From a virus, in the IMG/VR virus record IMGVR_UViG_3300036845_000311, positions 1 to 27,894 of that record: a stretch of DNA of 27,894 bases; one strand, written 5' to 3'. Under the pieces are notes generated by a model. The model was not told where the DNA came from, did no database searches, and was given only the letters and a program-made list of their open reading frames with translations. Made by a program: the position numbers and the translations under genes. Each line of letters starts with the position of its first letter. The first letter of the stretch is position 1. Shown piece after piece: positions 1-27,894 of this stretch.

Positions 1-582
1 CCCAAGCGCATCGCGGTGTGGATTGACATCTGCCCAGACCAGAGCGCGAGCACCATCGCCATCGCCGGCCTGCTGCCCGCCGAGCCGGGCCAGCAGGAGC
101 GCGTCTGCACGGTTGAGATCGGCAGCGACGGCACCTGGGATGACCACCGGGCCGGGGTGCACTGGATCATCCCCCGGCTAAAGGAGCTGAAGCTGCACAA
201 CCGGGTCGCAGTGATCGGCGTGGACCCCATCGGCCCGGGAGCCGAGCTGATCACGGCCATCGAGGCGGACGCCTCCCTGGCCACCGTGCTGCAGACCTGC
301 CAGTTGAGGGACGTCACCCAGGCGCATGCGCAGTTCCTGCGCGGGCTCGGTGTGCCGGCCCCGGGTGAAGCGGCCCCGCCGCCGACGATCACCCACCGGG
401 GGCAGGCCGACCTGCGCAAGGCGGCGGCCTCCGGGGTGCTGCGGGACGTGGGGGATGGCCAGCACGCCTGGTCGCGCAAGAACGCCCTGGCGGACATTTC
501 ACCGCTGTGCGCGGCGACGATGGCGACGTGGGCGGCCAGGAAGTTCGGCCGTGGCTACGACGTCCTGAACTCCATCGCGTAA
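1..582 (+). CDS. Terminase large subunit, C-terminal nuclease part (5' truncated by window edge)
   Basis: This is the 3' end of the packaging motor gene; the frame is open from base 1, so the true start lies outside the window. The residues match the RNase H-like nuclease domain of TerL. An acidic strand (IDICPDQS) lies near the left edge, followed by a hydrophobic strand ending in GVDP. The C-terminal part has the family's HRGQADL segment and the conserved DISPL...AATMATW helix. This domain cuts concatemeric DNA at the start and end of packaging, while the ATPase domain would lie upstream. It is followed by accessory genes rather than directly by the portal, so extra genes separate terminase and portal here. 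The family assignment is firm; the exact packaging strategy is not visible. Confidence 0.92.
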   Translation, partial: PKRIAVWIDICPDQSASTIAIAGLLPAEPGQQERVCTVEIGSDGTWDDHRAGVHWIIPRLKELKLHNRVAVIGVDPIGPGAELITAIEADASLATVLQTCQLRDVTQAHAQFLRGLGVPAPGEAAPPPTITHRGQADLRKAAASGVLRDVGDGQHAWSRKNALADISPLCAATMATWAARKFGRGYDVLNSIA

Positions 583-770
583 GGAGCAGGGAAACGGGGG
601 TCGCGCCTGCCGCTTCCCCACCGGCCGTGCCGGTCGAGGACCATGCCGAGCCCGGCGGGGGCCTGGCATCTGACAGCGGGACGGCGGGTGTAGTCCACGT
701 CCTGGTGCCGGTCGAACGCGGACACGCCGGTGAACGACCGCCCGCACACCGCACATGCGCATGCACTCAT
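555..770 (-). CDS. Small FDXHR-type putative zinc-binding protein (antisense)
   Basis: A 71-residue protein on the strand opposite to the structural genes. It begins with a CAVCGR knuckle followed by a F-D-R-H-Q motif, and a further Cys and His follow (VRCQ, LDRHGRW). This pattern matches the short FDXHR zinc-binding proteins that I recall from actinobacteriophages. Function is unknown; nucleic-acid binding is only an inference from the zinc knuckle. The gene overlaps the last 28 bases of the terminase gene tail to tail. No strong Shine-Dalgarno precedes the ATG. The competing forward reading of the same bases shows no recognisable domain. I prefer the antisense gene because of the Cys/His spacing. 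Confidence 0.7.
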   Translation of the reverse strand: MSACACAVCGRSFTGVSAFDRHQDVDYTRRPAVRCQAPAGLGMVLDRHGRWGSGRRDPRFPAPYAMEFRTS

Positions 771-790
771 GGACGATCATGGTATCGGGC

Positions 791-796
791 TATACT
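791..796 (+). promoter_or_regulatory. -10-like box TATACT for leaderless gene at 804
   Basis: TATACT is a good -10 hexamer and ends 7 nt before the GTG at 804, so transcription would be expected to begin at or next to the start codon. No Shine-Dalgarno is visible before that GTG, consistent with leaderless initiation, which is common in actinobacteria. No clear TTGACA-like -35 is present. Confidence 0.5.
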
Positions 797-803
797 CCGA
801 GTC

Positions 804-1013
804 GTGGCAGGCGGCTGGGCGAAACGGCACTCTGGAGAGCGTGAGCCCCAGAGCGGGCGCGGGCTGCGCGGCGTGTCCCTGTCCGAGATGCCCTCCCCGA
901 AACCCTTCCTGCGCAGGCGGCGCATCAAGGGGCTGCCGGGGCTGAGCGATGGTGACCCGGACTACGCACCAGGTGGCGGCACCTGGGTGACGGTGGAGAA
1001 GGAGCCTAAGTGA
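804..1013 (+). CDS. Hypothetical small basic protein
   Basis: A 69-residue protein, starting at GTG 804 because it lies 7 nt after a TATACT box and the frame then runs cleanly to a TGA that overlaps the next start. The middle is strongly basic (PKPFLRRRRIKGL) and the tail is acidic and glycine-rich (DGDPDYAPGGG). No known domain is recognised. The GTGA overlap with the membrane-protein gene suggests translational coupling. The same frame is open further upstream to 507, but that part is antisense to the FDXHR gene and has biased composition, so I leave it out. Confidence 0.5.
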   Translation: MAGGWAKRHSGEREPQSGRGLRGVSLSEMPSPKPFLRRRRIKGLPGLSDGDPDYAPGGGTWVTVEKEPK

Positions 1014-1354
1014 GCCAGGCCCTGGATGACCGCGAGACGCTGACCATCCCCCGCCCGGTGCGCCTCCAGGACCGGGTGCCGCTGGACGAGATCACCGCCG
1101 ACGCCCGCCAGGCGAAGCCCGGCCGGGCAGCACTCGGCCTGATCGGCGGCCTGCTGTTCATGATCGGCTGGTGCAGCCGCGAGGTCTTCGGCGTGCTGTT
1201 CCTGTCCGGCGCGTGGACGTTCTCAGCAGTGAAGCTGGGCTGGCGCGCAGCCGGTGGCGAGACGCTGACCAAGCCCGACCCGCAGGCCGTGCTGGAAGAG
1301 AACCGCCGGCTGCGGCTGGAGATCGAGCGCCTCCAGCTCGGCGGCATGGGGTGA
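1010..1354 (+). CDS. Small membrane protein with C-terminal coiled coil
   Basis: A 114-residue protein starting at GTG 1010, overlapping the previous stop by GTGA. Residues about 1-42 are polar. Two closely spaced hydrophobic stretches follow (ALGLIGGLLFMIGW and VFGVLFLSGAWTF), long enough for one or two membrane segments, and then a short charged coiled coil (LEENRRLRLEIERLQL) at the C terminus. It is probably an inner-membrane protein of the phage. No enzyme motif is present. A holin role cannot be excluded, but the position between terminase and portal is not typical for lysis genes. Confidence 0.65.
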   Translation: MSQALDDRETLTIPRPVRLQDRVPLDEITADARQAKPGRAALGLIGGLLFMIGWCSREVFGVLFLSGAWTFSAVKLGWRAAGGETLTKPDPQAVLEENRRLRLEIERLQLGGMG

Positions 1355-1365
1355 GCTGAGCTGAA

Positions 1366-1953
1366 GTGGCCCGCAAGCCCAGGGCGGCAGCCAAAGGCGT
1401 CAACCCTGGCGGGGCCAACATCAGGGTCCCGCCGCACCGCCGGGCCAAGCCCCGCAGGCCCACCGTCAACCCGGGCGGTCCCGCCATCGGCCTCACGCCC
1501 CCTGTTGCGCCGGCCCCGCACACAGCCAGAAAAAAGAAAGCAGCCCGCAAGGCTCCCGTCAAGCGGGGCGCGGCCCTGGGTGATGCGGTTCCCTGCTGCG
1601 CGGCGGAGGCACTGGCGGCCTCACTGCGGCTGACCGGCCACCCAGTCAGCGACGAGGATGTGCTGGCGCTGTTCCTGCGTGCGGGCGGCAACCGCGCTGG
1701 GGCGTACTTGGAGGACGTACTGGACGCCGCCTCCGTTTACGGGCTGGCTGGCGTCCGCCTGGGGGAGGTGATGCCCAGTGACCTATCCGGGCACCGCGTT
1801 ACCCGGGCCGGGCTGATCCTCGGCATCGACCAGCCCGGCCCGCACACAGTCTTCGATGACGGCGAGTACTGGTGGTCCTGGGGGGAGCCCTGGGGGCCGT
1901 TCGCCGGCGCGGTGATCGGCGAAGCATGGTCTGTTAGCTGGGGCAGCGCGTAG
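1366..1953 (+). CDS. Hypothetical protein, basic N terminus and possible papain-like fold
   Basis: A 195-residue protein starting at GTG 1366. The first 65 residues are basic and low complexity, with the motif VNPGG occurring twice and lysine-rich runs (ARKKKAARKAPVKRG). From about residue 70 the sequence looks folded. It has PCCAAEALAASLRL, where a Cys starts a helix, then ILGIDQPGPHTVFDDG with a His in a strand, and an aromatic end (EAWSVSWG). A Cys at a helix start followed later by a His in a strand is the order in papain-like Cys proteases and transglutaminases, but the match is weak and I infer only a possible fold. It is the last forward gene before the HNH insertion. Confidence 0.55.
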   Translation: MARKPRAAAKGVNPGGANIRVPPHRRAKPRRPTVNPGGPAIGLTPPVAPAPHTARKKKAARKAPVKRGAALGDAVPCCAAEALAASLRLTGHPVSDEDVLALFLRAGGNRAGAYLEDVLDAASVYGLAGVRLGEVMPSDLSGHRVTRAGLILGIDQPGPHTVFDDGEYWWSWGEPWGPFAGAVIGEAWSVSWGSA

Positions 1954-1982
1954 CATAAGAGCGGATCATCCGGGCCGCGAAC

Positions 1983-2645
1983 CTAGCCGATCCCATCTGG
2001 AGGCTGTTCGTGGTCAGGCCGGAGGGCCTCAATCGTGAGGACTACGTAGCCCACGATGTGCCGCTCCACGCGGACCTGCTCGGCAATCTCCCAGACGGTG
2101 AGTCCCATGTCGAGCAGTCGCTCGATCTCCGGGATTTGCTCGCGGAGAAGCCGGCCGTGTTTCAGGTTGCGCCTCGTGTTGCGAATCTGCTGGGCCTGAG
2201 TCGCCCAGCGGCAATTGCCAGGCTCGTAGTCGCCGTCATTGTTGATGCGGTCAAGGCTGCGGCCCCAGGGGCGTTCGCCCATGTCTTCCAGAAATGCCGA
2301 AAAGCTGGACCATCGCTCGCAGACCTTGATGCCCCGGCCACCATAATCGGCCCAGCGCGGGTCCTTCGGGTTATTGCAGCGTTGGCGCATGCCCATCCAG
2401 GATGTGTAGGTCGGACTCCTGGTTCCGCCATGCCGGTAGTTCGGGTTAAGACGTCCCGGCCGACTTCGCGGCGCACATCCACAGCTCTGCGAAGTCCCCT
2501 GGCCGAGACTATTTGCGGCAACGGCGCGCTCTGTGCCGCAGTCGCAACGGCAGAGCCAGTACCTGTTCTGTCCTCGCTGTTCAGCGAAATGGAGGACTAC
2601 CCAGCGTCCGTACCGCTTGCCCGTTAGATCTATAGCTTCTGCCAC
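1983..2645 (-). CDS. HNH homing endonuclease (free-standing, reverse strand)
   Basis: A 220-residue protein starting at GTG 2645. The N terminus ([13 protein letters not shown]) and the following zinc-type cluster CRCDCG...SCGC match the DNA-binding front of phage HNH endonucleases. Residues about 75-155 form the nuclease domain: [27 protein letters not shown], then [18 protein letters not shown] with the Asp and Asn residues of the HNH core. The C terminus contains a helix-turn-helix ([20 protein letters not shown]). Such genes nick or cut unoccupied DNA and spread by homing. It is transcribed against all its large neighbours, its DNA is visibly less GC-rich, and it sits just upstream of the portal start, all signs of a mobile insertion. 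Confidence 0.9.
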
Positions 2646-2660
2646 GGTACATATAGTACC
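2646..2660. promoter_or_regulatory. Inverted repeat GGTAC-ATATA-GTACC with -10-like TATAGT
   Basis: A perfect 5-bp inverted repeat around ATATA lies between the start of the reverse HNH gene and the portal leader. On the forward strand it contains TATAGT, placed so that a transcript would carry the strong Shine-Dalgarno at 2668-2680. It touches the HNH start codon on the other strand, so it could also control that gene. It may be a promoter or an operator; there is no proof of either. Confidence 0.4.
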
Positions 2661-2686
2661 CGGTCTTGGAGGGAGGTGATGTAAAA

Positions 2687-2749
2687 GTGAGCCTTGTCGA
2701 TCGCATCAATTATGAAACACGTACGATCGGGGGGGTTCCGTTAGGGTAG
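2687..2749 (+). other. Out-of-frame portal N-terminal segment with the real-looking ribosome site
   Basis: GGGAGGTGAT at 2671-2680 is a near-perfect Shine-Dalgarno, and GTG 2687 follows its GGAGG core by 10 nt. The frame from this GTG reads [20 protein letters not shown], which looks like the start of a portal protein, then stops at TAG 2747. The portal frame is a different one. Immediately upstream of its first usable start (2829) it still reads DRNPYWRFNIGGPVHPSREV, a typical portal lead-in, but it contains TAG at 2742 and TAG at 2769. The portal N terminus therefore appears split over two frames. Sequencing error, real mutation or recoding are all possible. Confidence 0.55.
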
Positions 2750-2828
2750 CCATGGCAACCCTGGCGATTAGGACCGTAACCCTTATTGGCGTTTTAACAT
2801 TGGCGGTCCCGTCCATCCTTCTCGCGAA

Positions 2829-4667
2829 GTGCAAGGGACGGATACCGTTCTTGGACTTGCCGCTGTCTATGCTGCTGTCCGCTGGATTTCGGATCAAATC
2901 GCATCAATGCCTATTAAAGTGTATAGGCAGCTCCCGTCCGGCGAGGCGCAGCGCATCTTCTCCTCGTCACTGCTGGGCAATCCCATTTCGGGTGGTGGCC
3001 CGCAGGTCAGCGGTACCTTGTACGACTGGCTGTTCGCTGGCAGCACCAGCGCCCTGCTGTGGGGGAACGCCTGGGGGCTGATCACCAACCGCTCAGGCGT
3101 GCCTGGCCACGACGGGAACGGGCTGCCGACCAGCGTCGCCTGGCTGCCGCCCGACCGGATCTCTGTTCAGGACGATGAGCAGCAGCCCGAGAACCCGCTG
3201 CGCGCCCGGGTGTATTACCAGGGCAAGCTGATGAACCGGGAGGAACTGGTCCACCTCCCCGCGTTCGCGCTGCCCGGCCGGCTGGAGGCCATCAGCCCGA
3301 TCAGGGCTTTCGCGATGCTGTGGGGGCAGGGGCTGGACGCCCTCAAGTACACATCCGACTGGTTCATCAACGGCGGCTTCCCGCCCGGCACCTTCCAGAA
3401 CATCAACGAGGAAGTGGATAGCCAGCAGGCCAAGGAAATCAGGAGGATGCTGACGGACACCCTGCGCGAGCGCCAGCCGCTGGTCTACGGCCGGGACTGG
3501 GACTACAAGCCGGTGGTGGTCCCGCAGGACGAAGCAGTCTTCATCAAGTCCATGCAACTGAACGCCACCCAGGTGGCCGCGATTTTCGGCGTGCAGCCGT
3601 ACCGTGTGGGCGGCACCCGCAACGACGGCATGACGTACTCGAACGTCACCCAGAATCTGCTGGACGAGCTGCAGTCCACCCTGAAGCCCTGGCTGACCCG
3701 CTGGGAGCACCTGCTGACCGGGCTGCTGCCGTCCACCCAGTACGCCAAGTTCGATGTGGATGCGCTGCTCAAGATGGACCCGCACACGCGCACGCAGGTC
3801 TACCAGATCCAGCGCAACATCGGCACCCGCACCGCCAACGAGATCCGCGCCGAGGATGACATGACCCCCGTCCAGGGCGGCGATGACCCGATTGCCCTGC
3901 CGGTGCTGGAGCGCATCGTGGGCACCACGCGGTCCCTGCCGAACTCCATCATGCCGCTGCTGACCATCGAGGCGGAGTACATCGCCAAGCTGATCGAGAC
4001 GATGGAGTCCGAGCACCCGGAGCTGGTCAACCCGGCGGTCCAGGGCACGCCCCCCATCAACGTGACCCCCGAGAGCTACCTGATGCGGCTGATCACCCAG
4101 GTGCGCTCCGGGCCGCTGTTCGGCCGCTACCCGGATGCGCACGCTGCGGAATCGGACCGCAAGTCGGCAATCACCATGCTGGAGGCGCACGCCAAACTGG
4201 GCCACCTGACCCCGGAGGAAGCCTCGGTGCGGATCAGCCGCGCCCGGCACGCGGGGACGACGGGGGACCTGGCGGCGCTGTTCGAGGGACTGCCGCTCAT
4301 GAAGGACGGCGCTGCGCCGAGTGTTTCACGTGAAACGTTTGGGCCACCCGAGTTCCGGGCCAGCGACAGGGATCGCGCGCGGGCCAGCATGCTGCTCGAA
4401 CTGCACGCACGCGAGGGCCGCCTGCGGGGACACGAAAAAGACGAACGGATGCGCAAGGCGTCCGAGGCCGTAACTCTGGGAGATCTTGCTACGCTGTTCG
4501 CAGATCTTCCTGTGGTTGAGCAGGCCGCCTCGACGCCAGAAGAACACCGGACCGAGGCGACCCCCCTTGCGCCCCTGTTCGGTCCGGCCGCCCTCGCCGC
4601 CCTGCGCGCGAGAGCGGACGGGTTCCAGACGGCCGGACAAGCGGCCCTGAACGGGAAGGCCCACTGA
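2829..4667 (+). CDS. HK97-type portal protein with two C-terminal DUF1707-like domains
   Basis: The portal ring sits at the head vertex through which DNA enters. Residues 1-370 match the HK97-type family: GTDTVLGLAAVYAAVRWISDQ at the start, FINGGFPPGTF, a QLNATQVAAIFGVQPYRVG segment and the NVTQNLLDELQSTLKPWLTRWE helix. Uniquely, about 240 residues follow. Two segments, about 440-490 and 510-563, fit the DUF1707 pattern (SDxDR near the start, a GRL or GHLTPEE middle, GDLAxLFxxLP at the end). GTG 2829 is the first start in frame, but it lacks a ribosome site, and an N-terminal part seems to be encoded out of frame upstream (2687-2828). The protease gene follows after one base. Confidence 0.9.
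   Translation: MQGTDTVLGLAAVYAAVRWISDQIASMPIKVYRQLPSGEAQRIFSSSLLGNPISGGGPQVSGTLYDWLFAGSTSALLWGNAWGLITNRSGVPGHDGNGLPTSVAWLPPDRISVQDDEQQPENPLRARVYYQGKLMNREELVHLPAFALPGRLEAISPIRAFAMLWGQGLDALKYTSDWFINGGFPPGTFQNINEEVDSQQAKEIRRMLTDTLRERQPLVYGRDWDYKPVVVPQDEAVFIKSMQLNATQVAAIFGVQPYRVGGTRNDGMTYSNVTQNLLDELQSTLKPWLTRWEHLLTGLLPSTQYAKFDVDALLKMDPHTRTQVYQIQRNIGTRTANEIRAEDDMTPVQGGDDPIALPVLERIVGTTRSLPNSIMPLLTIEAEYIAKLIETMESEHPELVNPAVQGTPPINVTPESYLMRLITQVRSGPLFGRYPDAHAAESDRKSAITMLEAHAKLGHLTPEEASVRISRARHAGTTGDLAALFEGLPLMKDGAAPSVSRETFGPPEFRASDRDRARASMLLELHAREGRLRGHEKDERMRKASEAVTLGDLATLFADLPVVEQAASTPEEHRTEATPLAPLFGPAALAALRARADGFQTAGQAALNGKAH
4323..4336. promoter_or_regulatory. parS-like centromere site (perfect 14-bp palindrome)
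   Basis: GTTTCACGTGAAAC is identical to the 14-bp core of the bacterial chromosomal parS site bound by ParB; extended to 16 bp it differs from the Bacillus consensus only in the last base. It lies inside the portal gene, where it encodes V-S-R-E-T in the linker between the two DUF1707-like domains. A perfect 14-mer by chance in 28 kb is unlikely, on the order of 1 in 10,000. No ParA or ParB gene is seen in the window, so host ParB would be the expected binder. Confidence 0.75.
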
Positions 4668-4668
4668 G

Positions 4669-5688
4669 GTGGCTGCTATCTCAACCGCAGATCAGAACGA
4701 CCTGCCGGACAGCGCATTTGCCTACATCGAGGATGGCGGCACCAAGGACTCCTCGGGCAAGACGACCCCCCGGAGCCTGCGGCACTTCCCGGTCCATGAT
4801 GCCGCGCATGTGCGCAACGCGCTGGCCCGCGCCAGCCAGTCGCCGTTCGGTGAGAAGGCGATGAGCAAGATCAAGAGCGCGGCCAGGAAGTTCGGCATCC
4901 ACGTGGGCGAGCACAGCGCCCTGGACGACGCCGAGCGCCGCGAGCTGCGCGTCACCTCCCTGTACCGGGACCTGGACAAGCCCCTGGAGTTCCGCGACAT
5001 GGGCAGTGAGGGGAAGTGGATCGGCGGCTATGCCACCGTGTTCATCCCCCGCGAGTCCAAGAACCTGGGCGGGTTCGTGGAGCGCGTCTCCCCGCACTGC
5101 TTCGATGAGGTACGGGCCAGCGGCTGGCGCAACCTGGACAACTCCGGGGTTGTGTGCCGCTACAACCACGACTCCAACATGGTGCTCGGCACCTCCGAGG
5201 CGAACACCCTGCGGCTGGAGCCCGACCGGATCGGCCTGGACTACTCGGTGAAGCCACCGGAGGCCCGCGCTGACATCCGCGAGCTGGTAGCGCGCGGTGA
5301 CATCCGGTACAGCTCGTTCGCGTTCCGGGTGACCCCGGGCGGCGACGAGTGGGGGGTGGACGAGCGCAACTTCCCGATCCGCACCCTGCACAACGTCGAG
5401 CTTGTGGACGTGGCCCCAGTGCTGTCCCCCGGCTACCCGGATTCGACGGCGGCGGTGCGCGCCACCCAGGCGGCCATCCTGTCGGCGGCGTCCTGGGCGC
5501 AGGCCACCGTGGACGAGGTCCGGTCCCTGGCGGCGGACGGCGAAATGCGGAAGCTGTTTATCCGCACCGACCGTGACGGTGGCCGGCCCGCCACGCCGGC
5601 CGGCCCGCGCAAGGGACTGTTCGGCCCGCAGGCGGCGTCCCTGCTGCTGCGCCGCAAGAAGGACCCGTACGACGAGTCGCTCGACTGA
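4669..5688 (+). CDS. Prohead (capsid maturation) protease with N-terminal DUF6582-like domain
   Basis: This protease would cleave the capsid scaffold or delta domain during head maturation. It is a 339-residue protein starting at GTG 4669. Residues about 5-80 (LPDSAFAY...HFPVHDAAHVRNALARASQ...KSAARKFGI) resemble the small DUF6582 domain found at the front of some actinophage proteases. Residues about 85-270 fit the HK97-type serine protease: RYNHDSNMVLG with His167, and RYSSFAFRV with Ser215/216, the expected order of catalytic His and Ser. The tail of about 70 residues is basic and probably flexible. The gene follows the portal stop by one base and precedes the capsid, the standard head order. 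Confidence 0.9.
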   Translation: MAAISTADQNDLPDSAFAYIEDGGTKDSSGKTTPRSLRHFPVHDAAHVRNALARASQSPFGEKAMSKIKSAARKFGIHVGEHSALDDAERRELRVTSLYRDLDKPLEFRDMGSEGKWIGGYATVFIPRESKNLGGFVERVSPHCFDEVRASGWRNLDNSGVVCRYNHDSNMVLGTSEANTLRLEPDRIGLDYSVKPPEARADIRELVARGDIRYSSFAFRVTPGGDEWGVDERNFPIRTLHNVELVDVAPVLSPGYPDSTAAVRATQAAILSAASWAQATVDEVRSLAADGEMRKLFIRTDRDGGRPATPAGPRKGLFGPQAASLLLRRKKDPYDESLD

Positions 5689-5702
5689 AGGACACCACAC
5701 GT

Positions 5703-5727
5703 TTGGCTGTCAGAGCAGTCCTGGCTG
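5703..5727 (+). repeat. Intergenic repeat copy 1 (shared with 26570-26594)
   Basis: TTGGCTGTCAGAGC is followed after four variable bases by CTGGCTG. The same arrangement occurs at 26570-26594. Both copies are outside convincing genes and upstream of structured-leader transcription units (E1 directly, E3 with one small HTH gene in between). It may be a regulatory site; no stable hairpin was found in it. Confidence 0.5.
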
Positions 5728-5817
5728 CGTTGTGCTGATTAAGTCCTTCTACCACGTCTGGGCGACGACGGGTCAGTTATCACTGGCGTGGCCCGCCCTA
5801 TGGATGCCAATCGCGTG

Positions 5818-5823
5818 TAACAT
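5818..5823 (+). promoter_or_regulatory. -10-like box TAACAT before leader copy 1
   Basis: TAACAT ends 7-8 nt before the first paired base of the structured leader. The two other leader copies have TAGAAT and TATACT at the matching place, which supports a real promoter. No -35 element matching TTGACA is evident. Confidence 0.5.
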
Positions 5824-5830
5824 CAGAGCG

Positions 5831-5943
5831 TGGGCGAGGTAGGCCATCCCGCCCAATAGGCCGCACGACTGAGGTAGCCCCTCAGCGCACCTGGCTGGAG
5901 CCCGCCGGGATTTACATCCCTACAGCTCGCCAGGAGGCCCCCT
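5831..5943 (+). ncRNA. Structured 5' leader RNA, copy 1 (before major capsid gene)
   Basis: Three hairpins can be drawn. P1 pairs 5831-5836 with 5850-5855 (TGGGCG/CGCCCA), with a loop containing TAGGCCAT. AGGCCGCA follows at 5858-5865. P2 pairs 5869-5874 with 5880-5885 (CTGAGG/CCTCAG) around a 5-nt loop. P3 pairs 5890-5895 with 5929-5934 (CCTGGC/GCCAGG), continuing with GAGC/GCTC and GGGAT/ATCCC. The last strand of P3 overlaps the Shine-Dalgarno AGGAGG (5932-5937) of the capsid gene, so folding could limit ribosome access. Copies at 16652 and 26990 keep the pairing with different bases in P1 and P2. Not recognised as a named family. Confidence 0.7.
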
Positions 5944-7287
5944 GTGGCCAGTGAAGTTACCAAGAGGCTGCGTGATCGGCGTCTAAATGTCTGGGAGCAG
6001 ACCAAGGCTCTGGCCGACGTTGCTGCTACTGAGAACCGCCAGTTCACTGCTGAGGAGCAGGGAAGCTGGGAGGTTCTGAACGAAGAGATGGACAACCTCG
6101 ACAAGCGGATCAAGGCGGCGCTGGACGCTGAGCAGCGCAGTGCCCAGGCCGACGTGGCGTTCAACCGCCTGCACGAGGACAAGGAAGCCAAGAACCGCGC
6201 CAAGGACCCCGTCTACACCGCGATCAACGAGGAGCTGCGCACCTGGATGCTCGGCGGCTCCAAGGGCAACACCAAGAGCGGCGACGCCTTCGAGCTGGGG
6301 CCGCAGGACTACTCGGTCACCCGTGGCCGGGGTGGCCCGCTGTTCAGCCAGGAGATCCGCAGGGCGATGGATGCCCGGCGTGACGCTGAGTACCGTGCCC
6401 TGTCCACCTCTGGTGCCACGGTCGGTGGCAACCTGGTGCCGACCGACTTCTACGATCAACTGATCGCTCATTTGATTGAGGTCTCGGGAATTTTGCAGTG
6501 CGGGCCCACGGTGCTAAACACCGCCGGCGGCGAGAACCTGCAGATCCCGAAGACCACGGCCCACTCCACCGCAGCCTCGGCTGCCCAGGGCGGCACGCTG
6601 ACCACCAACGACCCGGCCTTCGGCCTGGTCACCTTGTCGGCCTACAAGTACGGCATCCTGCTCCAGGTGGCCCGCGAGCTGCTGGACGACTCCGGTGTGG
6701 ACCTGATCGGCTACCTGGCCATGCAGTCCGGCCGGGCGCTGGGCAACAAGTTCGGCTCCGACCTGGTCACCGGCGTGGGCACCGGCCAGCCGACCGGCCT
6801 GATCAACGTGGCCTCCGGTGTGGCGGGTGGCGTCGTCACCGGCACCACCACCGGCACCACCGGCAAGCCCGGCTACGCCGACCTGGTGGCCATGGAGTAC
6901 TCGGTCATCGCCCCCTACCGTCAGTCCAGGTCGTGCTACTGGCTGGCCAAGGACGCGACCATCGGGAACTTCCGGCTCATCACCGACACCACCGGCCGCC
7001 CGATCTGGGAACCGTCGATGGTGCTGGGGTCGCCTGACCTGCTGCTCGGCAAGCCACTCGTGGCTGACCCGTTCATGCCGTCCACGGCGCTGTCGGGAGT
7101 TGGTGCGGTCGCCTTCGGCGACTTCAGCCAGTTCTTCGTCCGCATCGTCGGCCCGGTCCGCTTCGAGCGGTCCGACGACTTCCTGTTCGGGTCTGACCTG
7201 GTGGCCTTCAGGGCTCTGATCCGTGGCGACGGCACGCTGATTGACCAGACCGGCGCAGTCAAGGTGTACAAAGGCGCGGCAACCTGA
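5944..7287 (+). CDS. Major capsid protein (HK97 fold)
   Basis: A 447-residue protein that forms the head shell. Residues about 1-90 are charged and helical (coiled-coil-like RLRDRRLNVWEQTKALAD...LDKRIKAALDAEQRS), like the delta scaffold region removed by the prohead protease. From about residue 150 the HK97-fold capsid follows: GGNLVPTDFYDQLIAHL, the LQIPKTT strand, YGILLQVARELLDDS, and a C-terminal VGPVRFERSDDFLFGSDLVAFRALIRGDG segment. GTG 5944 is chosen because AGGAGG lies 6 nt upstream. It is preceded by its own promoter-like box and structured leader, and followed by a strong hairpin, so it may form a separately controlled transcript. Confidence 0.93.
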   Translation: MASEVTKRLRDRRLNVWEQTKALADVAATENRQFTAEEQGSWEVLNEEMDNLDKRIKAALDAEQRSAQADVAFNRLHEDKEAKNRAKDPVYTAINEELRTWMLGGSKGNTKSGDAFELGPQDYSVTRGRGGPLFSQEIRRAMDARRDAEYRALSTSGATVGGNLVPTDFYDQLIAHLIEVSGILQCGPTVLNTAGGENLQIPKTTAHSTAASAAQGGTLTTNDPAFGLVTLSAYKYGILLQVARELLDDSGVDLIGYLAMQSGRALGNKFGSDLVTGVGTGQPTGLINVASGVAGGVVTGTTTGTTGKPGYADLVAMEYSVIAPYRQSRSCYWLAKDATIGNFRLITDTTGRPIWEPSMVLGSPDLLLGKPLVADPFMPSTALSGVGAVAFGDFSQFFVRIVGPVRFERSDDFLFGSDLVAFRALIRGDGTLIDQTGAVKVYKGAAT

Positions 7288-7294
7288 CCGGCTT

Positions 7295-7328
7295 CCCGCC
7301 CCGGGCTCCCTGCGTGGCCCGGGGCGGG
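7295..7328 (+). terminator. Strong 12-bp hairpin after the capsid gene
   Basis: CCCGCCCCGGGC (7295-7306) pairs perfectly with 7317-7328 around a 10-nt loop, 8 nt after the capsid stop codon. There is no U-run, so it may be a GC-rich actinobacterial-type terminator, an attenuator, or a 3'-end stabiliser of the capsid message. Confidence 0.55.
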
Positions 7329-7368
7329 GATCAGGCCAGCCAGCTACCAGTTCCGGAGGGCAGGAACC

Positions 7369-7962
7369 ATGGCACGGTATGACAGTCACAACGCGGCGGA
7401 GCCGGGCCAGTACCCGACTACCGCGTTCCACCTCTTCGGGCTGCCCGAGCAGAACTTCGGCAGCGGCGCACCGGGCACGTCTGCGCCCAGCAGCGATATC
7501 GACCCGGGCGGCACCAACCAGCCGGGCCAGTACCCCGGCCGTGAGGACTTCACGGGCGTGGGCCTGGACGGCAGCGGTGCCCCGGGCACCCAGGGCATCA
7601 CCGGCGGGAACACCGGCGGCCCGGACAGCGTCACCTGGGACGCACCCACGTTCTACAAGGGCCAGCACACCCCCGGCGACTTTGACGACGACGGGGCGGG
7701 CAACGGCAAGGGCTACGCGCAGGTCACCATGGGAGCGCAGGTGTCTGGCCGGGGTGACTGGACCCAGGCGAACACTCAGGGCTACCAGGCCGACGCCCAG
7801 TACCAGATGCCGGGCGTGGCGGGCAACACCCCCGCGCCGGGCGACGGCCGGTACAACACCGATGGCCAGGACGGCAGCCCGCACATCCTGTACGGCGGCT
7901 GGCTGAAGGGCCAGCGTCCGGGTACCTCACGCCACCCGGGGTTCAGCGGCCCGGGTAGCTGA
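7369..7962 (+). CDS. Gly/Pro-rich probable virion protein
   Basis: A 197-residue protein rich in Gly, Pro, Asn, Asp, Gln and Thr and almost without hydrophobic core, so probably extended or disordered. Short themes recur, such as GQYP (twice), GSGAPGT (twice) and FDDDGAGNGKG. ATG 7369 has a GGAGGG ribosome site upstream. Its position directly behind the capsid gene is where head decoration or other accessory virion proteins are usually found, but nothing identifies it by sequence. Its many Thr, Ser and Gly residues would be acceptable glycosylation acceptors; that is speculation. Confidence 0.65.
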   Translation: MARYDSHNAAEPGQYPTTAFHLFGLPEQNFGSGAPGTSAPSSDIDPGGTNQPGQYPGREDFTGVGLDGSGAPGTQGITGGNTGGPDSVTWDAPTFYKGQHTPGDFDDDGAGNGKGYAQVTMGAQVSGRGDWTQANTQGYQADAQYQMPGVAGNTPAPGDGRYNTDGQDGSPHILYGGWLKGQRPGTSRHPGFSGPGS

Positions 7963-7979
7963 GGCGGGAGGCATCCCTG

Positions 7980-8306
7980 ATGCAGGATCTGACGAATGAC
8001 GCCCAGACGGGCAAGAAGGCATACCTGGTCCCCAGCTCAATGTCGGAGGGTGGCGAAGTCCACTTCGACCCAGGCAATGTCCAGATGACGGCACCAGGCA
8101 GCCAGCCTGTCAGTGCACCGGCCCCGCAGTGGCCGGGGCAGGCACCGGAAACCCTGCCGTTGCCGGTGGACAGCCTGGGCACGGACCCGATCCCGGTCAG
8201 CTTCCCAGGCGACCGGGAGCGTGTGACGGCGCAGTCGGCGAACGCGGGGAACGGCCGGTTCGGGCTTACCCCGGCGGGCCGTACCTGGACTAAGGCGGGT
8301 GAATAG
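7980..8306 (+). CDS. Hypothetical small protein, probably virion-associated
   Basis: A 108-residue protein starting at ATG 7980 with GGGAGG about 7 nt upstream. It is rich in Pro, Ser, Thr and Gln (APGSQPVSAPAPQWPGQAPE) with little predicted secondary structure. The C terminus NGRFGLTPAGRTWTKAG is loosely like the ends of the next two small proteins (NGR or TGR, then an aromatic followed by K or R). No known family is recognised. It lies in the run of four small genes between capsid and sugar island. Confidence 0.6.
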   Translation: MQDLTNDAQTGKKAYLVPSSMSEGGEVHFDPGNVQMTAPGSQPVSAPAPQWPGQAPETLPLPVDSLGTDPIPVSFPGDRERVTAQSANAGNGRFGLTPAGRTWTKAGE

Positions 8307-8311
8307 CGCAG

Positions 8312-8596
8312 ATGGTTGCCTCTGGGCGCGAGAACTCTCTCCCCATCGGGAGCAACGCGCAAAACGCGGCGGATGTGCCATTCCCGAACCCCTCGATGCC
8401 CGAGCAGGACCCGTTCGGCTCGGTCACAAACCCCCCGCATATCAGCATCGAGGTCTGGCAGGCGTCCTACTACGACCCGACCAGCCAGAACGCGGCCAGC
8501 GTTTTCGTCAAGCGGCCATCGGGGCCAGTCAGCCTGGAGAACGGCCGGCTCACCGGCGAGGGTTTCCACGCCGGCCATAAGTGGAAGCAGGTGTAA
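8312..8596 (+). CDS. Hypothetical small protein, paralogue of the next gene at its C terminus
   Basis: A 94-residue protein starting at ATG 8312, 5 nt after the previous stop. The middle contains HISIEVWQASYYDP, which may form a strand. The C terminus SLENGRLTGEGFHAGHKWKQV resembles that of the next gene product (SINTGRVSGEFPDSAPWRQV), which suggests a shared short domain or a tandem duplication. Function unknown; the setting suggests a virion or assembly protein. Confidence 0.6.
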   Translation: MVASGRENSLPIGSNAQNAADVPFPNPSMPEQDPFGSVTNPPHISIEVWQASYYDPTSQNAASVFVKRPSGPVSLENGRLTGEGFHAGHKWKQV

Positions 8597-8599
8597 CCA

Positions 8600-8788
8600 A
8601 TGGCACAGCCGGTTAGCAGCCCGATCACGTCTACCCCGTCCGTGCCGGGGCAGCCGTATGACCCGGTGGACAACGCCGACCGCACTCCCCCGTGGGTGAA
8701 GCTGGAGGACAACGCCGGCCCGGCCAGCATCAACACGGGGCGCGTGAGCGGCGAGTTCCCCGACTCCGCGCCGTGGCGGCAGGTCTGA
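8600..8788 (+). CDS. Hypothetical small protein, tandem partner of the previous gene
   Basis: A 62-residue protein starting at ATG 8600, 3 nt after the previous stop, probably translationally coupled. The N-terminal half is Pro/Ser/Thr-rich (QPVSSPITSTPSVPGQPYDP). The C-terminal 20 residues, ending in PWRQV, align with the end of the preceding protein. No catalytic motif or membrane segment is present. The short length and Pro-rich start fit a peptide-like structural component, but this is inference. Confidence 0.6.
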   Translation: MAQPVSSPITSTPSVPGQPYDPVDNADRTPPWVKLEDNAGPASINTGRVSGEFPDSAPWRQV

Positions 8789-8793
8789 TCTGT

Positions 8794-8799
8794 TAGCCT
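8794..8799 (+). promoter_or_regulatory. -10-like box TAGCCT before methyltransferase gene
   Basis: TAGCCT ends 6 nt before GTG 8806 and no Shine-Dalgarno is present, so the methyltransferase could be transcribed as a leaderless message. The same TAnnCT arrangement is seen at 791, 21147 and 22177. Confidence 0.4.
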
Positions 8800-8805
8800 G
8801 CGCCC

Positions 8806-9930
8806 GTGGATGGTGAAGTCACCGAATGCGGGATCTGCGGGAACGGCGAGCTGAACCTCATCCTTGACCTGGGTGAGCAGCCGCTGGCCGAGCGCATGGA
8901 GATGGACGCCCCGTGCTACCCGCTGGGTCTGCTGCGGTGCCGGGACTGCGGGCTGCTGCAACTGTCATGGGCCGTGGACCAGCGGGAACTGTTCCCCCGC
9001 GACCACCCGTATGCGACGGGGAACAGCCAGGCGCTGCGGCGGCATTACATTGACCTGCGCGCCCAGGTGAGCAGTGGGCTGCACCTGGGAGACCTGGTCG
9101 TGGACATCGGTGCCAACGATGGCACCTTCCTGTCGCTCTGGGACCCCAGGCAGCGCCGGCTGGCCATTGAGCCCACGGCGCAGGCGGTGAAGTGCCAGGG
9201 CAAGGGCATCCCCGTTGAGCAGGAGTTTTTCACGGCAGAACTGGCCGGCAGGCTGCGTGACGAGCACGGCGAGGCGAAGCTGATCACCGCCTGCAACGTG
9301 CTCGCCCATGTCCCTGACCCCCATGACTTCATGGAAGGGGTCATGACCCTGCTGGCCGATGACGGCGTGTTCGTCACCGAGAACGGCCTGGCCTCCGGGA
9401 TCACCGATGAGCTGCAGTACGACTCCATCTACCACGAGCACCTGCGCTACTACTCGGTGGAGACCCTGGCCCGGCTGGCCAGCATGCACGGCATGCAGAT
9501 CACCAGCGTGGAGCACATCCCCATCCACGGTGGCTCATTCCGCACCCGCATCACCAAGCGCCAGGGCGAGCTGGACGTGCGCGCGCACCGCAGCGCGTCC
9601 ATGCTGCATTCGCTGCTGAAGCAGATCAGCGAGCGCGGGCAGGTCACCTACGGGGTGGGGGCGGCCACCCGGGCCAGCACGCTGATCCACTTCGCGGGGA
9701 TCGGCCGCTACCTGGCCGCCGTGTGCGAGACGCCGGGCAGCGACAAGATCGGCCACGTGATGCCGGGTACCGCGATCCCGGTCATCCCGGACGCCAAGCT
9801 GATCGCGGACCAGCCGGACTATGCGCTCGTGCTGGCCTGGCAGATCGCTGGTGACCTGATCCCGGCGCTGAAGCAGAAGGGCTACCTGGGCCAGTTCATC
9901 GTGCCGTTGCCTGAGCCCAGGATCATCTGA
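8806..9930 (+). CDS. SAM-dependent sugar C-methyltransferase
   Basis: A 374-residue protein of the NDP-sugar C-methyltransferase type (TylC3/NovU-like), which adds a methyl group to C3 of a 4-keto deoxysugar. The N-terminal zinc-binding part has Cys8, Cys11, Cys45 and Cys48 (ECGICGN and CRDCG). The SAM-binding loop VVDIGANDGT is at about residues 98-107. The region DSIYHEHLRYYS is the conserved His/Tyr-rich stretch of this family. The C-terminal domain begins with YGVGAATRAST and ends in VPLPEPRII. It overlaps the epimerase gene by TGATG, the first of a run of coupled sugar genes. The exact sugar cannot be stated. Confidence 0.85.
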   Translation: MDGEVTECGICGNGELNLILDLGEQPLAERMEMDAPCYPLGLLRCRDCGLLQLSWAVDQRELFPRDHPYATGNSQALRRHYIDLRAQVSSGLHLGDLVVDIGANDGTFLSLWDPRQRRLAIEPTAQAVKCQGKGIPVEQEFFTAELAGRLRDEHGEAKLITACNVLAHVPDPHDFMEGVMTLLADDGVFVTENGLASGITDELQYDSIYHEHLRYYSVETLARLASMHGMQITSVEHIPIHGGSFRTRITKRQGELDVRAHRSASMLHSLLKQISERGQVTYGVGAATRASTLIHFAGIGRYLAAVCETPGSDKIGHVMPGTAIPVIPDAKLIADQPDYALVLAWQIAGDLIPALKQKGYLGQFIVPLPEPRII

Positions 9931-10493
9931 TGCGCGTCCCGGAGATCGAGGGCGTGCACAGCGTCCATCGCGGCGTGCTCGTGGACGAGCGCGGCAGTTT
10001 CACGTCCTGGTTCGACGCGGAGGATCTGGCGGTGCGCACCGGCCATTCCTATGTGATGGCGGAGGGCACTATCTCGGTGTCCAGCGCCGGCACCATACGC
10101 GGCATTCACTACACGGATGTGCCGCCCGGCCGGGGCAAGTACGTGACCTGCGTGCAGGGGTCCATCTTCGATGTGGCCGTGGACCTGCGCACCGGCTCGC
10201 CCACCTTCGGGGACTGGCGCGGGCAGATGCTCAATGCCCCGGAGGGCACGGCGGTGTTTCTCGCGGAGGGGATTGGCCACGCCTTCCAGGCGGTGAGCGC
10301 TGGCGCGGTAGTGGTTTACCTTTACACCACGGGATTTGATGCCAGCACCTACCGGGCGGTTCACCCGCTGGACCCGGCCATCGGGATTGAGTGGCCCGTC
10401 ATGGGCAGGCCGCTCCTGTCAGCCAAAGACGATGAGGCCCCCAAGCTTGCGGACGCCAGGAGCCTGCCCGCCTGGAAGGACTGTCATGGCTAA
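9930..10493 (+). CDS. RmlC-like dTDP-4-keto-6-deoxyhexose 3,5-epimerase
   Basis: A 187-residue cupin-fold enzyme matching the RmlC family in length and motifs: DERGSFTSWF near the start, GTIRGIHYTD with His60 as the likely catalytic base, VAVDLRTGSPTFG, and EGIGHAFQ before the C-terminal strands. RmlC epimerises C3 and C5 of a 4-keto-6-deoxy sugar nucleotide. It is coupled to the methyltransferase upstream by TGATG, and the following cupin starts inside its last codons. True 3,5-epimerase and single-position epimerase cannot be told apart by eye. Confidence 0.85.
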   Translation: MRVPEIEGVHSVHRGVLVDERGSFTSWFDAEDLAVRTGHSYVMAEGTISVSSAGTIRGIHYTDVPPGRGKYVTCVQGSIFDVAVDLRTGSPTFGDWRGQMLNAPEGTAVFLAEGIGHAFQAVSAGAVVVYLYTTGFDASTYRAVHPLDPAIGIEWPVMGRPLLSAKDDEAPKLADARSLPAWKDCHG

Positions 10494-10848
10494 GCGGTTC
10501 ACCGACGAGCGCGGCACGATCCAGGACATCTTCGGCCCGGTCGATGCGGTGACCGAGATCCGCACCGTCAAGGGCGCGATCCGGGGCAATCACCGTCACG
10601 AGCAGACCATTCAGTGGACCTACATATGCAGCGGGCTGCTGCTGGTCGTCACCGAGCACGGCGGCGTGCGCCACGAGGAGACGCTGCGGCCGGGGCAGAT
10701 CACCTGCGAGCGCCCTGGGGTCGCGCACGCCTGGAAGGCGCTCGAAGACACCACCGTGCTGGTTTTCACGCGCGGCCCGCGCTCAGGGGAGAATTACGAG
10801 AGCGACGTGCAGCGACTTGAGGTGCCGCTGCTGTGCGCGCCCGGCTGA
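10486..10848 (+). CDS. Cupin-domain sugar-modifying protein
   Basis: A 120-residue single-domain cupin starting at ATG 10486, overlapping the end of the RmlC-like gene. It has GNHRHE (His36, His38, Glu39) and a distal VAHAW His81, the metal-site pattern of cupins. Small cupins like this occur in deoxysugar gene sets as ketoisomerases or epimerase-like proteins. The neighbours strongly favour a nucleotide-sugar substrate, but whether it is an isomerase, an epimerase or a binding protein is open. The start is set by the overlap; the frame is open further upstream inside the epimerase gene but encodes no sensible protein there. Confidence 0.75.
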   Translation: MAKRFTDERGTIQDIFGPVDAVTEIRTVKGAIRGNHRHEQTIQWTYICSGLLLVVTEHGGVRHEETLRPGQITCERPGVAHAWKALEDTTVLVFTRGPRSGENYESDVQRLEVPLLCAPG

Positions 10849-10997
10849 TCGTCTGGTTCCGTGATCTGTGCGGGACGGCAATGCGTGCCAGGCGCTGTCC
10901 TGGCTGCCACAAGCGCGGCGGTGTCAGTGCGGTATGGAATGCGGATGATACCTGGACGTTTAGCTGCCGCACATGCGGCTGGGAAGGCCGGCATTAG
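10833..10997 (+). CDS. Small zinc-ribbon protein
   Basis: A 54-residue protein. GTG 10833 lies inside the end of the cupin gene, with GAGGT upstream; ATG 10881 is an alternative start. The core is CPGCHKRG...FSCRTCGWEG, two CxxC knuckles about 20 residues apart, a classic zinc ribbon. Its TAG stop shares a base with the GTG of the next gene (TAGTG), so the reading frame is embedded in a chain of coupled genes, which argues that it is real. The role may be nucleic-acid or protein binding; nothing more specific can be seen. Confidence 0.65.
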   Translation: MRARLIVWFRDLCGTAMRARRCPGCHKRGGVSAVWNADDTWTFSCRTCGWEGRH

Positions 10998-11947
10998 TGC
11001 GCGCTCTCATAACGGGGATCACCGGCCAGGATGGCCCCTATCTCGCCTCCCACCTGGACGCAGCCGGGTGGGATGTCGCCGGGCTGGTGCGCGGGCAGAT
11101 GAGCTGGCGCTGGGACGAGGCGCAGATGCTCGTGCCCCGGATGAGCCTGGTGCGCGGCGACCTGCTGGACATGTCCTCCCTCCAGCAGGCCCTCGTCAGC
11201 TTCCGGCCTGACGTGGTGTTCAACCTGGCGGCCCTGTCGTTCGTGGGCACCTCCTGGCTGGAGCCCGAGGTGACCGCGCAGGTGACCGGGCTGGGCTGCC
11301 TGCGCCTGCTGGAGGCCATCCGGCTCACTGATCCGTCCATCAGGTTTGTGCAGGCGTCCAGCTCGGAGATGTTCGGCGGCGCGCACCCGCTGCCACAGGA
11401 CGAGACGACGCCGTTCGCACCGCAGAGCCCGTACGCGGTGGCCAAGGTGCTGGCGCACCAGATCACGGTGAACTACCGCGAGTCTTACGGCATGCACGCC
11501 TCGGCGGCGGTCATGTTCAACCACGAGTCGCCGCGCCGGGGGCGCGAGTTCGTCACCCGCCGCATCACCAGGGCGGTGGCCCGCATCGCGGCGGGCACCC
11601 GGAATGAGGTGACCCTCGGCCGGCTGGACCCCTGCCGCGACTGGGGCTGGGCACCGGAGTACATGGCGGCGCTGCCGCTGATCGCGGCGCTCGATGAGCC
11701 TGATGACTTCGTGCTGGCCACCGGCCGGTCCTATTCTGTGGGTGAATGGTGCCAGGCGGCATTCGCGGAGGCCGGCCTGGACTACCGCGATCACGTGCGG
11801 GAAGACCCGGGCCGGTACCGGCCAGCCGAGGTGCAGTGCCTGCGTGGCAACGCGGCCAAAGCGAAGCGGTTGCTCGGCTGGGAGGCTTCGGTATCATTCA
11901 GTGAGATCGTAAAGCGCATGGTTGCGGCCGACATGGAGGCCCTGTGA
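10997..11947 (+). CDS. GDP-mannose 4,6-dehydratase-like SDR enzyme
   Basis: A 316-residue extended short-chain dehydrogenase. The cofactor loop GITGQDG (residues 7-13) is the GDP-mannose dehydratase version. SSSEMFG follows at about 121-127, then the catalytic Tyr146/Lys150 pair (YAVAK), the NHESPRRG substrate segment and the late CRDWGWAPEY region. It would convert a GDP-hexose to its 4-keto-6-deoxy form, or a related SDR reaction. GTG 10997 is chosen over ATG 10973 because it fits the family's start and the TAGTG coupling. Its end overlaps the next gene by GTGA. It differs clearly from the RmlB-like enzyme at 21160, so the phage has two dehydratases. Confidence 0.85.
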   Translation: MRALITGITGQDGPYLASHLDAAGWDVAGLVRGQMSWRWDEAQMLVPRMSLVRGDLLDMSSLQQALVSFRPDVVFNLAALSFVGTSWLEPEVTAQVTGLGCLRLLEAIRLTDPSIRFVQASSSEMFGGAHPLPQDETTPFAPQSPYAVAKVLAHQITVNYRESYGMHASAAVMFNHESPRRGREFVTRRITRAVARIAAGTRNEVTLGRLDPCRDWGWAPEYMAALPLIAALDEPDDFVLATGRSYSVGEWCQAAFAEAGLDYRDHVREDPGRYRPAEVQCLRGNAAKAKRLLGWEASVSFSEIVKRMVAADMEAL

Positions 11948-12684
11948 AGGTCATTTCCCCAGCCCTGACCATCATCATGGCCACGCACATGAATCCCCTG
12001 CTGGAAGAGGCGCTGAAGTCGGTCCTGGCCCAGACCCGCAAAGACCTGGAATGCGTCGTGGCCGATTCGGGCCTGTGGATCGGCCAGAACGACGCGCACA
12101 GCGTGAAGCGCGCCGCCTGCCACCGGAAGTATGCCGGCCACCCATTGATCAACTGGGTGACGACGGGCGAGCTGCCGGGGCTGCGGAAGCGGACGTGCGC
12201 CCCGTCGTGGGTGGCGAACCAGGTGATCCGCGCCGGGCTGGTGCGGGGGCGTTACGCCTGCGTGGCTTATGACGATGATCTTTACAAGCCGGACTTCGCC
12301 GCGAAGATGTGCGGCTACCTGGACTGGCACCCCGAGGACATGGCGGTCACCTGCTCCCAGGACCGCACAACCCTCCACCATGACGGCACCAAGCGCCTCG
12401 ACTACATTATCCACGCCCTGCCGCACCGCCAGCCGGGGAACTTCGACTGCCAGATGGACGGCTCGGCCATCGTGTTCCGCAGGGACGTGCTGGATAAGCT
12501 GGGCGACCCGTGGCTGCCCGAGGAGCAGGACACCTGCGACCACTCCGATGGCGTGTTCCTGGAGCGCATAGCGGGAGCGACAGGCCCGGTGCCGGGTATC
12601 GGTGAGGTGCTGTGTGAGCACCGGATCTCGCCGTGGTCGGCATTCACCTGGACCAGCCCGCAGGGCTCCTGGGTGCGGGCATGA
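11944..12684 (+). CDS. Glycosyltransferase family 2-like (GT-A fold), first of three
   Basis: A 246-residue protein starting at GTG 11944 in a GTGA overlap. SPALTIIMATHMNPLLEEALKS is the first strand and helix of a GT-A domain, and CVAYDDDLYKPDF (Asp110-112) is the metal- and nucleotide-binding acidic motif. CQMDGSAIVFRRDVL fits the acceptor-side segment, where the enzyme recognises its target. It transfers a sugar from a nucleotide donor to an unknown acceptor. No membrane segment is seen, so it would act in the cytoplasm, for example on virion proteins or on a glycan precursor. Confidence 0.8.
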   Translation: MKVISPALTIIMATHMNPLLEEALKSVLAQTRKDLECVVADSGLWIGQNDAHSVKRAACHRKYAGHPLINWVTTGELPGLRKRTCAPSWVANQVIRAGLVRGRYACVAYDDDLYKPDFAAKMCGYLDWHPEDMAVTCSQDRTTLHHDGTKRLDYIIHALPHRQPGNFDCQMDGSAIVFRRDVLDKLGDPWLPEEQDTCDHSDGVFLERIAGATGPVPGIGEVLCEHRISPWSAFTWTSPQGSWVRA

Positions 12685-12685
12685 C

Positions 12686-13315
12686 ATGGCTGGCCCCACC
12701 TGGGATGTGCTGATCTCGACCATCCCGCACCGGGACGGCAAGCTGCGCAAGCTGCTGGCCGAGTTCCACCGGCAGTGGCGGCCGGGCTTCGGGGTGCGGA
12801 TGCTGCGGGACAATCTGCAGCGGCGCGAGATCGACAGCCACGCCAAGCGCGGGGACCTGATCCGCTCCTCGTCCGCCGACTACGTGTGCGATGTGGACGA
12901 TGACGACTGGATCGCCCCTGACTACGTGCCGTCCATCATGAAGGCGCTGCGCTCGCGTCCCGACTACGTGGGCTTCCTGGTCAACTGGACCAAGGACGGC
13001 CAGCACCACGCCATCGTCCGCCATTCGCTGGAGTATGACCGCTACAACAGCCCGGGTGAGCCGTGGACCCGGGACATCACCCACCTCAACCCCATACGCC
13101 GTGAGCTGGCCCTGCTCGGGGACTGGACGGGACGGGTTGACGAGGAGTGGTCGGCCCAGGTGCGCGAGTCCGGCCAGGTGAAGACCCAGGTGATGATCGA
13201 CAAGGTGATGTACCACTATCACTTCGACCAGAGTGACAACTTCCGTACCCCCCGCTCGCCGTGGACATTCCCGCTGGCCCCCCTGCCGGAATACCCGTGG
13301 CTGACCGTCCTCTGA
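12686..13315 (+). CDS. Glycosyltransferase family 2-like (GT-A fold), second
   Basis: A 209-residue protein starting at ATG 12686, just after the previous stop. It opens with WDVLISTIPHRDGKLRKLL, the first strand and helix of a GT-A fold. It carries CDVDDDDW (Asp69-Asp74) as the donor/metal motif. The first strand is more like those of capsular or teichoic-type transferases than of the previous protein, so it is not a close duplicate. The C terminus is Pro-rich and overlaps the start of the third transferase. Donor and acceptor are unknown. Confidence 0.78.
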   Translation: MAGPTWDVLISTIPHRDGKLRKLLAEFHRQWRPGFGVRMLRDNLQRREIDSHAKRGDLIRSSSADYVCDVDDDDWIAPDYVPSIMKALRSRPDYVGFLVNWTKDGQHHAIVRHSLEYDRYNSPGEPWTRDITHLNPIRRELALLGDWTGRVDEEWSAQVRESGQVKTQVMIDKVMYHYHFDQSDNFRTPRSPWTFPLAPLPEYPWLTVL

Positions 13316-13914
13316 TCGACGTCCTGCTGCCCTCACGCGGGCGGCCGGCCCTCCTGTCCCGCGCCATTGATTCGCTGCGGGGGCTGGCCATTTACCCCGC
13401 CCGGGTCGGTGTGATCGTCGGCGCGGACACTGACGACCGGGCGACAATAACGGCGGCAGACGGAGCGGGGGCGGACTGCCTGATATCTGAGCGCCACGGC
13501 TATGAGCGCCTGCATGTCTACTACCAGCAGCTCGCCGCCGCGTCGCGGGCCAGGTGGCTGCTGGTGTGGAACGACGACGCGGTCATGCTCACCCAGGGCT
13601 GGGACACCGTGCTGGACCATCTGCCCCGGAGCGTCCTGGTGGCGGACCTGCAGTCTCACCATTCACCCATGTGCTGCTTCCCGGCCGTGCGGCGCGAGGC
13701 GGTGCGGGCGGCCGGGAAGTTCAGCAGCGACAATCCGCACGTGGACTCATTCTGGCAGGTGGTGGGCGAGCTGTCCGGGACCATTGCCGCCGTGCCCATT
13801 GAGGTCCACCACGAGCAGGGCAGCCGCGCCGGCAATGAGCATGGCTTCCATGATCCCGCTCACCTGGCAGAATTGGCCCTGTGTGCGCAGCGGTGCCGGG
13901 AGGCAGTCTCATGA
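13297..13914 (+). CDS. Glycosyltransferase family 2-like (GT-A fold), third
   Basis: A 205-residue protein. GTG 13297 is chosen because it begins the family-like sequence ADRPLIDVLLPSRGRPALLSRA right at the first strand, and it overlaps the previous gene by 19 bases. The acidic motif is WNDDAVML (Asp93, Asp94). Later residues (VHHEQGSRAGNEHGF) may include the catalytic-side His/Glu. It is a short enzyme for the family, so it may have a minimal acceptor domain. It ends in an ATGA overlap with the GT4 gene, continuing the tightly packed glycosylation operon. Confidence 0.78.
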   Translation: MADRPLIDVLLPSRGRPALLSRAIDSLRGLAIYPARVGVIVGADTDDRATITAADGAGADCLISERHGYERLHVYYQQLAAASRARWLLVWNDDAVMLTQGWDTVLDHLPRSVLVADLQSHHSPMCCFPAVRREAVRAAGKFSSDNPHVDSFWQVVGELSGTIAAVPIEVHHEQGSRAGNEHGFHDPAHLAELALCAQRCREAVS

Positions 13915-15032
13915 AGGCCGATGGGCCGGTAAGGGCGGGTGCCCAGTCGCAACCTGGGGGAAGTGGTTTGGACGCAGAAATCGCGCCTGGCGCGAGGCTC
14001 ATGGACCCGCCCGCTGCCTTCACGTCCTCGGTGTGGGGGATTCATGACTCCCAGGACCCCGGGAACCCGGCCTCCCCGCCCACGGGATGCGGATACCAGA
14101 GAGTCGTGCTTCCCCTGGATGAGCTGGGCAGGCATGGCTGGGTGACGCGGTACCGGGCGGGCCGGCCGCCGCCTGAGATTGAGCGGGCGAAGCTGATCGT
14201 CGGGGAGCGGCTGGACCGGCCCGACGTGATGGGCGAGTGGCGGCGGTACCGCGCCCGGCACCGGCTCATCTATGAGCTGGACGACGACGTGTGGACCGTC
14301 GATCCCACCAACACCATGGCCTGGAAGTGCTACTCCATCCACAGTGTGCAGGACGCGGTGGAAACGCTGAGCGCCATGTCGGACCTGGTAACGGTTTCGA
14401 CGGAGCCGCTCGCAGAGGTGGTGCGCCGGCGTACTGGCCAGTCCTGTGTCCGGGTGCTGAAAAACTGCATACCGCAGGAGATGCTGCTCATCGAGCGGCC
14501 CCGGCGGGAGAACCTGACTATTGGCTGGACGGGCGGCGGCTCTCATGCGCTGGATGTGGCGCAGATAGCCACGGCGGTGCGCCGGGCCATGGACACTCTC
14601 CCGGATGCGCGGCTGCACATTCTGGGCACTGATTTCCGCCCCACGTTCGGGCACATGCACGCCCGGCACACGAAATGGGTTCCCATCCAGCGGGACTATT
14701 ACCGCCTGCTGGACTTTGATATTGGCCTGGCCCCCATCGTGACCAGCGAGTTCAACGAATCGAAGTCCTACCTGAAGGCCCTGGAATACGCCGCGCTCGG
14801 TATCCCTGTGGTCGCATCAGACTTCGGCCCGTACAAGGAGTTTGTCGTAGACGGCGTGACCGGGTTCCTGGTCAGCAAGAAAGGCCAGTGGACGGACCGC
14901 ATCCGGCTGCTGGCCACCGACGCGGACCTGCGCGAGTCTATGGGGCAGAAAGCCCGTGAGGTGGCTGCCCAGCATACGATTGAGCGCAACTGGCACGAGT
15001 GGGCCACTGTGTACCAAGAGGCACTGTCCTAG
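13911..15032 (+). CDS. Glycosyltransferase family 4-like (GT-B fold), copy 1
   Basis: A 373-residue GT-B transferase starting at ATG 13911, in an ATGA overlap. The first 35 residues are low complexity; from about residue 40 it reads SSVWGIHDSQ and RVVLPLDELGRHGW, shared with the second copy at 15382. The nucleotide-binding C-terminal domain carries the retaining-GT4 hallmark ALEYAALGIPVVASD with Glu292, followed by KEFVVDGVTGFLV (Glu310). It would transfer an activated sugar with retention of configuration. The paralogue lies two genes downstream; only a small gene separates them. Confidence 0.87.
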   Translation: MKADGPVRAGAQSQPGGSGLDAEIAPGARLMDPPAAFTSSVWGIHDSQDPGNPASPPTGCGYQRVVLPLDELGRHGWVTRYRAGRPPPEIERAKLIVGERLDRPDVMGEWRRYRARHRLIYELDDDVWTVDPTNTMAWKCYSIHSVQDAVETLSAMSDLVTVSTEPLAEVVRRRTGQSCVRVLKNCIPQEMLLIERPRRENLTIGWTGGGSHALDVAQIATAVRRAMDTLPDARLHILGTDFRPTFGHMHARHTKWVPIQRDYYRLLDFDIGLAPIVTSEFNESKSYLKALEYAALGIPVVASDFGPYKEFVVDGVTGFLVSKKGQWTDRIRLLATDADLRESMGQKAREVAAQHTIERNWHEWATVYQEALS

Positions 15033-15040
15033 GAGGAGCC

Positions 15041-15385
15041 ATGGCCGAGGGCCTGGTTAAGGTCCGGATCATCCAGCAGGCCAGCGGTCCTGGCTCGGTC
15101 CCGCTGGGGACCATCCTGGAGGTCACCCCGGAGGAGGCGCGCGGGCTGTGCTCTGCGGGGGCTAGCCAGTCCACCCCGTTCGCCGTCATGGTGACAGAGG
15201 ACCGTACCGAGACGGCCGACGCGCCCGAGAAGCGCAACGTTGAGACGCGGGGCACCAGCACGGCCACCGCCGCACCGAAGGTGCAGGAGCCCGCCAAGGC
15301 CGAGGAGCCCAAGGCCGAGGAGGAGCCCGCCAAGCGCGGCCCAGGCCGCCCGCCGGGCAGCACGAACCGGCCTAAGCCCCAGTGA
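15041..15385 (+). CDS. Small protein with AT-hook-like tail between the two GT4 genes
   Basis: A 114-residue protein starting at ATG 15041, with a strong AGGAGGAG ribosome site. Residues 1-55 (LVKVRIIQQASGPGSVPLGTILEVTPEEARGL) resemble the small beta-rich proteins encoded near phage head genes. The second half is low complexity with KAEEPKAEEE and then KRGPGRPPGS, an AT-hook-like GRP motif that can touch the DNA minor groove. A role in the head is inferred from the N-terminal resemblance, not proven. It sits between two paralogous glycosyltransferases, and its stop overlaps the next start by GTGA. Confidence 0.65.
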   Translation: MAEGLVKVRIIQQASGPGSVPLGTILEVTPEEARGLCSAGASQSTPFAVMVTEDRTETADAPEKRNVETRGTSTATAAPKVQEPAKAEEPKAEEEPAKRGPGRPPGSTNRPKPQ

Positions 15386-16371
15386 GGGAGCGCTCCGTCT
15401 GGGGCCTCCACGACAACCAGGGCCTGGGCACCACGATGCCCTCGGGCTGCGGCTTCTACCGGGTTGTCCTTCCACTTGACGAGCTGGCCCGCAACGGCTG
15501 GAAGACCGGCTACAGCCTCGGCATGCCTGACTGGGACCCGGGGGTCTTCGTCGGCCAGCGGTTCGACCAGGCGGGCGTGCTGCCGCTGTGGCGCACCCTC
15601 AAAGATCACTACGGGCTGGTCTATGAGATTGACGATGACCCGTTCACGGTGGACAAGGCCAACTGGCTGGCCACCGTCACCTACACCCGTGAGGAGGCGC
15701 TGGCCACCATCCGGGAGGCGGCGGCCATCGCCGACCTGGTGACGGTGACCACGGAGCCGCTGGCCGGGGTGTTCCGGAAGTTCAACCCGGAGGTCCGCGT
15801 CCTGCCCAACTACATCCCGGCGTCCATGCTGGCCCTGAAGCGGCCCCGCCACGAGAAGCTGACCATGGGCTGGGCGGGCGGCGTGTCGCACATGCGGGAC
15901 GTGGCCATGATCGCGCAGACCTGGCGGGACGTGCTGGACGAGACGGGGGTGCGCGGCCACTTCGTCGGCACCCAGTATTTCAACATGATGCGCCCGCGCG
16001 GCTTCGACTACACCCCCTGGGCACCCGACCCGCGCGACTACTATGAGCTGCTGGACTTCGACATCGGCCTGGTCCCCATCGCCGATGTCCCGTTCGCGCG
16101 GAGCAAGTCGTGGGTCAAGGCCCTGGAGTTCGCCGCGCTCGGTATCCCTGTGATCGCATCCGACTGTGAGGCGTACCGCGATTTCGTGATCGACGGGCTG
16201 ACCGGGTTCCTGGTCCGCACCCAGCATGAGTGGCGCGAGGCCATGATGACACTGATCACCGATGAGCGGCTGCGCGCGGAGATGGGGAACGCGGCGCGCA
16301 GGCATGCCCGCGCGTACACCATTGAGGGGAACTGGCAGCAGTGGGACAAGGTCTACTCGGAACTTCTGTAG
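15382..16371 (+). CDS. Glycosyltransferase family 4-like (GT-B fold), copy 2
   Basis: A 329-residue GT-B enzyme starting at GTG 15382. It is clearly paralogous to the gene at 13911, sharing SVWGLHDNQ, RVVLPLDELARNGW, YEIDDDPFTVD and ALEFAALGIPVIASD with Glu249 and the VIDGLTGFLV end. It lacks the low-complexity N terminus of copy 1. The two copies probably act in sequence on one glycan, or use different donors. It ends 9 bases before the next small gene. Confidence 0.87.
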   Translation: MRERSVWGLHDNQGLGTTMPSGCGFYRVVLPLDELARNGWKTGYSLGMPDWDPGVFVGQRFDQAGVLPLWRTLKDHYGLVYEIDDDPFTVDKANWLATVTYTREEALATIREAAAIADLVTVTTEPLAGVFRKFNPEVRVLPNYIPASMLALKRPRHEKLTMGWAGGVSHMRDVAMIAQTWRDVLDETGVRGHFVGTQYFNMMRPRGFDYTPWAPDPRDYYELLDFDIGLVPIADVPFARSKSWVKALEFAALGIPVIASDCEAYRDFVIDGLTGFLVRTQHEWREAMMTLITDERLRAEMGNAARRHARAYTIEGNWQQWDKVYSELL

Positions 16372-16380
16372 GAGGCGGCA

Positions 16381-16641
16381 ATGGCAGGTGAGGTAGGCAA
16401 GGTCCAGCCCGTCGATCAGGGCCACTGGGAGGACGGCAAGTTCGTCGCCCCCGAAGGCTGGCCCGAGGGCGCGGGCTGGGTGGTCATGAACGAGGACGGC
16501 TCCTTCGCCCAGTGGGGGCCGGCCAGTGACCTGGCCCTGGTCGTCACCACCCTCATCGGGGACCCGGAGCCACTGCCACCTGCGTCTCAGCTAAGCGCGT
16601 CGTTCACTGGCAGTCCTGTTCCGGAGCCCGGTGACGAGTAG
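16381..16641 (+). CDS. Hypothetical small protein before leader copy 2
   Basis: An 86-residue acidic protein starting at ATG 16381 with GGAGG upstream. The first half is rich in Trp, Gly and Glu (GHWEDGKFVAPEGWPEGAGWVV), the second half is hydrophobic and then Pro/Ser-rich. No family is recognised. Its stop codon forms part of the -10-like box TAGAAT of the next transcription unit. It may be a virion or chaperone protein; the evidence is only context. Confidence 0.6.
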   Translation: MAGEVGKVQPVDQGHWEDGKFVAPEGWPEGAGWVVMNEDGSFAQWGPASDLALVVTTLIGDPEPLPPASQLSASFTGSPVPEPGDE

Positions 16642-16644
16642 AAT
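16639..16644 (+). promoter_or_regulatory. -10-like box TAGAAT before leader copy 2
   Basis: TAGAAT overlaps the TAG stop of the previous gene and ends 7 nt before the first P1 base (16652) of the structured leader, matching the geometry of copies 1 and 3. A -35 element is not clear. Confidence 0.5.
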
Positions 16645-16651
16645 CCCTTAC

Positions 16652-16761
16652 GACGGCGCTAGGCTAACCGCCGTCTAGCTAGGCCGCAGCCCAGGGTCGC
16701 CCCCTGGCACCTGGCTGAGCCCGCTGGGACCCCATTCAGGTACCCGGCTAGGAGTTCAGGC
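16652..16761 (+). ncRNA. Structured 5' leader RNA, copy 2
   Basis: P1 pairs GACGGCG (16652-16658) with CGCCGTC (16669-16675). The invariant AGGCCGCA is at 16681-16688. P2 pairs CCAGGG (16691-16696) with CCCTGG (16702-16707) around TCGCC. P3 pairs CCTGGCTG (16710-16717) with CGGCTAGG (16745-16752) with two G-U pairs, enclosing GGGACC paired to GGTACCC with one bulged A. The Shine-Dalgarno TAGGAG (16749-16754) overlaps the closing strand of P3, 7 nt before ATG 16762. Base changes against copy 1 keep the pairing, which supports a selected structure. Confidence 0.7.
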
Positions 16762-17184
16762 ATGGCGGCCATTGACAACGCACAGGCCAAGGGCGTCCTC
16801 GCGGGGATGCTGGGCATCACCGGCTTCCCCGCTTCCGCCGTGAACCCCATGTGGGTGCGGCTGATGACCGCCAACGGCGTCACCACGGCCAACGGCAGCG
16901 AGTTCGGCAACGGCTCCGGGTACACCACGGGTGGCCAGAGCGGCAGCTTCTCCGCGATCAACACCGGCGCGGGCGGCCCGACCTCCCAGGGGATGACCGC
17001 AGCGGCGGCCCTGTCGTGGACGGCGGCCACCGGCACCTGGGTGATCACCGGCTTCGAGCTGTGGGACAACGCGGGCACCAAGCTGCGCTGGTGGTTCGGC
17101 ACCTTCACCGGCGGCAACGTCACGGTGGCCCCCGGCCAGGTGCTCCAGATCGCCACCAACGCCATCTCCGTGACGCTGAGCTGA
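16762..17184 (+). CDS. Gp80-like phage tail-fibre/virion protein
   Basis: A 140-residue protein starting at ATG 16762. It has the layout of a short phage structural family often labelled tail fibre or gp80-like. An N-terminal helix (DNAQAKGVLAGMLG) is followed by beta strands with NPMWVRLMTANGV, an alternating Gly/Ser/Thr middle, then GTWVITGFELWDNAG and a last strand (VTVAPGQVLQIATNAISVTLS). It is one of the three genes directly preceded by the conserved structured leader, which suggests high or specially timed expression. Its place within the virion is unknown. Confidence 0.7.
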   Translation: MAAIDNAQAKGVLAGMLGITGFPASAVNPMWVRLMTANGVTTANGSEFGNGSGYTTGGQSGSFSAINTGAGGPTSQGMTAAAALSWTAATGTWVITGFELWDNAGTKLRWWFGTFTGGNVTVAPGQVLQIATNAISVTLS

Positions 17185-17187
17185 CCC

Positions 17188-17781
17188 ATGAGCGGATACA
17201 CCGGCACGCAGATGGAGCTGCTGTACGCCATGCCTGCGAACGGCACGGCGGTCACAGCAGCAGCAGCTACGGTCCTGACCGGCACCCCCGCTGCGTCCAA
17301 CCCGCCGTACCAGCTCCCGTCGTACTTTTTCCCGGCCGGCCAGGGCGGCCCGGGGAAGACGCTGGTCATCCGCGCCGGCGGGTTTTTCAGCACCGGCACT
17401 CTCACCTCGCTGACCGACATCATCACCGTGGGGTTCGACACTGCAGCGGGCACGCTGGGCATCACGCTGGCCAAGACCGGGGCCATCACCGGGACTACCC
17501 TCACGTCGATCACCAACGGCGCGTGGTACCTGGACGTGACCTGCACCTGCCAGCAGGTGGGCAGCACCACGAACCTGATCTCCGCCGGCACGCTGAGCAT
17601 CGGTGCAGGCAACAACGCTGCCACCACAGGCGCGGCCACGTACATGGTCGGCACACCGAACACGCCGGTCGTGATCGTCAACAGCACGGCCTACTTCATC
17701 GAGGTGTTCAACACCTGGTCGGTGACCACTGGTGCACCGACCATCACCTGCAACCTGTTTACGATCTTCGGCTGCAACTGA
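17188..17781 (+). CDS. Probable beta-rich virion protein
   Basis: A 197-residue protein, mostly Ala, Gly, Thr and Val, with alternating strand-like stretches (KTLVIRAGGFFSTGTLTS, IITVGFDTAAGTLGITLA, TPVVIVNSTAYFIEVFN). It contains only a few Cys (LDVTCTCQQ, TCNLF, FGCN). Phage proteins with this build are usually minor structural beta-sandwich proteins. ATG 17188 lies 3 nt after the previous stop, consistent with coupling. Its stop overlaps the next start (TGATG). Function beyond virion structure is not inferable. Confidence 0.65.
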   Translation: MSGYTGTQMELLYAMPANGTAVTAAAATVLTGTPAASNPPYQLPSYFFPAGQGGPGKTLVIRAGGFFSTGTLTSLTDIITVGFDTAAGTLGITLAKTGAITGTTLTSITNGAWYLDVTCTCQQVGSTTNLISAGTLSIGAGNNAATTGAATYMVGTPNTPVVIVNSTAYFIEVFNTWSVTTGAPTITCNLFTIFGCN

Positions 17782-18260
17782 TGCGCATCGCCTGCTTCTA
17801 CGCCGACCTGCACCCAGCCACCAAGGCGGCGCTGCCGCCCGTGGCTGAGCTGGTCTGGACCGGGGCAGACGACGGCCACTACTGGCGCGAGCTGATGGCC
17901 CGGTGGGGCGGCGGCGACCTGGTCACTATCGAGCAGGACGTGGAGATCCACGACCAGGTGATCCCGCAGTTCGAGGCTTGCGGGTCGCTGTGGTGCACCT
18001 TCCCCTATGTGTACGACCCGGCACTGCCTGGGCAGCTCGCCACCGGGGCGCTGGGATGCGCGAAGTTCTCTGCGCAGTGCCAGCGCCAGTTCCCGGACAT
18101 CGCCCAGCGGGCGGCTGACTTCGCGGTGGCGAACGGGCTGCCGCCTGAGCCGGTATGGCACTCGTGCGACAGCTACATCCGCCGCGCGCTCGTGGTGGCA
18201 GGGGTAGAGGAGTGCCGGCATTCCCCGCTGGTGACCCATCATCACTGGCCTGTTAGCTAA
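17781..18260 (+). CDS. Putative glycosyltransferase-like protein
   Basis: A 159-residue protein starting at ATG 17781, overlapping the previous stop by one base. The N terminus (MRIACFYADLHPATKAAL) and the central VTIEQDVEIHDQVIPQFEACG are like small phage proteins related to GT-A glycosyltransferases, where the acidic strand (EQDVEI) would be the donor site. The protein is short for a full transferase. It has several Cys and a His-rich end (LVTHHHWPVS). The glycosylation theme of the region supports, but does not prove, the assignment. Confidence 0.5.
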   Translation: MRIACFYADLHPATKAALPPVAELVWTGADDGHYWRELMARWGGGDLVTIEQDVEIHDQVIPQFEACGSLWCTFPYVYDPALPGQLATGALGCAKFSAQCQRQFPDIAQRAADFAVANGLPPEPVWHSCDSYIRRALVVAGVEECRHSPLVTHHHWPVS

Positions 18261-18261
18261 G

Positions 18262-18298
18262 GCCCTCCCCGCCTAGCCCGGCAGGCAGGGAGGAGGGC
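18262..18298 (+). promoter_or_regulatory. Hairpin over the ribosome site of the fibre gene
   Basis: GCCCTC (18262-18267) pairs with GAGGGC (18293-18298), with CCC/GGG and GCC/GGC pairs inside separated by small bulges. The Shine-Dalgarno GGGAGGAGGG lies in the 3' arm, so folding would hide it. It is unlike the three-hairpin leaders seen before other structural genes. Confidence 0.45.
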
Positions 18299-18300
18299 AC

Positions 18301-21129
18301 ATGGCCGGAATCCCCGGCAATGAGCTGGCGTACAACACCGAGTCCATGGAGACGGATGTCTCCTCCTGGGGCTCGCTGGCTAATAGCACCATCGCGCAGT
18401 CCACCGCGTTCGCCCTTGAGGGCACGCACTCCATGTCGATCACGTCCACGGCATCGGGCATTGCGTCGGCGCTGCCGATCTCCGCCGACTTCCCCGCCGC
18501 CGTGGTGGGGAACACCTACCAGTTCTCGTTCTGGGTGTACTCCACGGTCGCGGGGCTGCAGGTCACCGGCAACCAGTTCGACTGGTACAACGGGGTGACC
18601 TTCGTCCATGCCGGCGTCTCGGTCACCGTCAATCTGGCCCAGAACGCCTGGACCCAGGTGCTCGTCACCGGCGTGGCCCCCGCCACAACCACCCTGGCCC
18701 GCATCTACCCGTCGTTCACTGCCACGGCCGGTGGCCAGGTCTGCTACATCGACGAGGTCTACTTCGGGCCGCCGATCACGACTACAGTCCCGGTTTACCA
18801 GCCAGGCAGTAAGACGTGGCGGCGGCGATTCCGCCATCCCCAGGTGGCCACCCCGCACCCGCCGCCGCCCACCTGGAGCCTGGTCCAGCAGTCCTCTGCC
18901 CAGGCTACGGGCGGGATCTGCACCCTGCCGACGGGCAGCACGGCCGGGAACCTCCTCGTCCTCACGGCCAGCAATGGCAGCAGCACTGCCCTGGTCGCGC
19001 CCACGGGTGCTACCTGGTCCACGCTGAGAAGCGTCATCAACGGGACGAGCAGCCAGGACGTCATCTTCGCCTGCTTCAACAACCCGGGCGGGCTGTCCTC
19101 GTTCACGGTGACCGGCGGGTCCGGCGCGATCCAGTGCGAGGTGTACGAGTTCACCTGCCCAAACGTGGCCCAGGTGACCACCGCATCCGATGGCGGGACG
19201 CAGACCGGCGGTGCGGTCGCCGCGATCACCATCTCCTCGGGCAGCGCGGCCCAGACCGGGGACCTGGTGGTGGTGTCCGGGTTTGAGCACCTGACCGCGA
19301 CCAGCGCGATCACCTGGACCACCCCGTCTGGGTTCACTGACGGCAGCAGCCTGAGTGTGGCGTCCGCGACTAACCACCAGTATTCGGGTTACCAGGTGGC
19401 CGCCACATCGGGCGGCATTCAGGCGGTCACCGTAACCTCGTCGGTGGCGACGACCAGCAGCACCGGCTGGACCGGCTGCGTCACCACCTTCAGCTTGCCG
19501 TCCAGCAGCACCGTCAGCGTCACGGCCACCCTCAATGGCGTCGGCACGGCGGGCGCGGTCCCGATCATCAGCGACCCATCGCCCACCCTGAACGGCCAGG
19601 GAACGGCAGGCGCGGTCCCGGACATCAGCGACCCGTCACCCAGTCTCATTGGCCAGGGCACCGCTGGGCCAGTGGTGCCAGACATCGGCGTCTTCGGCCC
19701 GGTCAGCGGCCGGGGCACCGCCAGTGCGGGGCTGGCCATTGGTGGCGGCGGCTCGATGGGGGGCAGCGGCGGCAGCGGCTCCGGGGTCATCATCGGGGTC
19801 TTCGCTGTCCTCTCGGGCCAGGGCGGCGCGGGGGCCAGTGCCCAGGCCATCTGGATGGCGACCGCCGCCCTCCAGGGGACTGGCACCGCCGGCATCGTCC
19901 CGGACATTGACGCTCCCGCGTCCGTAGCGGGCGGGGGCAGCGACAGCGCCCAGCCAACCATCGGGGTGCCCGCCGCCGCCGCAGGCTCGGGCGGCATGGG
20001 CGGTGGCCCCGCCATCGGCGCGGGCGCGACCGCCACCGGGACCGGCACGGCCGGCTCGGGCGTGATCATCTCGGTCAGCGCCAGCGTCATTGGCGCTGGC
20101 GGGATGAGCGGCCAGTCCAGCGGCAGTGGCAACCAGGGCGCACTGGTCGGCCAGGGCACCGACACGGCGACCGCGATCATCGGCGTCCTGGCCACCGTCA
20201 GCGGCCTGGGCACCGCGACCACACAGCCCATCATCTCGGTCACGGCCGTCCTGGCAGGGGCAGGCTCGGCGGGCGCTACCCCGGGCCTGCGCATCGCGGC
20301 CACCCTGGCTGGCGCTGGCACCGCTGGCCCCGTGGTCCCGGACATCGACACGCCGGCGAACGTGGCCGGGCTCGGCACCGCCAATGCGGGGCTGGCCCTC
20401 GGCGGCTCCGGGGGCATGGGCGGTTCCGGCAGCGCCGGGTCGGGCGTCATCATCTCCGTCAGCGCCAGCGTCACCGGCTCTGGCGGGATGAGCGGGCAGG
20501 GCAGCGGTGCCAGCGCCGCCGGCGCGCTGACCGGGCAGGGCACCGCTGGCGCGGTCCCGGACATTGACACGCCAGCGAACCTGGCTGGCCAGGGCACCGC
20601 CAGCGCGGGGCTGGCCCTCGGCGGCGGCGGTGGCCTTGGCGGCAATGGCTCAGCCGGGTCCGGCGTCATCATCTCGGTCAGCGCCAGCCTGACTGGCCAG
20701 GGCGGCATGGGCACGGCTGGCGGCGGCAGCTCGGGCACCCTGGTGGGCACCGGCACGGCCAGCGCCACGGCCACCGTCATCTCGCCCGCGAGCGCGATCC
20801 TCTCGGGCCACGGCGGCACGGGGCTGGTGGTCCCGGACATCGGCGTCTTCGGCGTCCTGGGCAACTCCAGCCAGGCGCAGGCCGTGGCCACCCTGCGTGT
20901 CCTGGCGGCCATGGCGGGACTGGGCACCGTCACAGGCACCGCTGCCGCGCACTTCCCCAACGTGCCGGGCACCGGGAAGCCCACCGTCACCGACCCGCGC
21001 GACGGGGTGCACACGGTTGCCCCGCTGGCCGCCGGCAAGACCGTCATCACCGACCCGCGCGACGGGAAATCCTCGGTGGCCGCCGCCGCCACCGGCAAAT
21101 CCACCGTGGCACAGAGTGGCTCCGCGTAA
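18301..21129 (+). CDS. Large repeat-rich tail-fibre-like/adhesin protein
   Basis: A 942-residue protein. Residues 1-165 look like a carbohydrate-binding jelly roll (YQFSFWVYSTVAGLQV, GQVCYIDEVYFGP). Residues about 195-400 form a second beta-rich domain. Residues about 400-890 are Gly/Ala/Ser/Thr repeats such as LxGQGTAGAVPDI and SGVIISVSAS. One 73-residue unit is duplicated without gaps (20335-20469 and 20554-20688). The C terminus has TDPRDG twice. Such proteins usually make fibres or head spikes that bind host glycans. Its position upstream of the connector genes is unusual for a tail fibre, so head fibre is an alternative. Confidence 0.75.
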   Translation: MAGIPGNELAYNTESMETDVSSWGSLANSTIAQSTAFALEGTHSMSITSTASGIASALPISADFPAAVVGNTYQFSFWVYSTVAGLQVTGNQFDWYNGVTFVHAGVSVTVNLAQNAWTQVLVTGVAPATTTLARIYPSFTATAGGQVCYIDEVYFGPPITTTVPVYQPGSKTWRRRFRHPQVATPHPPPPTWSLVQQSSAQATGGICTLPTGSTAGNLLVLTASNGSSTALVAPTGATWSTLRSVINGTSSQDVIFACFNNPGGLSSFTVTGGSGAIQCEVYEFTCPNVAQVTTASDGGTQTGGAVAAITISSGSAAQTGDLVVVSGFEHLTATSAITWTTPSGFTDGSSLSVASATNHQYSGYQVAATSGGIQAVTVTSSVATTSSTGWTGCVTTFSLPSSSTVSVTATLNGVGTAGAVPIISDPSPTLNGQGTAGAVPDISDPSPSLIGQGTAGPVVPDIGVFGPVSGRGTASAGLAIGGGGSMGGSGGSGSGVIIGVFAVLSGQGGAGASAQAIWMATAALQGTGTAGIVPDIDAPASVAGGGSDSAQPTIGVPAAAAGSGGMGGGPAIGAGATATGTGTAGSGVIISVSASVIGAGGMSGQSSGSGNQGALVGQGTDTATAIIGVLATVSGLGTATTQPIISVTAVLAGAGSAGATPGLRIAATLAGAGTAGPVVPDIDTPANVAGLGTANAGLALGGSGGMGGSGSAGSGVIISVSASVTGSGGMSGQGSGASAAGALTGQGTAGAVPDIDTPANLAGQGTASAGLALGGGGGLGGNGSAGSGVIISVSASLTGQGGMGTAGGGSSGTLVGTGTASATATVISPASAILSGHGGTGLVVPDIGVFGVLGNSSQAQAVATLRVLAAMAGLGTVTGTAAAHFPNVPGTGKPTVTDPRDGVHTVAPLAAGKTVITDPRDGKSSVAAAATGKSTVAQSGSA
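20335..20688 (+). repeat. Ungapped 219-bp-period repeat inside the fibre gene
   Basis: Bases 20335-20469 recur at 20554-20688 at an exact 219-base offset (73 codons) with scattered substitutions. Each copy encodes GTAxAGLALGG followed by GSGVIISVSAS. More diverged relatives of the same unit occur around 19670-19800 and 20030-20110. The gene evidently grew by in-frame duplication. Confidence 0.75.
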
Positions 21130-21146
21130 TTCCCGTTACCTCCCGG

Positions 21147-21152
21147 TAGTCT
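21147..21152 (+). promoter_or_regulatory. -10-like box TAGTCT, with TACC-TCCC-GGTA motif
   Basis: TAGTCT ends 7 nt before ATG 21160 and there is no Shine-Dalgarno, suggesting a leaderless message. It overlaps the short inverted repeat TACCTCCCGGTA (21137-21148), which recurs at 27549-27560 before the last gene. Confidence 0.45.
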
Positions 21153-21159
21153 GCGCGCC

Positions 21160-22179
21160 ATGACAAAGCGTGTCCTTATCACCGGCGCAGGTGGCTTTAT
21201 CGGTTCACATGTTCTTGAGCATGTGCTGTCCACCACCACCTGGCAGGTGGTGGCGACTGACAGTTTCCGGCATAAGGGCAAGACGGACCGCATCGCCCAG
21301 GTGATCGAGGGCCAGGCGCACTGGCGGCCCCGGCTGCAGGTCATCACGCACGACCTGAGCGCCCCGTTCACCGACCAGATGGCCTACCGGATGGGCCACA
21401 TCGACTACGTGCTGGCCCTGGCCAGCGAGTCGCATGTGGACCGCTCCATTGACGACCCGGTGAACTTCGTCCGCAACAACGTCAATGTTGTGCTGAGCAC
21501 CCTGGAGTACTGCCGCGTCGTGAAGCCGGCTCATGTCGTCTTGATTTCCACAGACGAGATCTACGGCCCTGAGCCCCTCACAGACGGCATCCCGGTGCCC
21601 CACAAGGAATGGGCTCCGGTCATTCCTTCAAACCCCTACAGCGCAAGTAAGGCGGCGCAGGAGGCCATCGGGATCAGCTACTGGCGCACCTACGGGGTAC
21701 CGCTGACAGTCACCAATTGCATGAATCTGCTTGGCGAGCGGCAGGATAGCGAGAAGTTCGTGCCCATGCTGATCAAGAGAATCAGTGCAGGTGAGGAAGT
21801 GACTATCCATGGCGTGCCGGGGGACATCGGCACGCGGCATTACCTGCATGCCCGCAACCTGGCCGACGCCCTCGTCTACATCCTGAAGGAACTGCCACCG
21901 GGGCGGTTCCCGCTACATGACCGCCCGGACCGCTTCAATGTCGTCGGTCCCGACCGGGTAAGCAACCTCCAGATGGCCCAGCACATCGCAGGGCTGGTAG
22001 GCCGGCCGCTCAGATACAGCCTGGTGGACTTCCACAGTGCGCGCCCAGGCCATGATCCGCACTACGGGCTGGACCCGGCCAAGCTGACAGCGGCAGGCTG
22101 GAAGCCACCCGTTCCCTTCGATGAATCACTGGCGCGCACTGTCCGGTGGACCCTGCAAAACCCGGAGTGGCTCCAGTAA
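21160..22179 (+). CDS. RmlB-like NAD-dependent nucleotide-sugar 4,6-dehydratase
   Basis: A 339-residue extended SDR enzyme. The Rossmann loop GAGGFIG is at residues 9-15, ASESHVDRSI is the RmlB-type segment, STDEIYG follows at 130-136, and the catalytic Tyr160/Lys164 pair lies in YSASK. NCMNLLGERQDSEKFVP and TRHYLHARNLADAL complete the dTDP-glucose 4,6-dehydratase pattern. It would produce a 4-keto-6-deoxy sugar nucleotide, the substrate class used by the RmlC-like epimerase and C-methyltransferase encoded 11 kb upstream. It lies alone between structural genes, perhaps with its own leaderless promoter. The final sugar is unknown. Confidence 0.87.
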   Translation: MTKRVLITGAGGFIGSHVLEHVLSTTTWQVVATDSFRHKGKTDRIAQVIEGQAHWRPRLQVITHDLSAPFTDQMAYRMGHIDYVLALASESHVDRSIDDPVNFVRNNVNVVLSTLEYCRVVKPAHVVLISTDEIYGPEPLTDGIPVPHKEWAPVIPSNPYSASKAAQEAIGISYWRTYGVPLTVTNCMNLLGERQDSEKFVPMLIKRISAGEEVTIHGVPGDIGTRHYLHARNLADALVYILKELPPGRFPLHDRPDRFNVVGPDRVSNLQMAQHIAGLVGRPLRYSLVDFHSARPGHDPHYGLDPAKLTAAGWKPPVPFDESLARTVRWTLQNPEWLQ

Positions 22180-22182
22180 CCT
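22177..22182 (+). promoter_or_regulatory. -10-like box TAACCT before gene at 22189
   Basis: TAACCT overlaps the stop of the dehydratase gene and ends 6 nt before GTG 22189, which lacks a Shine-Dalgarno. This is the same geometry as the other proposed leaderless starts. Confidence 0.4.
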
Positions 22183-22188
22183 GGCTGC

Positions 22189-22467
22189 GTGGTAATTACC
22201 AGCGGGTCGCCTGGCGACGGGCTGGTCCTGCGCCGCCACTTCGAGGGCGACGAGGACTGGCTGGAGATCGTCCACGCCGAGCCCCAGGCGCTGTTCGCGG
22301 GAGTCCATCTGCGGTCTATCCGCCAGGGCAGGGAAGCGCTGGGCGTCTCGCTGAGCGAGGCCGGTGTCGGGGGGGTCCTCCGGATAGAGGCCCGGAACAG
22401 GACCGTGGTGTACCACCTGGTAGCGCAGAAGGACGACGGTGTCTTCGTGGGTGAATGGCCCGACTAG
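22189..22467 (+). CDS. Hypothetical protein, 92 residues
   Basis: A 92-residue protein starting at GTG 22189, 9 bases after the dehydratase stop. It is mixed in composition, with a possible beta sheet (LRIEARNRTVVYHLVAQKDDGVFVGEW). No family is recognised. It ends in a 4-base tail-to-tail overlap with the antisense HTH gene, so opposing transcripts would collide here. Its neighbours suggest an accessory role, perhaps with the sugar genes, but there is no direct evidence. Confidence 0.55.
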   Translation: MVITSGSPGDGLVLRRHFEGDEDWLEIVHAEPQALFAGVHLRSIRQGREALGVSLSEAGVGGVLRIEARNRTVVYHLVAQKDDGVFVGEWPD

Positions 22468-22928
22468 TGGCTGGGCCGCCGCTTATCTGGCGAGGTGGCC
22501 GCGTCCTCGATGATCTGCAGCTCCTTGCCCTCGGCGGGGTACTTGAGTTTGAGGTGCGAAGCGAGGCGCTGGGCATGCTCAACCGCCTCCAGGAGGTGCC
22601 GGCCGACGTGGACCAGGTTGTACTCGCGCGCCGTGCCCTGGGTGTCCAGGGCCTTGTCGGTATGCCGGGTGGCGTGCGCGAGCGCAGTGTTGACCGTGAA
22701 CAGCAGGTGCGCGGTGGTGATCTCCTTGTCCGGAGTGGCCTTGTCGGCGGTAGTGCTGTACTGGGCCTTGTCGGTAAGCACCCCCGGCGGCGCGGGCTGA
22801 TCGCCCTTGCCCCGCATCACCACGCCGTAGACGTCGAGGCGGTCCAGCCCCAGCTCCTCGGCAATCTGCATGACGGTCGCACCCATGTCGCGCAGCTCAG
22901 TGATGGCGGCCAGCTCGGTTGCGTTCAT
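22464..22928 (-). CDS. Antisense helix-turn-helix protein
   Basis: A 154-residue protein starting at ATG 22928 on the reverse strand, with GGGAG upstream. The N terminus contains a helix-turn-helix: ITELRDMGATVMQIAEELGLDRLDVYGVV. The rest is helical (HLLFTVNTALAHATRHTDKAL, RHLLEAVEHAQRLASHLKL) and may dimerise or bind a partner. It is one of only three reverse genes in the window. A 14-bp perfect palindrome lies 19-32 nt upstream of its start, a natural place for autoregulation. It could be a repressor or activator of the flanking late genes; the target is unknown. Confidence 0.7.
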   Translation of the reverse strand: MNATELAAITELRDMGATVMQIAEELGLDRLDVYGVVMRGKGDQPAPPGVLTDKAQYSTTADKATPDKEITTAHLLFTVNTALAHATRHTDKALDTQGTAREYNLVHVGRHLLEAVEHAQRLASHLKLKYPAEGKELQIIEDAATSPDKRRPSH

Positions 22929-22946
22929 GTGTACTCCCGGTCAGGA

Positions 22947-22960
22947 GGGACGCGCGTCCC
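22947..22960. promoter_or_regulatory. Perfect palindrome GGGACGCGCGTCCC, operator candidate
   Basis: It lies in the divergent interval between the reverse HTH gene (start 22928) and the connector gene (start 23034), followed by a run of Cs. As DNA it could be a dimer-binding operator; as RNA it could form a short hairpin. TATCCT at about 22984-22989 could be the -10 box for the connector gene. Confidence 0.45.
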
Positions 22961-23033
22961 CCCCCAACAGTGCCACAGCTAAGGCTATCCTGATCACGGA
23001 GGCTGACCGCGCTGACCCGAGGGTGGCTACGGC

Positions 23034-23975
23034 ATGGGCGAGGTCGTGTTCTTCCAGAATCAGGCCGGCAACGACATTGCCCAGCTCGCGCAGACATTCC
23101 AGGTGCTGGGGGTTAACACCGACCCCACCGCTGTCTCGGTCATGATCACCGACCCCACTGGCGTGTCGGTCCTGCACACCTACCTGGGCGCGGCCCCGGC
23201 CGATGTCACCAAGGTGAGCACGGGCGTCTACCAGCTCAACGTGGGCTGCACCATCGTGGGCCTGTGGAGCTACGTCTGGATCGGCACCGGCAATGCCTCC
23301 GACATCCAGGCCGGCACCTTCACGGTCAACCCCGCCTCCACTATCGGCCAGTTCTACACCTCCGTGGAGGAGATCAAGGACCGCCTCGGCATCACCGACA
23401 CGGCCTCGGACTTCCAGCTCCAGACCGCCGTGCAGGCGGCGGCGCGGGCCATCGAGGGCTACACCGGCCGGTACTTTTTCCAGCTTGCCGAGACGCGCAC
23501 CTTCGTGCCGTACAGCATCTGGGAGCAGCCCATTGACGACCTGGTTTCCATCACTGCGCTGAATGTGGATTTCGATGGGGACGGCACCTTTGAGTCAGTC
23601 TGGACCCAGAACGTGGACTACGAGCTGGCCTTCGGCCCATACGAGTTCAACGCCAACGTCACCGGCGAGGCGCGGCCCTACACCCTGGTCCGGGTGATCA
23701 GTAACGCCGGGGGCGGGCGGTTCTTCCCGTTCATCTGGCCGTTCTCCCGCCTCGACCGCGTCCAGGTCGTGGGCACCTGGGGCTGGCCGGCGGTGCCGTT
23801 CGGGGTGAAGCAGGCTGTTATGCAGACTGCGGCCGAGTTCTTCAAGCTGAAGGACGCCCCGTTTGGCCTGGCCGGCACCAGCGAGTTCGGGGTGGTCAGG
23901 GTGCCCCGGCTGAATCCCTACATCCAGAAGCTGCTGACCCCCTACGTGCATCCGAGAAGGCGCGTAGGCGTATGA
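23034..23975 (+). CDS. Head-tail connector (gp6-like) with N-terminal Ig-like domain
   Basis: A 313-residue protein. Residues about 1-105 look like an immunoglobulin-type beta domain (TFQVLGVNTDPTAVSVMITDPTG, YQLNVGCTIVGLWSYVWIGTG). From about 110 it matches the gp6-like head-tail connector: YTSVEEIKDRLGITDTASDFQLQTAVQAAARAIEGYTGRYFF, then the ring core WGWPAVPFGVKQAVMQTAAEFFKLKDAP. This protein would sit below the portal and join head to tail. Plain gp6-type connectors are much shorter, so the Ig-like front looks like a fusion that may stick out of the neck. ATG 23034 follows a weak ribosome site. Confidence 0.85.
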   Translation: MGEVVFFQNQAGNDIAQLAQTFQVLGVNTDPTAVSVMITDPTGVSVLHTYLGAAPADVTKVSTGVYQLNVGCTIVGLWSYVWIGTGNASDIQAGTFTVNPASTIGQFYTSVEEIKDRLGITDTASDFQLQTAVQAAARAIEGYTGRYFFQLAETRTFVPYSIWEQPIDDLVSITALNVDFDGDGTFESVWTQNVDYELAFGPYEFNANVTGEARPYTLVRVISNAGGGRFFPFIWPFSRLDRVQVVGTWGWPAVPFGVKQAVMQTAAEFFKLKDAPFGLAGTSEFGVVRVPRLNPYIQKLLTPYVHPRRRVGV

Positions 23976-24385
23976 CTAACCTCCGGCGCGAGGCCACCGC
24001 TATCCTGGCCGCGCTCGCAGTCGCGGTTGCGCTATTCGTGTTCTGGGGAACCATCACGGCGCACCTGGCCACGTTCTTTGGCTTCAACAATGGCGGCGGC
24101 AATTCCAGCCACTACCTGTTCTGGTCCGGCGCTGGCTCTGACCTGGCCTACCTGTCGTTCCTGGTGGCTGGCCTCACCCTGTACCGCAAGCACAACTGCC
24201 ATAAGGCGTGGTGCCCCCGGATCGGCAAGTTCGAGTTTGAGGACCCGGTGGACGGGGTGAAGCACATGCTCTGCTGGAAGCACCACCCGGACGTGAAGCA
24301 CAAGACCCTCCAGTCCGAGGTGATCGCGAAGATCGCGGAGCGGCGCAGGCACCTGTACCTGGGAAAGCAGCCGGGCCGTGGCTGA
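23972..24385 (+). CDS. Small membrane protein with Cys/His cluster
   Basis: A 137-residue protein starting at ATG 23972, in an ATGA overlap. There are two hydrophobic segments (ILAALAVAVALFVFWGTI and FWSGAGSDLAYLSFLVAGLTLY), then a Cys/His cluster YRKHNCHKAWCPRIG...HMLCWKHHP that could bind a metal. The C terminus is basic (AKIAERRRHLYLGKQPGRG). I recall similar two-TM Cys/His proteins among head-tail genes of Streptomyces phages, with no known function. It overlaps the next gene by 8 bases. Confidence 0.65.
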   Translation: MTNLRREATAILAALAVAVALFVFWGTITAHLATFFGFNNGGGNSSHYLFWSGAGSDLAYLSFLVAGLTLYRKHNCHKAWCPRIGKFEFEDPVDGVKHMLCWKHHPDVKHKTLQSEVIAKIAERRRHLYLGKQPGRG

Positions 24386-24794
24386 CCTTCAGGCGATCTG
24401 CAATGGGCTGGCCGCTACCATCGGCCAGATCCCTGGCCTGCGCGTGTCCCCCACGTTCACGGCGACGGTGAACCCGCCGGCGGCCGTCATCCTGCCCGTC
24501 ACCGGGCAGGGCCTGCGGTTCGACACCCTGGACGGCGGGGTCAGCTACGCCATCCGGGTGGTCCTGCTGGTGCAATATGCCGAGGACACTTCCTCCACGG
24601 CGGCAATCAATGGTTATATCTCCACCACAGGCACAAACTCCCTGGCCCAGGTGATTAAGAACAGCCCGCGCCTGGCCGGGGTGTACGACTACGTCACCAT
24701 GGACTCGATCCGGGGGTACGGCCTGATGGAATGGGGCGGCCAGCAGTATCTCGGCACCACCGCCATGCTCACCGTCATGGCGGCCACGCCATGA
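24378..24794 (+). CDS. Tail terminator/tail-completion protein candidate
   Basis: A 138-residue protein starting at GTG 24378 inside the previous gene. The layout of ADLQAICNGLAATIGQIPGLRVSP, then a strand-rich middle (YAIRVVLLVQYAED) and a helix (SLAQVIKNSPRLAGVYDYVTM) resembles the small proteins that end the tail tube in siphoviruses. The gene order (connector, this gene, ..., major tail protein) supports it, although sequence similarity between such proteins is generally low. Confidence is moderate. It overlaps the next start by ATGA. Confidence 0.7.
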   Translation: MADLQAICNGLAATIGQIPGLRVSPTFTATVNPPAAVILPVTGQGLRFDTLDGGVSYAIRVVLLVQYAEDTSSTAAINGYISTTGTNSLAQVIKNSPRLAGVYDYVTMDSIRGYGLMEWGGQQYLGTTAMLTVMAATP

Positions 24795-24919
24795 GCGCCC
24801 TGTGCCCGGTCTGCGGGACCCGGCACCCGGCCCCCGCAGAGGGCCAGAACCGTCACCCGGCCTGCCCTGGCCCGGTCATTCTCGTCAGGAAAGGCCGTGC
24901 CCGTGAGCTGGGTAAATAG
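24791..24919 (+). CDS. Tiny zinc-ribbon-like protein
   Basis: A 42-residue protein starting at ATG 24791 with the ATGA overlap that usually marks coupled genes. It contains LCPVCGTRHP and then RHPACPGP, a CxxC knuckle followed by a further Cys and His. It ends inside the start of the HNH gene. Whether it folds alone is uncertain; it could also be a remnant of a longer zinc-finger gene. It is the second tiny zinc-type protein placed between coupled genes in this window (the other is at 10833). Confidence 0.5.
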   Translation: MSALCPVCGTRHPAPAEGQNRHPACPGPVILVRKGRARELGK

Positions 24920-25481
24920 CCCGGCCAATGATCCGTACCAGATACCGTGGCGACGGCACACGTCCCGCAAGCCGCCCCTGTCCACCTGGGATCGCTTCAA
25001 CTCCAAGCTGCGCGATGATGGCGGTGAGTGCTGGGCATGGGGCGGAGCGCACTTCACGCAGAACGGCTACGCCTGCTTCAACATGAAGATGGGCGGGAGG
25101 TGGCAGCCAACTGTGGCGCACCGGGTTGCCTATGAGCTGTACCGGGCTGAGGTTCCGCCGGGGCTCGTCCTAGATCATCTGTGCCGGAATCACTGGTGCG
25201 TGAACCCCTGGCACCTGGAACCCGTCACGTACGCGGTCAATGCTCAGCGCGGCGTGGCTCCCAGTGCTCTGTTCGGAACCCTGGGACGCTGTGGGCGCGG
25301 TCATGTGCTGACGCCTGAGATGACCATCACGCGCCCGAATGGGAAGCGGGAATGCCGCATCTGCAGCCGTGAACGTGACCGGGCACGGAACGTCAATGGT
25401 GGCCGCCGCGAGCACTACCACGCTATGTACCTGAAGCGGAAGGCAGCCGCCTCCGCCTCCAGAGGAGGTGATGCCTTATGA
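24897..25481 (+). CDS. HNH homing endonuclease (second copy type)
   Basis: A 194-residue protein starting at GTG 24897 with AGGAAAGG upstream. WDRFNSKLRDDGGECWAWGG and VAHRVAYELYRAEVPPG lead into LDHLCRNHWCVNPWHLEPV (about residues 92-110), a zinc-containing HNH core with the DH, N and H residues. Further Cys/His pairs follow (CGRGH, CRICSRERDR). The fold is not the same as that of the reverse HNH gene at 1983. It is in the direction of the structural genes and overlaps the glycosyltransferase start, whose reading frame is disturbed just downstream, as expected for a mobile element that has inserted into a dense operon. Confidence 0.87.
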   Translation: MPVSWVNSPANDPYQIPWRRHTSRKPPLSTWDRFNSKLRDDGGECWAWGGAHFTQNGYACFNMKMGGRWQPTVAHRVAYELYRAEVPPGLVLDHLCRNHWCVNPWHLEPVTYAVNAQRGVAPSALFGTLGRCGRGHVLTPEMTITRPNGKRECRICSRERDRARNVNGGRREHYHAMYLKRKAAASASRGGDAL

Positions 25482-26556
25482 GGAGACCGGAACGCATCAT
25501 GATGGTGCACCCTGGCCCTCAGTTACCCAGTTCTCGGTGCACGACGTCTACCAGGGCTGGCTGGAGGCGCTGAACGAGACGGGCATCCGCACCCACGAGT
25601 ACAACCTGCAGGACCGCCTCACGTTCTATGAGCACGCCTACCTGATGACCGGCGAGGACGACGGCGAGGGGCACAAGCAGTTCCGCAAGGCGCTGCCCCG
25701 CGACCTGGTGGTGGACTTCGCGTCCAACGGCATCCTGTCCACCGCCTACCAGTTCTGGCCGCAGGTCGTCGTCATCGTCTCGTCCATCTTCATCCCGCCG
25801 CACATGATCGACGTGATGCGCGACCGGGGGGCCAAGGTGGTCATGCTGTTCACCGAGTCCCCCTACGAGGAGCCCCGCCAGCTCGAATGCGCGGAGCACG
25901 CCGACCTGGTGCTGCTCAACGACCCGCTGATGCTGGGCGAGTACGACAAGCTGGGTGTGCCCGCCTGCTACATGCCGCACGCCTACCGGCCGCGCCTGCA
26001 CTATCCCGGCCCGGGAGCCGATGACCTGCAGACCGACTTCGCGTTCATCGGCACCGGGTTCCCAACCCGCGTGGAGTTCTTTGAGCGGATGGCGGCGGCG
26101 GGCGCGTTCGAGGGGATCGACGTGACCCTGGGCGGGAACTGGGGACTCTCCCCGCTGGGCACCGTCGTGCGGGGCATGGTGTCCCATGACGTGAATGAAT
26201 GCGTCGATAATGAACTGACCGCCCTGATTTACAAATCCGCCAAGGCCGGCATCAACATTTACCGGCACGAGAAAGACGACGTGCACCACGACGGGATCGC
26301 CTGTGGTCCCCGCGAAATCGAAATGGCGGCCTGCGGCCTGTTTTACCTGCGCGACCCGCGCCCCGAATCCGACGAGCTGTTCGGCGGGATACTGCCCACA
26401 TTCGAGAGCCCGGAGGATGCGGCCGAGCAGCTCCACTGGTGGCTGGCGCATGACACCGAGCGCGAGGAGGCCGCCATGAAGGCGCGGGCGGTGGTGCGGC
26501 CGAGGACGTTCAGGGCCAACGTGGACAAGCTGCTGGAACTGCTGGGCGAGCTATAG
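25471..26556 (+). CDS. CgeB-like glycosyltransferase (GT-B), N-terminal frame disrupted
   Basis: Most of the protein (from FSVHDVYQGWLEALNETG) fits the CgeB-type GT-B glycosyltransferases: VVVIVSSIFIPPHMID, HADLVLLNDPLM, a FAFIGTGFPTRVEFFE segment, and REIEMAACGLFYLRDPRPE with the donor-side Glu. However, the ribosome site GGAGG (25464-25468) is ideally spaced for ATG 25478, whose frame reads RIMMVHPGPQ, the normal start of the family, and then goes wrong. An 8-nt insertion between CAGTT repeats (25520-25532) separates it from FSVHDV. The in-frame start used here (25471) is too close to the ribosome site, so the functional product may need recoding, or the base calls may be wrong. Confidence 0.8.
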   Translation: MPYEETGTHHDGAPWPSVTQFSVHDVYQGWLEALNETGIRTHEYNLQDRLTFYEHAYLMTGEDDGEGHKQFRKALPRDLVVDFASNGILSTAYQFWPQVVVIVSSIFIPPHMIDVMRDRGAKVVMLFTESPYEEPRQLECAEHADLVLLNDPLMLGEYDKLGVPACYMPHAYRPRLHYPGPGADDLQTDFAFIGTGFPTRVEFFERMAAAGAFEGIDVTLGGNWGLSPLGTVVRGMVSHDVNECVDNELTALIYKSAKAGINIYRHEKDDVHHDGIACGPREIEMAACGLFYLRDPRPESDELFGGILPTFESPEDAAEQLHWWLAHDTEREEAAMKARAVVRPRTFRANVDKLLELLGEL

Positions 26557-26569
26557 TTTCACATCTAGC

Positions 26570-26594
26570 TTGGCTGTCAGAGCTAAACTGGCTG
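26570..26594 (+). repeat. Intergenic repeat copy 2 (shared with 5703-5727)
   Basis: TTGGCTGTCAGAGC followed after four bases by CTGGCTG, as at 5703. A TAAACT box lies inside this copy and the first copy has AGTCCT at the same place. The HTH gene (26636) begins downstream, so this copy may be its promoter/operator region. Confidence 0.5.
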
Positions 26595-26635
26595 TGCATG
26601 CAGGATGCCATAGGTCGCCTAATGTAGGTTGCAGC

Positions 26636-26956
26636 ATGGCCGATGAGGCTTGGAGTCAGCCCTGGGATGAGGCCCCTCTTGTGACTCCACCGACAGGCAG
26701 AGGAGCCCCCCCGCCCATATACGGCGACGACGGCCAGCGGTATATCTCGGTGGCCCAGCTAGCGCGCGCCCTGGACGTCCCTGCTCAGACGGTGCGCACC
26801 TGGCGGGACAGAGATGCCCTCACGCAAGTTAGTGACGACGACCTGCCAGATGCCCTGCGCGGCGGCCGTGAAGTGTGGTTCGACTACGACGTAGCCGTCC
26901 GGCAGCTCCATGGAACCGGGAAGATAACTGATCAGGAACACCGGCACTGGCTCTGA
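26636..26956 (+). CDS. Small MerR/excisionase-like HTH DNA-binding protein
   Basis: A 106-residue protein. ATG 26636 is used because the upstream extension in the same frame lies in the intergenic repeat and carries no domain. YISVAQLARALDVPAQTVRTWRDRDAL is a winged-helix or MerR-type helix-turn-helix, as in excisionases and small phage regulators. The C-terminal part is acidic and aromatic (REVWFDYDVAVRQLHG). Its stop codon lies within a 26-bp perfect palindrome that abuts the next promoter, so it may regulate the major tail transcript by binding there; that link is inference. Confidence 0.75.
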   Translation: MADEAWSQPWDEAPLVTPPTGRGAPPPIYGDDGQRYISVAQLARALDVPAQTVRTWRDRDALTQVSDDDLPDALRGGREVWFDYDVAVRQLHGTGKITDQEHRHWL

Positions 26957-26975
26957 GTGGCCGGCCACTCAGAGC
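26950..26975. promoter_or_regulatory. 26-bp perfect palindrome, operator or terminator
   Basis: The half site GCTCTGAGTGGCC (26950-26962) is followed immediately by its exact reverse complement (26963-26975). It contains the TGA stop of the HTH gene and ends 2 nt before the TATACT box at 26978, so as DNA it covers the -35 region of the major tail promoter. As RNA it can fold into an 11-bp stem with a GGCC loop, without a U-run. The position fits an operator and also a terminator for the HTH gene. Confidence 0.6.
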
Positions 26976-26977
26976 GC

Positions 26978-26983
26978 TATACT
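26978..26983 (+). promoter_or_regulatory. -10-like box TATACT before leader copy 3
   Basis: TATACT is the best -10 match of the three leader promoters and ends 6 nt before P1 (26990). No TTGACA-like -35; the -35 region is filled by the 26-bp palindrome. Confidence 0.6.
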
Positions 26984-26989
26984 GCCTAA

Positions 26990-27105
26990 GACGGAGTAGG
27001 CCATCCCGTCAGGCCGCAGTGCCGGTCCTGGGCAGTCCCCAGGGCTCTGGCTGGGTCCCGCCAGGAAGTCACATAAGCAACACTCAGTGACGGAGCGGTG
27101 ACACT
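26990..27105 (+). ncRNA. Structured 5' leader RNA, copy 3 (before major tail gene)
   Basis: P1 pairs GACGG (26990-26994) with CCGTC (27006-27010), with TAGGCCAT in the loop. AGGCCGCA is at 27011-27018. P2 pairs CCTGGG (27027-27032) with CCCAGG (27038-27043) around CAGTC. P3 is shorter than in the other copies, CTGGC (27047-27051) with GCCAG (27060-27064). About 40 nt of unpaired-looking sequence separates P3 from the start codon at 27106, so here the ribosome site (GGAG about 27082-27085) is outside the stem. The conserved bases match copies 1 and 2. Confidence 0.68.
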
Positions 27106-27525
27106 GTGGCACGAATCCACGGCAAGAGCGGGATGGTCTACGTCGGGATACTGACTGGTGGCTCTGCGTCACCAATTGCATATCTCACCGACTGGAACCT
27201 CAACTTCACGGTGGACCAGCCCGAGGTCACCGCGTTCGGCGACGCGAACAAGATCTACGTGTCCGGCCTGCCAGACGCTTCCGGCGACTTTTCCGGGTTT
27301 TTCGACGACGCGAGCCAGCAGCTCTACGTCGCGGCCCGTGACGGAATCGCGCGCCCCATGTACCTGTACCCGAACCTGGTCGCGGACCCGAACGAGTACT
27401 GGTTCGGCAACATTCTGCCAGATTTCGCGGTCAGTGGCGGGATAGCTGCGGCCATCAGCATCAAGAGCAACTGGAAGGCCAGCTCGGCGGTCAAGAAGTA
27501 CGACCCAGTGAACGGCGTCGTCTGA
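27106..27525 (+). CDS. Major tail tube protein
   Basis: A 139-residue protein starting at GTG 27106. It has the look of short siphovirus tail-tube proteins: ARIHGKSGMVYVGILTGG, AYLTDWNLNFTVDQPEVTAFGD, then SGLPDASGDFSGFFDDASQQLY and a C-terminal strand set (GIAAAISIKSNWKASSAVKKYD). Many copies stack to make the tail tube. The leader and promoter before it match those of the capsid gene, in line with both being made in large amounts. The reading as tail tube is strong but rests on pattern alone. Confidence 0.82.
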   Translation: MARIHGKSGMVYVGILTGGSASPIAYLTDWNLNFTVDQPEVTAFGDANKIYVSGLPDASGDFSGFFDDASQQLYVAARDGIARPMYLYPNLVADPNEYWFGNILPDFAVSGGIAAAISIKSNWKASSAVKKYDPVNGVV

Positions 27526-27548
27526 CCTGTAGGCTCTCCCCTGTAAGG

Positions 27549-27560
27549 TACCTCCCGGTA
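27549..27560 (+). promoter_or_regulatory. TACC-TCCC-GGTA motif before the last gene
   Basis: TACCTCCCGGTA recurs at 21137-21148. Here it overlaps TATCTC, a weak -10-like box about 18 nt before GTG 27582. A 12-mer repeat can be chance in a window of this size; the position in front of two genes is the reason for listing it. Confidence 0.35.
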
Positions 27561-27581
27561 TCTCGCAGAGAGGGGCCGCAC

Positions 27582-27894
27582 GTGACCCGCTGGATGGTCG
27601 ATTCCGCCTTCCCGCTGCCTCATTCACCGACGACCACCCCGGATGGGCACGCCATCGAGGTTGTGCTCATCTACGCGGGCGGCGACACGCCGCACCCGTG
27701 GACCACGGCCGAGATCCTGGCCATGCCGTTCCGGTACCGCTGGCCGTGCTGGGTGCGCTCCAACCCGAACGCGGTGAACGCGGGCACGGACGCGGCCATG
27801 TTCGTGGCCTGGCTGCACCGGCACAAGGTGCCGCAGAACACCCGCGTCATCCTGGACCTGGAGACGGCGGTCGATACGGCCTACGTGAACACCT
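27582..27894 (+). CDS. Glycoside-hydrolase-like virion or lysin protein (3' truncated by window edge)
   Basis: The reading frame is open from GTG 27582 (GAGAGGGG ribosome site) to the window edge, 104 residues. It has YAGGDTPHPWTTAEILAMPFRYRWPCWVRS and then VILDLETAVDTAYV, which looks like the beta-alpha barrel of glycoside-hydrolase-like proteins in phages (Rv2525c-like or GH25-like), where an Asp/Glu pair (DLE) after a hydrophobic strand is typical. It could act on the cell wall during infection. The C terminus is missing, so the family remains uncertain. Confidence 0.6.
   Translation, partial: MTRWMVDSAFPLPHSPTTTPDGHAIEVVLIYAGGDTPHPWTTAEILAMPFRYRWPCWVRSNPNAVNAGTDAAMFVAWLHRHKVPQNTRVILDLETAVDTAYVNT

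Follow-up and report, generated by a model that had tools for sequence, protein, structure and literature searches.

Structured RNA leaders in front of capsid and tail genes: an apparently undescribed family among soil phages

The locus and its three leaders

The DNA considered here, 27,894 bp long and referred to throughout as the window, is an IMG/VR virus contig from an uncultivated soil virus of bacteria. Within it are three leaders of about 115 nt each (5831-5943, 16650-16761, and 26988-27105) that, as can be read directly, possess the same parts in the same order, i.e., a hairpin (P1), the linker AGGCCGCA, a second hairpin (P2), and then a P3 region beginning with CTGGCTG. A -10 box of the form TANNNT (TAACAT, TAGAAT, and TATACT, respectively) is found 6-7 nt before each leader, and each leader runs as far as a start codon, in every case that of a gene for a virion protein. 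The genes are those of the major capsid protein (MCP), a Gp80-like fibre protein, and the major tail protein (MTP), with the leaders described respectively as W1 (copy 1), W2 (copy 2), and W3 (copy 3). An initial annotation had claimed a structured RNA leader repeated in front of virion genes. Direct reading confirms the order of parts that it gave, starting from the promoter-like box, and finds all of its P1 and P2 pairings to be correct, while its naming of the genes agrees with the family matches given below. The overall reading is supported in turn by homologues, by comparison with Rfam, and by these gene identities. The features are as follows.

5818..5823, + strand: -10 box TAACAT of copy 1, with the transcription start predicted near 5830 (TANNNT scan)
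5831..5855, + strand: copy 1 P1, TGGGCG 5831-5836 with CGCCCA 5850-5855 (read directly)
5840-5846, + strand: copy 1 P1 loop motif TAGGCCA (read directly)
5858..5865, + strand: copy 1 conserved linker AGGCCGCA (read directly; homologue alignment)
5869..5885, + strand: copy 1 P2, CTGAGG 5869-5874 with CCTCAG 5880-5885, loop TAGCC (covariation in 4/5 pairs)
5890..5909, + strand: copy 1 local P3, CCTGGC with GCCGGG, loop TGGAGCCC (reading, alignment, folding)
5907..5920, + strand: copy 1 P4, GGGAT with ATCCC, the GGG being common with local P3 (reading, folding)
5929-5934, + strand: alternative partner of the copy 1 CCTGGC, GCCAGG at the Shine-Dalgarno sequence (reading, folding)
5932..5937, + strand: copy 1 Shine-Dalgarno sequence AGGAGG, partly within the long P3 arm (reading, folding)
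5944..7287, + strand: major capsid protein gene, GTG start (phrog_10, E 8e-62)
16639..16644, + strand: -10 box TAGAAT of copy 2 (TANNNT scan)
16652..16675, + strand: copy 2 P1, GACGGCG 16652-16658 with CGCCGTC 16669-16675, loop CTAGGCTAAC (reading, model R1)
16681..16688, + strand: copy 2 linker AGGCCGCA (read directly)
16691..16707, + strand: copy 2 P2, CCAGGG 16691-16696 with CCCTGG 16702-16707, loop TCGCC (reading, covariation)
16710..16754, + strand: copy 2 P3 region, from CCTGGCTGAGCCCGCTGGG to the Shine-Dalgarno sequence AGGAG at 16750-16754 (read directly)
within 16710..16754, + strand: copy 2 CCTGGC, able to pair with GCTAGG at the Shine-Dalgarno sequence (reading, duplex test)
16762..17184, + strand: Gp80-like fibre protein gene, 140 aa (PF23140, E 1.7e-5, 25.6 bits and thus just under the Pfam cut-off of 27)
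26950..26975, no strand assigned: perfect 26-bp palindrome lying immediately before the -10 box of copy 3 (read directly)
26978..26983, + strand: -10 box TATACT of copy 3 (reading, TANNNT scan)
26990..27010, + strand: copy 3 P1, GACGG 26990-26994 with CCGTC 27006-27010, loop AGTAGGCCATC (reading, model R1)
27011..27018, + strand: copy 3 linker AGGCCGCA (read directly)
27027..27043, + strand: copy 3 P2, CCTGGG 27027-27032 with CCCAGG 27038-27043, loop CAGTC (reading, covariation)
27047..27064, + strand: copy 3 local P3, CTGGC with GCCAG, loop TGGGTCCC; same form in L440 (reading, alignment)
27068..27091, + strand: copy 3 P4, GTCAC with GTGAC; GTCCG with CGGAC in the MTP leader L440 (read directly)
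27106..27525, + strand: major tail protein gene, GTG start (phrog_10528, E 3e-9)

Two further aspects of the window can be described here. The palindrome reaches into the end of the gene before it as well as abutting the copy 3 -10 box, and possible readings of it are as an operator or instead as the terminator stem of the preceding unit; L125, L130, and L132 likewise have hairpins, without T tails, ahead of the promoter. Between the capsid and fibre genes (8806-16371) are sugar genes, i.e., those of a methyltransferase, a dTDP-4-dehydrorhamnose 3,5-epimerase, and a glycosyltransferase, whose products perhaps glycosylate either the virion or the host surface.

The pattern AGGCCGCA-N(8-35)-CTGGCTG occurs in the window three times on the + strand, zero times on the - strand, and zero times in reversed form, with a stricter form of this core pattern giving 0 matches in 100 shuffles. 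The three leaders thus are more than would be expected by chance. Covariance model R1 matches them with E-values of 1.2e-18, 1.8e-14, and 6.4e-13 (next best 7e-4), though as the three belong to the training set of that model, independent support comes instead from homologues. Folding energy in comparison with dinucleotide shuffles has a z of -2.6 for copy 1 and is weak for copies 2 and 3 (-1.2 and -0.5), and the case for the leaders therefore rests on comparison rather than on stability. By reading, no small reading frame is common to the three copies, and leader-peptide control consequently was rejected. The contexts of the Shine-Dalgarno sequences, too, differ among the three (CCAGGAGGCCCCCT, GCTAGGAGTTCAGGC, and GACGGAGCGGTGACACT).

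Homologues of the window form

The form seen in the window is described here as type A. Using the MCP as query, 80 loci were obtained from viral contigs. In most of the closest of these loci, whose MCPs are ~65-80% identical, the MCP gene is immediately preceded by the same leader, the exceptions being L147 to L152 and L154. Pattern scans together with R1 yielded 17 distinct type A copies, which precede genes for the MCP, the MTP (L340, L440), the Gp80-like protein (W2), and a 206-aa protein of no assigned family (L343/L353). Dozens of related IMG/VR contigs contain R1 matches, which precede MCP, MTP, or a fourth gene, and a whole record has one to three clear type A copies. Of the 17 copies, 16 have a TANNNT box at a distance of 5-9 nt upstream of P1, as against a background of 0.0019 per position.

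Two stretches of sequence, GGCCGYA and GGCUGGAGCC, are nearly invariant across type A copies, with the GGCCG and the A of the linker invariant in 16 of them. What had been described initially as an invariant linker is indeed the same AGGCCGCA in all three window copies, but among homologues it is GGCCGYA that is kept, with the leading A varying. Both GGCC motifs, i.e., that of the P1 loop and that of the linker, which had been put forward initially as possible partners in a pseudoknot, are likewise nearly invariant, only copy 2 having GGCU, which remains compatible through G-U pairing.

At orthologous genes, type A leaders are kept down to ~68% MCP identity, and this includes features that are specific to the gene being led. 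Particularly, MTP leaders (W3 and others) differ from MCP leaders in having a shorter spacing between -10 box and P1 and in being without an arm that reaches the Shine-Dalgarno sequence, which suggests that copies specific to a gene have a long history of inheritance.

Other leader-like sequences are seen at these same positions. Before the MTP gene of L437/L438, L434, and L439 is a 40-nt hairpin (GAGGCCGCA..CCTC...GAGG..GCGGC) that buries the Shine-Dalgarno sequence, and the same upstream DNA carries in L428/L340 a full type A leader; leader cassettes before MTP genes, that is, seem from these sequences to have been exchanged among records. Upstream of the MCP gene, L147-L151 and L162 have another leader form, the hairpin loops of which contain GNAGCCYG and resemble the type A P3 loop UGGAGCCC. 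In L160, L163, and L175, also upstream of the MCP gene, AGTCGC/GCGACT or AGTT/AACT closes a domain that is followed by TAGCCACCCGGA, with the changes in this closing helix apparently compensatory.

Covariation and RNA structure

The initial annotation had seen covariation in P1 and P2 from the three window copies. Searching with a covariance model returned only the three matches in the window along with homologues, and these homologues display compensatory changes in both helices. In the model-fitted alignment A6, which leans toward the model structure, 89.9% of cells are paired versus 82% in shuffles, doubly changed cells number 21 versus 5.5, and the covariation score is 0.236 versus 0.121; pairing is clearly lost when partners are slid. 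Considered helix by helix, 93.1% of P1 cells are paired, with A-U to G-C exchanges, P2 has both-side changes in 4 of 5 pairs, and for local P3 (CYGGC/GCCRG) 97.6% of cells are paired, one pair being seen as U.G, U-A, and C-G. From the unguided MAFFT alignment A2, RNAalifold recovers only local P3 and a GGCC-GGCC contact, without a covariation term. By an APC-corrected G-test over 6037 column pairs, a P2 pair ranks first and a P1 pair tenth, which is 2 of 13 helix pairs within the top 10 given 17 sequences with an effective number of 14, and thus low power. P1 and P2 in addition, by a test that does not rely on alignment, fold better than shuffles over 15 copies (Fisher p of 1e-8 and 4e-13, respectively, values that are optimistic as the rows are related).

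These observations bear on whether the inverted repeats might function solely as DNA, that is, as operators of a late transcription regulator, with the RNA having no role. The elements do lie just downstream of promoters, and a perfect 26-bp palindrome does abut the copy 3 -10 box. The arms change together, however, to unrelated sequences with complementarity kept, as is expected of RNA helices rather than of fixed protein half-sites, and the elements are one-sided, being found on the + strand only and always on the transcribed side. We consider a purely DNA-level element to be very unlikely.

Type B and more distant forms

Relatives with MCPs that are 57-64% identical have before the MCP gene a different leader, type B, for which 46 distinct sequences were collected and which can be summarized as CUGC/ACCG...GGCCGUAG-hairpin-CGGACGGAGCC...GCAG/CGGU. 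It is found before MTP genes as well (L238, L247, L464, and L471, with an expanded form in L543). In 119-kb, 83-kb, and 61-kb records, the type B model, R2, has exactly two strong matches each, at MCP and MTP. A 210-kb record matches strongly at MCP, has a second match ~1 kb before MTP, and yields a third, weaker one ahead of a Gp80-like gene, such that the marked genes are of the three kinds found in the window. In G062, a weaker type B match lies ~1 kb upstream of the MTP gene.

With a plain MAFFT alignment, 4 of 4 pairs of the type B outer helix are compensated (e.g., ACCG/CGGU to ACCU/AGGU), one of these pairs occurring as C-G 22 times, as U-A 13 times, and as U-G 7 times, and the type B covariation score is reached by 0 of 500 shuffles. 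In the APC-corrected G-test, subtype structure masks the type B helix pairs.

A further form, CCGWGGCC-hairpin-GGAGCCGG, precedes the MTP genes (L456, L470, L496) and MCP genes (L541, L542) of records that are more distant still. Models for types A and B do not cross-detect, and a common origin of the two consequently rests on shared motif and position. Going by the AGGCC...GGAGCC core together with position, type A, type B, and the CCGWGGCC form are suggested to be one family. As a separate observation, two group I introns, at positions 429-713 and 848-1112 of L537 (RF00028, E 5e-12 and 3e-12; record G028, minus strand), interrupt an MTP gene that lies behind a type B leader.

Could the resemblance among leaders simply be chance, or reflect a functionless, GC-rich intergenic stretch that was duplicated recently? 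W2 and W3 folding no better than dinucleotide shuffles would be in keeping with this, but orthologous copies are retained, with their gene-specific features, to ~68% MCP identity, and two structural types are placed alike at MCP and MTP genes, leaving such an explanation with a negligible likelihood. As judged from comparative sequence, the three window segments are very probably members of one structured phage RNA family, the copies of which are placed by promoters at or within a few nt of the predicted 5' ends of late mRNAs, ahead of genes for abundant virion proteins (MCP and MTP, together with a Gp80-like or another gene), and come as two types, A and B, in the same genomic places.

The Shine-Dalgarno arm

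P3 had been described initially as a hairpin, and a local hairpin (CYGGC/GCCRG) is present, but so too is a competing long arm that reaches the Shine-Dalgarno sequence. CCUGGC thus has two mutually exclusive partners, either the local GCCGGG or instead GCCAGG/GCUAGG at the Shine-Dalgarno sequence, with the long arm consisting of GAGCCCG paired with CGGGCUUC. For most MCP copies (e.g., L124, L127, L138, L153, and L334), folding of the 3' tail, with its Shine-Dalgarno sequence paired, exceeds that of shuffles (p 0.003-0.017). MTP copies W3, L340, and L440 have either no such arm or a weak one, and in W1 it is not significant (p 0.3-0.4). This difference between MCP and MTP copies suggests that sequestration of the Shine-Dalgarno sequence is an added feature of some copies rather than a common function. 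The part kept by all copies is the core, not the arm.

A translational operator could be built from such parts. The arm, CCUGG..GAGCCCG with CGGGCUUC..CAGG, would hide the Shine-Dalgarno sequence, and a phage protein bound to the core, whether a virion protein or a late regulator, would lock or open it, thereby timing or balancing capsid and tail synthesis. The folding of MCP tails and the two exclusive partners of CCUGGC speak for this, and a location near the start codon in nearly all copies, along with the Shine-Dalgarno sequence lying within MCP-type arms, does suggest a translational role. Such an operator nevertheless seems unlikely, given those copies in which the arm is missing, weak, or not significant, given that retention of the core is what all copies share, and given that in most type B copies the Shine-Dalgarno sequence lies outside of the core. 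Binding by a virion protein, also raised initially, is one of several possibilities.

Database searches and host

Searching Rfam 15 gave no match to the window leaders at E-values up to 5, to the copy 1 region at values up to 1, or to a type B leader, and, at gathering score among 17 related loci, nothing but a tRNA. A known RNA family was rejected on these negatives, in agreement with the initial annotation, which knew of no named family having this layout. Among cultivated phages, neither copy 1 nor a type B leader was matched at the DNA level by BLAST, the best MCP is below 60% identity, and the MTP is without match. No description of such leaders was found in the literature searched, which included few subscription journals, such that earlier mention is possible. 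This phage mRNA leader family at late-gene starts is real and, apparently, undescribed.

A prophage or cellular element was considered as well and rejected, there being neither an MCP relative nor, by exact pattern, a true occurrence of the core in bacterial or archaeal genomes. That is, 84,980 bacterial and archaeal species genomes contain no MCP relatives, and the two exact matches to the type A core in bacterial genomes lie inside reading frames without P1, i.e., are chance. One type B record (G064) encodes a WhiB protein, a weak pointer to Actinobacteria as hosts.

What the leaders may do

The leader probably helps to switch on or boost those proteins that are made in the largest amounts. 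The main rival to the mechanism that we favour would achieve this through the mRNA itself, as a 5' stabiliser plus translation enhancer, with P1 blocking attack on the 5' end and the remainder presenting or tuning the Shine-Dalgarno sequence. The leader of phage T7 gene 10 is the parallel. There a 5' hairpin on the major capsid mRNA, followed by a strong Shine-Dalgarno sequence, serves as an expression enhancer, with transcription by T7 RNA polymerase from its own class of promoter. Copy 1 has this same anatomy, i.e., a 5'-terminal hairpin (going by the predicted start) and then a Shine-Dalgarno sequence, before a major capsid gene. The predicted 5' end at P1, a leader that is the whole of the 5' UTR and ends at the Shine-Dalgarno sequence, targets among which are the virion proteins of greatest abundance (MCP and MTP), and the free variability of hairpin sequences all would fit. 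A stabiliser in its simple form needs no conserved core, however, yet GGCCGYA and GGCUGGAGCC are nearly invariant (we know of no AGGCC/GGAGCC core in the T7 leader), and the G062 leader lies ~1 kb from its MTP start. We view a stabiliser as possible though somewhat improbable.

A conserved sequence core, rather than conserved stems only, implies a specific, conserved reader. The same core occurring at capsid as well as tail genes implies that this reader acts in trans, and with the element placed at the predicted first nucleotides of each operon, it is RNA polymerase that would be met first. The G062 element, ~1 kb before the MTP gene, also fits an action upon transcription better than one upon initiation at that codon. 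Our favoured explanation, to which as a whole (RNA family plus put-like, co-transcriptional reading) we assign a probability of about 0.36, therefore is that the core, AGGCCGYA ... GGAGCC, held between hairpins that are free in sequence but kept in pairing, would be read by a conserved trans partner as the leader RNA leaves RNA polymerase. The most likely partner would be RNA polymerase itself, or else a Nus or phage factor upon it. A polymerase so modified would then pause and terminate less often along the long late operon, as with the put RNAs of phage HK022, while in MCP copies the 3' arm would additionally fold over the Shine-Dalgarno sequence. It is on this analysis that we prefer a co-transcriptional element to a translational operator and to a stabiliser or enhancer of the mRNA, and that RNA polymerase is taken as the most likely reader. 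Weighing against put-like action, sites resembling intrinsic terminators are no more frequent in the window than chance would give, and there thus is no visible terminator to read through. Canonical -35/-10 promoters and T-tailed terminators also are not above shuffles.

Comparison with known phage leaders

The put RNAs of HK022 (putL and putR) are ~70 nt long, with two stem-loops and internal bulges, are cis-acting, and occur one per operon, putL being directly downstream of its promoter (PMC9378689). The window elements are like put in coming directly after a promoter, in having several hairpins, and in being found one per unit. They differ in that put is found in early operons of a lambdoid phage that infects E. 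coli, whereas the present leaders belong to late virion genes and mostly end at a start codon. An RNA-only action on RNA polymerase, furthermore, has been shown experimentally for put, which suppresses termination or pausing through binding to the beta' zinc-binding domain, whereas the leaders described here are known from sequence comparison and put-like action is what we infer for them. Neither R1 nor R2 has a match, up to E 5, in HK022 24000-40751 (16.8 kb with cI, cro, nun, and flanks).

Cluster K mycobacteriophages possess repeats just upstream of gene starts, of unknown function, consisting of SAS, a short repeat over the ribosome-binding site, and ESAS, a 17-bp imperfect inverted-repeat pair with a variable spacer (PMC3203893). 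SAS/ESAS have a per-genome consensus and are found at many genes, whereas the present leaders have free hairpin sequences and just 2-3 copies per virus; nor is a repeat found here to cover the ribosome-binding site, the Shine-Dalgarno surroundings differing among the three copies. The cyanophage-associated manA and wcaG are metagenome-derived structured RNAs in phage 5' UTRs (PMC2864571). These differ from the present leaders in structure and in targets (metabolism, exopolysaccharide), and no Rfam model matches the latter.

Implications

In abundant dsDNA phages of uncultivated soil bacteria, little is known of the ways in which capsid and tail protein output is raised and balanced, and one RNA module that marks capsid and tail genes across a whole phage group provides a handle on late gene control. 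Both types, with their covariance models, constitute a new RNA family to annotate. As a more far-reaching and doubtful proposal, the leaders could represent a new class of nascent RNA that, from the first nucleotides of late operons, reprograms the host transcription complex in soil phages, probably of Actinobacteria, in a manner analogous to put though with unrelated sequence and with late instead of early genes as the targets. The leader is in any case a candidate RNA-polymerase- or ribosome-directed element, with possible use as an expression leader.
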